A stretch of 64,000 nt of DNA. Source: Methylotenera sp. (GTDB lineage: Bacteria; Pseudomonadota; Gammaproteobacteria; Burkholderiales; Methylophilaceae). Below the pieces are notes generated by a model that made no database searches, was not told where the DNA came from, and saw only the letters and a list, made by a program, of their open reading frames with translations. A program made the translations under genes and the position numbers. The stretch lies in contig PERG01000004.1 in NCBI GenBank assembly GCA_002928535.1, positions 1 through 64,000 of the forward strand, given 5' to 3'. Positions 1 to 64,000 of this stretch are shown piece after piece (the stretch's first letter is position 1; the number at the start of each line of letters is the position of its first letter).

Positions 1-196
1 TGAACATGTAATGCTAAATATCAAAAAACAGGAACGGTGTTAATTACTCCAAGTTGGGTGATGCTTTATAATTGTAAATAAGTTGTAACGGGGTTGATTA
101 TTGCATTATTAATGACCACGAACAACCTTTAAAACCGGGTTGATTTAATCGTAGGTTGTTGTTGGTACGTGATTAAACCGCTTGATAAGATTAGGC

Positions 197-637
197 TTAA
201 TCGGCTTTTTTAGCTAATCGAGCCAGAGCATCGCCCAGTGATGTGCCGGAAATTTTTTCAGCAAGTAGGTTTAAGTTTTTAGCCGCGTGTGGACTGAGTT
301 TTTTGAGGGTTTTTTGCTTGGATTGCGGGGTAGATTTTACTTGCACTTTCAATCGAATTGCAGTAACTTCACATTCTTGCTTTTCCAGCTTAATCAATAA
401 GCTAGGTATAAAAAGTTTAATTTTGGCAGCGACTGCATTGTTGTCTGCAATAACGGTAAATTGCCCGTTTTTAATGCTGCTGGCGTGACTGAATTTCGCC
501 AGGTTTTCAGGGGCAATTGCTTCCCATATTTTTTGCGCAACTTGGATATTGTGTGTGCGTTCTTTTAAAGCGCCCAGTTCAGGTTGATTAAGTAATGTAT
601 TGAATCGTTGCATGGTGACAATCAAAAGTGCCGGCAA
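197..637 (-). CDS. DUF721 (DciA-like) family protein
   Basis: ORF with DUF721-like architecture; sits next to M23 peptidase and secA, a common betaproteobacterial order. Confidence 0.7.
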   Translation of the reverse strand: MPALLIVTMQRFNTLLNQPELGALKERTHNIQVAQKIWEAIAPENLAKFSHASSIKNGQFTVIADNNAVAAKIKLFIPSLLIKLEKQECEVTAIRLKVQVKSTPQSKQKTLKKLSPHAAKNLNLLAEKISGTSLGDALARLAKKAD

Positions 638-651
638 TGGTTAGGAATGTT

Positions 652-1581
652 ATGAATATCATATTTGTATCAAATAACATGGCGAAAGCTAAAACGCTTT
701 CAGTATGGCAAGTCGGCATCGTCGCACTTGTATTGATCAGCTTGCCCGTATTAATCGCCTTCCTAGTGATTGTGCCACAAGATGTAACGACAAAACAGGG
801 CGTTAAGTCCTTGATCTCCGCTCCTTTAAAATTTAGTTTCAATAATAAACAAAAGCACTTGGATGCTTATGCAATGCAATTGGGTGAAATGCAAGCGCGC
901 ATGATGCGCCTAGATGCGCAGAGCGAGCGCCTGGCAAAATTGGCGGGCGAAAAAAAACCGGTACCTAGCGATAAAATTGCGCCCAGTCTCTCTGTAAACC
1001 CTGGTACTTCCGCCAATCCACCGCAAACGCTCAATCGTGGTGGCCCTTTAGTGCTTAATACCCCTGTAACTGAAAAAGAGCTGGAACAAAAAATCGCTGG
1101 ATTAATGGCACAGATCGAGTTTCATGCCGAATACTATAACGATCTTGAAGCCAAGCTTTTACAACGCAGTGTGCTTAAAGATACACTACCTAACAGAAGC
1201 CCAATCGCTGCGGCATTCAATTCATCCAGTTATGGCTGGCGCCTTGATCCATTCAATGGTCATAAAGCATTTCATGAAGGCCTTGATTTTACAGCGGATA
1301 CGGGTACTGCCATTTATGCTGCCGCAGGCGGTATTGTAGCGGCTGCCGGTCATACGGCTGATTATGGTAAAATCGTTAAAATTGATCACGGCTCAGGTTT
1401 GGAAACACGTTATGCGCATGCATCCAAATTGCTAGTCAATGCCGGTGACCGGGTAGAGAAAGGCCAGAAAGTAGCTGAAGTAGGGAGTACCGGGAGATCG
1501 ACCGGCCCGCATTTGCACTATGAAATACGTTTAAACGGAAATCCTTTAGATCCTAAAAAATATCTTTCGGCCAGCCGTTGA
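652..1581 (+). CDS. M23 family metallopeptidase, membrane anchored
   Basis: N-terminal TM, C-terminal LytM motifs (FHEGLDFTA, HGSGLETRYAH, GRSTGPHLHYEI); likely start MNIIFVSNNMAK rather than 628. Confidence 0.9.
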   Translation: MNIIFVSNNMAKAKTLSVWQVGIVALVLISLPVLIAFLVIVPQDVTTKQGVKSLISAPLKFSFNNKQKHLDAYAMQLGEMQARMMRLDAQSERLAKLAGEKKPVPSDKIAPSLSVNPGTSANPPQTLNRGGPLVLNTPVTEKELEQKIAGLMAQIEFHAEYYNDLEAKLLQRSVLKDTLPNRSPIAAAFNSSSYGWRLDPFNGHKAFHEGLDFTADTGTAIYAAAGGIVAAAGHTADYGKIVKIDHGSGLETRYAHASKLLVNAGDRVEKGQKVAEVGSTGRSTGPHLHYEIRLNGNPLDPKKYLSASR

Positions 1582-1712
1582 TTTGAAGAAAGTTAACCCC
1601 ACCCATTACTTAAGTTGTTTGAAAGCCTAGGCCGCGTCTGTTTCTACGTAATCTTCAATTTATCTATACTAATAAAAAGCTTTTAATCCTTTAGCGGAAA
1701 GTCCCTTACTTC

Positions 1713-4442
1713 ATGTTATCCACGTTGTTCAAAAAATTATTCGGTAGCCGTAACGAGAGACTGGTCAAACAATACGCGCAGCAAGTGAACCAGATTAATG
1801 CGCTGGAACCGGCCATGCAGGCGTTGTCCGATGAAGCATTAAGAGCGAAAACGGCTGAATTTAAGCAACGTTATATGAATGGCGAGACACTGGAACAATT
1901 GCTGCCAGAAGCTTTTGCCGTTGTCCGTGAAGGCAGTAGCCGTGCATTAGGTATGCGCCACTTCGATGTGCAAATGATCGGCGGCATGGTGTTGAATGCC
2001 GGCAAGATTGCAGAGATGCGTACTGGTGAAGGTAAAACTTTGGTCGCGACCTTGCCAGCATATTTGAACGCCTTAAGCGGTAAAGGCGTGCATGTGATTA
2101 CGGTGAACGATTACCTGGCCAAGCGCGATGCTGAATGGATGGGACGTTTATACCAATTCCTGGGCCTTACAATAGGTATCAATCTTTCACAAATGCCTAA
2201 TGATGCCAAACGTGCGGCTTATGCAGCAGACATCACTTATGGTACAAATAACGAATACGGTTTCGACTATCTACGCGACAACATGGTGTATAGCGTGGAG
2301 GAGCGCGTACAGCGCGGCTTGAACTACGCATTGATTGATGAAGTGGATTCAATCCTCATTGACGAAGCGCGTACGCCACTCATTATTTCCGGCCAGGCTG
2401 ATGATAGCATCGCACTTTATACCCAAATCAATGCCGTGGCTGCACAATTGGTTCCTCAAACTGAAGAAGAAGGCGAAGGCGACTTCTGGGTTGATGAAAA
2501 AGCGCAAAACGTAGTGATGTCCGAGCAGGGTCATGAGCATGCGGAAGAGATATTAGCTTCAGCCGGATTACTGCCTGAAGGATCTAGCTTGTACGAAGCG
2601 GCCAACATTACCTTGGTGCATCATCTCTATGCTTCATTACGTGCCCGTAACTTGTTCCACCGCGACCAACATTATGTGGTGCGCGATGGCGAGATTATCA
2701 TTGTTGACGAGTTTACTGGTCGTATGATGGCAGGACGCCGTTGGTCAGATGGTTTACACCAGGCTGTAGAAGCTAAAGAAGGCGTGACCATCCAAAAAGA
2801 AAACCAGACGCTGGCCTCTATCACCTTCCAAAACTATTTCCGTATGTATAACAAGCTTTCCGGTATGACCGGTACTGCTGATACGGAAGCTTACGAATTT
2901 AACCAGATCTATGGCCTGGAAACGGTTGTCATTCCGACCCATAGGCCTATGCAACGTAAAGACCAGATGGATAAGGTCTACCGCACTGCGCGTGAGAAAT
3001 ATGAAGCGGTGATTCTGGATATCAAGGAATGCCAGAAACGTGGCCAGCCGGTGTTGGTTGGTACCACCTCAATTGAAAACTCTGAACTCATTTCTAAATT
3101 GCTCACAGAAGCAAAGTTAGAGCATCAGGTATTAAACGCCAAACAGCATGAGCGTGAAGCGCAAATCATTGTACAAGCGGGTCGTCCAGGTGTAATTACC
3201 ATTGCCACCAATATGGCAGGTCGCGGTACTGACATCGTTTTAGGCGGTAATCCTGAGCCGGAAATTGCAGCAATCCATGCGGACGAAAGCTTAAGTGAAA
3301 GTGAAAAAGAAACGCGCGTCGCCAAAATTAAAGCGGATTGGCAATTAGTCCATGACGCGGTATTGGCCGCCGGCGGCTTGCATATTGTCGGTACTGAGCG
3401 TCATGAATCTCGCCGAGTGGATAACCAGTTACGTGGTCGGTCCGGCCGTCAAGGCGATGCGGGTTCCAGCCGATTCTATCTATCGCTAGAAGATCAGTTA
3501 TTACGTATTTTTGCATCGGATCGTGTTGCCGCCATTATGGAAAAACTTAATATGCCTGACGGTGAGGCGATTGAGCATCCATGGGTGACACGTGCTATTG
3601 AGAATGCCCAGCGTAAAGTAGAAGGCCGTAACTTCGATATCCGTAAACAATTGCTGGAGTACGATGATGTAGCCAATGACCAGCGTAAAGTCATTTACGA
3701 GCAACGTAATGAGTTGCTGGAAGCTACTGACGTAGGCGAGACTATTCAAGCCATGCGTGAAGATGTATTGACTAGCATTATGGCCACGCATATTCCACCG
3801 GATAGCGTTGAAGAGCTGTGGGATGTTGCCAGCCTGGAGAAAGCACTAAAAGCCGAAACCGGCCTGGAAATGCCTTTAATGCAAATGCTGGAAGAAAATC
3901 CTGACCTGCACGAAGAAACCTTGCGTCAACGTATTATTGATGCTGCAAATACAGCTTACGTGGCAAAAGAGGACCAAGCCAGCCCGGATATCATGCGTCA
4001 GTTTGAACGCTCCGTGATGTTACAAAGCTTGGACAACCATTGGCGCGAACATTTAGCTGCGCTGGATCACTTGCGTCAGGGCATTCATTTGCGTTCGTAT
4101 GCACAGAAAAACCCTAAGCAGGAATATAAGCGTGAAGCATTTGAGTTGTTCTCCGACCTGTTGAATACCGTGAAGAATGAAGTCACCAAAGTGACGATGA
4201 TGGTACAGGTGAAAAATGAAGCAGACGTAGAGGCCATCGAAAAACCGGTAGAAGTTGAAAACGTACAATATCAACATGCCGATTATGACGAGGCATTGGC
4301 AGCAACTCCAGATATGGAAGCTGAACAACCCGTTTCAACGCAACCAGTGATCCGCGAAGGCATTAAAGTCGGTCGTAATGACCCATGCCCATGCGGTTCT
4401 GGTAAAAAATACAAACAGTGCCACGGTGCTTTAACTAAATAG
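1713..4442 (+). CDS. secA: preprotein translocase subunit SecA
   Basis: Full-length SecA with [20 protein letters not shown] and C-terminal SEC-C motif [13 protein letters not shown]. Confidence 0.99.
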
Positions 4443-4474
4443 TCTTAAAAACTAATCATAGATCGGCGTTAGGT

Positions 4475-4669
4475 ATGACGAATATGCAACAAGAAATAAT
4501 TTCGCCCTGCATCGGCGTGTGTGCAATTGATGATTTATCTGGCTTATGCCAAGGTTGTTTCCGCACGCTGGATGAAATCAAGGCTTGGTGGGATATGCCG
4601 TTGAATGACCAAAAAGCGTTGCTCACCACCTTGGAACAGCGGCAGTCTGACACAATTAATTTCGATTAG
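4475..4669 (+). CDS. DUF1289 domain-containing protein
   Basis: Short Cys-containing protein, ISPCIGVCAIDDLSGLCQGCFRTLDEI. Confidence 0.85.
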   Translation: MTNMQQEIISPCIGVCAIDDLSGLCQGCFRTLDEIKAWWDMPLNDQKALLTTLEQRQSDTINFD

Positions 4670-5439
4670 ATTTCAGTTTTTTGGACTAACGTGCCGAGGA
4701 TGATGCCGCGACTTTTCAAATCTTCCAGTATGCCTAATCCAAAAGTCATAAGGCTATCCAGCTGCGGGTAGCCTAATGCTTCCGCAATTTGCTTCAAGAC
4801 CTCTTTGCCCGTCATGGGCTGTAGCAGCAAGGTAATTAATTGATGGGTCATGGCATTCAGTTCGATAAATTTAACTTCATCCTCCGTGTCACGATAAACC
4901 AATAAATGCGTTTCGGCTGTCTCTGTCGGTTGATAGGCTTTTGAAATTTTGTGTACAGGGTAATCGTAATACAATATTTGCATGGCTTGCTCAAACACAA
5001 GCGGTTCCGCCAGCAAGTCGCCATCGGAATTAATATCCTCTAAGTTGATCGAGGTCTGAGCCGAGGCCACCGCCAACTCCACCCACTCATAATGGCAGAG
5101 GCTATATAAAAAAGCCGGTGTTTCCTTAGAATAACTGCATTGCTCCAGATAACCCAAGAGCTCTTTAGGAATATCGCGAAAAATAGGGCTGTTTGCAGAA
5201 TGCTGTTGCATGAAGCCGCGCACCAGTTGTTTCCAATTACTCATTCCCAGCACTTGTTGCGTTACGGGGAAACAAGCTGATACAGATTCAAATAAATTGT
5301 TAAAGACAATTTCTTCATAGACTGCAATGCGCTCGGCTGGGACTTGGGCAGGGTACGGGTTTTGTTGCGGGTCACGCAGGTGCGCGCTAAAGGCGATTTG
5401 GTAACGCTGAAATTCGGGTACTTCGTCTTGCGTCGTCAT
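4666..5439 (-). CDS. BufC-like DUF2063 domain protein (putative partner of the MNIO enzyme)
   Basis: DUF2063-like N-terminus (FQRYQIAFSAHLRDPQQNPYPAQVPAERIAVYEEIVFNNL), directly downstream of the DUF692 gene. Confidence 0.85.
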   Translation of the reverse strand: MTTQDEVPEFQRYQIAFSAHLRDPQQNPYPAQVPAERIAVYEEIVFNNLFESVSACFPVTQQVLGMSNWKQLVRGFMQQHSANSPIFRDIPKELLGYLEQCSYSKETPAFLYSLCHYEWVELAVASAQTSINLEDINSDGDLLAEPLVFEQAMQILYYDYPVHKISKAYQPTETAETHLLVYRDTEDEVKFIELNAMTHQLITLLLQPMTGKEVLKQIAEALGYPQLDSLMTFGLGILEDLKSRGIILGTLVQKTEI

Positions 5440-5441
5440 TG

Positions 5442-6332
5442 CTATCCTTTGGCTAAATAGCAGCTTTGTAAAGCAGCAATACGATCCACCTCATGCATTA
5501 ACTGCTTAAGTGGTGGAATATCATTATCACGCTCCAGCAAGGTAGGGAAAGCGCCAAATAATTGATAAGCTTCTTCCAGTAATGCCCACACCGGGTCAAT
5601 CACATCTGCACCATGGGTATCAATGAGCAAGTCTGGTGCTTGTTGATAATGACCAGCAACATGGCTGTAAACAATGCGCTCACCCGGAATGCCACGCAAA
5701 AATTCATGCGCATCAAAACCGAAATTCACGCTGTTCACATAGATATTGTTGATATCTAGATGTAGCAGGCAGTCTGCCTCGGCGAGCACTGCTTTGAGAA
5801 AAGTCAGTTCGTCCAGGGTGGAGATCGGTGCTTGAACATAGTATGAAGCATTCTCCACCGCGATGCGCTGACCGAGAATGTCCTGCGTCTGGCGGATACG
5901 TTTGGCAACGTAAATGACTGCTTCTTCGGTAAAAGGAATCGGTAATAAATCGTACAAATAGCCTTGCTGGCCCTGGTAGCCATCGGTGGAGAAACTTAAG
6001 TGCTCGGTATAAAGCGGTATCTGATATTGCTGCAGGAACTGCTTAACCTGTTGCAGGAAAGCTGTATTAAGCGGAGCGACACCCCCCAGTGATAAACATA
6101 AACCGTGACAGGCAATCGGGTAGCGTTCTGCAAACCAGTCCAATTGTTTTGCAGTTTTGCCGCCGGCGCCTATCCAGTTTTCCGGGGCGACTTCAACAAA
6201 GTCGATATTGGCAATAAAGTCTTGCTGATAGGCTGTTTGAATTTGGGGTATCAGCGCACGCTTCAACCCCAAACCTGAACCTTTGATAGCAGACTGGTCA
6301 TGACCTGGTGTCTTTGCAATGACAGTGTGCAT
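5442..6332 (-). CDS. BufB-like DUF692 / MNIO (multinuclear non-heme iron oxidative) enzyme
   Basis: DUF692 features: [72 protein letters not shown]. Confidence 0.92.
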
Positions 6333-6355
6333 ATCAAAGATGAATTAGTTAAACC

Positions 6356-6679
6356 TTATTTCTTTTCAGCGCTGCAAGTGCCTTCTTTCATTTTTTCAGC
6401 GCTGCATTTGGCTTCGCCGACTTTTTCGGCGCTACATTTCGCTTCGGCTGCTTTTTCTGCACTGCATTTAGCTTCGCCCGCTTTTTTCTCGGCACCACAT
6501 TTACCGGTGCCGCATTTGCCATCTTTCATTTTTTCTTCATGATGGTCAGCCACTTGGTAGCCGGAGGAAAGCGTTTTTAACGCAAATGGATTTTCTGCCG
6601 CATTGACTGTAGTGGCTGCCATGGATAATGCAAATGCGCCGCCTAATGCCAAAGCAATCGATTTCTGTGTCTTGTTCAT
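6356..6679 (-). CDS. BufA-like RiPP precursor: signal peptide plus Lys/Glu/Cys-rich repeats (6 Cys)
   Basis: Sec signal peptide MNKTQKSIALALGGAFALSMAATTVNA; C-terminal DGKCGTGKCGAEKK and repeated KCSAEK units; next to DUF692 and DUF2063. Confidence 0.88.
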   Translation of the reverse strand: MNKTQKSIALALGGAFALSMAATTVNAAENPFALKTLSSGYQVADHHEEKMKDGKCGTGKCGAEKKAGEAKCSAEKAAEAKCSAEKVGEAKCSAEKMKEGTCSAEKK

Positions 6680-6729
6680 GGTAAGTCCTTTTAAATGTTG
6701 AGTTAGTAGTACGTTAACATATACGGTTT

Positions 6730-6981
6730 TTAAAGATGCTTAGATGCAACCCAATCAATAATTCGCACTTTAATTTTAGTAGGCAATGTAATTGAATCGT
6801 CGTTTTCAGTGAGTTGCCTCATACGCTGCAAAGCAATGCCTATCTGTTTCAATTGCTTCCTAAAACGGCTACATGCGTCACAAATAAAAAGATGGAATCT
6901 TAATTGAATACGATTGGATAACGATAAAGGATGATCCAAAGATTGTGAAATGAGCTGACTGGCTTGTTTACATGTAAGCAT
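6730..6981 (-). CDS. putative zinc-finger anti-sigma factor
   Basis: MLTCKQASQLISQSLDHPLSLSNRIQLRFHLFICDACSRF, zf-HC2-like; probable start at MLTCKQ inside the 7023 ORF. Confidence 0.8.
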   Translation of the reverse strand: MLTCKQASQLISQSLDHPLSLSNRIQLRFHLFICDACSRFRKQLKQIGIALQRMRQLTENDDSITLPTKIKVRIIDWVASKHL

Positions 6982-6992
6982 CGTATTGTTCG

Positions 6993-7547
6993 TTACCCTG
7001 TGATCCAATTCATCTCTAGACATTTTCTAAGTCCCATCCGGGCTCGATATAGCATCACCCAGGCATTGGTCGGCGTGATATTCAGTTCCTTACAAATATT
7101 TTCATTATCAATTTCCTGAACATCGCGCATTAAAAACAGTGCGGATAATTTGGCTGGTAATTTGTCCAGGCATTTGCCTAGTACGCCTAAAAATTGCTTT
7201 TGTTCCAGGGCGTTATCAGGCATTTCCAAAATCTGTGGTTTTTCCAGCCAGTGGCCGCTCTTATCGAAAAAGTCATCCATGCTGGTGTCAGAGGCATCGA
7301 GGTCGACTAAGTCAGATACAGCTTGTTCGCGCAAGCGCTTTCGTTGAATATCGATAATTTTGTGTTTCAAGATGCCAGTCAGCCAAGTGCGGGCACTCGA
7401 ATCACCATCGAAGTTATCACTTTTAATAGCCGCCAACATGGTTTCCTGCACAGCATCTTCCGCATGATGCGGGTCACGCAGCCTTGCTAACGCAAAGCGA
7501 TACAGGTAATCCCCATGTGCATTTAGCCAGTCATTCAAGTTCTGCAT
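6993..7547 (-). CDS. ECF RNA polymerase sigma factor
   Basis: Sigma-70 region 2 (DPHHAEDAVQETMLAAI) and region 4 (LPAKLSALFLMRDVQEIDNENICKELNITPTNAWVMLYRARMGLRKCL). Confidence 0.92.
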   Translation of the reverse strand: MQNLNDWLNAHGDYLYRFALARLRDPHHAEDAVQETMLAAIKSDNFDGDSSARTWLTGILKHKIIDIQRKRLREQAVSDLVDLDASDTSMDDFFDKSGHWLEKPQILEMPDNALEQKQFLGVLGKCLDKLPAKLSALFLMRDVQEIDNENICKELNITPTNAWVMLYRARMGLRKCLEMNWITG

Positions 7548-7593
7548 AGCGGCCTATTTCTTTGTGATTTAATAAGATTCGATATATTAGAAA

Positions 7594-8052
7594 TTAATCT
7601 ACACGCGCATTTAATAATTGCAGATAACTGGCGGAATCCAGTGGCGTATTATTCCGCTGTGATTGCCATATCGCTTCAGCTAGGCATTCTACTAATTCAT
7701 GTAATGCGCGATGGCGACGTTCCTGCAAACCTTCACTTTGACCTTGTGGACGGCTGCATAATTTATGATAGATATCTCTAATGCCGATGGGCTGGTCGAT
7801 ATTGATCTGCTCAATCACCGAAAGATGCAGGCTCATGTGTAAAAAGGGATTGGTTTCGCCCATTTCCGGAAAATATTGTTGCTGCATATAACGTTCCGGT
7901 GCATCCAGTATTGCATGGTATTCAGGATGCATCTGGATCACTTCGATGGCAATCTTTTCCAGATCGGTTAATGGTAAATGTTGCTTAAATTTTGCCCAAG
8001 TATCAAAAAAGAACTGGCGCACCTGGTCACGACTGGGGTTATAAAGGCTCAT
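7594..8052 (-). CDS. DUF1841 family protein
   Basis: NPSRDQVRQFFFDTWAKFKQHLPLTDLEKIAIEVIQMHPEYHAIL and HxSLHLSVIEQI pattern. Confidence 0.8.
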   Translation of the reverse strand: MSLYNPSRDQVRQFFFDTWAKFKQHLPLTDLEKIAIEVIQMHPEYHAILDAPERYMQQQYFPEMGETNPFLHMSLHLSVIEQINIDQPIGIRDIYHKLCSRPQGQSEGLQERRHRALHELVECLAEAIWQSQRNNTPLDSASYLQLLNARVD

Positions 8053-8056
8053 GAAC

Positions 8057-9145
8057 TTATCCTACTTTTGCCGCAAACAAAGACAGCACTGCGGAAGAAG
8101 GCAAGAGGTGATTGCTGCCTTGAATAGTGGCAATTTCGCCGTTGCCGTAAAAGCCCAATAGCGGCATATCAGGAAAAGCCTGTTTAAGTACTTTCAAGTC
8201 TCTCTCCACCCCGCCATAAAAATAAGGCCCCCGGCCCAAGCAAGAAAACAGCAGTCCAAAATCAGGGGGTGCACCTAATGCTTCCGCAACCTGATGTGTC
8301 GTTAGCGTAAAATCTGCAGCTGCAGTGTCCTTGTCGCGCAAGCCCCAGCTTAAATACTGACCAGCTTTCAGAGGCTGAGCTAATGTGATACTGCCATTGT
8401 CATCATCATGGCTGATGACAGTAGTTAATTGGTACTGGCCGTTGATGATTGACGCTGCGTCATCCGCATAAGTCGCCATCATTAAATGCAAAGGGACCGG
8501 GTCATCGGATTTGCTGTAACTCTTCCAGGCTTTTTGTAATGAGCTTAATGCTTCAAAGTGATCGAGTGCTAGCACATCGTATTGATTTACCTGTTTGATC
8601 TGCTGTGGTGGGGTCAATAAATGTAGGCCATGGGAAGCTTTGGAAGCCATTTTGACGCCTGTAAAAAAAGCTTCTACATAACCCGACACTTCGCCCTTGG
8701 CATTTTTCCATACTGAAAACGGTCCCTGGCCAATCGCATCGCCGGACACGCCACCATAGCGCTGGCTGCCGTTATTCAGCCAGGTGCTATTGATGGCATT
8801 AGGCGCTGACAAGGTGAGTAGCGGTTGTTGTTCATGATTCACCCCCGGGGCTTGCAGACTCACTTCTTCACAAAATACCATAGCTGCGGCTGCCGGCGCG
8901 TCCAAAACCCAGTCTTCTTCGGTGAAAATGCCGGTGGCTGAACAGCCAATCACCTGCAAGCTATTAGCAGCTTTTGCTGCCGCTTTAATAGCGGGTTGCG
9001 GATTGCTGGCAAACTCCGATGTCAGTAATAACAGCACACTGTTAGCGACGCTAATACCAGCCTTCTGCATTGCCTGACGTACCGCTTCACCTGCCAACTC
9101 TGGTGCGGCATGGTTGCCTAATACAATGCTGGTGGCGACTTTCAT
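8057..9145 (-). CDS. FIST domain-containing sensory protein
   Basis: FIST N/C pattern: VIGCSATGIFTEEDWV, GGVSGDAIG, LLFSCLGRGPYFYGG, LLGFYGNGEIATI. Confidence 0.85.
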   Translation of the reverse strand: MKVATSIVLGNHAAPELAGEAVRQAMQKAGISVANSVLLLLTSEFASNPQPAIKAAAKAANSLQVIGCSATGIFTEEDWVLDAPAAAAMVFCEEVSLQAPGVNHEQQPLLTLSAPNAINSTWLNNGSQRYGGVSGDAIGQGPFSVWKNAKGEVSGYVEAFFTGVKMASKASHGLHLLTPPQQIKQVNQYDVLALDHFEALSSLQKAWKSYSKSDDPVPLHLMMATYADDAASIINGQYQLTTVISHDDDNGSITLAQPLKAGQYLSWGLRDKDTAAADFTLTTHQVAEALGAPPDFGLLFSCLGRGPYFYGGVERDLKVLKQAFPDMPLLGFYGNGEIATIQGSNHLLPSSAVLSLFAAKVG

Positions 9146-9837
9146 GATTGACTCTGCATGATTGGCTTCATATGAGGTAATTTTGTAGATGTGGCATATT
9201 CTTTAGCATTGTATTCGCATAAATCTTCAATGCAGCATTCTGCACATTTTGGACGGCGGGCTGTGCATGTATAACGCCCATGCAGAATCAATAAATGATG
9301 GGCATCTTTCATATATTGCAATGGAATCGTCTTCAGATATTTCTCTTCGACTTCCAGGACGTTCTTGCCAGGTGCCAGTTTAATACGATTGCCCAGCCGG
9401 AAAAGATGGGTATCAACGGCAATCGTTGGTTCGCCAAACGCGGTATTCAAAATCACATTTGCTGTTTTTCGGCCTACACCCGGCAAGGCTTCAAGCGCCG
9501 CACGGGTCTTGGGTACTTGCGATTGATGCTGTTCCACCAGCATGCGGCAAGTAGCGATGACATTTTTAGCTTTGGCCCGGTACAGCCCAATCGTTTTGAT
9601 ATAGGACTCCAGCCCTTCAATACCTAATGCCAAAATGGCTTCCGGGGTATTGGCTGCGGCAAACAATTTTTCCGTGGCGATGTTCACCCCTTTATCCGTG
9701 GCTTGCGCCGATAAAATGACGGCTATGAGCAACTCGAAAGTACTGTTATGTTTGAGTTCAGTCGTCGGGTTAGGAATCGCGATACTCAGGCGCTTGAAGA
9801 TTTCCAGACGTTGTGCTGAATTCATGGTCGGAGGCAA
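9142..9837 (-). CDS. nth: endonuclease III
   Basis: HhH LEALPGVGRKTANVILN, catalytic AVDTHLFRLGNR, 4Fe-4S C-x6-C-x2-C-x5-C. Confidence 0.96.
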   Translation of the reverse strand: MPPTMNSAQRLEIFKRLSIAIPNPTTELKHNSTFELLIAVILSAQATDKGVNIATEKLFAAANTPEAILALGIEGLESYIKTIGLYRAKAKNVIATCRMLVEQHQSQVPKTRAALEALPGVGRKTANVILNTAFGEPTIAVDTHLFRLGNRIKLAPGKNVLEVEEKYLKTIPLQYMKDAHHLLILHGRYTCTARRPKCAECCIEDLCEYNAKEYATSTKLPHMKPIMQSQS

Positions 9838-9857
9838 TTACTTAGAGGCATGGCAAA

Positions 9858-10565
9858 TTAAGGCTGACTGCCAGTTTTGATGGCATTGGCACGCGCAATC
9901 GCTGCAGCAATTGCGGTTTTTTTATCGGTAATTGCAGGTATATTTGCTGCCGCTTTTAAAGGGGCTAGACCTCTTTGGGCTGTATCGCTTTTCATGGTCT
10001 GAACACGTTGAGCATGTTTTTGTACCAGCCCCAGCTTATCACGTTCGATACGCGTTAAGCGGAATTCGTAACGTGCACGTGCAACATCGGCAGCACGTTT
10101 GGCATGGTGAGCAAATTGACCTAATGCAGATTCGGTGTCTTTAGCCGGTACCATGCTGATGCAATCAACCGGACACGGTGCGATACAAAGTTCACAGCCG
10201 GTACACTCTGCAGCAATCACCGTGTGCATGTGTTTATTCGCCCCTAAGATGGCATCAACCGGACAAGCTTGCAGGCACAGTGTGCAACCGATACAAACGG
10301 TTTCGTCTATCACGGCCAGCGCTTTGGGCTTGTACTCACCATGTTGGGTATTGAGAGGTTGATATTGAATTCCTGTTACATGCGCCAATGCACGGATGCC
10401 AGCTTCACCTCCCGGCGGACATTGATTGATTTGGGCTTCGCCGTTAGCAATCGCTGCGGCATATGGTTTGCAGCCCTGATAGCCGCACTGACGGCATTGC
10501 GTCTGCGGCAAAATCGCATCGATTTTTTCGATTAACTGATTTTTAAAATTGATCAAAGCGGCCAT
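9858..10565 (-). CDS. RnfB/RsxB-like ferredoxin, electron transport complex subunit B
   Basis: 4Fe-4S domain ([13 protein letters not shown]) and two ferredoxin motifs [16 protein letters not shown] / [16 protein letters not shown]. Confidence 0.92.
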
Positions 10566-10740
10566 TCAAAAGTTAAAGCTATAAGGAAAAGCAAATGTGT
10601 TAGTACTTATAAATTATACTTTTATTAGGCTTTTACTTAAACCAATACCCATATGCTCGCAGATAAGTTTACATAAGCAAGGTATTAATTTACCTGGCTT
10701 TTAAGTTAAAATACGGGATTATCAATCGTTTAGGTTTGCT

Positions 10741-11616
10741 ATGTTGCAAGGCAGTTTAGTCGCAATCGTCACGCCCATGCTGCCGGATGGGCAGTTGGAC
10801 ATTCCTTCGCTGAATGCATTGATCGATTTCCATGTGAAACAAGGGTCTGATGGTATTGTCATTGTCGGCACTACCGGCGAATCGCCCACTGTCGATTTTG
10901 AAGAGCATTGCCTGCTGATTGAAACCGCAGTAAAACAAGTCAATGGCCGTATTCCGGTAATTGCCGGTACAGGGGCTAACTCTACGCAAGAAGCCATTGT
11001 ACTCACCAAGAAAGCTAAGGCACTAGGCGCTGATGCTTGTTTACTTGTGGCGCCTTACTACAATAAGCCCACCCAGGAAGGCTTATATCAGCACTTCAAA
11101 GCCGTAGCGGATGCAGTCAATATCCCGCAAATTTTATATAACGTTCCTGGTCGTACCGGTTGTGATATCAGTAATGACACCGTATTGCGTCTGGCTACGC
11201 ACCCTAATATTGTCGGCATAAAAGATGCAACCGGCGGTATTGAACGTGGCACGGACTTATTGCTGCGTGCACCACAAGATTTTCTCATATTCAGTGGTGA
11301 TGATGCGACGGCGATGTCATTAATGTTGTTAGGCGCTAAAGGCGTGATTTCAGTTACAGCAAATGTTGCGCCTAAATTGATGCATGAAATGTGTATTGCT
11401 GCAGTAGCTGGTGATGCGATTGCTGCGCGCGCAGTCAATGCTAAGTTATTCGCCTTGCATCAAAAACTGTTTGTTGAAGCGAATCCGATTCCTGTGAAAT
11501 GGGTGTTAAATCAGATGGGATTGATTCCAGCCGGGATCAGGTTGCCTTTAACGCCGTTATCGTCGAATTATCATGAAACTTTACGTGCAGCTTGTAAGCC
11601 AGCACAAATTTTATAG
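10741..11616 (+). CDS. dapA: 4-hydroxy-tetrahydrodipicolinate synthase
   Basis: [47 protein letters not shown]. Confidence 0.98.
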
Positions 11617-11640
11617 CTATTAGTTTATTAAGAGGTCTGA

Positions 11641-12924
11641 ATGAAACAAGTCAATAGTAAGCCAGATTATCGCAAGGTTGTTAAGAGTGTCGGTGCTTCC
11701 CTGTTGTTGCTAACGGGCCTGGCTGGTTGTGATTCCATACCATTTATCGACAATACCCCCGATTACAAAAGCGCAGGTCGCTCACGTCCATTGGAAGTGC
11801 CGCCAGACCTAACCTCTAGTCCTGTGAGTGATGCGTATTCCATTCCGGGTAGTACCAGTTACTCTACTTATAGCCAGGCGCAAGAAGGCCAGGAAGTGGG
11901 CGTAGAGAAAGTATTGCCGACACAAGATGGTGTAAGGCTAGAACGCGCAGGCTCACAACGCTGGTTAGTGGTGAATGCACCTGCGGAAAAAATCTGGCCG
12001 GTCATTCGTGAGTTTTGGATTGAGCAAGGTTTCGCGGTACGTGTGGAAAATGCACAAACCGGTGTGATGGAAACCGAGTGGATCGATGCCGATGCGGTTA
12101 AAAAAGATACTTCGGGCAATATTGGTGATAAATTCGATAGATGGCTGGATAAGCTATCCGGCTTTGCGGATAAGAAAAAATTCCGTACACGTTTAGATCG
12201 AGGCGCTGAGCCTGATACTACTGAAATTTATATGACGCACCGCTCGGTCACTGGCGCGCCTGATGATGGCAAAAATCGTATTCAAACGCAATTAGGCGAA
12301 ATCGAAACCGGTTACAAAATGGAGGCTGAGAAAGCACCCGAAACAGACGCCCGCGATGAGGAGCTGGATGCTGAGTTACTACGTCGCTTAATGGTAAAAC
12401 TGGGTATTGAAGAACAACGCTCCAAAACGATCCTAGCTGAGACCGTCACTATTAAACGTGCAGAAGTGGTTAAAGAAGCCGATGGTAGTGCAACCCTGGT
12501 ATTGAGTGATCCGTTTGACCGTGCATGGCGTCGTGTAGGCCTGGCATTGGATAGAATCGGTTTTGTCATTGAAGATAAAGACCGCTCTAATGGTGTGTTC
12601 TTCGTGCGCTATGCGGATGTGGATATCGATGATGCGCCTAAGAAAAAGAAAGGTTTATTAGATACGTTAAAATTCTGGGGCGATGATGAAGATAAATCAG
12701 TAGTTTCGACTCCTAAAAAGGATGAGAAAAGCATGGTTGAGAAGCTTAAATTCTGGGGCAATGACGATAAAAAAACAGTGAGCCCAGATAAACAATATCG
12801 TATTAAGGTAGCTGAAGGCGATAAAGAAAATGCTACTGTAGCTGTCGTAGACAACGAAGGTAACCGTGTGCGCACCACAACGGCAAACCGTATCGTTGCA
12901 TTGATGTACGAACAGTTAAAATAA
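11641..12924 (+). CDS. bamC: outer membrane assembly lipoprotein BamC-like
   Basis: Lipobox LTGLAGC, BamC-like N-terminal segment (SRPLEVPPDL), follows dapA as typical. Confidence 0.9.
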   Translation: MKQVNSKPDYRKVVKSVGASLLLLTGLAGCDSIPFIDNTPDYKSAGRSRPLEVPPDLTSSPVSDAYSIPGSTSYSTYSQAQEGQEVGVEKVLPTQDGVRLERAGSQRWLVVNAPAEKIWPVIREFWIEQGFAVRVENAQTGVMETEWIDADAVKKDTSGNIGDKFDRWLDKLSGFADKKKFRTRLDRGAEPDTTEIYMTHRSVTGAPDDGKNRIQTQLGEIETGYKMEAEKAPETDARDEELDAELLRRLMVKLGIEEQRSKTILAETVTIKRAEVVKEADGSATLVLSDPFDRAWRRVGLALDRIGFVIEDKDRSNGVFFVRYADVDIDDAPKKKKGLLDTLKFWGDDEDKSVVSTPKKDEKSMVEKLKFWGNDDKKTVSPDKQYRIKVAEGDKENATVAVVDNEGNRVRTTTANRIVALMYEQLK

Positions 12925-12957
12925 TAGTTATGTCATTGGGCTTAAAGAAATAACTAC

Positions 12958-13740
12958 ATGCGCTTTGCCTCATTAGGAAGTGGTAGTGCAGGCAATGCGC
13001 TAGTGGTGGAGGTTAAGCAAACCAGGCTAATGCTTGATTGTGGCTTTAGTGTCAAAGAAACCACCGCTAGGCTCGCGCGATTAAATCTTATGCCGCAAGA
13101 TTTGGCAGGCATCGTGATCACGCACGAGCATGATGATCACGCTGGCGGTGCCTTTAAGTTTGCAGCAAAACACCAGATCCCAGTCTGGCTTACCTACGGC
13201 ACCCTTAAAATGGTCACCCGTTATTTCCCTAATCAACATAATTTACAGTTAAATGTTGTGGATAGTCATTGTGCATTCAATGTCGGCGATATTGAAGTAC
13301 AGCCATTTCCGGTGCCGCATGATGCACGCGAACCAATCCAATGCCTGTTTTCTGATGGACAATATAAGCTAGGCGTTTTAACCGATGTGGGGCGCTCTAC
13401 ACCACATATTGAAGAGCGCTTGAGTAAATGTGATGCCCTGGTGCTGGAATGCAATCATGACGCGAGCATGTTACAGTCGGGTCCTTATGCATGGTCATTA
13501 AAAAAGCGGGTGGGTGGCGATCTGGGGCATTTAGAAAATCTGGATTCGGCTAATCTTTTATCCAAGCTGGATAATAGTAAACTACAACACATCGTTGCCG
13601 CGCATTTGAGTGCGACAAATAATACACCGCAATTAGCAAAATCTGCTTTGCACCGGGTGTTGGGTTGTGAGCTAGATTGGATTGGAATCGCAGATCAGAT
13701 GCTGGGCTTTGATTGGCGTACACTCAATATGACCCACTAA
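12958..13740 (+). CDS. MBL fold metallo-hydrolase (YycJ-like)
   Basis: FASLGSGSAGNA, THEHDDHAGG, LECNHD motifs. Confidence 0.92.
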   Translation: MRFASLGSGSAGNALVVEVKQTRLMLDCGFSVKETTARLARLNLMPQDLAGIVITHEHDDHAGGAFKFAAKHQIPVWLTYGTLKMVTRYFPNQHNLQLNVVDSHCAFNVGDIEVQPFPVPHDAREPIQCLFSDGQYKLGVLTDVGRSTPHIEERLSKCDALVLECNHDASMLQSGPYAWSLKKRVGGDLGHLENLDSANLLSKLDNSKLQHIVAAHLSATNNTPQLAKSALHRVLGCELDWIGIADQMLGFDWRTLNMTH

Positions 13741-13779
13741 TTAAGTGCATTATTGTGATTAAGGCATTAGCCATAAAAA

Positions 13780-13799
13780 AAGCCGACTTGAGTCGGCTT
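13780..13799. terminator. bidirectional Rho-independent terminator
   Basis: AAGCCGACT-TG-AGTCGGCTT with flanking A/T runs between convergent genes. Confidence 0.9.
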
Positions 13800-13821
13800 T
13801 TTGCTTCTGGCTAATAGCTAA

Positions 13822-14010
13822 TTACTGAGCAGCTTCAGCAGGTGCGGCTTCTGTTGGTGCAGCAGGAGTAGCTTCAACAGCTGGCGTTTCTGGTGCTGGA
13901 GCAACTTCAGCAGCAGGCGTTTCAACTGGAGCAGCTTCTTCAGCAGCTTTTTCACCACAAGCAGTTAAAGCAAGTGCTAATAATGCAGCAAGTAGAGCAG
14001 AACGTGTCAT
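13822..14010 (-). CDS. small Ala/Pro-rich lipoprotein (paralogue of the next CDS)
   Basis: Signal peptide and lipobox LTACGEK; low-complexity Ala/Pro/Glu tail. Confidence 0.75.
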   Translation of the reverse strand: MTRSALLAALLALALTACGEKAAEEAAPVETPAAEVAPAPETPAVEATPAAPTEAAPAEAAQ

Positions 14011-14136
14011 TTTTGATTTCCTTAAGAGAGTTTAAGTAGTTAGAAACTTCGATAACCGCTAAAAGTTTTACCCAATGAGCAATACCGAATGATGAAAATT
14101 TTACCAGTAATTTTAAAAAAAATCCAAAAACGAAAA

Positions 14137-14157
14137 AAGCCGACTAAAAGTCGGCTT
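14137..14157. terminator. Rho-independent terminator
   Basis: AAGCCGACT-AAA-AGTCGGCTT followed by T-run/preceded by A-run. Confidence 0.9.
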
Positions 14158-14180
14158 TTTGTACATCTAGCTTGAACTAA

Positions 14181-14456
14181 TTACTTAGCAGCTTCAGTTG
14201 CAGCAGCAGCAGAATCAGTAGCAGCGGCAGCAGATTCAGTTGCAGCAGCTGCAGATTCAGTAGCAGCAGCAGCGTCAGTTGAAGTAGCAGCAGCGTCAGT
14301 TGAAGCTTCAGCTGCAGCGTCAGTCGCAGTTGCAGCAGCGTCAGTTGCAGTTGCAGCAGCGTCAGTCGCAGCTTCAGCAGCTTCTTCAGCAGGTTTTTCA
14401 CCACAAGCAGTTAAGGCAAGAGCAAGTAAAGCAGCTAACAGAGCAGAACGGATCAT
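14181..14456 (-). CDS. small Ala-rich lipoprotein with 7-residue repeats
   Basis: Signal peptide nearly identical to upstream paralogue (LLAALLALALTACGEK); repeats TDAAATA/TESAAAA. Confidence 0.75.
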   Translation of the reverse strand: MIRSALLAALLALALTACGEKPAEEAAEAATDAAATATDAAATATDAAAEASTDAAATSTDAAAATESAAAATESAAAATDSAAAATEAAK

Positions 14457-14632
14457 ATTTATTCCTTATTGGTTTAACTAGTTAAAAAAACTTTTCGATA
14501 ACCGCTTAAAAGTTTTACCTAATTAGCTATACCGAGTGGCGCAAATTTTACCAGTAATTAAGAAAAAACCTAGTGTTTAAAGGTAATTCCATCAAATTTT
14601 TAGGTTTAAATTGAGTTTTTTATGAACTTTAT

Positions 14633-15466
14633 TCATTCCACACGTACCCTGAGCTGATTATTGGTGTTTTGCCGGCTCGATTGCCTGCTTAATATCGCAC
14701 GGCTGACTTCATCTTTGCCTTGCATCAGTCCACCTAAATCAAGCCATTCCCCACGGTTAACCTGAACTACACTACTTAAGCTCTCATAATCAATAAATCC
14801 ACTGCTATTCAACTGCTTAATCCGCGGTGTAATTTCAAGTTCAATGACTTCTCCCAGGCTTCTGGGGCGCACTGCAAAACCGGTGGTCACATCGACAAAT
14901 TCTGTGGTTTTCTGGATGCTGGCATAACGTCGAGTCAAGGTAACCCATTCTTGGGTAAAAGGTACAATTTCACCCACAGAGATGAAAGCTTCTCGACCAT
15001 CCATGACCGTAATGTGTTGCAAACTATCATTGAACCGGCGAGATTCCCGCTGATCAATATCCACCCGTGCGCCTTGTTGATTACCAGGATAGCGGGTCCC
15101 CACTTCAATATCTCCGAAACGCTTGCGCCCCGTGACTGACAAGTTACTATTTTCGCTGTTGTCGAATGCTGAACGACTGACACTAATTTTCAGATTCTTC
15201 TGCACCGCATCCAGCGTAGCCACAAGTTTTTCGATTTCAGCCATATTCTGGGGATTAGCCCTGACAATAAGCTGATTTTGATAGCCGGAGATCGTCCCGT
15301 CAGGCCCAATCATCGGTTCAATAGTTGGGATAAGGTCTTCAGCAAACCGATGCTGCAGTGTGATGACTTTTAATTCCGTAATGCCAAAAGCGAATGAACT
15401 TAGCAAAAATAGGCATACGCCGAACATACACAAAAATCGTTTCATAAATAACTGCGGCATATTCAA
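14633..15466 (-). CDS. secretin-like / NolW-type domain protein, orphan
   Basis: Signal peptide; ELKVITLQHRFAEDLIPTIEPMIGPDGTISGYQNQLIVRA (N1/NolW-like) and GFAVRPRSLGEVIELEITPRI segment. Confidence 0.7.
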   Translation of the reverse strand: MNMPQLFMKRFLCMFGVCLFLLSSFAFGITELKVITLQHRFAEDLIPTIEPMIGPDGTISGYQNQLIVRANPQNMAEIEKLVATLDAVQKNLKISVSRSAFDNSENSNLSVTGRKRFGDIEVGTRYPGNQQGARVDIDQRESRRFNDSLQHITVMDGREAFISVGEIVPFTQEWVTLTRRYASIQKTTEFVDVTTGFAVRPRSLGEVIELEITPRIKQLNSSGFIDYESLSSVVQVNRGEWLDLGGLMQGKDEVSRAILSRQSSRQNTNNQLRVRVE

Positions 15467-15484
15467 ACCTCTAGCTGATGTAGA

Positions 15485-16033
15485 TTAAAGCCCCAAAGTA
15501 GTTGGACTCACGGCCTCTTGTGTGGCATCCAGTAACTCTTCGAAGCGCATGTTCAAACCTTCAACGGAAGTGTTATCGTCGAATGCATATCTAAACCGTG
15601 GCTGATCAATATGAATGCGCTTGATGTAATGGCGTGCGTCAGCAATGATGAAGCAATCCTTAGCATGCTTGGCGCTTGTATTGGTTTCATATACCGTCAT
15701 TTTGTGGCCAAATACTTCAAGCAGATTAAAAAGACGCGGGCATGATGTTTGGAAATATCGGGCATCTTGCAAAATAATGACTAAACGGCTTGCTTCATCC
15801 TTTGCAAGAAATTGCTGTAGTAGTTCATATTTTCTTACGCTGGCAAAATCACCATGACTTAAATCCTGGTCAAATATTAATAACTCCTGTTGGGCATTAC
15901 TCAATACGATATCAATCGCCGCGGCATATAGTCGTTCGCCAACGAGAATCTTATCCGGCACCAGTTCCTCATTGAGGAGTTGAGATGCCGGTACGTTTTG
16001 ATTTGTTATTTCGGTATTTTTTGCTAGATCCAT
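15485..16033 (-). CDS. conserved hypothetical protein
   Basis: Intact ORF directly upstream of the secretin-like gene; PLD-like appearance only (inference). Confidence 0.55.
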   Translation of the reverse strand: MDLAKNTEITNQNVPASQLLNEELVPDKILVGERLYAAAIDIVLSNAQQELLIFDQDLSHGDFASVRKYELLQQFLAKDEASRLVIILQDARYFQTSCPRLFNLLEVFGHKMTVYETNTSAKHAKDCFIIADARHYIKRIHIDQPRFRYAFDDNTSVEGLNMRFEELLDATQEAVSPTTLGL

Positions 16034-16052
16034 AGTGTATGGTTAAAACAAT

Positions 16053-17267
16053 TTATTGAACAAAATGTACATAGCCGGCCATATACCATTCATGCAATAC
16101 TGAAACCAGATTTTCATCTAATAGCAGCGTTTGTGGCAAATAGCGTGTGTCGGCCAATGTTTTCAGGTGATGCGCGGTTGCTTGGTGCAAATTAACCGCT
16201 TCACCATTCATAAAAAAAGTATCCTTCAAAAACAACATCTGGCTTTTCAGATCCAACGTTAAATCTGACTTCGATAATTTTTCCTTAAAAGTTTTCAAAG
16301 CCATTTTTTTATTCGGCACAAACACAATATGTTGTTTTGGTTCGGATAAATAGCATCCTAAAAATTGGCCTACATCATCATCCGACCATTGTATTTTGTT
16401 TAAATTCTCGCTAACTTTATTAATCATCTGCACCGAGATTTCAGCCGGATGCGCTTGCAAAGCCAGGTCCGCATCTTGGTATATGCCATCAAGCTGCGTT
16501 AAGTTCTGGTGTAACCTATCCTGCATAAATCCAAGAAACTCGCTGGCTAATTCCTGATGCTTGGGTGCGCGAAAACCAATGGAATAAGTCATGCAGTCTT
16601 CACTGCCGTCGGATACGGCAATTCCCCAATGCGCAATCTGCGGTGGCAGGTATAGCATATCGCCAGCTTCAAGCAGCCATTCCTGGGAGGTGTCAAATTG
16701 CTTCAAAATCCGTAGTGGTGCGCCCTCTACCAAGCTTAAATCCGTCTGTTCGCTGATGCGCCATAAACGCTTACCCTGACCTTGCAGTAAAAATACATCA
16801 TAGCTATCGAAATGCGGGCCTACACCACCACCATCCGGTGCATAACTCACCATCAAATCATCTAATCTGGTGTGGGGAATAAAATCAAACTGGCTTAATA
16901 AATCAGTGGCTTCGGGTAAAAAGTGATTCACACTTTGCACAAGTAAAGTCCAATCTTTATTAGGCAGCCGGCTAAAGTCCGCTTCGTCAAATGGCCCATT
17001 ACTGAGTGTCCACTGGTCATTTTTTTTCTGCACGATGCGTGATTGCACTTCATCTTCACATGCTAAGCCAGCCAGTTCTTCCGGCGTAAGTAACCCGGTA
17101 AACCCAGGAATGGCGTTCTTGATGAGCAAAGGTTTTTTTTGCCAGTACACCGCCAGAAACTGGGCAGGAGTTAAATCATTCAAAAGTCTGAGGGCTTGAT
17201 TGCTATTCATTGTTAACGTTATGGATGGAGGATTTCTACTATGATAACCTATCATATAAGAAGGCAA
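16053..17267 (-). CDS. JmjC/cupin 2-oxoglutarate oxygenase (ribosomal protein arginine hydroxylase, YcfD/RoxA-like)
   Basis: YWQKKPLLIKNAIPGF, GGVGPHFDSYDVFLLQGQGKRLWRI, GDMLYLPPQIAHWGIA. Confidence 0.9.
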   Translation of the reverse strand: MPSYMIGYHSRNPPSITLTMNSNQALRLLNDLTPAQFLAVYWQKKPLLIKNAIPGFTGLLTPEELAGLACEDEVQSRIVQKKNDQWTLSNGPFDEADFSRLPNKDWTLLVQSVNHFLPEATDLLSQFDFIPHTRLDDLMVSYAPDGGGVGPHFDSYDVFLLQGQGKRLWRISEQTDLSLVEGAPLRILKQFDTSQEWLLEAGDMLYLPPQIAHWGIAVSDGSEDCMTYSIGFRAPKHQELASEFLGFMQDRLHQNLTQLDGIYQDADLALQAHPAEISVQMINKVSENLNKIQWSDDDVGQFLGCYLSEPKQHIVFVPNKKMALKTFKEKLSKSDLTLDLKSQMLFLKDTFFMNGEAVNLHQATAHHLKTLADTRYLPQTLLLDENLVSVLHEWYMAGYVHFVQ

Positions 17268-17307
17268 GTGCCTTCAATAATAGGGACACTATAAATCTGT
17301 TTGCAGG

Positions 17308-17329
17308 ACTATACAGCTTGGTATATAGT
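17308..17329. promoter_or_regulatory. candidate ModE-like operator
   Basis: ACTATACA-GCTTGG-TATATAGT, 8-6-8 imperfect inverted repeat, 86 bp upstream of the molybdopterin oxidoreductase. Confidence 0.45.
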
Positions 17330-17414
17330 TAAAGTTAAGTCGATTAATTTTATTAACTATTTTAAAAATTAATTTAAGACGTATCGCCACAAGATCATCG
17401 CTAGGAGTCTTTAA

Positions 17415-19544
17415 ATGAACGCACCCTTGGACCCAACTGTACAAACATTTCACGGCGGCTGTCCGCATGACTGTCCCGATACTTGTTCAATGGTGTACAC
17501 AGTCAAAGATGAAAAGCTCATTTCTGTAAAAGGCAACCCTGACCATCCCATGACGCGCGGCGGCTTGTGCGTCAAACTCAAAGATTACGAAAAACGGCAT
17601 TATCATCCAGACCGGTTGCTGTACCCGATGAAACGTACAGGGCCTAAAGGCAGTAAACAATTCACGCGCATCACGTGGGATGAAGCATTGGATGAAATCG
17701 TCACGCGTTGGAAACAGATCATTGCAGATCATGGACCGCGCGCCATCATGCCCGCCAGTTATTTGGGTAACCAAGGCCTGGTGCATGGTTTAAATGGGGG
17801 TGATGCGTTTTTCAATCGTCTAGGTGCCACGGTCACAGAGCGTACATTCTGTGGTGAAGGGTCCTGTACTGCATGGTTGTTAACGGTAGGTCCTACCGCT
17901 GGTGTTGATCCTGAAAGCTTTATCCATTCCAAATATATCGTTATCTGGGCAAGCAACTCGGTTTCTACCAATCTGCACCACTGGCACATCGTACATGAAG
18001 CGCAAAAAAATGGCGCTAAGGTCGTGGTGATCGACTCCTACGCTTCCCGAACAGCCAAAGAGGCGGATTGGCACATTGCGCCAAAACCTGGGACGGATGG
18101 GGCGCTTGCCATGGCCATGATGAATGTGATCATCGAGGAAGGCTTGGTCGATCAGGATTACGTCGATAATTACACTGTAGGTTACAAAGAATTAGCAGAG
18201 CGGGCCAGCACACGAACCCCGGAATGGGCAGAAAAAATTACCGGCATTCCTGCGGAAGATATTCGGCGGTTTGCGCGCGAATACGCTACGACCGCCCCCG
18301 CCGCGATTCGCATCGGTGTGGCGCTTGAAAGAAATTATGGCGGAAGCCAAGCCATTCGCGCCGTCACTTGCCTGCCTGCACTCATTGGTGCCTGGCGCCA
18401 TGTCGGGGGCGGCATTCTGCAATTCCCGGTATGGGAGCACCCTTACAAATTTGACGTGATCTGCCGCCCGGACTTGATTCCAGAAGGCACGCCCGTCGTC
18501 AATATTCTGCAATTGGGACGTGCATTACTGGGCGAAATTCCGCTCGAAACACCCATTAAGTCGCTGATGGTGTGGAACACCAATCCTGTTACCCAATCGC
18601 CGGAAACCGATAAGATCGTTGCCGGGCTGCAACGTGAGGATTTATTCACTATCGCAGCTGACCATTTCTTATCCGATACCGCTGCATACGCCGATATCGT
18701 GCTGCCGGCTGCCATGGGTGCAGAGATGGAAGATATGATCCTGTCTTGGGGTCATCTGTACTTAACTTATAACGCTAAATGCATCGAACCGCCGGGCGAA
18801 GCATTACCGAATAATGATATTTTCCGTCGCCTTGCTCAACGTCTAGGGTTTGAGGAAGATAACTTCAAATGGAACGATTCTGAGTGTTTAGAAAATTATG
18901 TGGCTTGGGATGCACCGGCATGTGAAGGCATCGATCTTAACTACATGCGTCAGCATGGGTTTGCCAAACTTAATGTGGGCACAGCAGATACCCGTGCGCC
19001 GCATAAGGAAGGAAATTTCCCAACGCCTACGGGTAAATGCATGTTCTATGTGGAAGGTGCAAAAAACTTTGTGGCAGGGCCATTCAGGCAAATGTATGAC
19101 GGCTTCCAACCTGGGGAAGATTTAGACCCATTACCTGATTATGTTGCATCACGAGAATCTGTGGATACTAATCCTGCACTTGCAGCGAGATATCCATTGG
19201 CGATTATCTCACCCAAAAGTCACGCTTTCCTGAATTCTTGCTATGCCAATGTCACCGAGAAAATCAAGATTCAAGGTGAGCAGTTTGTCATGATTAATCC
19301 GGCCGATGCAGCTATACGCGGTATTGCAGAAGGCGCAAAAGTACGGGTGTTTAATGACCGCGGTGCGTTTGAAGGCGATGCAAGAATTACTATGGATGTG
19401 AATCCGGGGATTATCGTGGCGACATTGGGGTATTGGCGTCAGTTGAATAAAGGCACAGTGAATTGTATTAGTTCAGCGGAGTTTGGGGACATGGGACATT
19501 CGACGACGTTTAGTGATAATTTGGTACAGGTGGAGCTTAGCTAA
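17415..19544 (+). CDS. molybdopterin-dependent oxidoreductase (formate dehydrogenase/BisC-like), N-terminal 4Fe-4S
   Basis: GGCPHDCPDTCSM..GGLCVK cluster motif, molybdopterin domains, ATLGYWRQLNKGTVN C-terminus. Confidence 0.92.
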   Translation: MNAPLDPTVQTFHGGCPHDCPDTCSMVYTVKDEKLISVKGNPDHPMTRGGLCVKLKDYEKRHYHPDRLLYPMKRTGPKGSKQFTRITWDEALDEIVTRWKQIIADHGPRAIMPASYLGNQGLVHGLNGGDAFFNRLGATVTERTFCGEGSCTAWLLTVGPTAGVDPESFIHSKYIVIWASNSVSTNLHHWHIVHEAQKNGAKVVVIDSYASRTAKEADWHIAPKPGTDGALAMAMMNVIIEEGLVDQDYVDNYTVGYKELAERASTRTPEWAEKITGIPAEDIRRFAREYATTAPAAIRIGVALERNYGGSQAIRAVTCLPALIGAWRHVGGGILQFPVWEHPYKFDVICRPDLIPEGTPVVNILQLGRALLGEIPLETPIKSLMVWNTNPVTQSPETDKIVAGLQREDLFTIAADHFLSDTAAYADIVLPAAMGAEMEDMILSWGHLYLTYNAKCIEPPGEALPNNDIFRRLAQRLGFEEDNFKWNDSECLENYVAWDAPACEGIDLNYMRQHGFAKLNVGTADTRAPHKEGNFPTPTGKCMFYVEGAKNFVAGPFRQMYDGFQPGEDLDPLPDYVASRESVDTNPALAARYPLAIISPKSHAFLNSCYANVTEKIKIQGEQFVMINPADAAIRGIAEGAKVRVFNDRGAFEGDARITMDVNPGIIVATLGYWRQLNKGTVNCISSAEFGDMGHSTTFSDNLVQVELS

Positions 19545-19578
19545 ATTAATAGCTAGAAATGCTTCTAGCTATTAATTT
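19543..19578. terminator. bidirectional Rho-independent terminator
   Basis: Perfect 16-bp stem AAATTAATAGCTAGAA-ATGC-TTCTAGCTATTAATTT between convergent genes. Confidence 0.85.
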
Positions 19579-19594
19579 TTGCTGGGCAAGTGAG

Positions 19595-19882
19595 TTATCG
19601 AAACTCATAGTCCGCTAAACCTCCCCAGCCAGCTGAATGATGGATAGATCGGTAAATTTTGCCATCGGATCTAATTTCATAGTCAGGCAGACCAGACCAT
19701 CCAGCTGAATGCGAGAGTGTTCTGTAAATTTTCCCATCATTACGAACTTCGTAATCAGGCAACCCACTCCAGCCATTGGGGTGCGTTACTGTGCGGTATA
19801 TCTTCCCATCATTTTTAATTTCATAATCAGGTAAGCCACCCCAACCATTTGGGTGGTTTAAAGAGCGAAAAATTTTCTTCAT
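19595..19882 (-). CDS. tandem-repeat protein, four copies of ~24 aa (KIYRTxxHPNGWSGLPDYEIRNDG)
   Basis: Whole ORF is four consecutive related repeats. Confidence 0.7.
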   Translation of the reverse strand: MKKIFRSLNHPNGWGGLPDYEIKNDGKIYRTVTHPNGWSGLPDYEVRNDGKIYRTLSHSAGWSGLPDYEIRSDGKIYRSIHHSAGWGGLADYEFR

Positions 19883-19929
19883 ACAATCCCTATCATAATT
19901 AAATTATTAACAGACTACCTTTGGCGAAA

Positions 19930-19947
19930 ACCACTATATGTAGTGGT
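19930..19947. promoter_or_regulatory. candidate operator palindrome
   Basis: ACCACTA-TATG-TAGTGGT perfect 7-bp arms in divergent intergenic region. Confidence 0.45.
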
Positions 19948-20021
19948 AATTTAAATTTAATTCATTTATATAGTGATAGTCAATTAATTTATCCACAATA
20001 TATCCACAGATAATTAATTTT

Positions 20022-20037
20022 GTGCCATAATTGGCAC
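20022..20037. promoter_or_regulatory. candidate operator palindrome
   Basis: GTGCCA-TAAT-TGGCAC, upstream of the XRE regulator. Confidence 0.5.
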
Positions 20038-20099
20038 TTAACATAATTGGATAGTTTATGCATCTAATAGCATTTAAAAAGAAATCAAATATTGAGGTT

Positions 20100-20372
20100 A
20101 TGGAATATCTAAGTGCAAAAATTTTAAGAGAAAGAAAAAAACGTAAACTCACTCAGGCTCAGTTTGCCAAGCTCGCGAATATTCCATTAAGAACGTATAA
20201 GAGATTTGAACAAGACTGTAATGGAAGTCTTAATAATTTTATTAGTGTTCTTAAGGCTTTTGACAAAACTAATTTTTTACAAGCAATATTTATTGAAGAA
20301 AGCTTGCAAAAACGACCTACGCCTATTGACGTTATATTTGAGGCAAAAAGGAAGTCGCTCTCGCGCGACTAG
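20100..20372 (+). CDS. XRE-family HTH transcriptional regulator
   Basis: MEYLSAKILRERKKRKLTQAQFAKLANIPLRTYKRFEQ; likely internal start of the 20058 ORF. Confidence 0.8.
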   Translation: MEYLSAKILRERKKRKLTQAQFAKLANIPLRTYKRFEQDCNGSLNNFISVLKAFDKTNFLQAIFIEESLQKRPTPIDVIFEAKRKSLSRD

Positions 20373-20375
20373 CGA

Positions 20376-20615
20376 GTTTCTTTCTTTTGTTTAGCCAAAA
20401 GAAAGAAACCAAAGAAAAGGCTACCCCATACCGCTTTCATCCTCCGCTACTCAGCATCATGGGCGGCAATCTAAAACCCGCTTCGCTCAAATAGTCGATT
20501 GCCGAAAACTCCCATGCTGCTTGTGTTGCTCGGCAGCGGTAGCAGGGGATTAAAGTCAAAACCAACCGAATGCCGTCATTCCGCTCTCGCCAAGGAATCC
20601 AGAGACTTTGATTGA
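20376..20615. repeat. structured intergenic repeat-like element
   Basis: Perfect 14-bp hairpin GTTTCTTTCTTTTG-TTTAGC-CAAAAGAAAGAAAC followed by nested GGCAATC/GATTGCC and CAGCAT..ATGGG/CCCATGCTG complementarities. Confidence 0.55.
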
Positions 20616-20662
20616 GCTATCGTGACAATTGACTCGAGGGAACGAATGTTATAATTCAGTCC

Positions 20663-21679
20663 ATGGATATTTACTCACTCGCAAAGCCCCTTCTGTTTCA
20701 ACTTGATGCCGAAAAGGCACATGACCTCACATTAAAAACCCTCAAACTCGCTGAAAAAACGGGTGCATTGGCATTGTATTCCCAAGCGCCGACTTGCCAA
20801 CCTAGGCAGGTGATGGGTATTACTTTCCCCAATGCTGTGGGCTTAGCAGCAGGGCTAGATAAAAACGGTGCGGTGATTGATGGTTTGGCGGCGCTAGGCT
20901 TCGGGTTTATCGAGATTGGTACCATCACCCCACGTGCGCAACCCGGCAATCCCAAGCCGCGTTTATTCCGCGTGAAAGAGGCGGAGGGCATTGTGAACCG
21001 CTTTGGTTTTAATAACCTGGGCGTGGATAACCTGATTGAGAATGTAAAGGCTGCCAAATATCGCGGCATCTTGGGCATTAATATCGGCAAGAACTTCGAT
21101 ACACCGAATGAAAACGCAGTAAATGACTACCTAATCTGCATGCAAAAAGTCTATGCGCAGGCCAGTTACATCACAGTGAACATCTCATCACCCAACACCA
21201 AGAATCTGCGGGCTTTACAGGAAAGGGAAGCACTTTCCAGCTTGCTCGCTACACTGAAATTAGAGCAAACCAAACTCTCTGATAAGCATGGCAGTTATGT
21301 ACCCATCACTTTAAAAATAGCGCCAGACTTAGAGCGTGAGCAAGTCAATGAAATCGCTGACTTGCTTATAGATCATAAGATTGATGGCGTGATTGCGACT
21401 AACACCACATTGTCACGTGATGCTGTCCAGGGCATGAAGCATGCAAATGAAACAGGTGGTTTATCTGGCGCACCAGTGCGTGATAAATCAACTATTGTGA
21501 TTCAGCAATTATCTCAGCGCTTGCAAGGTGCATTGCCGATTATCGGCGTGGGTGGCATTTTGAGCGGGGCCGATGCGGTAGAAAAAATTGCTGCTGGTGC
21601 GAGCCTCGTGCAAGTGTATAGCGGCTTGATTTACAAAGGGCCTAAGCTAGTGTGTGATATCTGCAAAACACTAGGCTAA
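20663..21679 (+). CDS. pyrD: quinone-dependent dihydroorotate dehydrogenase
   Basis: [53 protein letters not shown]. Confidence 0.98.
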
Positions 21680-21682
21680 GTT

Positions 21683-22294
21683 TTGGATAAACCGGTACTT
21701 TATTCTTACCGTCGCTGTCCATACGCCATGCGCGCTCGCATGGCGCTCAAGTATGCTGGTATTGCAGTAGAGATACGTGAGATAGCCCTCAAAGACAAAC
21801 CTAAATCCATGTTGCAAGTTTCGCCTAAAGCGACCGTGCCAGTGCTCGTGTTGGATAATGGTAATGTGCTTGAGCAAAGCATGGATATTATGGATTGGGC
21901 TTTACAGCAAAGCGATAAGGGTAGATGGCTTAGTCTTGATAGTGAGCATTCACAGGCATTAATTGCCGAGAATGATGGCAGCTTTAAGCAGGCACTAGAT
22001 AAATACAAATACGCCATACGGTTTCCTGAACAGCCGGCTGAAACCTACAGGCAACAAGGCGAAGTGTTTCTACAAAAGCTGGAAGGCTTATTAAACCAAA
22101 ATAGCTATTTGCTGGCAGAGCATATCAGCATTGTAGACGTGGCAATCTTTCCGTTTATCCGGCAGTTTGCCAGTGTGGATGCCATTTGGTTTGAAACTGC
22201 GCCGTATCCCAAATTGAAGCATTGGTTACAAAGCCTGATATCGTCGGAATTATTCCAAAGTATTATGGAAAAACAGCCAACTTATTTGGATTAA
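21683..22294 (+). CDS. glutathione S-transferase-like protein (TTG start)
   Basis: Thioredoxin-fold N-terminus with YSYRRCPYAMRARMAL and GST C-domain. Confidence 0.85.
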   Translation: MDKPVLYSYRRCPYAMRARMALKYAGIAVEIREIALKDKPKSMLQVSPKATVPVLVLDNGNVLEQSMDIMDWALQQSDKGRWLSLDSEHSQALIAENDGSFKQALDKYKYAIRFPEQPAETYRQQGEVFLQKLEGLLNQNSYLLAEHISIVDVAIFPFIRQFASVDAIWFETAPYPKLKHWLQSLISSELFQSIMEKQPTYLD

Positions 22295-22304
22295 GTTGGC
22301 TGTT
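22272..22304. terminator. inverted repeat / possible terminator overlapping the GST stop
   Basis: AACAGCCAACTTA...TAAGTTGGCTGTT, 13-bp perfect arms, no long T-run. Confidence 0.5.
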
Positions 22305-22328
22305 GTACGACTACTTATTCACTTGCTA

Positions 22329-24605
22329 TTACTCCGCAGTGGCTAAGGTAGGCTCGGAAGATTTTTTATCTTTGCTAAAAATAAGTTTAACTTCATCTTT
22401 ATCATCAATATCCACATGCACACTGCCGCCATTGGCGAGTTTGCCAAATAGCAACTCATCTGCAAGCGCTTTACGAATGGTATCTTGAATCAACCGTGCC
22501 ATTGGACGCGCACCCATGAGTGGATCAAAGCCTTTTCTGCCAAGATAAGCCTTTAATTCATCGCTAAACGTGGCATCGACTTTTTTCTCATGCAATTGAT
22601 CTTCCAGTTGAATCAGGAATTTATCCACAACCCGGATAATAATGTCTTGTGACAATGCAGCAAATGACACAGTCGCATCCAAACGATTACGGAACTCAGG
22701 TGAGAATAAACGTTTGATATCGGCCTGCTCATCACCTGCTTGTTTGGAGCTCGTGAACCCCATGCTGGATTTAGACAAGGCTTCCGCACCGGCATTGGTG
22801 GTCATGATAATCGTCACATTTCTAAAGTCTGCTTTGCGACCATTATTGTCGGTTAATGTCCCGTGATCCATCACTTGCAACAGGATATTGAAAATGTCCG
22901 GGTGGGCTTTTTCAATCTCGTCCAGCAATAGCACACAATAGGGCTGCTTGGTGATGGCTTCGGTCATCAAGCCACCTTGTTCAAAACCGACATAACCTGG
23001 AGGCGCACCGATTAAGCGTGAGACAGCATGCCGCTCCATATACTCACTCATATCGAAGCGAATTAATTCAATGCCCATGATATAAGCCAATTGTTTAGCA
23101 ACTTCGGTTTTACCTACACCTGTAGGACCGCTGAACAGGAAACTGCCAATCGGTTTATTGCCTTGGCCTAAACCACTACGCGCCATTTTCACTGCAGAAG
23201 ATAAGGCTTCAATCGCTTTATCTTGGCCGAAGACGACTGCTTTCAAGTCACGTTCCAGTGTTTTGAGTGCGTTGCGGTCATCGCTGGAAATATTTTTGGG
23301 CGGTATGCGTGCAATTTTGGCAATGATGTCTTCAATCTCTTTATTGCCAATGACTTTTTTCTGTTTGTTTTTAGGCAGAATCCGTTGCGCAGCACCGGCT
23401 TCATCAATCACGTCAATCGCTTTATCCGGCAAGTGGCGGTCATTGATATATTTTGCAGAAAGCTCGGCGGCCGTAGTTAGAGCGCTGGCAGTATATTTCA
23501 CGCTGTGATGTGATTCAAAGCGTGATTTCAAGCCTTTCAGGATTTCAATAGTTTCGGCCACGCTCGGCTCAACCACATCGATTTTTTGGAAGCGGCGTGA
23601 TAAAGCATGGTCTTTCTCAAAAATACCGCGATATTCCTGATAGGTAGTGGCGCCGATACATTTAAGTGTGCCATTGGAAAGCGCAGGTTTGAGTAAGTTG
23701 CTCGCATCCAATGTGCCACCGCTCGCGGAACCGGCACCAATCAGAGTATGAATTTCATCAATGAACAAAATAGCATCAGGTTTTTCCGCTAATTGTTTCA
23801 TTACGGCTTTAAGGCGTTGTTCAAAGTCGCCACGGTATTTGGTACCAGCGAGTAGGGCACCCATATCTAGCGAATACACTGTAGCATTGGCCAACACATC
23901 TGGAATTTCTTTATCAACAATGCGGCGAGCCAAGCCTTCAGCTATAGCCGTTTTACCCACGCCAGCTTCACCGACTAATAAGGGGTTATTTTTACGACGA
24001 CGGCATAATGTTTGTACCACACGCTCTAACTCGGGGCCGCGGCCGATCAATGGATCGATCTTACCAGCCGCGACTTGGGCATTGAGGTTAAGCGTAAAGT
24101 TTTCCAGTGCACCATTAGGCGCTGCCTCAACATCTACTTCCGCTTCAGCACCTTCTGGTTTAGCCGTTTCAGCAATTTTAGAAACGCCGTGCGAAATGAA
24201 GTTAACTACATCTAAACGCGTCACCCCTTGTTGGTGCAAAAAGAATACTGCGTGAGAATCTTTTTCGCCAAAAATGGCCACCAGCACATTAGCGCCAGTG
24301 ACTTCTTTTTTACCAGAAGACTGTACATGTAGCATTGCACGTTGAATCACGCGCTGAAAGCCAAGTGTCGGCTGCGTGTCAACATCGTCTTGACCGATGA
24401 CAGTAGGCGTGTGTTCTTCAATGTATTGATTCAATTCGGTGCGTAACATTTCCAGTTTCGCACCGCATGCCCTTAGCACTTCTGCCGCGGTTGGATTATC
24501 AATCATGGCGAGCAGCAAGTGTTCGACCGTAATGAGCTCATGGCGCTTTTGTCTAGCGTCCATAAATGCCATATGCAAACTTACTTCGAGCTCTTGGGCT
24601 ATCAT
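22329..24605 (-). CDS. clpA: ATP-dependent Clp protease ATP-binding subunit ClpA
   Basis: Two AAA+ modules (GEAGVGKTAIAEGLA, GPTGVGKTEVAKQLA), Clp N domain, next to clpS. Confidence 0.98.
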   Translation of the reverse strand: MIAQELEVSLHMAFMDARQKRHELITVEHLLLAMIDNPTAAEVLRACGAKLEMLRTELNQYIEEHTPTVIGQDDVDTQPTLGFQRVIQRAMLHVQSSGKKEVTGANVLVAIFGEKDSHAVFFLHQQGVTRLDVVNFISHGVSKIAETAKPEGAEAEVDVEAAPNGALENFTLNLNAQVAAGKIDPLIGRGPELERVVQTLCRRRKNNPLLVGEAGVGKTAIAEGLARRIVDKEIPDVLANATVYSLDMGALLAGTKYRGDFEQRLKAVMKQLAEKPDAILFIDEIHTLIGAGSASGGTLDASNLLKPALSNGTLKCIGATTYQEYRGIFEKDHALSRRFQKIDVVEPSVAETIEILKGLKSRFESHHSVKYTASALTTAAELSAKYINDRHLPDKAIDVIDEAGAAQRILPKNKQKKVIGNKEIEDIIAKIARIPPKNISSDDRNALKTLERDLKAVVFGQDKAIEALSSAVKMARSGLGQGNKPIGSFLFSGPTGVGKTEVAKQLAYIMGIELIRFDMSEYMERHAVSRLIGAPPGYVGFEQGGLMTEAITKQPYCVLLLDEIEKAHPDIFNILLQVMDHGTLTDNNGRKADFRNVTIIMTTNAGAEALSKSSMGFTSSKQAGDEQADIKRLFSPEFRNRLDATVSFAALSQDIIIRVVDKFLIQLEDQLHEKKVDATFSDELKAYLGRKGFDPLMGARPMARLIQDTIRKALADELLFGKLANGGSVHVDIDDKDEVKLIFSKDKKSSEPTLATAE

Positions 24606-24729
24606 TTTAGTACCTTACTTTCAATTAAACTTTAAGTGATCTTACCTAACGGTAGTGAAGCGGGTAATTACTTAATACTTAAATCTTGAATGATTACAAA
24701 TTCATATCAGCAACTTCTGTGCCTATTCA

Positions 24730-25041
24730 CTAGGCGGGTTCAATCGTACATTGCAAGGGGTGTTGATATTCTTTTGCATGCATTAATACCTGTGTCATTT
24801 TTGTTTCAGCGATATCTTGCGGATATACCCCACATACACCCATACCTTCTGTATGTACTTTGAGCATAATTTGCGTCGCTTGTTCACGATCTTTATTAAA
24901 AAAACGCTCTATCGTTTCCACCACGAATTCCATCGGAGTGTAATCGTCATTTAACAACAACACCTTAAACATGGGGGGCAATTTTGGTTTTGCAACTTCT
25001 GGTTTCAGTGCTGTATTGTTTTCATTTGGTGATGTAGCCAT
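24730..25041 (-). CDS. clpS: ATP-dependent Clp protease adaptor ClpS
   Basis: [24 protein letters not shown]. Confidence 0.97.
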
Positions 25042-25166
25042 ATAAGCCTATTTTGAGCCAACCTGTAAAAAATTCAAGCCTACTTTGAAAATGGTTATAT
25101 GAAAAGAGATTGGCTTGAATAAGTAATTTAGAAGCGTAGTTTAGATGTGATAGCAGTAGGCCAGGA

Positions 25167-26435
25167 TTATGGAAAAATTTTGACGCTTTTAACAATCCTG
25201 TCCTGAGTTTGAATAATTTCAATGGTATGCGTGGCGATCTTGAAACTGGTACTAGGTTCTGGGATATCTTCAAAATACTCCAGGATCAAGCCATTTAATG
25301 TGCGTGGTCCATCTAAAGGTAATTGCAGGTTGAGTTTTTTATTCAGGTCACGCAAGGGACTGCTACCATCTACTAACCAGCTGCCATCAGCTTCTTTGCG
25401 GTAACTACTGAATCGAGAAGGAGATTGGGTGGTGAAATCGCCAATCAACTCCTCCAAAATGTCTTCCAGCGTGATTAAGCCTTTGAATTCGCCATACTCG
25501 TCCACGACTAAAGCGATGCGCTGCTGATTTTCCTGAAACTGTTGAATCTGGGTATAGAGTGGTGTGCCAGAGGGGACAAAATAAGGCTCGGCAATGGCTT
25601 CACGCAGCGTTTCCTTATCTAGCAGCGTTTCGGATTGCAAACGAATCTGATTAATCACTTTGCGGATGTGCAGTATGCCGATAATTTCCTCCTGCTCGCC
25701 TTGCTGCACCGGCAATCGGGTGTGATGACTGCTGGAAATGCGTTGGATAATATTTTCAAGCGGCGCATCGAAATCGATGGTCTCGACCATGGTGTGCGCG
25801 GTCATTACATCGTCCACCGTGATCTTTTCCAGGTCAAATAGGTTAAGCAGAATAGCCCTGTGTTTTTTTGGCATGAAGTGACCAGCGTCAGTCACGATGC
25901 TACGTAATTCATCCATGGTGAGCGCTTGTGCGGTTTCTTCAAAGTTAATGCGCACGCGCAGAATTTTCAGCAGGCCAGTGACAAATAAATTGATAAACCA
26001 CACTACCGGATACAGCAGCTTGAGTAGTGGATAAAGAATGTAACTGCATAGAATACCCAAGCGCTCCGGGTAGGCAGCAGCCAATACTTTAGGGGTGATT
26101 TCACTGAATACTAGGATAGCAAACGTAACAGCGAGGGTACCCGCCATCAATATCCACTCACCTTCACCAAATAGCTCAACGGTAATAATGGTAACCAAGG
26201 TTGCTGATGCAGCATTTGCGAAATTGTTGCAAAGCAGGATTACACCTAACAACTTATCAGTTTTAGCGAGTAAGGCACTGGCTATCCGTGCACCACGATG
26301 ACCTTCCTTTACCAAATGCCGCAGCCGATAACGGTTGAGCGACATCAAGCTCGTTTCGGCAATAGAGAAAAATCCGGAAATAAGCAGCAGCAGGACCAGA
26401 AGGCCTAGCTGCCAGGAAATAGGAATATTATCCAA
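25167..26435 (-). CDS. HlyC/CorC family transporter (CNNM + CBS + CorC domain)
   Basis: DUF21 TM domain, CBS pair, VVDEYGEFKGLITLEDILEELIGDF. Confidence 0.95.
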   Translation of the reverse strand: MDNIPISWQLGLLVLLLLISGFFSIAETSLMSLNRYRLRHLVKEGHRGARIASALLAKTDKLLGVILLCNNFANAASATLVTIITVELFGEGEWILMAGTLAVTFAILVFSEITPKVLAAAYPERLGILCSYILYPLLKLLYPVVWFINLFVTGLLKILRVRINFEETAQALTMDELRSIVTDAGHFMPKKHRAILLNLFDLEKITVDDVMTAHTMVETIDFDAPLENIIQRISSSHHTRLPVQQGEQEEIIGILHIRKVINQIRLQSETLLDKETLREAIAEPYFVPSGTPLYTQIQQFQENQQRIALVVDEYGEFKGLITLEDILEELIGDFTTQSPSRFSSYRKEADGSWLVDGSSPLRDLNKKLNLQLPLDGPRTLNGLILEYFEDIPEPSTSFKIATHTIEIIQTQDRIVKSVKIFP

Positions 26436-26542
26436 GGAATAGGGTTACGAAAATATAGATAGGGAGAGTGTAGGGGCTGACGGACTGTTAATCAAGTTTT
26501 GTGAATTGATTAACAGCCATTACTGGGATTAGATATGTGATA

Positions 26543-27490
26543 TTAAGAAGCGAGTTCAGCTTCTTCTTTCTTATCATTTTTTTTCTCAACGTCACCAATC
26601 AGGTTCGCACGGTTCACGCCCAGCCACATGGCAATCGGGCAGGCAACCAGTACGGACGAGTAGATACCGAACAAGATGCCGATAGTCAATGCCAGCGCGA
26701 AGTTATGCAGCACTTCGCCGCCGAACAACAGCATAGAGCCCACCATGGTTTGCGTCATCAAGTGGGTAATCACGGTACGTGACATGGTGCGGGTAATCGC
26801 GTTATCGATCACTTGCACAACCGAGGCTTTACGCATTTTGCGGAAGTTCTCGCGTACCCGGTCGAACACCACGACGGATTCATTGACTGAGTAACCAAGC
26901 ACGGCCAGAATCGCCGCCAGCACGGTTAAGTTGAATTCCCATTGGAAGAAGGCAAAGAAACCGAGAATGATGATCACGTCATGCATGTTGGCAATAATGG
27001 CTGCAACGGCAAAGCGCCATTCAAAACGCAGCCAAAGATAAAGCATGATGCCTACGCAAACAAAGAACAGTGCTAGGCCGCCGTTTTCATACAATTCGTC
27101 GCCTACCTGTGCGCCCACTGACTCTACGCGGCGGATTTCTGCAGTACTGTCAGCAGCTACCAATGCGGCTTTCACTTGCTCGGAAAGTTTTGACACAGAG
27201 ACGTCTGGTTTAGCCGGTAAGCGAATCAGTACATCATGGCTGGAGCCAAAATTTTGTACCGTAGCCTCTTTCAGGCCAATGCTATCGACTGCTTTGCGCA
27301 CGCTTTCCAGGTCAGCCGCTTTCGGATAATTGACTTCCATGACTGTGCCGCCAGTAAAGTCAACGCCAAAGTTCAAGCCGCGCGTGGCTAAGAAAACAAT
27401 GGCCAGGATAAAGGTGATTAATGAGATGGCGGTCGTCAGACGGCCATAACTCATAAAAGGAATATCTTTTTTGATTCTGAATAATTCCAT
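26543..27490 (-). CDS. secF: protein translocase subunit SecF
   Basis: GVDFTGGTVMEV, YSVNESVVVFDRVRENFR. Confidence 0.98.
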   Translation of the reverse strand: MELFRIKKDIPFMSYGRLTTAISLITFILAIVFLATRGLNFGVDFTGGTVMEVNYPKAADLESVRKAVDSIGLKEATVQNFGSSHDVLIRLPAKPDVSVSKLSEQVKAALVAADSTAEIRRVESVGAQVGDELYENGGLALFFVCVGIMLYLWLRFEWRFAVAAIIANMHDVIIILGFFAFFQWEFNLTVLAAILAVLGYSVNESVVVFDRVRENFRKMRKASVVQVIDNAITRTMSRTVITHLMTQTMVGSMLLFGGEVLHNFALALTIGILFGIYSSVLVACPIAMWLGVNRANLIGDVEKKNDKKEEAELAS

Positions 27491-27530
27491 GGTGTGCTCT
27501 ATATATTCAAATAAAAGGGACTAAATCGGC

Positions 27531-29375
27531 TTAAGCCTTGTAAATCTGGCCGATGGATAATTTGGTCAATTTACGACGGTAGCCGTAGATTAGGTTCATG
27601 ATCGCGCGTGAAACCAGTACTGCACTGAACATTGAGGTAAGGATGCCCAAAACGTGAACAACGGCGAAACCCTTGATCGGACCTGTACCAAACATAAATA
27701 AGGCTAGACCAGCGATCAGGGTAGTTACGTTAGAGTCCAGAATGGTATCGAAGGCGCGATCGTAACCCGCATGGATACTGGCTTGGGGCGTATTGCCATT
27801 GCGCAGCTCTTCACGTACACGCTCATTAATCAATACGTTCGCGTCAATCGCCATACCCAGTGCCAGCGCAATCGCAGCGAGGCCCGGCAAGGTGAGCGTG
27901 GCCTGCAGCATGGATAAAATAGCCACCAGCAATAGCAAGTTAATGCCTAGTGCTACTACAGACACAACACCAAATGCCATGTAATAGATCATCATCATTA
28001 CGGCAATAGCGGCGAAGCCCCATAACGTCGAATGGATGCCGCGGTTGATATTGTCCTGACCCATGCTAGGCCCAACAGTGCGCTCTTCGATGATATCCAT
28101 AGGCGCGGCTAGTGCACCGGCACGCAATAACAGGGAAATGTCTGTGGCTTCCTGCGTATTGGCCATGCCGGAAATTTGAACTCGTCCGCCGCCGATTTCT
28201 TCGTTAATCACTGGCGCAGTCACTACTTCAGTATTGCCTTTTTCAATCAGTAGAATCGCCATGCGTTTGCCTACATTTTCGCGCGTCACTTGTTGGAACA
28301 CACGGGCACCACGCGCATCCAGTGTTACGTTAACCACGGATTGACCGGTTTGGCCATTTACGCCCGGACCGGCATCGGTAATGTAATCACCGGTTAGCAC
28401 CACATTCTTTTTAACCAGGATGGCTTGGCCTTCGCGGTCTTTAAATACTTCATCACCCAGCGGTGCTTGGCCATTGGCAGCTTTTTCCATAGTCGCAGCG
28501 TCAGATTTTTCTTCATCCACGAGACGGATTTCCAGAGTTGCCGTGCGGCCTAAAATCTCTTTGGCCTTGGCAGTATCTTGTACGCCAGGCAGCTGTACTA
28601 CCACGCGGTCAGTGCCTTGTTGCTGGATGATGGGTTCAGCTACGCCCAATTCGTTAATGCGGTTGTGCAGGGTTTGGATGTTTTGTTTTAAAGCAAAATC
28701 TTGAATGCGTTTTTGTTCGACTTGGTTCAATGTCGCAGTGAGTAACTTGTCTTCACCGTCACTGGAATCATTCAGGGTGAGATCGGGATATTCTTTAGTG
28801 ATCACTTTTCTGGCTTTTTCCAGTTCCGCTGCATCAGAAAAACGAATTTGCACGGATTGGCCTTCACGGGTGACGCCGATGTAAGACACACGCTCTTTAC
28901 GTAATGCGGTACGGAAGTCGCCGATAAAACGCTCTGCCGCTTTATCCAGAGCCGCTTTCATATCAACTTGTAATAAGAAGTGCACACCACCGCGCAAGTC
29001 CAGACCCAGGTACATCGGCTTGGCGCCCAAGCTACGCAACCAATCTGGTGAGCGTGAAAGCAGGTTAAGCGCTACGGTGTAGTCCTTACCTAATTGCGTT
29101 TGCAATACATCTTTTGCCTTGATTTGGGTATCGGTGTCGGAAAAGCGTGCCTTTACACCGCGTGCATCCAGATAGATGCCGTCGTATTGAATATTTTCGC
29201 GCTTGAAGACTTCTTCCACCTGGCCCAGCAAGGCTGGGTCAAGCTTAGTAGTGCTTTTAGCGGGCGTGATTTGAACCGCAGGGGATTCGCCGAAGAAGTT
29301 GGGAATGGTATACACCAGCCCAAGCAAAATCATGATGGCAACAAAAATGTACTTCCACATTGGATAGCGGTTCAT
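27531..29375 (-). CDS. secD: protein translocase subunit SecD
   Basis: LGLDLRGGVHFLLQVD, GMAIDANVLINERVREE. Confidence 0.98.
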   Translation of the reverse strand: MNRYPMWKYIFVAIMILLGLVYTIPNFFGESPAVQITPAKSTTKLDPALLGQVEEVFKRENIQYDGIYLDARGVKARFSDTDTQIKAKDVLQTQLGKDYTVALNLLSRSPDWLRSLGAKPMYLGLDLRGGVHFLLQVDMKAALDKAAERFIGDFRTALRKERVSYIGVTREGQSVQIRFSDAAELEKARKVITKEYPDLTLNDSSDGEDKLLTATLNQVEQKRIQDFALKQNIQTLHNRINELGVAEPIIQQQGTDRVVVQLPGVQDTAKAKEILGRTATLEIRLVDEEKSDAATMEKAANGQAPLGDEVFKDREGQAILVKKNVVLTGDYITDAGPGVNGQTGQSVVNVTLDARGARVFQQVTRENVGKRMAILLIEKGNTEVVTAPVINEEIGGGRVQISGMANTQEATDISLLLRAGALAAPMDIIEERTVGPSMGQDNINRGIHSTLWGFAAIAVMMMIYYMAFGVVSVVALGINLLLLVAILSMLQATLTLPGLAAIALALGMAIDANVLINERVREELRNGNTPQASIHAGYDRAFDTILDSNVTTLIAGLALFMFGTGPIKGFAVVHVLGILTSMFSAVLVSRAIMNLIYGYRRKLTKLSIGQIYKA

Positions 29376-29473
29376 AGTCGGGCTCTAATCGAAGTTTGTT
29401 CTTATCAAACGAATGTTTGGAATGGCTGGTTAATTAAAAAGTAATTAGTTAATTACATAAGGTTAGATTCAGT

Positions 29474-29791
29474 TTAGAGGCTTTTAATCGTGCCTTTAGG
29501 GAGTGCAGTCTGGATTGCGTTTTTTTGCACAGTGATTTCGGTATTGGCCGCAATTTCAACGGTTACAAAGGCATCCGCGACTTTTGTCACTTTACCCACG
29601 ATGCCACCACTGGTCACAACTTCGTCGCCTTTTTGCAAAGCAGCGATCATATTACGTTGCTCTTTGGCTTGTTTCATCTGCGGGCGAATGATCATGAAAT
29701 AGAACAATACGAAAATGACGATAAGCGGCAAAAAGCTCATTAAGTCACTGGTGGCTGAGGCTGGTGCTGCATAAGCATTAGAGATAAACAC
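29474..29791 (-). CDS. yajC: preprotein translocase subunit YajC
   Basis: Single TM, FYFMIIRPQMKQAKEQRNMIAALQKGDEVVTSGGIVG. Confidence 0.97.
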   Translation of the reverse strand: MFISNAYAAPASATSDLMSFLPLIVIFVLFYFMIIRPQMKQAKEQRNMIAALQKGDEVVTSGGIVGKVTKVADAFVTVEIAANTEITVQKNAIQTALPKGTIKSL

Positions 29792-29932
29792 GATATAACT
29801 TTCTATACTAAAAATTGTTACTTAAAATGGATTCTTTAATGAATTGACTAAACAGGTGCTTAACTGCTAAAAAACTGCTCAGGATTTTAGCACAGACTAC
29901 AGTTAATTGCAGTTTAGGCCTTTAGTTGCAGT

Positions 29933-31066
<1,134 letters not shown>

Positions 31067-31180
31067 TCAGGTCGCGATATTAACACATGCCCATCGGCAT
31101 AAGCTCCTTCGCAAGCGAAGCTATGCACTCGGCTGAGCTTTGCTATACTAACGTTAACTATCAATAAGAAAGTACATACG

Positions 31181-31978
31181 ATGATTATTAAGCCACCACG
31201 GTCTAGAAGAAAACTGCTATTGCAAGGGGGTTTAAGAACGCGTGGCATATATTTGCTGCCTAACTTATTTACTTCAGCGGCGTTGTTTGCTGGATTCTAT
31301 GCCATTGTGCAGGCCATGAATGAGCGATTTGAATATGCTGCTGTGGCAATCTTCATTGCCATGGTGTTAGATGGTCTTGATGGACGTGTAGCTCGTATGA
31401 CCAATACGCAAAGTGCGTTCGGTGCCGAGTATGATAGTTTGTCCGACATGGTGTCTTTCGGGGTAGCACCTGCACTTATTTTATACGTATGGGCTTTAAA
31501 GCCATTGGGTAAGCTGGGCTGGATTGCTGCATTTATCTATTGCGCTTGTGCAGCGTTGCGATTAGCTCGGTTCAATACCAAACTCGACGATGCGCATCAA
31601 GATAAGCGTTACTTTCAAGGTTTGCCAAGTCCAGCAGCGGCAGCGTTGCTAGCTGGATTTGTATGGGTATCCTATGAGTACGGGGTAAGTGGCCGAGATG
31701 TATTTTTCGGCATCTTACAATGGAAGTGGATGGCTTGGGGTATCACGGTGTTCGCTGGTTTGTCTATGGTGAGTGATTTGCGTTTTTACAGCGGTAAAGA
31801 TATTAACCTAAAAGAAAGTGTACCATTCTTTGTAGTGTTGGGCGTCATGCTCGCTTTTGTGCTGATCTCTTATAGCCCGCCAGAAGTATTGTTCTTTATT
31901 ATGATGGTCTACGCCTTGTCGGGTTATGCCTTATGGTTGAAAACAAAAATCGAGAAGTCGCGTAAGCTGGATGTTTAA
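31181..31978 (+). CDS. pssA: CDP-diacylglycerol--serine O-phosphatidyltransferase
   Basis: CDP-alcohol phosphotransferase motif DGLDGRVARMTNTQSAFGAEYDSLSD. Confidence 0.95.
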   Translation: MIIKPPRSRRKLLLQGGLRTRGIYLLPNLFTSAALFAGFYAIVQAMNERFEYAAVAIFIAMVLDGLDGRVARMTNTQSAFGAEYDSLSDMVSFGVAPALILYVWALKPLGKLGWIAAFIYCACAALRLARFNTKLDDAHQDKRYFQGLPSPAAAALLAGFVWVSYEYGVSGRDVFFGILQWKWMAWGITVFAGLSMVSDLRFYSGKDINLKESVPFFVVLGVMLAFVLISYSPPEVLFFIMMVYALSGYALWLKTKIEKSRKLDV

Positions 31979-32092
31979 TTTGAAATTAGCAAGAAGCTAA
32001 GTATTTGATGTGGATTTTTTATGACCTTGATAAATAAATTCAAATACTTAACGCTTGCGTTATGCGGAAAAAAATAATATATTTCTAACACT

Positions 32093-32209
32093 ATGTTGAA
32101 TTTTGATATTTCTATTAGTTTTTTCTTAGTAGCTTTCATCTCGAGCGCGCTATTGTTGCGCGCTTATGCTTTGCGCCATCTGGCTGCGCAACGCCGTCCA
32201 CTGCGCTAG
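32093..32209 (+). CDS. candidate leader peptide ORF upstream of leuA (38 aa)
   Basis: ATG..TAG encodes MLNFDISISFFLVAFISSALLLRAYALRHLAAQRRPLR; consecutive Leu codons CTA TTG TTG; mutually exclusive hairpins around its end; no clear SD. Confidence 0.35.
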   Translation: MLNFDISISFFLVAFISSALLLRAYALRHLAAQRRPLR

Positions 32210-32337
32210 TGCGCAAATATACCCTCCAAACACAATTGTATTAAGTACCGCTGCGAGATATTTCCAGCGCAATGACCGTTTGCATTTAGAGTAATGCAAC
32301 CTATTCAAAATAGAACCCAAAAAAGTTAGGTAACCAG

Positions 32338-33888
32338 ATGAATCAAACTAATCAACAAGAACAAATTATTATTTTCGATACCACTTTGCGCGACGGTGAG
32401 CAAAGTCCGGGTGCTTCCATGACCAAGGAAGAAAAAATACGTATCGCACGCCAACTTGAGAAATTAGGCGTAGATGTCATTGAGGCAGGTTTCGCCGCCG
32501 CGAGTCCAGGCGACTTTGATGCTATTCATGAAATCGCCAAAATCATCAAACATTCAACGGTTTGCTCGCTCGCGCGTGCCAGCGAAAATGACGTACGCCG
32601 TGCTGGCGAGGCTATTAAACCTGCTGCACGCGGCCGCATCCATACCTTTATTGCTACCAGCAAAATCCATATGGAGAACAAACTCCGTATGACCGAAGAC
32701 CAGGTTGTTGAACGCGCTGTGCAGGCCGTGACCTGGGCGTTGGAATATACAAACGATGTAGAATTCTCCGCAGAGGATGCCGTACGTTCCGATATGGACT
32801 TTTTGGTGCGTGTATTCGATGCAGTCATCAAAGCGGGCGCAAAAACGATTAATGTGCCAGATACGGTGGGCTATTCCATTCCTGCGCCATGGGGCGAGCG
32901 TATGCGTGATTTGATTGCCCGCGTACCGAATAGCGATAAAGTCATCTGGTCAACTCATTGCCACAACGATTTAGGCATGGCCGTGGCCAACTCATTGGCG
33001 GCCGTGATGGGTGGTGCCCGCCAGGTGGAATGTACGATTAATGGTTTAGGCGAACGTGCAGGCAATGCCAGCTTAGAAGAGATCGTTATGGCAATTAAAA
33101 CCCGCCAGGATATTTTCAATTTAGCAACGCGTATCGATGCCACGCAGATCGTGCCAACCAGTAAATTGGTCTCTACGATCACTGGTTACCCGGTGCAGCC
33201 GAATAAAGCCATTGTTGGCGCCAATGCATTCGCACATGAATCTGGCATCCATCAGGATGGCGTATTGAAACACCGCGAAACCTACGAAATCATGCGTGCA
33301 GAAGATGTGGGCTGGGGTGCGAATAAATTAACCTTGGGTAAGTTATCCGGCCGTAATGCATTCAGGACACGCTTGAAGGAATTAGGCATTGAGTTGGATT
33401 CCGAAGATTTGTTGAATGCGGCATTTGCACGCTTTAAGGATTTGGCTGATAAAAAATCCGAAATTTTTGATGAAGATTTACATGCGTTGGTCAGCGATGA
33501 GTTCATTTCAGAAGCTACCGAACATTTCAAATTGGTGTATTTACAGGTCGCGTCGATCACCGGTGAAGTGCCACACGCGATTATTACGTTGTCCGAAAAC
33601 GGTGTGGAAAAGCGTGCCGAATCGGATGGCGGCGGCCCGGTCGATGCCACGTTTAAAGCAATTGAAAATATGATCGGTAGTGGCGCGGAATTGCAGCTTT
33701 ATTCTGTAAACAACATCACCAGCGGTACCGATGCACAGGGAGAAGTGACCGTTCGCCTTTCCAAAGGTGGCCGCATCGTTAATGGACAGGGTGCAGATAC
33801 CGATATAGTGATTGCATCGGCTAAGGCTTATTTGAATGCGTTGAATAAGATTCAGTATAAGTCTGAGCGTGCGCATCCTCAGGTGTAA
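32338..33888 (+). CDS. leuA: 2-isopropylmalate synthase
   Basis: [35 protein letters not shown]-terminal LeuA regulatory domain. Confidence 0.98.
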
Positions 33889-33931
33889 TGCTAAGGTTTC
33901 ATAGTCCAATAATTAAAGTTAAAACGATAGT

Positions 33932-34591
33932 ATGAGTTTATTTGAACAAATGAAGTTGCAAGCGCAAAAAACGCTTGAAGAAAAAAACCATACGGATGCC
34001 CTTAGTTTAGAGACGCTTGAGCAACGTAATGCAAAGCTCAAAGAAGTCTTTGATTATTGGCGTGAATTCTCTGATTTGATAAAGGTAATTCAACCGGATT
34101 TTGTTCATCCGATCACTTTACCTGGCATTGGAGAGATGTCAGGGTTAAAGGTTGTAGAGCCTTTTTCTGATTATCGGCATACACTTTCTAATAACCAGAC
34201 TTTTACCAATGAAATTGGAAATGTTTCCTTATTCTTTTTTTATAAATCTCCTAAATTTTTTCAATTTCAAAAAGAACTGGGGATTGCAGCGCGCGTAAAA
34301 GATGTTTTATGGCGTTATGGCATTATTCATACCGCTGAAGATATTAAAAATGAACAAAAGCGAATTGTCGAAATTGCATTCGTTATTCCATGGTCAGTAA
34401 AAGGTTCGGTCAATGTAACCCCTGTTCCTAATTCTAGAATGCTACATTTCTCAATCAAAAATATAGCAAAACTTGGTGAAATGGAGATAGAAATGGCATT
34501 TGAAGAAATAGATAGCGTATTTTTAGATGAGCTTTCTAAACTGATATTAGGTCAGGAAAACCGTTTCTGGAAAATAGCTAAATTTAATTAG
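33932..34591 (+). CDS. hypothetical protein
   Basis: Intact 219-aa ORF, same strand as neighbours; no recognised domain. Confidence 0.6.
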   Translation: MSLFEQMKLQAQKTLEEKNHTDALSLETLEQRNAKLKEVFDYWREFSDLIKVIQPDFVHPITLPGIGEMSGLKVVEPFSDYRHTLSNNQTFTNEIGNVSLFFFYKSPKFFQFQKELGIAARVKDVLWRYGIIHTAEDIKNEQKRIVEIAFVIPWSVKGSVNVTPVPNSRMLHFSIKNIAKLGEMEIEMAFEEIDSVFLDELSKLILGQENRFWKIAKFN

Positions 34592-34592
34592 G

Positions 34593-35489
34593 TTGAATAA
34601 AATTTTCCTAATCAAGCATCGGCAAAAGTTGTTGGTGTGTATAGCGCTGTTCTGCACCTATTTCATTTGGGGCTCGACTTATCTCGCAATCCGCTTCGGC
34701 ATAGAAAGCTTCCCGCCATTCCTGATGGCGGGTTTTCGCTTTACGGTAGCAGGCATCATTTTATATGTCATCATGCGCTACCTTGGTTCGCCGAATCCTA
34801 CTCGGCAGCAATGGCTTGGCGCTACAATCGTGGGGATACTACTCCCTGCCTTTGGCAACGGTACTGTTTGTTACGTACAGCAAACTGTATCTTCGAGTGT
34901 GGCTGCGCTTTCCATCGCAACAGCTCCTATTTGGATGGCGATATTTTCGTCCATCTGGGATCATAAAATCACTGCAAAAGAGTGGTTAGGGATTGCGGTC
35001 GGTTTTGCAGGAATCGTATTGTTGAATTTGGGCGGCATTTTACAAGGGGATGCCATAAGTGCCTTGTTGTTGATCTTTGCTGCAGCAACGTGGTCATTCG
35101 GCTCAGTATGGGGAAAGTATCTTGCCATGCCCTCCGGTTTAATGGCGCCAGCAGCGCAAATGTTAACAGGTGGGATTGCCTTACTGGTGATGAGTTTGCT
35201 GCAAGGTGAAACGTGGCCGCAACAGATTAGCGATAAATCCTGGGGTGCAATGCTGTTTTTAATAGTGCTGGGCTCGCTAGTAGCTTACAGCGCTTACCAA
35301 TACTTGTTAAGAACCGTAAGGCCATTGGTGGCAAGTAGCAATACATTTGTAAATCCTATCGTGGCGTTTGCGGCAGGCATCTGGTTTGCCAATGAACATG
35401 TAACCCGAGCTGAATTAGTGGCTTTGACGGTAATTTTAGTCGGGGTATTCCTGGTGTTATCAGCAGAACCTAAAAGTAATAAAACATAA
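34593..35489 (+). CDS. EamA/DMT family transporter (TTG start)
   Basis: About ten TM segments, FIWGSTYLAIRFGIESFPPFLMAGFRF. Confidence 0.9.
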   Translation: MNKIFLIKHRQKLLVCIALFCTYFIWGSTYLAIRFGIESFPPFLMAGFRFTVAGIILYVIMRYLGSPNPTRQQWLGATIVGILLPAFGNGTVCYVQQTVSSSVAALSIATAPIWMAIFSSIWDHKITAKEWLGIAVGFAGIVLLNLGGILQGDAISALLLIFAAATWSFGSVWGKYLAMPSGLMAPAAQMLTGGIALLVMSLLQGETWPQQISDKSWGAMLFLIVLGSLVAYSAYQYLLRTVRPLVASSNTFVNPIVAFAAGIWFANEHVTRAELVALTVILVGVFLVLSAEPKSNKT

Positions 35490-35513
35490 ACATTAAGATA
35501 AAAGATATTTAAC

Positions 35514-36212
35514 ATGAATCAAAACGCACCCACTTTACACCCAGCTCAAAATCTTGCTTTATTTGACCTGGATAATACCCTGCTTTCTGGGGACAGTGAC
35601 TATAACTGGAGTCTGTTTCTCATTCAGGAAGGTTTGCTAGACGAGCATACCCACAAAACCCGCAACGAACAATTTTATCTGGATTACAAAAACGGCACGC
35701 TCGATATCTATGCGTTCCTAGCTTTCCAGTTACAGCCATTAAGCCGGCATCCCCGTGCTTTACTTGATGAGTTGCATCAAAAATATATGGATCGCGTGAT
35801 TCGCCCCATGATGACTGCCAAAGCACAGGCTCTGGTTGATCAACATAAAGCACAAGGTGACTTATGCCTGGTGATTACTGCGACTAACAGCTTTGTGACT
35901 AAACCCATTGCGGCCGCGTACGGTATCGAGCATTTGATTGGCACGGATCCGGAAGTAAAAGATGGAGAATTTACCGGCGGTGTTGCTGGAGTACCTAGTT
36001 TCCAGCAGGGGAAAGTAACGCGTTTGGAACAATGGTTATCAGCTAGGAACCAGCAGTTATCAGACTTTAAGCAAAGTTATTTTTATAGTGATTCGCATAA
36101 TGATCTGCCTTTGATGAAGCTGGTCACCCACCCCGTAGCAGTAGATGCGGACCCCACTTTAGCGGCTTATGCTGCTGAACAGGGTTGGCCGCATATCAGC
36201 CTACGCAATTAG
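35514..36212 (+). CDS. HAD-superfamily IB phosphatase
   Basis: ALFDLDNTLLSGDSDYNW, VITATNSFVT, YFYSDSHNDLPLM. Confidence 0.92.
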   Translation: MNQNAPTLHPAQNLALFDLDNTLLSGDSDYNWSLFLIQEGLLDEHTHKTRNEQFYLDYKNGTLDIYAFLAFQLQPLSRHPRALLDELHQKYMDRVIRPMMTAKAQALVDQHKAQGDLCLVITATNSFVTKPIAAAYGIEHLIGTDPEVKDGEFTGGVAGVPSFQQGKVTRLEQWLSARNQQLSDFKQSYFYSDSHNDLPLMKLVTHPVAVDADPTLAAYAAEQGWPHISLRN

Positions 36213-36223
36213 CATCACGAATC

Positions 36224-37054
36224 TTAGAGTAGTACTTCCAGTACGAATTTACTGCCGATATACGCAAGCAGTAGCAATACAAATCCTGATAAGGTCCAAC
36301 GTATCGCTTTGCTTCCACGCCAACCGTAATAATAGTGGCCAAATAATAAAGCTGCATAAATAAGCCAGCTGGCAATTGAGAAAATAGTTTTGTGATTAAA
36401 CTGGATCGGCTGAGCAAAAATTTGTTCTGAAAATAACATGCCGCTGATCAAAGTGACGGTTAACAAAATAAAACCGAGTGTGATTATTCTAAATAACAGG
36501 GTTTCCATGACCATCAGTGGCGGGAAGCTGGGCAATTTGATGAATGTGGATTTGTTGTGCAGGCTACGTTGGGCAATGCTCATGAGCAAGGCATGCAATG
36601 CGGCAAAGGTAAATAAGCTGTAGGCCAAAATGGCAATGCCAATATGCAGCATAAATAATGAAGCATCGGCCACCGGCAGGTAATGGTTTTGAGATGTAAA
36701 GGCCGGTAATAATGCAAATATCGCCGCCGGAGGCAGCACAAACGCTTGCAAGCTATACAGTGTATGTTTCAGGTCGCTGATCCAATAAATTAGTACGGTT
36801 AACCAAAATATGGCAGATAACGCGTGATATAAGCCTAGGTTAAAGCCACTGCCGAACAGGTTGTTAAATAACAACCAGCCATGCAGTGCGAGGGCAAAGG
36901 CAATCATCATGGAGTGCAAGGTCAGGTTTGGCTTACTTTGCGGTAACATGTCAACAGCAGATTTTCCTTCAGCCACGCTGACATTGCGCCAGAAATCAGC
37001 TGCAACTGTCAAATAAATGAACGCCACTGCGATATAAGGAATCAATGTTTGCAT
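36224..37054 (-). CDS. cytochrome c assembly protein, CcsA/YpjD family
   Basis: Multi-TM, HIGIAILAYSLFTFAALHALLM; divergent from ffh as commonly seen. Confidence 0.88.
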   Translation of the reverse strand: MQTLIPYIAVAFIYLTVAADFWRNVSVAEGKSAVDMLPQSKPNLTLHSMMIAFALALHGWLLFNNLFGSGFNLGLYHALSAIFWLTVLIYWISDLKHTLYSLQAFVLPPAAIFALLPAFTSQNHYLPVADASLFMLHIGIAILAYSLFTFAALHALLMSIAQRSLHNKSTFIKLPSFPPLMVMETLLFRIITLGFILLTVTLISGMLFSEQIFAQPIQFNHKTIFSIASWLIYAALLFGHYYYGWRGSKAIRWTLSGFVLLLLAYIGSKFVLEVLL

Positions 37055-37185
37055 AAGCCGAATTATGGCCTAAAAATAATAGGCTGGGTTAAAATCGCAA
37101 TTGATCGAATCATAAAAATTGTCATAGCAGGCATTTTGCAATTCCAACATCGCTAGACATTTTTCCAGAGTCTAAAGAGAACCAT

Positions 37186-38562
37186 ATGCTAGAAAACTTA
37201 ACCGGACGTCTACAGGGCGTCATTAAAAATTTACGTGGGCAAGCACGCCTGACGGAAGAAAATATCGCTGATGCCATGCGCGAAGTGCGTATGGCGCTAC
37301 TAGAAGCCGACGTTGCACTGCCAGTCGTCAAGGATTTTATAAGCCGTGTAAAAGAGCGCGCTCAAGGTAAGGATGTGCTGCAAAGTCTCACGCCAGGCCA
37401 GGCCGTTATTCAGGTAGTGAATGATGAGTTGACCGTGCTGATGGGTAAAGGCAATGTAGGACTCAATCTTTCGGTAGTGCCACCTGCGATTATCCTGATG
37501 GCAGGCTTACAGGGCTCGGGTAAAACCACCACGTCCGCTAAGCTGGGCAAATTGCTTAAGGAGCAAAAGAAAAAAGTATTGTTAGCCAGTGCCGATATTT
37601 ATCGACCTGCTGCCATAGAACAACTCAAAACCCTAGGTAAGCAGCAGGATATTGAATGCTTTGATAGCAACGCCAGCCAAAAACCGCAGGATATCGCCAA
37701 AGCGGCCCTGGATTTTGCCAAGCGTGGTTATTTTGATGTGGTAATTTTTGATACCGCCGGTCGCTTAGGTATTGATGAAGCCATGATGGCGGAAATCAAA
37801 GATTTGCATAGCTTTTTGAATCCAATTGAAACCTTGTTCGTGGTAGACGCTATGCAAGGCCAGGATGCGGTCAATACCGCCAAAGCTTTTGGCGAGACGC
37901 TACCGTTAACCGGTATTGTACTTACCAAGTTGGATGGCGATGCACGCGGCGGTGCGGCTTTATCCGTGCGCCATATCACCGGCAAGCCGATTAAATTCAT
38001 CGGCGTCAGCGAAAAAGTCGATGGCCTGGAGCCTTTCCATCCTGATCGTATGGCTTCACGCATTTTGGGCATGGGCGATGTGTTAAGCCTGATCGAACAG
38101 GCACACAAAAACGTTGATATGGAAGAAGCCCAGAAACTGGCGGATAAGGTTAAGTCCGGCAAGAATTTCGATCTGGACGACTTTAAAGCGCAAATGTTGC
38201 AGATGCGCAAAATGGGTGGTATGGGGGCGCTTATGGATAAGATGCCCGCGCAAATGGCTGGCATGGCCGCCAAAATGAACCCGGATGATGCGGATAAAAG
38301 CATCCGCCGCATTGAAGGCATCATTAATAGCATGACGCCATTAGAACGCCGCAAGCCGGAATTGATTAAAGCCACCCGTAAAAAACGTATTGCCGATGGT
38401 AGTGGTGTGCAAGTGCAAGAAGTGAACCGACTGCTCAAGCAGTTTGAAGAAACTCAGAAGATGATGAAGATGTTCTCCAAAGGCGGCATGGCAAAAATGA
38501 TGCGCGGTTTGGGCGGTATGATGGGCGGCTTAGGCGGTGGAAAATTTCCCGGCATGCGTTAA
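37186..38562 (+). CDS. ffh: signal recognition particle protein Ffh
   Basis: GLQGSGKTTTSAKL, DTAGRLGIDE, TKLDGDARGGAALS, Met-rich M domain. Confidence 0.99.
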   Translation: MLENLTGRLQGVIKNLRGQARLTEENIADAMREVRMALLEADVALPVVKDFISRVKERAQGKDVLQSLTPGQAVIQVVNDELTVLMGKGNVGLNLSVVPPAIILMAGLQGSGKTTTSAKLGKLLKEQKKKVLLASADIYRPAAIEQLKTLGKQQDIECFDSNASQKPQDIAKAALDFAKRGYFDVVIFDTAGRLGIDEAMMAEIKDLHSFLNPIETLFVVDAMQGQDAVNTAKAFGETLPLTGIVLTKLDGDARGGAALSVRHITGKPIKFIGVSEKVDGLEPFHPDRMASRILGMGDVLSLIEQAHKNVDMEEAQKLADKVKSGKNFDLDDFKAQMLQMRKMGGMGALMDKMPAQMAGMAAKMNPDDADKSIRRIEGIINSMTPLERRKPELIKATRKKRIADGSGVQVQEVNRLLKQFEETQKMMKMFSKGGMAKMMRGLGGMMGGLGGGKFPGMR

Positions 38563-38671
38563 TGTTCATAGAAATGTCAGCTTAAAATCAGGCTTTTTAA
38601 ACGTTAATTTATTGTTTATCCAAGCACAAAAAATAATCTGTATAAAAAAGCATTTAATTGCGAGTTTTGCA

Positions 38672-38700
38672 TTGACCAAGTAGCCACTTTCTTGCATAAT
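38672..38700 (+). promoter_or_regulatory. candidate sigma-70 promoter upstream of tRNA-Lys
   Basis: TTGACC-N17-CATAAT. Confidence 0.4.
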
Positions 38701-38801
38701 TGCGCCCTTTCGTAAGTGATGCAAGTCAGTACGAAAAATACTTACCAGTAATTAGATTTACCCATTAGGCTTTGTTTTAATTAAGCCAAAGTAAGAAAAA
38801 T

Positions 38802-38877
38802 GGGGCGTTAGCTCAGCTGGTAGAGCAGCGGACTTTTAATCCGTTTGTCGTGGGTTCGATCCCCGCACGCCCTACCA
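38802..38877 (+). tRNA. tRNA-Lys (anticodon TTT)
   Basis: 76-nt cloverleaf, GGGGCGT/ACGCCCT acceptor, anticodon loop ACTTTTAAT, GGTTCGATCC T-arm, encoded CCA. Confidence 0.97.
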
Positions 38878-39530
38878 ATTCAGTGTTTTGTTATCTATCA
38901 GAACACGTTAAGAACCCGCCTAAGTGCGGGTTTTTTTATTGCCTTTGGCAACCTGTGGTTTAATGTCATATCACTTAATCACGCAAGCTCCTAGACAAGC
39001 CGTTCAAAATGTCTGATGAAAGAGACTTGTTCTAATAGTTACCCAACTGGAGGTAAGTGGTGGCGATAAAACACCGGCATGAAAGAAAGAACAATTTCAC
39101 TAGCTGTTTATCCTGATGTCACTAGCAGAGGCTGGAAACAAAAGGGATCAAGCACATAATGTGATTGTTGCTGGTAGCGACCCAAGCTAATTACCCAATA
39201 GGTAATTTCTACTGTGAATATCATGAAAAGTCCGAAAAAGTTGTGCCAAAAATGAAGGCAATTTATTGACGAAAATACTCTACGTGGTATTGTTGTAAAA
39301 AAATGTCATCCTAAAAATAGATGTAGTTGCGAATATTTGCTACCTTATTTGTCTACATACCTTCGTTTGCACTAGGTTCTAACTTAGTGTTATCCACTCC
39401 AATAGAAATGTTTTAGTTTTACTGGGCATTCTCTTAGGCTTAAAGTACGGATTTAAATTGCAAGTTTGTAGGCCTTAATTATTAGCCTTTAAACAATGTA
39501 AAACGCTTTTAGCTATCATTAAGGAAAAGT

Positions 39531-40508
39531 ATGAAAAAGTTTTTTTTATCGTGCATCATCATCTTAACTCCGATGTCTGTAACCTACGCTTACGAAAAAA
39601 ATAGAATTTTCTTAACAACGAGCTTCTGGTACAAGCCCATCCCCACTAATGTATCTCTGCATCCGAACTCCTATAATTATGTTCAAGAGTTTCTCAGGCA
39701 AAAGAAAGCCTATTTTAACCTTGTTAATATCAACACAAGCACTTACACCAGTCCCATTTATTATTCCACTTTGTCTACCCCTAAGGTAAATGTAAGGGAG
39801 TGGGATTGCCAGAAAAAAGGTTTTTCTGACCCTGGATTGAAAACTCAATGGACAGGTGTCCCTATTCCTAGTAATGCACTGCCTTCGAAGGGTACAGATG
39901 CAGAAATGACGGTATATCATGCGCCAACGGATACCTTATATGAATTTTGGAGAATGCGTAAAACCTATGGCGTTTGGGAAGCTTGCTGGGGAGGACGAAT
40001 GCAAGGGACACATAATAATCAAGGAATTTTTCCTCCACTCTACGGTGCCACAGCGACTCGTCTGCCGTTTATTGGCGGTCAAATTACTGCTGAAGAGTTA
40101 TCGCTGGGAGAGATTAAACATGCTATCGGTATAAGTTTGGTCGATGCCGAGAGACACACGATCTTTTCATGGCCCGCAATGCGTTCTGATGGCTGGAATC
40201 CTTACAACGTAAAAAATCGCATTCCAGAAGGCTTGCGATTTAGATTAGACCCAACAGTAAATGTAGATGCATTACCTATGTCACGGGCTGGCAAAATCAT
40301 TGCAAAAGCTGCTCAGAGATATGGGTTTGTAATATGGGATAAAGCTGGAGCGATTTCTATAAGAGCTCAAAACGTTACGTCTTATACATTAGTCGGTAAA
40401 CCCGATCCTTACCCTGCTTTATTTAACTATAAACCATCATATGAAGTTTTGAATGGTTTCCCGTGGTCTAGATTGCAATTTCTACCAATGAATTATCGAG
40501 TTCAGTAA
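39531..40508 (+). CDS. secreted hypothetical protein inside tRNA-Lys-bounded segment
   Basis: Signal peptide MKKFFLSCIIILTPMSVTYA; 325-aa intact ORF, followed by AAGGCCTAATTTTAGGCCTT hairpin. Confidence 0.75.
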   Translation: MKKFFLSCIIILTPMSVTYAYEKNRIFLTTSFWYKPIPTNVSLHPNSYNYVQEFLRQKKAYFNLVNINTSTYTSPIYYSTLSTPKVNVREWDCQKKGFSDPGLKTQWTGVPIPSNALPSKGTDAEMTVYHAPTDTLYEFWRMRKTYGVWEACWGGRMQGTHNNQGIFPPLYGATATRLPFIGGQITAEELSLGEIKHAIGISLVDAERHTIFSWPAMRSDGWNPYNVKNRIPEGLRFRLDPTVNVDALPMSRAGKIIAKAAQRYGFVIWDKAGAISIRAQNVTSYTLVGKPDPYPALFNYKPSYEVLNGFPWSRLQFLPMNYRVQ

Positions 40509-40604
40509 ATCTTCGTTCGAAGTAATTAATAAGGCCTAATTTTAGGCCTTCTTTCTTGCCTCTTATCATCTGCTAGATACTAAATTAACGCACCTTCTTA
40601 CAAC

Positions 40605-40640
40605 CCGTTTGTCGTGGGTTCGATCCCCGCACGCCTACCA
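40605..40640 (+). repeat. partial tRNA-Lys 3' end (att-like direct repeat)
   Basis: 31 bp identical to 38841..38871, then one C fewer and TACCA. Confidence 0.9.
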
Positions 40641-40649
40641 AAATAAATA

Positions 40650-40677
40650 AAGGCCTAGTCAGAAATGACTAGGCCTT
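40650..40677. terminator. Rho-independent terminator
   Basis: AAGGCCTAGTCA-GAAA-TGACTAGGCCTT, 12-bp perfect stem followed by T-run. Confidence 0.9.
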
Positions 40678-40704
40678 TTTCATTATGGAGACATTGCAAT
40701 GTTG

Positions 40705-40739
40705 CAGAATCCAGAATCCAGAATCCAGAATCCAGGATC
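40705..40739. repeat. heptanucleotide tandem repeat (CAGAATC)x4 + CAGGATC
   Basis: Seen directly; lies just after the histidine kinase stop. Confidence 0.95.
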
Positions 40740-40743
40740 CTGA

Positions 40744-43209
40744 TTAGTACATTAATTCGTTAATCCGATTAATGAGAGCCTTCATCTCAAATGGCTTGGT
40801 AATCATTGCCATGCCTTTGCGTAAAAAACCGGATGATGAAGCAGCATTTTCTGCATAGCCTGTCATAAACAGCACTTTTAAATTACTTCTTTCCACCAAT
40901 GCAGCATCAGCGATCTGGCGACCATTAAGTCCCGGCAAACCAATGTCCGTTACCAGCAGATCGATCTTTTCTTTGCTTTTTAAAATCTCCAGGCCTGAAG
41001 GGCCGTCGTGCGCTTGGATAGTTGTAAAGCCGTACTCTACAAGTATTTCCACCACCAATCCGCGCACGATTTCATCATCTTCCACAACGAGGACCACGCG
41101 GCCATCCGCTTTAACATGATCATGTGCAGGCGCGGCTTCAACGATTTCCGTTACTTCTTCAACACTTTGATTATGTGGAAGAAATAAATGAATGGTAGTC
41201 CCTTGATTAGGGGTGCTATCAATCTTGCTGTAACCTTCTGATTGACGCGTGAACCCGTAAATCATCGATAGGCCTAAGCCGGTACCTTCACCTTGCGGCT
41301 TAGTGGTGAAAAATGGTTCAAATGCGCGCTCAATCACATCTGGTGTCATGCCTACCCCGGTATCGCTGACAGAGATTTTGATAAACTCGGCTTCTTCGTT
41401 ACTGCCGAATTTATTGTCAATAACATTGCTGGTTTCAATGATGAGCTTGCCACCATTTGGCATGGCATCCCGGGCATTAATCACCAAGTTAAGAATAGCA
41501 TTTTCCAGCTGGTTCGCATCGCACAAAGTTTCCCAAATATCGTCTGGCAGATTCAGGTGTAAGTCAATGTTTTCACCCAGCGTCCGTATTAATAGGTCTT
41601 CCATAGACAAAATCAATGGGTTGATATGAACCGGTTTTGGATCAAGGGGTTGTCTACGTGAAAATGCCAATAAACGATGCGTTAACCCAGCCGCGCGAAA
41701 TGCTGATTCCAGTGCATTGTCGATGTATTTTTCTATATTGACACTTTTACCTAGCTCCAGGCCAGTTTTAATGACCTGTAATGATCCTGTAATGCCTTGC
41801 AGCAAATTATTGAAATCATGGGCGATGCCGCCGGTTAACTGGCCTACGGCTTCCATTTTTTGCGATTGCCTGAGTGCATCTTCAACCTGCTTGCGCTCAT
41901 TCATTGCCGCTTCCAAAGCAGTCGTACGCTCAGCGACACGTTGTTCCAGAATCAGTTGTGATTCCTGCAGCACTTCTTCTGCCAGTACGCTATCGGTAAT
42001 ATCAATTACAAATAGGTGGAAACCATCGACTTCATTGGTAGAAGTGTAGCGGGGCAGGAAGCGAATTTTGGCTTCCCGTCGGTTATGATCAATATTGGGC
42101 CATGGATGCTGAAATTGGACACTTTCTCCTTGTAAAGCTTTTTCAATGTATTGGAGGGTTGTATCACCAAGATGCTCAATCATCAAAACATCGAGCGTAG
42201 CCCCGACCAAGTCTTTTGAATCTTTAAAAAACCAGTGTTCAGCAGCTTTATTCACAAATTGGATGCAATGATGTACATCCACAAATGCAATCAATACCGG
42301 TAACGAATCCGTGACTAGCCTAAGTTCTGACTGGCTGCGAACCAATGACTCCTCGATCTTCTTCCGTTCACCAATATCAATGAGCAAGCCAGGAAATCTC
42401 ACGGCCAGCCCGTCAGCATCCAGTTCACAGTTACCGTTGGCTTCTATCCAGCGCCAATGACCTTTCGCATCCTTAACGCGATATTCAGCGCGGTAAGCTC
42501 CGCCTCTGTGTAAAACGTCTGCAATCTTCCCGCGAAGATAGTTCACATCCTGAGGATGCACGACCTCAATATATTTGCTGAGGGGAATGCCATTTTTAAC
42601 TTGTTGCATGTCCAAGCCAAATGTATTGGCAAAACGTTCATCCCCGGTAACCACATCTTCTTGCACCTGCCATACCCAAGTACCTAATATCGCTCCGGAG
42701 TTTAAGGCAAGTTCCACCATCTCATTCGATGCGCGCACCTGCCATGCATATTGGCGCAAAGCTTCCAATTGGTCACGTATGGTAAATTGCCGGTTCCGTG
42801 CAGACACGGCCCATTTCACAGCACTGATAAGCGACTCTTTGCTGAGCGGTCTTTCTAGGACCATGACATTGCTAATTTTTTCGGGCAGTAAATTCAATAC
42901 TGTGATTTGTCGATTAGTGGGTCCACTATGCCTGGGAGGCGCTAGATAGATAAATGGCAAGTCTGACCAAGTCGGCTGTGCTTGTAGCATTTCGACCAAA
43001 GGAGATAAGTCCTGTGTGGCGATTGCTTCACTGGTAATAATCACAGCCGCGGATTCATTATCGATGGAAGCAGCTAATTGAGGAATCGAATCCATAATGG
43101 AAGATTCGATTTTAGATTCGGTAAGCAAATTTTTGAGGTATTCCGCATCTCGTCCCATCGGTGCGGAAATTAAAACCTTGCAGCCTTCTGGCTGTAAGCG
43201 CTTAGTCAT
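40744..43209 (-). CDS. PAS-containing hybrid histidine kinase with C-terminal receiver
   Basis: GGIAHDFNNLLQGITGSL H-box, HATPase GTGLGLSMIYGF, receiver LLVTDIGLPGLNG. Confidence 0.95.
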   Translation of the reverse strand: MTKRLQPEGCKVLISAPMGRDAEYLKNLLTESKIESSIMDSIPQLAASIDNESAAVIITSEAIATQDLSPLVEMLQAQPTWSDLPFIYLAPPRHSGPTNRQITVLNLLPEKISNVMVLERPLSKESLISAVKWAVSARNRQFTIRDQLEALRQYAWQVRASNEMVELALNSGAILGTWVWQVQEDVVTGDERFANTFGLDMQQVKNGIPLSKYIEVVHPQDVNYLRGKIADVLHRGGAYRAEYRVKDAKGHWRWIEANGNCELDADGLAVRFPGLLIDIGERKKIEESLVRSQSELRLVTDSLPVLIAFVDVHHCIQFVNKAAEHWFFKDSKDLVGATLDVLMIEHLGDTTLQYIEKALQGESVQFQHPWPNIDHNRREAKIRFLPRYTSTNEVDGFHLFVIDITDSVLAEEVLQESQLILEQRVAERTTALEAAMNERKQVEDALRQSQKMEAVGQLTGGIAHDFNNLLQGITGSLQVIKTGLELGKSVNIEKYIDNALESAFRAAGLTHRLLAFSRRQPLDPKPVHINPLILSMEDLLIRTLGENIDLHLNLPDDIWETLCDANQLENAILNLVINARDAMPNGGKLIIETSNVIDNKFGSNEEAEFIKISVSDTGVGMTPDVIERAFEPFFTTKPQGEGTGLGLSMIYGFTRQSEGYSKIDSTPNQGTTIHLFLPHNQSVEEVTEIVEAAPAHDHVKADGRVVLVVEDDEIVRGLVVEILVEYGFTTIQAHDGPSGLEILKSKEKIDLLVTDIGLPGLNGRQIADAALVERSNLKVLFMTGYAENAASSSGFLRKGMAMITKPFEMKALINRINELMY

Positions 43210-44714
43210 GTGAAGCGTGGTTCTAGCAACTGATCACTACTACCTTTATACTCAGGTACACCAGTTAGCACACCCTGGAACTGGTTTAACACATTGCCGA
43301 TGCGTAAACCTTGCGAATCTATGCGAAGTTCCCGGATGGTATCTTCATGAGAGCCCCCACGATTTTTGATGATGGAAATGGCTTTCCGGATACGGCCTTC
43401 AGATTCAAAGAAGCGCAATAACATAACTGTATCAGCGACATAACTGACATTTAAACCACCGGTAGACATAGTGCCCACCAGGCTTTGTTGCGGATTAATC
43501 ATTAAAGTAGCGACACCTTGTTGGTTCAGATAGGTGAGCATTTCATGCATTTGTAATAGCAGCTCCTTTTCTTGGGGCATAGAGGCGGTATAGCCACTCA
43601 GGCTATCAATGACGATTAATTTGGCATTTTTTTGTTCTACTTCATCTTTCATCATCCAGGCGAATTCACCGGGTGATATTTCTGCCGGGTCCATTTGGTG
43701 CACGCTTAATAAACCAACATCCATAAACTTCTTAAAATCAAAGCCTAGTAGTCGTGAGCGGGATAACAAAGTGCCGATGCGCTCATCAAATTGGTAAATT
43801 ACTACGCGTTCGCCGCGCTCGCAGGCTGTAGACACGTATTGCAGAGAAATATTGGTCTTGCCGCACCCAGCCGGGCCAGTGATAAGCGTGGTTGTGCCTT
43901 TTTGAATGCCGCCATGTAGCATTTCGTCTAACTCTTTTAAGCCACTTGGTACATGCTTACCATCAAAATGCGTATGGTGTTCAGATGCTACCAAGCGGGC
44001 ATACACTACAATGCCGCCTTGTTTGATCACAAAATCATGGTAGCCGGCAATAAAATTGACCCCTCGTAATTTTTGAATTTGCAGCTTTCTACGTGCACCG
44101 CCAAAATCTAGGGTTTTTCTTTCCAATGTGATCACCCCATGACACAAGCTATGTAAATGTGAATCGCTTCCGCCTCTAGGATTACCCGTCATATCATCTA
44201 CTAATAGCACAGTGATGCCGCGTTTTGCGAAATGCTGTTTAAGCATTAACAACTGACGTCTATAGCGTAGTGTGTCTTGCGCCAATAAGCGCATTTCAGA
44301 CAAGCTATCAAATACGACACGCGTTGGTTTTATCGCATCGACTTTATCTGTGATAAGTTTAATGGTCTGAGATAGCTCAACTTCCCAAGGGTGCAGAATA
44401 CTTTGTTCGCGGTCGAAACTTAAAGCGATATCCGCTTGAGCTAACTCAAATAAGTGCATGTTGCCAAACGCCCATTGATGAGATTCTGCTACAGCGGCTA
44501 ATTCTTCAGAAGTTTCTGAAAGCGTAACATACAGTACAGTTTCACCATGCACCATACCCTCCATTAAAAACTGCATGGCCATGGTCGTTTTGCCGGAACC
44601 GGGGGCGCCTTCTAAAAGGTAAAATCGCCCTGCAGGCAAACCACCTTTTAAAATGTGGTTCAGACCTTCAATACCGGTTTTAGCTATCTTTTGCTGTGTT
44701 TTTTGATCATCCAT
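43206..44714 (-). CDS. KaiC/RAD55-like double ATPase-domain protein
   Basis: Two P-loop modules (LEGAPGSGKTTMAMQFL, ITGPAGCGKTNISLQYV); ATGA overlap with the kinase start. Confidence 0.93.
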   Translation of the reverse strand: MDDQKTQQKIAKTGIEGLNHILKGGLPAGRFYLLEGAPGSGKTTMAMQFLMEGMVHGETVLYVTLSETSEELAAVAESHQWAFGNMHLFELAQADIALSFDREQSILHPWEVELSQTIKLITDKVDAIKPTRVVFDSLSEMRLLAQDTLRYRRQLLMLKQHFAKRGITVLLVDDMTGNPRGGSDSHLHSLCHGVITLERKTLDFGGARRKLQIQKLRGVNFIAGYHDFVIKQGGIVVYARLVASEHHTHFDGKHVPSGLKELDEMLHGGIQKGTTTLITGPAGCGKTNISLQYVSTACERGERVVIYQFDERIGTLLSRSRLLGFDFKKFMDVGLLSVHQMDPAEISPGEFAWMMKDEVEQKNAKLIVIDSLSGYTASMPQEKELLLQMHEMLTYLNQQGVATLMINPQQSLVGTMSTGGLNVSYVADTVMLLRFFESEGRIRKAISIIKNRGGSHEDTIRELRIDSQGLRIGNVLNQFQGVLTGVPEYKGSSDQLLEPRFT

Positions 44715-45098
44715 ATCACAAAATTACTATGGGAAAAAACGTTCGTCAATAGGCTTTATCCTACAAAACATACAGACCATATGGGAGCTAAACAGATTCC
44801 ATTTAATCCATAATTAAAATTAATAATTTTTAAAAAATCATGATATTTTCAATATAATCAGGTGCTTGTATGTTGTTATCTATAAAATTATCTTATGCAA
44901 AGATAAATAAATAATTTTTATAATCGATTATTAGCCTGGGTAATTTTCTCTAAATATCAGTGGGTAAAAGTGGATATTTTTTGACTTATTAATTAAGTTA
45001 ATACATTCCATCTGCATAGTTTCACTTACATATATATCACAACAATTTTTAGCCCTGTAAGTTAAAATCGCGTACTTCCGATCGCTTTAGGGATAACA

Positions 45099-46289
45099 AT
45101 GCATAACCGAATGAGTGACTGGCTGAGAGGCTTTTCCCCAGACCCGGTCACGGTTAACTATATCGAGCGTACACGCGCCTGTTTAGGCGCTTTTTTTGGC
45201 ATTGTGCTTACTAGTGTCGTCACGTATTGGATCGTGGGGCCTGATATATCTTTGCCTTTGTTAATGGCACCCATCGGTGCATCGGCCGTGCTGCTATTTG
45301 CAGTGCCTTCCAGTCCGCTTGCACAGCCGTGGTCAATCATCGGTGGTAATCTCGTAGCGGCATTTTTTGGTGTTAGCTGTGCCCTGTTGATTCGAGAGCC
45401 AGTGATTGCTGCTGCCTTTGCCTTAAGCCTGGCGATTGCCGGCATGTTTGCGTTGCGTTGCCTACACCCACCTAGCGGCGCAGTAGCACTCACAGCGGTA
45501 TTGGGCGGCCAAGCTATTCACGAGCTAGGCTATAGCTTTATTTTATTTCCGGTTGGGGTTAACTCTCTCTTACTGTTGTTAGTGGCCATCGTGTTTAACA
45601 ATGCGACCCGCAGAACTTACCCACATGTAGCTGTTAAACCTGCTGAGTCACATCGTACTACTGATATACCACCAGAGATGCGCTTTGGTTTTACCGCGGA
45701 AGATTTGAATGAAGTGCTCAAGGAATACAACCAGGTGCTGGATGTCAGCCGTGACGATTTGCAAGTATTACTGCAGCAAACAGAGATGCACGCCTATCGT
45801 CGCCGGTTTGGCGAAATTACCTGTGAAGACATCATGTCCAAAGATGTAGTATCGGTGGTGTTCGGTACAGAGTTGGAAGAAGCCTGGGCCTTACTCAGAA
45901 AACATAAGATTAAAGCCTTACCGGTAGTAGACAGAAGCCAGCGCGTTATTGGCATTATCACGCAAGTGGATTTTATGAAGCATGCCAACCTGGAAGTGTA
46001 CGATGGCTTTGAAAGCAAGCTTAAGCGGTTCATCCAGCGCACACACAGATTAGATTCACAAAAACCCGAAGTGGCCGGTCAGATAATGACTTCACCTGCG
46101 GTGACTGCACAGCGCAGTATGCATATTATTGAGTTGATTCCGCTCATGTCGCAGCAGCGCGTCCATCACCATATTCCAGTGGTGGATGAAGATCGGCGCC
46201 TGGTAGGCATTGTCACACAATCGGATCTAGTCTCGGCGCTCTATCATGGGCGCATTGCCAACCTGAAAACCTTAGGGCTTTCTTCTTAG
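45099..46289 (+). CDS. HPP family membrane protein with C-terminal CBS pair
   Basis: HPP motif RCLHPPSGAVALTAVLGG and two CBS domains. Confidence 0.92.
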   Translation: MHNRMSDWLRGFSPDPVTVNYIERTRACLGAFFGIVLTSVVTYWIVGPDISLPLLMAPIGASAVLLFAVPSSPLAQPWSIIGGNLVAAFFGVSCALLIREPVIAAAFALSLAIAGMFALRCLHPPSGAVALTAVLGGQAIHELGYSFILFPVGVNSLLLLLVAIVFNNATRRTYPHVAVKPAESHRTTDIPPEMRFGFTAEDLNEVLKEYNQVLDVSRDDLQVLLQQTEMHAYRRRFGEITCEDIMSKDVVSVVFGTELEEAWALLRKHKIKALPVVDRSQRVIGIITQVDFMKHANLEVYDGFESKLKRFIQRTHRLDSQKPEVAGQIMTSPAVTAQRSMHIIELIPLMSQQRVHHHIPVVDEDRRLVGIVTQSDLVSALYHGRIANLKTLGLSS

Positions 46290-46316
46290 GTTTTTTGGTA
46301 GCTTACTACCCTCAAA

Positions 46317-47798
46317 CTATAAGAAACGTGCCCATATCCGTGCACTTCTTTCTTTGAGGCGAGAATAAAGCGAGCGTTTTTTCCATTGTTCATGGGTAAT
46401 CAAATGCGAGGAGGCAAGGTCTTTCTCGAAAAGCGCTTTCATCTTATCGCCAAACTCCTGGCCGAGTACGACGGCATTGATCTCATAGTTACTCACAAAA
46501 CTGCGCCAATCCATGTTAGTGGAGCCGATAGTGGACCATACGCCATCAATTACTGCGGTTTTGGCATGGAGTAATGCGTCATTGCGCTCGTAAATTTTTA
46601 CCCCGGCTTTAAGCAGTTCATCGTAATAGGAGCGTGAAGTGTAATACACCAGTTCGGAATCACTTTTGCCGGGCAATAGCAGGCGTACATCAACCCCGCG
46701 CTGGACAGCTTCTTTTAATGCCGTGAGCATTTGCGGGTCTGGTACGAAGTAGGCGTTGGTAATCCAAAGCTGGGTTTCGGCACTATTGAAAGCAGAAAGC
46801 AAGGTGACATACATCTGGTTATAAGTATCTTCCGGCGAACTACCAATCGCACGAACAACCTCTTTGCCCTTACTATTCAACTCCGGATAGTAATTCCTAT
46901 CCACCAGTAATGGCCCTTTCTGACCCGCCCAGGCGGCGAGAAACATTTTCTGGAATTCAGCCACAATAGGGCCGGCAATGCGCATATGCGTATCGCGCCA
47001 GGGAATATCTTTTACCCCTTTTTTTTCACTGCTAGACTTACTGCCGGAGAAAGAACCACGCGAGTACACGCTACTGATATTAATGCCGCCCAAGAAAGCG
47101 GTATTGCCATCGACAATCAGTAGCTTGCGATGATCCCGTTCATTCACCTGCCAGCCTTTGCGCGCTTTCAGCGGGTTTACCGGATTAAATTCCAAGGTAT
47201 TAATGCCGCTATCTTTCAGGGTTTTGAAAAATGCAGCTGGCGTGGTCAGTGAACCTACACTGTCATACATGACGTTTACCTGTACGCCACTTTTCTGTTT
47301 GCGAATAAGCAGGTCGGCAAAGCGCTGACCAACCTCATCATCACCTTCAAAAATAAAGGTTTCCAGGTTGATATGGTCTTTTGCTTGTTCAATGGCATCA
47401 AACATAGCCTGATAGGTCGTTGGACCGTCAATTAATAGCTCAACATAATTGCCGACTACCAACGGATTGCCAAAGACTTCAGTTTCAATGGCTAAATGCT
47501 TATCGAAGATTTGCGTTTCCGGACTGTCTTTTTTAAGCCGGGCTAGTATTTCCTTACTGCGTTTGCTGGAAAGTGGGCCATTAGCACCGTCAAATTGGAT
47601 GGGCTTGGCGCGTTCCAGCGACATATCCGGCACCATGATGGGAATAGAGCTACAGCCGAATAATAAAAGACTAAGGATAAGAGGAAGGCTAGAGATGCCT
47701 GTGGATTTGAACCAGCTGGAAAGTTTATTCGTTCTCATTAATATTTTCCTGAAGCCCCACCATGCGCCATTGCATGGATTTAAAGTGGCTTTGTGCAT
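46317..47798 (-). CDS. phospholipase D / cardiolipin synthase-like protein
   Basis: Two HKD motifs: ERDHRKLLIVDGNTAFLGGIN and LLHAKTAVIDGVWSTIGSTNMD; lipoprotein-like N-terminus. Confidence 0.93.
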   Translation of the reverse strand: MHKATLNPCNGAWWGFRKILMRTNKLSSWFKSTGISSLPLILSLLLFGCSSIPIMVPDMSLERAKPIQFDGANGPLSSKRSKEILARLKKDSPETQIFDKHLAIETEVFGNPLVVGNYVELLIDGPTTYQAMFDAIEQAKDHINLETFIFEGDDEVGQRFADLLIRKQKSGVQVNVMYDSVGSLTTPAAFFKTLKDSGINTLEFNPVNPLKARKGWQVNERDHRKLLIVDGNTAFLGGINISSVYSRGSFSGSKSSSEKKGVKDIPWRDTHMRIAGPIVAEFQKMFLAAWAGQKGPLLVDRNYYPELNSKGKEVVRAIGSSPEDTYNQMYVTLLSAFNSAETQLWITNAYFVPDPQMLTALKEAVQRGVDVRLLLPGKSDSELVYYTSRSYYDELLKAGVKIYERNDALLHAKTAVIDGVWSTIGSTNMDWRSFVSNYEINAVVLGQEFGDKMKALFEKDLASSHLITHEQWKKRSLYSRLKERSARIWARFL

Positions 47799-47799
47799 T

Positions 47800-48891
47800 C
47801 TATTCTAATATCGCAAGTGGATGAATGCTTTGTGTTTTAATCAGACAATAAAGTTTGCTTTTGGGTTGCAATTGCAAATGCTGTACGGAATTAGCGGTCA
47901 CTTCTGCCATAAGGTGGGCATTGGAATTTTCCAGCTGGATCGTCACCAGTGTTTTATGTTGAATCGTTTGGATATCCAGAACCATGCCCGCCAATTGATT
48001 TTGGATGGTAACGCCTTCAATCTTTTGCCTAGACAATGCCACATTTGATGCAGCAATAGAAACGGATACGGCCTCACCAATGGCTGCCCTGATTAGCGGG
48101 ATGCGCAGCAACTGGCCGCCCAAGGTGGTCACGGTATAACCTTCATCCGGCAGATGCGCTTGCACTTGGCCGTGCAAGACATTTTCCAATCCTAACGACT
48201 GCGCTAGTGATAATGCCGGAATCTGTTGCATGACCTCATGAAATACCCCTTGCGTGAGCAATCGACCCTGGTCGATCATGGCAATTTCGGAAGTTAAATA
48301 CAGAATTTCATCAATGGCATGGCTCACGTAAATCATCGGGATATTGAGCTCATTTTTGATGCGCCTTAAAAATGGCAGTATCTGCTGCTTAAGGCGAGTA
48401 TCCAATGAAGCCAGTGGTTCATCCATCAACAATAATCGTGGTGAGGTAAGCAGGGCGCGCCCCAAGGCTACACGCTGTTTTTGACCGCCGGAAAGTGCAT
48501 GCGGCTTTTGCTCCAGTAAGGGTGTTAACTCCAACAGTTCTACAATCTGCGCAAAACCTAAACGTCGCTCGGCAGGCGCCAATAAACGATAGCCATAGCA
48601 TAAATTATCTTTAACAGTGAGATGCGGAAATAAACGGCTGTCTTGAAAAACCAATCCGATATGCCGTTTATGTATAGGCGTATTGATACGATTTTCGCTA
48701 TGGAATAAAGCTTGATGATCCAGCGTCAGGTATCCGGTATCTGGTTTCGTGATGCCAGCGATCATATTCAGCAATGTGCTTTTGCCAGCACCTGATGGGC
48801 CATATATACCTAATGTGCCTAACACCGGTAGGTTTAACGCGACATCGAAATCAAAATTGCCTCGCTGACTTTTGAAATGCAGCGCCATCAT
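47800..48891 (-). CDS. modC: molybdenum ABC transporter ATP-binding protein ModC
   Basis: GPSGAGKSTLLNMIAG, LSGGQKQRVALGRALL, C-terminal TOBE/MOP; in modABC order. Confidence 0.95.
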   Translation of the reverse strand: MMALHFKSQRGNFDFDVALNLPVLGTLGIYGPSGAGKSTLLNMIAGITKPDTGYLTLDHQALFHSENRINTPIHKRHIGLVFQDSRLFPHLTVKDNLCYGYRLLAPAERRLGFAQIVELLELTPLLEQKPHALSGGQKQRVALGRALLTSPRLLLMDEPLASLDTRLKQQILPFLRRIKNELNIPMIYVSHAIDEILYLTSEIAMIDQGRLLTQGVFHEVMQQIPALSLAQSLGLENVLHGQVQAHLPDEGYTVTTLGGQLLRIPLIRAAIGEAVSVSIAASNVALSRQKIEGVTIQNQLAGMVLDIQTIQHKTLVTIQLENSNAHLMAEVTANSVQHLQLQPKSKLYCLIKTQSIHPLAILE

Positions 48892-49568
48892 GATTCGGCC
48901 GCCTTCCTCGAGCGTAAGCTATAAATAATTAGCAGCACCACAAAAGAAAATACCAACATTAATGCCGATAGCGCATGTGCTTCTGAATATTCTAACGCTT
49001 CAACATGGTCGTAAATCTGCACCGAGGCTACACGTGTGACGCCCGGAATATTGCCACCGATCATAAGCACCACGCCGAATTCACCGATGGTATGCACAAA
49101 GGTCAGGATCATGGCGGTGATAAAACCGGTTTTAGATAATGGGGCAACTACCGTAAAAAAGGTGTGCCAAGCTGTAGCGCCCAGTGATGCGGCTGCATCT
49201 AGCAAGGGCTTGCCCACAGACTCAAATGCATTTTGCAAAGGCTGCACCATAAACGGCAAGGAATAAAATACCGAAGCGATGACCAATCCGCCAAAAGTAA
49301 ATGGCAGCGCTTGCCAACCTAGTGCTTGCACCGCCTCACCAACCGGACCATTCGGGCCCAGGGCTAGCAGGAAATAAAACCCTAATACAGATGGCGGCAA
49401 TACCAGCGGCATGGCGACGAAGGTGCTGATGAATCCCTTCGCACGTGAGTCCGTACGTGCAAGCCACCAGGCGAGTGGCGTGGCTAAGATGAGCAAAATC
49501 AGCGTGACCACGCTAGCGAGTTTAAGCGTTAAATAAATTGCCTGGTAATCGGCTGGGCTTAAGTGCAT
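48888..49568 (-). CDS. modB: molybdate ABC transporter permease ModB
   Basis: BPD permease, VHTIGEFGVVLMIGGNIPGVTR. Confidence 0.96.
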   Translation of the reverse strand: MHLSPADYQAIYLTLKLASVVTLILLILATPLAWWLARTDSRAKGFISTFVAMPLVLPPSVLGFYFLLALGPNGPVGEAVQALGWQALPFTFGGLVIASVFYSLPFMVQPLQNAFESVGKPLLDAAASLGATAWHTFFTVVAPLSKTGFITAMILTFVHTIGEFGVVLMIGGNIPGVTRVASVQIYDHVEALEYSEAHALSALMLVFSFVVLLIIYSLRSRKAAES

Positions 49569-49614
49569 TGTTGGCTTTATTGTATGTACATCTGATTGAT
49601 TGAGCGCTTAAATC

Positions 49615-50394
49615 TTATTGCTGTTCATGTGGCAGTATAAAACCATATCTGACCATAATATGCCTGGCTTCAGGACTTACCATAAAATTTGCGAATCTGC
49701 CCGCTAGTGGATTTTGCTCCGCATGTTTGGTCATGACAAAGCCCTGTTCCAGCGGTGCGTGCAAATGTTCTGGAATCAAAGAATAGCTGCCGCTTTTAAC
49801 TAGCCCGCTACTTAATGCCAGCGATAGCGCAATAATGCCAACTTCTGCATTACCCGTCTGCACGAATTGCGCTGTTTGCGATACGTTTTCGCCATACACT
49901 AATTTACTTTCCAGTTGCGACCATAGCCCTGAAGCTTTAAGTGCCTCTTCAGCACGTTTGCCATAGGGAGCATGTTTTGGATTTGCAATAGCGATGCGCT
50001 TGACTGCCGGGTTGAGCAAACTTGCCAGGGACATTTTGGCCGCACTATATTGGCCATTTGGCGCCCATAATACGATGCGTCCTATGGCATATGGGATTAC
50101 CGGCGCCTTTGCATAGGCATCCGTGACTAGTTTATTAGGGTAACTGGTATCTGCCGAAAAATAGATATCGTAAGGCGCGCCTTGTTGGATTTGCGTAAAG
50201 ATCTTGCCGGAAGAGCCGTAAATTACATGGATCTCATCCTGAGGATTATTTTTACTGTAGTGTTTTATCGCTTCATCTAGTGCAAATTTCAAATCTGAAG
50301 CTGCTGCAATAGTGATTTTTTCTGCATGTGCAGGGTGGGCTACAGCCAATAGCATAACTATACTTAATACTAAAATTCGTTGAATGAAATGCAT
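49615..50394 (-). CDS. modA: molybdate ABC transporter substrate-binding protein ModA
   Basis: Signal peptide, AASDLKFALDEAIKHY, IANPKHAPYGKRAEEAL. Confidence 0.95.
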   Translation of the reverse strand: MHFIQRILVLSIVMLLAVAHPAHAEKITIAAASDLKFALDEAIKHYSKNNPQDEIHVIYGSSGKIFTQIQQGAPYDIYFSADTSYPNKLVTDAYAKAPVIPYAIGRIVLWAPNGQYSAAKMSLASLLNPAVKRIAIANPKHAPYGKRAEEALKASGLWSQLESKLVYGENVSQTAQFVQTGNAEVGIIALSLALSSGLVKSGSYSLIPEHLHAPLEQGFVMTKHAEQNPLAGRFANFMVSPEARHIMVRYGFILPHEQQ

Positions 50395-50424
50395 GTAAAT
50401 TGGCTTATATTCACAAATTGATGT

Positions 50425-50450
50425 CCGCTATATTATCATGAATATAGCGG
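50425..50450. promoter_or_regulatory. candidate ModE operator upstream of modA
   Basis: CCGCTATATT-ATCATG-AATATAGCGG, perfect 10-bp arms, 6-bp spacer, resembles CGCTATATA-N6-TATATAACG ModE consensus. Confidence 0.75.
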
Positions 50451-50680
50451 TCCAAAAGTTGGAATCCTCGGTTTAATCTGTGCTAACAAAGTCTGTTGAA
50501 TTCCCTGATTGCATTTATATGTAATCAGGTTAATAATTTGCTGGCAAACTTAATAGTGGTATTGCAGACGTTAAATTTGTTATCGTTAGCGTTAAGTAAA
50601 CAATATTAAAAATAAACCTGTGCTAGATTTCATAGGCTAGTCAATCACTTAATGCAAGTTTAACGGTGGGGGAATAAAAG

Positions 50681-53479
50681 ATTTTCTCCGTAAATAAACA
50701 ATTACTCGAAACGATTTGGCCGTTCTGCATTATCGTGACTTTGCTGTTGTTTCTGGGTATCGCCAGCATGGATATGCTGTCATCTGTGCGCGCTTTCGCG
50801 AGTGGGGAAAGCTTCTGGTCAAAGTCACAAAAAGAATCCGTTCACTTATTAAATCTTTACGCAAAATCTCATAATGAATCCGATTATCAGCGATTCTTAG
50901 AAGAGATTGCAGTCCCGCTTAGCGATCAAGCCGCGCGGATCGAATTACAAAAAAGTCGCCCTAACATTTATAAAGCCACGCAAGCGCTCATCGGGGGCCG
51001 GAATCATCCGGAAGATGTACAAGGGATGGCCAAGTTATTCCTGACATTTCAAAACACCAATCTGTTAAAACCAGCCATTCAATATTGGACTCAGGCTGAC
51101 CAGCTCATCGGTCAAATACTGCAGCTCGCCCAGCAGCTTCACAGCAAAGTGCAATCGGGCCAGCTCGGTGATGCCGAGTTTGACGCATTGGTCAATCAGG
51201 TAAACACGATCAATCGGGAACTAACCCCTTTAGCCAACGGATTTTCTATATCCATAGGCGAGGCGTCCCTTAAAGCACAGCGCCTTATTACTATGACGAT
51301 GTGGGTCATTACGTTTATTCTGATGGTGCTGGGTATAGTCTTCACACGCAGAATCATTGTGCGTAACGTAACCTCGGCCAGGGCACTGAAAAATACCGAA
51401 GAACGCTGGAAATATGCCTTGGAAGGCGCAAGTCATGGTGTGTGGGACTGGAATATCAAAACCAATTCTCTGCTGATATCTCAGCAATGGAATAACACCT
51501 TGGGTTATGGGGAAGGAGCGTTACTATCCAATTATGAGCAGTGGAAACAGCTGGTACATCCTGAGGATATAGCGCTAGTCGAGTCTACAATGGAAGCATG
51601 CCTGAGAGGTAAAACTGCTAAATTCGCAGTTGAATACCGCTTGCAATGCAAAGACGGAAATTACAAATGGGTGCTTACCCACGGCATGGTTGTAAATACC
51701 GGGGATGAGGGTCTTCCACTGCGCATGGTGGGTACACATTCGGATATTGATGAGCAGAAACTGGCACAGGCGGCGCTACGGGAAAGTGACGAAAATCAGC
51801 GTGCGCTGTTGGCGGCTATGGTTGATGGGGTTTTTGTAGCGCAGGATTATCGTTTTGTCTTTGTAAATCCTTTTCTTCCCAAGATGCTTGGTTATAGCGA
51901 AGAGGAGTTTATTGATATTCCATTCAAAAAAGTTGTAGCACCTGGCTCAATGAGGGTATGGACATCCCGTTTTACAGCACGTGTTGGTCAAAGGCCGGAA
52001 CCGGTGAATAACTACCCGGTTGAATTCGTGCTTAAAGGTGGGGAGGGGACCATCTGGTTAGACCTGCATGCCTCCCGGGTAATGTTTCGCGGTAAAGACA
52101 GTGTATTGGGTATTTTGCGTGACATCAGCAAGCAAAAAGAAGCTGAGGAAATGGTTTGGCATCAAGCCAATTTTGATAGTCTGACTGGTCTGCCAAACCA
52201 ACGTATGTTCCGTGATCGCCTTGAACAGGAAATCAAGAAAGCTGAACGTGCAAAAACTACTTTAGCAGTGATGTTTCTGGATCTGGATCACTTTAAGGAA
52301 GTGAATGACAGCCTGGGACATGATGTTGGTGACAAGCTGTTGCAGCAAGCTGCTAACCGTCTTAAAGCGCGTGTGCGAGATAGCGATACGGTGGGACGTT
52401 TGGGCGGCGATGAGTTCGTATTGTTATTTACGGACATTAAAGACCGCCATAGTCTGGAATATATTTCACAGGATATTCTGCAGTGCTTGGCTGCACCGTT
52501 CCAGCTTGGTACGGATCCAGTATATATTTCCGCCAGTATCGGCATTACTTTATTCCCGGCTGATGCACTCGATTTCGAAGACTTACTTAAAAATGCAGAC
52601 CAGGCGATGTATGCGGCAAAAGCGGAAGGCCGTAATCGTTTCAGTTATTTCACTCCTTCTATGCAAGCAGCGGTACAGCATAAGATGCGCATGGCGAATG
52701 ATTTGCGACATGCGCTGGAGCGCAGTGAGTTCAAATTGGTATATCAACCCATCATTGAAGTAGGGAGCGGCGAAGTACGCAAGGCCGAGGCTTTATTACG
52801 CTGGCAGCATCCAGTTAAAGGCCTTATCAGTCCGGCCGAATTTATCCCCGTCGCCGAAGAAACCGGCATTATTGTCGAGCTAGGCGAATGGGTATTCAAA
52901 GAAGCACTAGGGCAGTTGATTCTCTGGCGTGGCCAGTTGCATCCGGAATTCCAGATCAGCATCAATAAATCACCCATCCAGTTCAGAAATTCGCATTCTG
53001 ACTGGGTGGAATATATGAAAGACCTAGGTTTGCCCGGTAAGAGCCTGGTTGTAGAAATTACTGAGAGCCTGCTGCTTGATGCTTCCGACAACGTAGACCA
53101 AACCTTACTTGAATTCAGGGATGCCGGTATCAATGTCGCCATTGATGATTTTGGTACCGGCTATTCTTCACTATCGTATCTTAAGAAATTCGATATTGAT
53201 TTTATTAAAATTGACCAGTCTTTCATCAAGAACATGACGCATAGCAAAAGCGATATGGGCTTATGCGAAGCGATCATTCTGATGGCCCATAAGCTAGACA
53301 TGAAAGTGATTGCAGAAGGGGTGGAGACCGAACAGCAATGCCAGTTGTTAGCGGATGCCCGATGTGATTATGTGCAAGGGTATTTGATTGCCAGACCTTT
53401 ATCAGTGCAAGATTTTGAGCAATTTATTAATGCCGATCAAGTCAAGCTTAAGCATATCCGCACGGAAAATTTATTCTAG
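50681..53479 (+). CDS. PAS-GGDEF-EAL protein (c-di-GMP turnover); probable non-canonical ATT start
   Basis: GGDEF seen as LGGDEF, EAL seen as AEALLRWQHP; in-frame extension upstream of the GTG at 50735 completes the N-terminal TM and has GGGGGA upstream. Confidence 0.85.
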   Translation: MFSVNKQLLETIWPFCIIVTLLLFLGIASMDMLSSVRAFASGESFWSKSQKESVHLLNLYAKSHNESDYQRFLEEIAVPLSDQAARIELQKSRPNIYKATQALIGGRNHPEDVQGMAKLFLTFQNTNLLKPAIQYWTQADQLIGQILQLAQQLHSKVQSGQLGDAEFDALVNQVNTINRELTPLANGFSISIGEASLKAQRLITMTMWVITFILMVLGIVFTRRIIVRNVTSARALKNTEERWKYALEGASHGVWDWNIKTNSLLISQQWNNTLGYGEGALLSNYEQWKQLVHPEDIALVESTMEACLRGKTAKFAVEYRLQCKDGNYKWVLTHGMVVNTGDEGLPLRMVGTHSDIDEQKLAQAALRESDENQRALLAAMVDGVFVAQDYRFVFVNPFLPKMLGYSEEEFIDIPFKKVVAPGSMRVWTSRFTARVGQRPEPVNNYPVEFVLKGGEGTIWLDLHASRVMFRGKDSVLGILRDISKQKEAEEMVWHQANFDSLTGLPNQRMFRDRLEQEIKKAERAKTTLAVMFLDLDHFKEVNDSLGHDVGDKLLQQAANRLKARVRDSDTVGRLGGDEFVLLFTDIKDRHSLEYISQDILQCLAAPFQLGTDPVYISASIGITLFPADALDFEDLLKNADQAMYAAKAEGRNRFSYFTPSMQAAVQHKMRMANDLRHALERSEFKLVYQPIIEVGSGEVRKAEALLRWQHPVKGLISPAEFIPVAEETGIIVELGEWVFKEALGQLILWRGQLHPEFQISINKSPIQFRNSHSDWVEYMKDLGLPGKSLVVEITESLLLDASDNVDQTLLEFRDAGINVAIDDFGTGYSSLSYLKKFDIDFIKIDQSFIKNMTHSKSDMGLCEAIILMAHKLDMKVIAEGVETEQQCQLLADARCDYVQGYLIARPLSVQDFEQFINADQVKLKHIRTENLF

Positions 53480-53549
53480 GTCTGAATACCCGCTTTTTCT
53501 GGACGAGTTGTGTTTAGGCTTAATACATTATTGGCTTAAGTACTTTTTG

Positions 53550-53891
53550 CTATTGTAGAAGCGCAGTCAGCCTTTGAGCTTCTTGTTCTACGTATTTCTC
53601 TGCCTTAATTTGCACATCGCGATATAAGCGCAACACTTCTTTTCCTAAATCCGTTAATGTCGCGCCGCCGCCATGCGTGCCGCCTATGGCAGTCGTCACC
53701 AGGGGCGCTTGAAAAGAGACATTCATGATAGTGACCAAATCCCAGGCGCGTTTATAAGACATTTTCATGCTTTTCGCTGCCGCAGAAATTGAGCCCAGCT
53801 GCAGGATTGCTTCCAGAAGGTCAGCCTTGCCCGGACCCATGGCGATATGGTGTTGATGCAATAAGCGGATAGCAGTTTTGATACTGGACAT
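53550..53891 (-). CDS. ModE N-terminal HTH-only regulator
   Basis: LLEAILQLGSISAAAKSMKMSYKRAWDLV, GGTHGGGATLTDLG; 113 aa, no MOP/TOBE domain. Confidence 0.9.
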   Translation of the reverse strand: MSSIKTAIRLLHQHHIAMGPGKADLLEAILQLGSISAAAKSMKMSYKRAWDLVTIMNVSFQAPLVTTAIGGTHGGGATLTDLGKEVLRLYRDVQIKAEKYVEQEAQRLTALLQ

Positions 53892-54031
53892 GAGGATGCC
53901 CGACTAATTAAGTTAATCGATTATAGCGTTAAATACGTCAGCTAAAACTGACAAAAGAATCGTCTTTATCTGACTGTCCTGTTAGTGCAAAACTTCTAGT
54001 ATTCAGTAACTTATTTTTTAGGACAACAATA

Positions 54032-54550
54032 ATGAAAAGCAATACATTTTTACAGGTAGCCTGTGCAATGGCTTTGGCGGCTGTAGCAGGCCAGGCCACT
54101 GCCGCGGATGTTTCCATGTCAGATGTGCGGTTTCTTAAGAGAGCAGCGCAAGCTGGGCATTATGAAGTGGATGGCAGCAAATTGGCTTTGAAAAAATCTA
54201 ATAACGCAGAAGTACAGAAATTTGCCAAGCTAATGGTAGAAGACCACACCAAAGCTGCGGGGGAACTCAAGGCTTTAGCGGAGAAAAAGAGTGTAGAAGT
54301 GCCGGTTGATCCAAACTTCATGCAAAAAGGCTCGCTCATGTTATTAGGGACCCATGACGGTAAAGGTTTCGATGAAGAGTATGCTGAACATGTGGGTGTT
54401 GACGCACATGAAGCGACCATTGATTTATTTGAAGATGCCGCTAAATCTGCAGAGGACGCAGATATAAAACAATTTGCTACTAAAACCTTACCTACTTTAA
54501 AACATCATTTAGAAATGGCAAAAGCGCTACATCACGCTGTAGATAAATAA
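54032..54550 (+). CDS. DUF4142 secreted protein
   Basis: Signal peptide, DVRFLKRAAQAGHYEVDGSKLALKKSNNAEVQKFAKLMVEDHTKA. Confidence 0.9.
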   Translation: MKSNTFLQVACAMALAAVAGQATAADVSMSDVRFLKRAAQAGHYEVDGSKLALKKSNNAEVQKFAKLMVEDHTKAAGELKALAEKKSVEVPVDPNFMQKGSLMLLGTHDGKGFDEEYAEHVGVDAHEATIDLFEDAAKSAEDADIKQFATKTLPTLKHHLEMAKALHHAVDK

Positions 54551-54591
54551 CAAGATAGATAAATAACAAGGACCTTCATTTCTTATTTAAA

Positions 54592-54616
54592 AAAGCCCAA
54601 ATATTTTGGGCTTTTT
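54592..54616. terminator. Rho-independent terminator
   Basis: AAAAGCCCAAA-TAT-TTTGGGCTTTT. Confidence 0.9.
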
Positions 54617-54657
54617 TATGATGACCATTGGCGGTAGCAGGGAGCATTAGGCAGGGG

Positions 54658-55569
54658 CTAACCATTAACCGCTACACCGCCATTGGGGTGTATCACTTGT
54701 CCGGTAATGTAAGAGGCATCATTAGACGCAAGGAATACGTAAGCTGGTGCTACTTCACTTGGTTGTCCTGGACGTTTCATGAGTACATTTTTACCAAATT
54801 CTGCGACCTTGTCAGCCGGAAAGCTGGCGGGAATCAAGGGCGTCCAAATAGGCCCCGGGGCAACAGCATTTACAGTGATGGTTCTGTCCACCAACTGTTC
54901 TGCAAGTGAGCGCGTGAAAGAAATAATCGCGCCTTTGGTGGTCGAATAGTCCAGAAGATTGGCATTGCCTTTATAAGCGGTTACCGAAGCCGTATTAATG
55001 ATTCGCGAACCTTCTTTCAGTAGTGGCAGTGCGGCTTTGACCAGGTAGAACATGGAAAATATATTGATACGGAAGATTTTCTCCAGTTGGAATTGGGTGA
55101 TATCTTCAATACTATCCTGCGGGTATTGCTGTGCAGCATTGTTAATGATGATGTCTACCTGGCCAAAGGTTTCGAGCGTTTTTTTTAGTAGGAACACGCA
55201 GAAATCTTCTTCACCAATATCCCCTTTCACCGCCAAGCCTCTACCGCCATATTCTTCGATTAGCGCGATCGTTTTTTCCGCATCTTGTTCCTCTTGGTCG
55301 CCGTAATAATTAATGACGACATCAGCACCTTCGGCTGCAAAATGCACCGCGATTGCACGGCCAATTCCGCTATCGCCACCAGTAATGATGGCGACTTTGC
55401 CTTCAAGCTTACCCGCCGCTTTATAGGCCGGGTCAATATACTGCGGACGGGGCTCCATTTCAGCTTCCACACCTGGTTGTTGATTTTGGTGTTGGGGCGG
55501 CTGATCCATGTCCCTATGATCTTTATAACTATGGGAATCTTTACCGCTAGTGAAATCGGAATCTTGCAT
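54658..55569 (-). CDS. SDR family oxidoreductase
   Basis: ITGGDSGIGRAIAVHFA, YSTTKGAIISFTRSLAEQL. Confidence 0.95.
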   Translation of the reverse strand: MQDSDFTSGKDSHSYKDHRDMDQPPQHQNQQPGVEAEMEPRPQYIDPAYKAAGKLEGKVAIITGGDSGIGRAIAVHFAAEGADVVINYYGDQEEQDAEKTIALIEEYGGRGLAVKGDIGEEDFCVFLLKKTLETFGQVDIIINNAAQQYPQDSIEDITQFQLEKIFRINIFSMFYLVKAALPLLKEGSRIINTASVTAYKGNANLLDYSTTKGAIISFTRSLAEQLVDRTITVNAVAPGPIWTPLIPASFPADKVAEFGKNVLMKRPGQPSEVAPAYVFLASNDASYITGQVIHPNGGVAVNG

Positions 55570-55677
55570 TTCATTCTCCTCATATCAACGTTAAAAATAA
55601 AATATAACGTTGGCATGCTTTGTTCATTAGCAGAGAAATGCTTTATTTACTGTAAGAGTATGTTTAAACGGGGAATA

Positions 55678-55821
55678 CTAAATCTGAAAACCCACTGCGC
55701 GCATAATCATTTTTAGGCCAAAAGATACGACAGCTAAAGCCATCACGCTTAATAGCCAAATTAAAATCAGCCAGCCAAAACGCTTACGCCAATTGGGTTT
55801 TTTGCGAGTGGTTTCATCCAT
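55678..55821 (-). CDS. DUF2474-like small membrane protein of the cyd/cio operon (47 aa)
   Basis: Manual translation MDETTRKKPNWRKRFGWLILIWLLSVMALAVVSFGLKMIMRAVGFQI; 17 nt after cioB stop; absent from ORF track. Confidence 0.8.
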   Translation of the reverse strand: MDETTRKKPNWRKRFGWLILIWLLSVMALAVVSFGLKMIMRAVGFQI

Positions 55822-55838
55822 GCAAAGCTGCGCCCATG

Positions 55839-56846
55839 TTAATGATAATGATCTTCAGCAGACACCTTGCCACGGAAAACATAGTAGCCCCAGGCGGTAT
55901 AAGCGATGATAAGCGGAATGATGATCAGTGCGCCCACTAATGCAAAACGTTGGCTTTCCGGCGGTGACGCCGCTGCATAAATCGAGATATCTGGGGGGAT
56001 GATATGGGGCCAGATACTAATGCCCAAGCCCAGGTAACCCAGGAATACCAAGGCTAATGCATACACAAAAGGCGTAACATGGGCTTTCTGGGCTAAGGCT
56101 TTTTGCAACAGCACAAAGAAGGCGGTCACCATTAGTGGCACAGGCGATAGCCACAACATATTCGGCAGGGTGAACCAGCGTGCGGCAATGGCCTCATTGA
56201 GTAGGGGCGTCCAAATACTTACCGCCACGATAAATACCAGTAATACAAAAGCCATAACACGCGCCAGTCGGTAGCTCACTGTTTGCAGTTCACCGGACGT
56301 TTTCATGATGAGCCAAGTGCTGCCTAATAAGGCGTAAGTCACGAGCAAGCCTAGCGCAGTAAAAACTGAAAATGGCGTAATCCAATCCAGAGGGCCGCCG
56401 GCATATACACCATCCACCACTTTGATTCCGTGAATATACGCACCCAAAATCATGCCTTGGAAAAACGTCGCGGCAAACGACCCCAGGATAAACGCCTTGT
56501 CCCAAAAATGACGTTCATGTTCTTGCGCCTTGAAACGGAATTCAAAAGCCACACCGCGCAGGATCAAGGCCAGCAGCATCAAAATAATAGGCATATAAAA
56601 CGCACTGAGGACGACACTATAGGCGAGCGGAAATGCAGCCAAAAGTCCTGCGCCGCCTAATACCAGCCAGGTTTCATTGCCATCCCAAACCGGGGCCACG
56701 GTGTTCATCATGACATCACGGTCGGATTTCTCAGAAAAGAATGGGTAGAGGATGCCAATGCCCAAATCGAAACCATCCATCATGATGTACATCATGATGC
56801 CAAACAAAATAATAATTGCCCAAATCAATGGAAGGTCAAAATGCAT
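55839..56846 (-). CDS. cioB: cytochrome bd / cyanide-insensitive ubiquinol oxidase subunit II
   Basis: MHFDLPLIWAIIILFGIMMYIMMDGFDLGIGIL; true start probably just after the cioA stop rather than 56924. Confidence 0.9.
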   Translation of the reverse strand: MHFDLPLIWAIIILFGIMMYIMMDGFDLGIGILYPFFSEKSDRDVMMNTVAPVWDGNETWLVLGGAGLLAAFPLAYSVVLSAFYMPIILMLLALILRGVAFEFRFKAQEHERHFWDKAFILGSFAATFFQGMILGAYIHGIKVVDGVYAGGPLDWITPFSVFTALGLLVTYALLGSTWLIMKTSGELQTVSYRLARVMAFVLLVFIVAVSIWTPLLNEAIAARWFTLPNMLWLSPVPLMVTAFFVLLQKALAQKAHVTPFVYALALVFLGYLGLGISIWPHIIPPDISIYAAASPPESQRFALVGALIIIPLIIAYTAWGYYVFRGKVSAEDHYH

Positions 56847-56847
56847 A

Positions 56848-58278
56848 TCAATCATCCTTCCTTTCAGATGGAGTAGGGTGTGGTGGATGGAATTCTGCCG
56901 CAATAATAAAGTCTTCCACTTCACCTTTATTCACGGAGAACGCATCGCCTTGCATGGCTTCTTTAGGTTTAGGCCCTATTTTGATCAATCGCAGCATGTA
57001 AATGGCGCCTGCGCCAAATACCGCCAAATAGATCACGACAAATAGGCCCAAGCTAATGCCCATTTCGGTTACGCTATGGGGCGTCACTGCATCAGCCGTA
57101 CGCATAAGGCCATAGATCACCCAAGGCTGGCGGCCAATTTCAGTCGTGAACCAGCCGGCCAGGATAGCGATGACGCCGGCAGGGCCCATGACCAAGGCAA
57201 AACGCAGGAACAGCTTGTTTTCGTATAACTGGTTTTTCCACCGCGCCCAAAGTGAAAACGCACCTAATACAATCATGAGCATGCCTAAGCCCACCATAAC
57301 GCGGAAGGTCCAGAACACCACGGTGGCGTTCGGCCGGTCTTCCACGGCAAACTCCTTAAGTGCAGGGATCTGTTCGGTCCAAGAGTGACGCAGGATCAGG
57401 CTGCCCAGTTTAGGGATGGCGAGCTCAAAATGATTCTTTTCCTGTTCCATATCCGGCCAGGCAAACAGGATTAAGGGCGTGGCTTCACCGGGTGGGTTTT
57501 CCCAATGGCCTTCAATCGCAGCGATTTTGGTCGGTTGGTATTCCAGGGTATTCAAGCCATGAAAGTCGCCGACCACGGCCTGGATGGGCGCCACCAGCAG
57601 GATCATCCATAGCCCCATGGACAGCATTTTGCGTATGGCGGCGTTGTTATTGCCTTTGAGCAACTGCCAGGCGGCAGATGATGCGACGAGTAATGCCGTT
57701 GTGAGGTAAGCCGCCAGCACCATATGCACCAGGCGATAGGGGAATGATGGGTTAAAGATGATCGCCAGCCAATCGACCGGAACCACTTTACCATTGATGA
57801 TTTCAATGCCTTGCGGCGTATGCATCCAGCTATTTGAAGCGAGAATCCAGGTGGTGGAAATCAACGTGCCCACTGCTACCATGATCGTAGCACCAAAGTG
57901 CAGTCCCGGCCCTACCCGGTTCCAGCCGAACAGCATCACCCCCAGAAAGCCGGCTTCCAGGAAAAACGCAGTCAACACTTCATACGCCAGTAACGGCCCG
58001 GTGACGCTGCCGGCAAACGTGGAAAAACCTGCCCAGTTGGTGCCGAACTGGTAGGCCATGACCAGGCCGGATACCACGCCCATGCCAAAACACAGCGCGA
58101 AAATCTTTACCCAGAAGTGGTAGAGGTCCAGGAAAATCGTTTGTTTGGTCATCAGCCAGCGGGCTTCCAGCACCGCTAAATAGCTGGCCAAGCCAATGGT
58201 GATTGCAGGGAAAATGATGTGGAAAGAGATGGTAAACCCGAACTGAATTCGGGCCAGGTCAAATGCGAGTTCAGGCAT
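56848..58278 (-). CDS. cioA: cytochrome bd / cyanide-insensitive ubiquinol oxidase subunit I
   Basis: LARIQFGFTISFHIIFPAITIGLASYLAVLEARW; GRQPWVIYGLMRTADAVT. Confidence 0.93.
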   Translation of the reverse strand: MPELAFDLARIQFGFTISFHIIFPAITIGLASYLAVLEARWLMTKQTIFLDLYHFWVKIFALCFGMGVVSGLVMAYQFGTNWAGFSTFAGSVTGPLLAYEVLTAFFLEAGFLGVMLFGWNRVGPGLHFGATIMVAVGTLISTTWILASNSWMHTPQGIEIINGKVVPVDWLAIIFNPSFPYRLVHMVLAAYLTTALLVASSAAWQLLKGNNNAAIRKMLSMGLWMILLVAPIQAVVGDFHGLNTLEYQPTKIAAIEGHWENPPGEATPLILFAWPDMEQEKNHFELAIPKLGSLILRHSWTEQIPALKEFAVEDRPNATVVFWTFRVMVGLGMLMIVLGAFSLWARWKNQLYENKLFLRFALVMGPAGVIAILAGWFTTEIGRQPWVIYGLMRTADAVTPHSVTEMGISLGLFVVIYLAVFGAGAIYMLRLIKIGPKPKEAMQGDAFSVNKGEVEDFIIAAEFHPPHPTPSERKDD

Positions 58279-58335
58279 TATGTGCTTTCAAATCGTATGC
58301 TTTCAATATCGGCTGGAGTCTAGCATTAAATACGC

Positions 58336-58429
58336 ATGCAACTCAAAACCGGATGCATAAAAATGAGATGCATCTCAAAATAATGTTGCATCCAATACGC
58401 TCAATATTACCGACGTTTGGATGCAACAT
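58336..58429. promoter_or_regulatory. cluster of GATGCA/TGCATC operator-like elements upstream of cioA
   Basis: ATGCAACTCAAAA and ATGCATCTCAAAA direct repeats, GAGATGCATCTC palindrome, ATGTTGCATCCAA...TTGGATGCAACAT 13-bp inverted repeat. Confidence 0.55.
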
Positions 58430-58453
58430 AAAACACAATAATGGAATCGAACT

Positions 58454-60844
58454 TTAAGCTTTTGGTGGCAATTTCTCGCGAGAGTGATCGCGCGGTTGCC
58501 CCAGCACTTTGATAAAGTCCTGGATGCCTTGCTGCCAATCATCCGTCACCAACAATGCCGGGTCCAACTTGCCATTTGGTAATTTTTCACCGATGCCCGC
58601 ATTCGCCAATAAGGTTTTAGCATTGCCTAATAACAGGATCGGTTTGCAGTGCCGGTACTGGTCACGCAGGAATTCCGCTGCATAGCCGTCAGACCTGAGT
58701 GCCTCGACGGAAGTTTCACCGTCAGCAATCACCACCGCGTCAAACAAGACCGACGGCATGGTTTCCAGCGTGGCTTCTATCGGCAAATTGTAGCCGGTGT
58801 TTCCATTGACATAGCCCAGTTTGCTGCTGAGGATTCTCGGCACGCCGCCTTCACTCAACAACGCCTCGTATAGGCCCGTAACGCCGTTGGTTTCCACGCC
58901 ATCCGCTACCAAGATCGCGATGCGTTTGGTTTTGATCGAGCCATCGCCAGGGTAATGCGTTTCCGATAAGGCCGGGCTGTTGGCCAGCACCGGGAATTTA
59001 GTATCGCTGGCCAGCGGTGCCGCGGGTGGTAAAGCGATCCCCAGGCCATCGGCTACCTTGATCGCCAAGTCTTTATCGACATTGACCAGCAATGACACCA
59101 CGCGCTCGCGGATGGCCGGTGTTTGCACACGGGTCAGCTCAAAGCGGAAAGCATTGGCAATATGCGCCTGTTCGATCGGTGTCAGGCTGCGGTAAAATAA
59201 AGTCGCTTGTGAATAATGGTCGGCGAATTTCTCCGGTTTGCCGCGCACCTTGTCTTCGGCAATCGGTTCCGGAAAGCTGCTGAAGCCGTTGACCCCGGCC
59301 TGGAACGGGCAGCCACCGCCCAGTGAATTCGGCTCATACGCCACTCGGCCGCGCGGGATGGACTGGCGGTGCATGCCGTCGCGTTGGTTGTTATGCACTT
59401 CTTTGAGCGGCGCATTGATCGGCAGCTCATGAAAGTTAACGCCGCCCAGGCGCGAAATTTGCGTATCTACATAAGAATGGATGCGACCTTGCAGCAAGGG
59501 GTCGTTACTGAAATCAATGCCGGGAATGATGTGCGCGGTACAGAACGCCACTTGTTCGGTCTCGGCGAAAAAGTTGTCCGGGTTGCGGTTCAGCACCATT
59601 TTGCCGACAGGCGTTAGCGGTACGAGCTCCACCGGGATCAGCTTGGTCGCGTCCAGGATATCGAAGTCGAAGCTGTCGGCTTGTGCTTCGGTGAAGATTT
59701 GCAGGCTGAGCTCCCACTCCGGGTAAGCCCCAGCTTCAATCGCTTCCCACAAGTCGCGGCGGTGGAAATCCGCATCCGCACCATTGATTTTTACCGCTTC
59801 ATCCCAAGCCAGTGAGTGCGTGCCGGCCACTGGCGTCCAGTGGAATTTGCAGAATACCGATTCGTTCTTGTCGTTAATCAGGCGGAAGGTATGCACGCCA
59901 AAGCCTTGCATCATGCGGTAGCTGCGCGGAATGGTGCGGTCGGACATCTGCCACATGAGCATATGGGTCGATTCCGGCATCAGCGAGGCAAAATCCCAGA
60001 ACGTATCGTGGGCGGATGACGCTTGCGGAATGCCGTGATGCGGCTCCGGCTTCACTGCATGCACCAGGTCGGGGAATTTCATGGCGTCCTGGATAAAGAA
60101 CACCGGAATATTGTTGCCGACCAGGTCCCAGTTACCGGCGTCGGTATAAAACTTCACGGCAAAGCCGCGCACATCGCGCACGGTATCGGCTGAGCCCCGT
60201 TCACCCGCCACGGTGGAAAAGCGCACAAATAGCGGCGTGCGTTTGCCGGCTTCACTAAACGGTGCAGCTTTGGTGATATTCGGGATCGCTTTGTAATTCT
60301 CAAAATACCCATGCGCAGCTGAGCCTCTTGCGTGTACGACGCGTTCCGGAATGCGCTCATGGTCGAAGTGGGTGATTTTTTCGCGCAGGATAAAATCTTC
60401 CAACGCCGTGGGGCCGCGTAGGCCGATTTTCAGCGAGCTTTGATTATCCGCTACGGATACGCCTTGATTGGTCGTAAGTGCTTGTTGCGCGGAATCCACA
60501 CGAACCCGGTCCAGGTTCCCTCCAGCATAGTTTTCACCCTTCGGCGGCACACCCGATCCCACTTTGTCGGATGGGTTGGCTTCTGTGGCTGTACTTGCGG
60601 TTGCAATTGGTGATGGAGGTAAGTGCGACATACCAGCAAAGGGGCACCGCGCTGCCTCTCCATATTCATTTGGTTTAGTTTGGTTAGCCACAGTTTCATT
60701 CGCAAGCTCGGCCCCGCCGAAAAACTTTTCAGCTAACTCCGTGGTTAAAGGACGATTTTTTAAATCTGGTCTGACTGGGGCAGAAGGCCCTGAAACTGTA
60801 CTCATCACCGACCCGAGGCCTATGCCGTTTTTATCCTTTGCCAT
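58454..60844 (-). CDS. katE: large-subunit catalase HPII
   Basis: [51 protein letters not shown]-terminal DJ-1-like domain. Confidence 0.97.
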
Positions 60845-60923
60845 GTTGCTTCTCCTTTGGAAATAACTATATGGAAAAAGGGGTTAACGTTGAAGTTAAC
60901 CCTTTTTCGCGATGTAAAAATGA

Positions 60924-62087
60924 TTAAGGGGTGAGCACAACCTTTCGGCAGTCCTGCTCTTTTTTGTTGAATATGTCATAGCCTTCAGCAGCATCTTCCA
61001 GCTTCATGCGGTGCGTAATAATGTCGGCCGGGCGTAGGTCACCGTTCTCGATATGTTCTAGGAGCTCCGGCAAATATTTATGTACGTGGGTCTGGCCCAT
61101 CTTGAACGTTAAGCCCTTATCGAACGCATCGCCGATTAGGAAGCCATGAATAAAACCTGCGTAAACACCCGGGATGCTGACAATACCGCCACGGCGTGTA
61201 GCAGCGATACAGTGCCTAATGGCTTCACCGCTACTGGCTTCCAGCTTGAGGGTAGTTAATACCGTTTCGATCGCGCTGCCTTTTGCTTCAAACCCGACGG
61301 CGTCGATGCTGGCATCTACGCCGCGGCCTTGTGTGCGGTCGATGATGAGCTGGGAAGGATCTTCATCATCGTCGAAATTGATGCTATGGGTGTGATAGTG
61401 TGCCTGCGCAAAATCGAGTCGGTATTGGTGATGATCTACCATATAAATGTCGGCGGCGCCCATCATGCGTGCACAGGCAGCTGCCATCAGGCCCACAGGA
61501 CCAGCACCGAAAATCGCCACACTGGAACCCGGCTGGATCTCCGCATTCAGGCAAGCCTGGTAACCGGTCGGTAGAATGTCCGTGAGGAAAAGTACTTGCT
61601 CGTCTGCCAGACTGCCATTCACTTTGAATGGACCGACATTACCTTTGGGAACGCGCACCAGCTCCGCCTGACCGCCTGGTACGCCGCCATATAAATGGCT
61701 AAATCCGAATAACGCTGCCGGTGGGCTTGACCCTTTTTTATTGAGGATGGCCCCGCGCCCAGTATTGGTTGTTTCACAGGCTGAGAATTGCGTTTTGGCA
61801 CAGAAAAAACAGTGACCGCATGCGATCACAAATGGAATGATGACGCGGTCACCGGTTTTCACATTGGTGACAGCTGAACCGGTATCTTCGACAATACCCA
61901 TGAATTCATGACCTAGGATATCCCCGTCACGGAGTTCAGGAATCTTGCCGCGGAAAAGATGCAGGTCCGAGCCGCAAATCGCCGTTGCAGTCACACGGAG
62001 AATGACGTCGTCATCCTCCAAAAGGACAGGATCCGGTACGGTTTCTACCCGTACATCTTTACTGCCATGGTAAGTAAGTGCTCGCAT
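60924..62087 (-). CDS. zinc-dependent alcohol dehydrogenase (formaldehyde dehydrogenase-like)
   Basis: [12 protein letters not shown], structural Cys cluster [15 protein letters not shown], Rossmann [10 protein letters not shown]. Confidence 0.93.
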
Positions 62088-62239
62088 AAAAATCTCCCAA
62101 GATACCTGATTTGGTATTAGCGTAAGGTGCTGGCGAAAGTGCTCTTAGCATTCTAGGAATACCAGCTGGCCTTAGATGTAGGGAGAGTCCTGATTAGGCT
62201 GTAGGATTAAATCTATGAGCCGGTTACAGATAAAAAAAT

Positions 62240-62896
62240 TTAAATGAGCGGCCAGACGCAGCCACCATCGGTGACGAATAAGCGAGAATTGGCCTGTTTT
62301 TCCATGGCATAACCGCCGGTAAAGTCGCCAAAAGCCGGCAGGATAGTGAGTGCTGGCTCATGATAGAAGCAGGGCAGTACAAGCTTTTGCCGGCCCTTGC
62401 CTTGCAGGCGGAAAGTAGGATGCACATGGCCGGCAATTACATGGTGTGTGGCATGGATGGCAGGGATGTGCTGCAGGGCGATCTTGTTGATGAGGTAGGG
62501 CTCAGCTACCACATCGAATTCCAAATCCGCAGGCGGGTCCCCGGCTTTCAGGTCATGGTTGCCACGCACCAACATGCACTGCACATTGCCATGCAGGCGC
62601 CGCCAGCTGCGCAAAGCCGCCAAAGTAGCTGGGGCATGGGATTTAGGCGCATGCAGAAAGTCGCCCAGAAAGATCAATTTTTCTGGGTTATAACGGCTTA
62701 ATAATAAATTCAGGCGCTGCAGATTATGGCTGGTTGTACCTTGCGGCACCGGTTGGCCTAGTGCGCGGTAAGCGGCGGCTTTACCGAAATGCGCATCCGC
62801 GATCAGCAACGCTTTCTGGTCAGGCCAATAAATGGCCTTGTCGGCCAGCAATATTAATTGCTCACTAGCGATGGTTAGCGGGTGTTCTAATTTCAT
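62240..62896 (-). CDS. ligase-associated DNA damage response endonuclease PdeM-like phosphoesterase
   Basis: LLIADAHFGKAAAYRALGQPVPQGTT, FLGDFLHA, VRGNHD, GHVHPTF. Confidence 0.9.
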   Translation of the reverse strand: MKLEHPLTIASEQLILLADKAIYWPDQKALLIADAHFGKAAAYRALGQPVPQGTTSHNLQRLNLLLSRYNPEKLIFLGDFLHAPKSHAPATLAALRSWRRLHGNVQCMLVRGNHDLKAGDPPADLEFDVVAEPYLINKIALQHIPAIHATHHVIAGHVHPTFRLQGKGRQKLVLPCFYHEPALTILPAFGDFTGGYAMEKQANSRLFVTDGGCVWPLI

Positions 62897-62922
62897 GGTG
62901 ACGAATGCTTGATATTAGGATG

Positions 62923-64000
62923 TCAGAACCCGTGGCGGGGTCTGGGTGGAATGATCTTGGTACGCGGTAAGCCAGTCTTGCGCACCCGCTCGCGCTTTTT
63001 ATACACGGGTTCAGGCTTATTGAATTGCGCCTGGTCATAGATGGTATCTTCGGGTTGGTAGGCACCGTCACCGGCTGCTTTTTCCAGCTCGGCCACCATG
63101 CGCGTAATGCGGTCGGACAATTTTTCCGAGCTGTTACTTTCACGAAAGCGTTCAACCAGTAAAGGAAACGCAAACGGTGTTGGCCGCTTCACGTGCATGA
63201 GCTGCAGGGTTTTGGACTGCAGCTTGATCAAGGTTTCAGACAAACGGGCAATCTCGAGCTCCTGGCGCAGCACTTCTTCCTGAGCCTGGGTTAATAATAG
63301 ATTGCCGGGATCGTATTTGCGGAACACATCATAAAACAGGCTGGAAGATGCCTGGACCTGCTTAGTGCTTTTCGGGGCGCCAGGAAATCCGGCGAAGATC
63401 AGGCCTGAAATGCGCGCGATTTCGCGGAATCTCCGCTGCGCAAGTTCCCCGGCATTGAGGCTGCCGATCACGTCTTCAAGTAAGTTTCCCGTACTGAAAA
63501 TCGCTTGTTTAAGACTGGCTTCCCAGTCTGTTTGTGTGGCCGACAACAGTTCCAGGCCGTAATCATTCACGGCGATGGAAAAGGTATTCGGTTGATGTTT
63601 GCCGATGCGCCAAGCCAGCAAACTTGCAAGGCCCAAGTGCACGCTGCGGCCTGCATAGGGATACAGAAACAAATGCCAGCCTTCGCGGGAATGCAGCGAT
63701 TCGGCTAATAAAGTCGTATTCGTCGGTAAAGCCGACCAGTCGCTTTGCACCTGTAATAGCGGTTTGACGAGCTGCATTTCCGGCCCATCGAAATGCCCAT
63801 GCGCGGCGGCATCCATGCGCGTGACGATGGCATTGGAAAGCTCGGTGGATAGCGGCATGCGGCCGCCATTCCAGCGTGGAACTGCGGCTTTCTTACCCGT
63901 GGCTTTGCTTACATAAGCCGTCATTTCATGCACGCGGACCAGTTCCAGCAAGCGCCCGCCGAACAGGAAATGATCACCTGGCTTTAGCCTGGCGATAAAG
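62923..64000 (-). CDS. ligase-associated DEXH-box (Lhr-like) helicase, C-terminal part; N-terminus beyond window
   Basis: [29 protein letters not shown]-type Lhr C-terminal region, adjacent to PdeM; frame appears to continue past 64000. Confidence 0.85.

Follow-up and report, generated by a model that had tools for sequence, protein, structure and literature searches.

The window, a stretch of 64,000 nucleotides from Methylotenera sp., contains five contiguous genes on the minus strand at positions 4666–7547. In order of transcription, these encode an ECF sigma factor of 184 residues (6993–7547), a zinc-binding ZAS (zf-HC2) anti-sigma factor of 97 residues (6730–7023), a RiPP precursor of 107 residues with an N-terminal Sec-type signal (6356–6679), an MNIO maturase of the DUF692, HvfB family with 296 residues (5442–6332), and a DUF2063, RRE-containing partner (HvfC, PME1) of 257 residues (4666–5439). 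The sigma and anti-sigma genes overlap by 31 bp, and the following gaps measure 50 bp to the precursor, 23 bp to the MNIO and 2 bp to the DUF2063 gene; the set of five same-strand genes with small gaps described in an earlier note on this DNA was thus found complete. Upstream on the same strand lie genes for a DUF1841 protein, a FIST protein and an endonuclease III-like protein, the last assigned by reading; downstream, on the opposite strand, are a DUF1289 gene and, also by reading, secA. The host is a Methylophilaceae bacterium whose close relatives are Methylotenera MAGs. In its genome, at 88% completeness, a single PF05114 MNIO gene was found, namely the one at this locus. The locus has no DoxX gene, and three were found elsewhere. 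Plasmid carriage was considered and rejected, as no match was obtained.

The sigma factor matches Sigma70_r2 (5e-15) and Sigma70_r4_2 (2.5e-10) and belongs to the TIGR02943 family (196 bits against a cut-off of 162), and the anti-sigma factor scores above the cut-offs for zf-HC2 (31.2 against 22.2 bits) and antisigmaE (72 against 50 bits). Pfam and NCBIfam models identify MbnB_TglH_ChrH in the MNIO, and DUF2063 and NGO1945_C in the partner. The MNIO matches PF05114 with 336 bits and the structure 3bww with E=1e-71; it exceeds the HvfB cut-off (NF003818; 393.8 against 360 bits) and falls below that of the BufB equivalog (269.6 against 310 bits). Its conserved His, Glu, Asp and Asn residues, including the catalytic Asp269, are all present and are invariant across 198 homologues. 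The adjoining partner lies above the HvfC cut-off (NF050145; 259.4 against 142 bits) and matches PDB entry 3dee with E=1.6e-14. The precursor, which has Methylophilaceae orthologues in the same place, passes the KCGExKCG_twice cut-off (23.3 against 19.5 bits) and stays below the HvfA equivalog model (25.7 against 95 bits).

The earlier note had labelled the genes BufA-BufB-BufC and had suggested a profile search of the precursor against bufferin families. Pfam revealed no DUF2282 in the precursor, which instead contains the KCG-repeat domain. No Buf_6/12Cys precursor model was matched under such a name in Pfam or NCBIfam, the Buf2 authors' own model being outside these libraries. A true bufferin of the Buf1 or Buf2 type would share the general set of precursor, MNIO, DUF2063 protein and sigma/anti-sigma pair, and its MNIO would be closely related to the present one (PMC12452194); however, the missing DUF2282, the missed BufB cut-off and an anti-sigma factor of the zf-HC2 rather than the NrsF type make this reading extremely improbable, and we rejected a bufferin proper on the family models. 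Since the HvfB and HvfC cut-offs are exceeded, the BufB cut-off is not reached, DUF2282 is missing and the KCG-repeat domain is matched, the locus is, as judged from its sequence, a captophorin operon of the oxazolin/fontiphorin (EGKCG, Lys-Cys) type and not a strict bufferin operon. It possesses what defines the Lys-Cys group, i.e. an HvfB/FonB-type MNIO, a PME1 partner and a precursor of five-residue Lys-Cys repeats; the Phe at the position of FonB residue 250 and the Gly following Cys, which characterise the group's logos without belonging to its definition, are replaced here by Asn270 and, in four of six units, by Ser. What is supported is the broader reading of a RiPP operon with an MNIO and its partner that serves metal buffering and is controlled by an ECF factor.

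Lys-Cys captophorins comprise fontiphorin, oxazolin and gonophorin (PMC13097082, PMC12452194). In these, the Cys of each unit loses 4 Da to become a 5-thiooxazole, and the product binds copper (PMC13097082, PMC13419390); the 'oxazolone/thioamide' wording in NCBIfam is older than this reassignment (PMC13097082, PMC13419390). The FonABC system of Fontimonas thermophila (PMC13097082) shares with the present locus the HvfB-type MNIO, the DUF2063 partner and precursor units of the form E-x-K-C-x, but has Phe250 and units ending in Gly, whereas here we find Asn270, four of six units ending in Ser, and an adjacent sigma/anti-sigma pair. HvfABC of Haemophilus influenzae (PMC13419390) likewise has six repeat cysteines and the same enzyme and partner families, and its cluster is tied to that genome's stress sigma factor (PMC7907618), resembling the ECF link in the window. 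HvfA, however, contains three AEGKCGEGKCG motifs and its operon includes DoxX, whereas the present precursor has a single pair and four lone units and the locus lacks DoxX. The Neisseria sigma-E operon NMB2140-2145, or gonophorin NgoABC (PMC2893595, PMC13097082), has a precursor, MNIO, DUF2063 protein, ECF sigma factor and ZAS anti-sigma factor in common with the window; its sigma and anti-sigma genes come last, DoxX is present and the units are EGKCG, whereas here the sigma/anti-sigma pair comes first. With the bufferins Buf1 and Buf2 (PMC12452194), the common ground is an MNIO with a DUF2063 partner, an exported Cys-rich precursor and metal buffering; the DUF2282 precursor and NrsF anti-sigma factor of Buf1 have no counterpart here. 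The general kind of operon is already known, and what is altered are the substrate units and an enzyme residue.

An ECF sigma factor and a ZAS anti-sigma factor encoded together with target genes are found at this locus. In the anti-sigma factor, the segment HLFICDAC contains the H-x3-C-x2-C pattern; this HxxxCxxC motif is retained by 85 of 87 loci from the Methylophilaceae, a label used throughout for loci whose MNIO has a score of more than 370 bits against the window enzyme, so that a few may be wrongly in or out. The sigma/anti-sigma pair adjoins the operon in 85–87 of 102 Methylophilaceae loci as compared to 10–12 of 96 others, with roughly 3.8 kb mostly covered. The association as such is not new, since it is known from Neisseria and H. 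influenzae. A single sigma-E operon of Neisseria meningitidis comprises DoxX, precursor, MNIO, DUF2063, rpoE and mseR (PMC2893595); within it, NMB2141-2143 correspond to precursor, MNIO and DUF2063 protein by way of the gonophorin and 3DEE work (PMC13097082). Methionine sulfoxide reductase belongs to the ECF regulon of Neisseria (PMC2893595), and H. influenzae RpoE2, linked to the homologous cluster, is induced by HOCl and H2O2 (PMC7907618). By analogy, the operon may respond to an oxidative signal no less than to a metallic one. Across relatives, no conserved motif or promoter was found before the precursor or sigma gene, the upstream sequence revealed no metal-responsive promoter, and the sigma consensus of Neisseria gave no match above background. 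Around the stretch that corresponds to 7548–7594 of the window, the sigma gene of several relatives apparently runs up to or into the DUF1841 gene that precedes it. The operon promoter may therefore lie further upstream, and the sigma gene may be co-transcribed with the endonuclease III-like, FIST and DUF1841 genes.

The precursor begins with a putative Sec signal peptide, read by eye as residues 1–27 (6599–6679, minus strand) with cleavage at ...TTVNA/AENPF, and the following NPF...GYQVAD segment is conserved in relatives. It contains exactly six cysteines, as had been noted earlier, in units that read, in the register used in the literature, DGKCG, TGKCG, EAKCS, EAKCS, EAKCS and EGTCS. Lys precedes Cys in five of the six, and Ser follows it in four. 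The canonical pair DGKCG-TGKCG (Cys56 and Cys61; 6494–6523) has its cysteines five residues apart, a spacing also seen in relatives, and the remaining four units (Cys72, 82, 92 and 102; 6362–6475) are spaced ten residues from one another. Four KCS(A)EK repeats had been proposed for this part; three are indeed EAKCSAEK, but the last is EGTCSAEK. Any two copies of EAKCSAEK differ at 3–4 of 24 nucleotides, always synonymously, so the peptide sequence of the unit, including its Ser, was kept while the DNA drifted. A fresh tandem duplication as the cause of the near-identical units was rejected on the same grounds; given the synonymous-only differences and a layout that is kept in the Methylophilaceae orthologues, the repeats are not due to chance either.

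Among relatives, the two parts of the precursor behave differently. Of 95 Methylophilaceae precursors, 90 have their first two cysteines exactly five residues apart; Lys stands before these cysteines in 95% and Gly after them in 75% of cases. Later cysteines, often at a spacing of ten residues, have Ser (51%), Gly (34%) or His (11%) after them and Ser (40%) or Lys (37%) before them. The acidic residue at −3, Glu or Asp, is nevertheless kept in these later units, in 95% of those with Cys-Ser and 100% of those with Cys-His. A mere slip of Gly GGY to Ser AGY codons accounts for the Ser only in part: at loci with a non-Phe enzyme (see below), 189 of 246 Ser codons after Cys are AGY and 57 are TCN, which means that many were kept or remade as Ser. 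The KCG-repeat model (E≤0.01) matches 24 of 37 sampled precursors at such loci as opposed to 30 of 30 in the Phe group, so models built on KCG cover these peptides only partly. The choice of precursors relied on a motif and hence favours peptides of the repeat type; a few of those chosen (e.g. L062) show another Cys pattern.

The residue next to the catalytic Asp of the MNIO changes alongside these units. The pair is Asp269-Asn270 in the window enzyme (Asn270 codon at 5523–5525, minus strand; aligned to ERDFNFPP of 3bww and to 198 homologues) and Asp249-Phe250 in FonB. In a model of FonB, Phe250 contacts Lys3 and Gly5 of the substrate, on both sides of the Cys (PMC13097082), and according to Gadgil and colleagues, Lys-Cys enzymes have a conserved Phe at this position and Cys-Lys enzymes a conserved Asp (PMC13097082). 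The F250A and F250D variants of FonB still yield product (PMC13097082), which indicates that the residue tunes rather than gates the reaction. We collected 198 distinct MNIO loci, and a precursor was found in 180 of these. The catalytic Asp is kept wherever the region is covered, and the next residue is Phe in 83 loci, Ser in 38, Asn in 28, Thr in 25, Ile in 9, Leu in 8, and another in a few. With Phe enzymes, 501 of 518 precursor cysteines (97%) are followed by Gly; with non-Phe enzymes taken together, this holds for 293 of 606 (48%), the rest being followed mostly by Ser or His. By individual enzyme residue, the Cys-Gly share amounts to 63% for Ser, 34% for Thr, 39% for Asn, 43% for Ile and 42% for Leu.

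With the substrate class set by a threshold of at least 30% non-Gly cysteines, an unbiased scan puts position 270 first among 240 alignment columns as a predictor (corrected MI, i.e. mutual information, 0.455; next 0.316). Inside the Methylophilaceae, where Phe at this position is almost absent, it ranks second of 212 columns, behind a poorly aligned N-terminal position. Here, non-Gly units occur in 48 of 48 representatives with Asn, Thr, Ile, Leu or Met enzymes and in 10 of 27 with Ser, Ala, Val or Phe enzymes (17 being without), a split drawn after seeing the data. A Methylobacillus locus (L088) with a Phe enzyme inside a non-Phe clade has units that all end in Gly. Outside the two methylotroph clades, at least 20% non-Gly cysteines are found in 4 of 4 non-Phe and 3 of 67 Phe loci (p=4e-5, relatedness ignored). 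Three precursors from Methylomonas and Methylovulum (L091, L093 and L096) carry EGGCSG or EGGCSA beside EGKCG units, and the corresponding MNIOs have Ser instead of Phe; on their sequences, these methanotrophs form another methylotroph clade in which the trend recurs. The difference between the KCS units and the GKCG pair, pointed out for this one locus in the earlier note, thus extends across the family and is accompanied by a change of the specificity residue in the MNIO. This family-wide shift in the substrate units and the enzyme residue facing them is real and apparently undescribed.

The association between enzyme and substrate lies largely between clades and is suggestive, not proven. 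On a tree of 153 representative enzymes, with the trait column excluded, the non-Phe state requires at least six changes, three of them forced by well-supported branches. A tree-aware sign test was powerless with its 3–4 supported independent contrasts, and the Fisher values for residue against substrate ignore relatedness. Within the family, columns 102, 166 and 85 likewise follow the substrate, in matched pairs as closely as 270 or more so. There are counterexamples in both directions: L100 combines a Phe enzyme with four of six cysteines followed by residues other than Gly, and L092 and L094 have non-Phe enzymes and all-Gly units. The Methylococcales case suggests that the substrate can drift first.

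A captophorin operon with an altered enzyme pocket and a drifted substrate offers, in our moderately confident opinion, the best explanation overall. The precursor would be made with its Sec signal and presented to the MNIO by the DUF2063 partner; the MNIO would oxidise the cysteines of the five-residue E-x-K-C-x units to 5-thiooxazoles before export, and the periplasmic product would bind and sequester surplus soft metal, mainly copper. Together with its zinc anti-sigma factor, the ECF sigma factor would activate the operon in response to envelope, oxidative or metal stress. Thiooxazole chemistry, copper binding and induction are probable here by analogy with the characterised relatives. In the Methylophilaceae, the pocket that reads the flanks of the Cys would have changed, with Phe replaced by Asn at position 270 in the window enzyme, allowing the substrate units to diverge from KCG towards KCS and even SCS or SCH. 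On balance, we infer that all six cysteines, including those of the KCS units, are still modified. More tentatively, and perhaps just short of an even case, the Methylophilaceae enzymes might represent a distinct specificity class, with a small or polar residue for Phe, 5-thiooxazoles formed on Cys-Ser and Cys-His, two classes of metal-binding unit (a canonical pair and drifted singles), and co-evolution at one residue.

The main competing explanation is a mixed peptide, in which only DGKCG-TGKCG would be converted to thiooxazoles and the four cysteines of the KCS and TCS units would remain free thiols, serving as additional soft-metal ligands. The conservation of the first pair (Lys-Cys, Cys-Gly and the spacing of five) against the drift of the later cysteines agrees with this, as does the behaviour of FonBC, which processed only double variants with Gly or Ala after Cys (PMC13097082) and requires at least two repeats (PMC13097082), a minimum that the pair would satisfy. 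Position-5 changes other than Ala blocked FonBC as far as the described panel extends, which may not include Ser (PMC13097082). Free thiols, however, would not need a change in the enzyme residue facing the flanks, which does change alongside the later units, and the E/D-G/A-x-C register is kept in those units; we therefore regard the mixed peptide as unlikely, though worth serious consideration. That the repeats are instead drifting out of function, with a neutral change in the enzyme, might be read from relatives in which a unit has lost its Cys (EGNSEK in L115, EGASD in L088). Yet all differences among the three EAKCSAEK copies in the window are synonymous, 490 of 563 E/D-G/A-x units with non-Phe enzymes retain their Cys, no worse than 490 of 586 with Phe enzymes, and the enzyme, partner and operon order are all preserved, which renders degeneration very improbable.

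The operon, with its changed enzyme residue and altered repeats, bears on the question of how an MNIO chooses which Cys to oxidise, in a field that counts over 24,000 loci (PMC13097082). The Methylophilaceae provide dozens of natural enzyme/substrate pairs in which one residue, suspected to belong to the pocket, varies; wild-type pairs and single swaps thus allow the role ascribed to FonB Phe250 to be put to the test.

Several other precursors in the sample depart from the common layout. Those at L063, L065, L074 and L183 have EF-hand-like segments between or after EGKCG units, and 7 of 30 scanned Phe-group precursors also match lanmodulin or calcium-binding models. These fit the EF-hand chimaeras described earlier (PMC12452194), except that here the EF-hands are sometimes flanked on both sides by Cys units. 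The HvfB-like MNIO loci L062 and L178 have precursors with K-C-G-N-I-C or K-C-G-T-F-C in place of EGKCG, possibly another substrate class. Elsewhere in the window, the region 55839–63951 on the minus strand has a GC content of 0.51–0.54, compared to 0.41–0.48 in the rest, and encodes cytochrome bd subunits I and II, a long catalase, a zinc alcohol dehydrogenase, a phosphoesterase and a DEAD-associated protein; it looks like an acquired oxygen-stress cluster.
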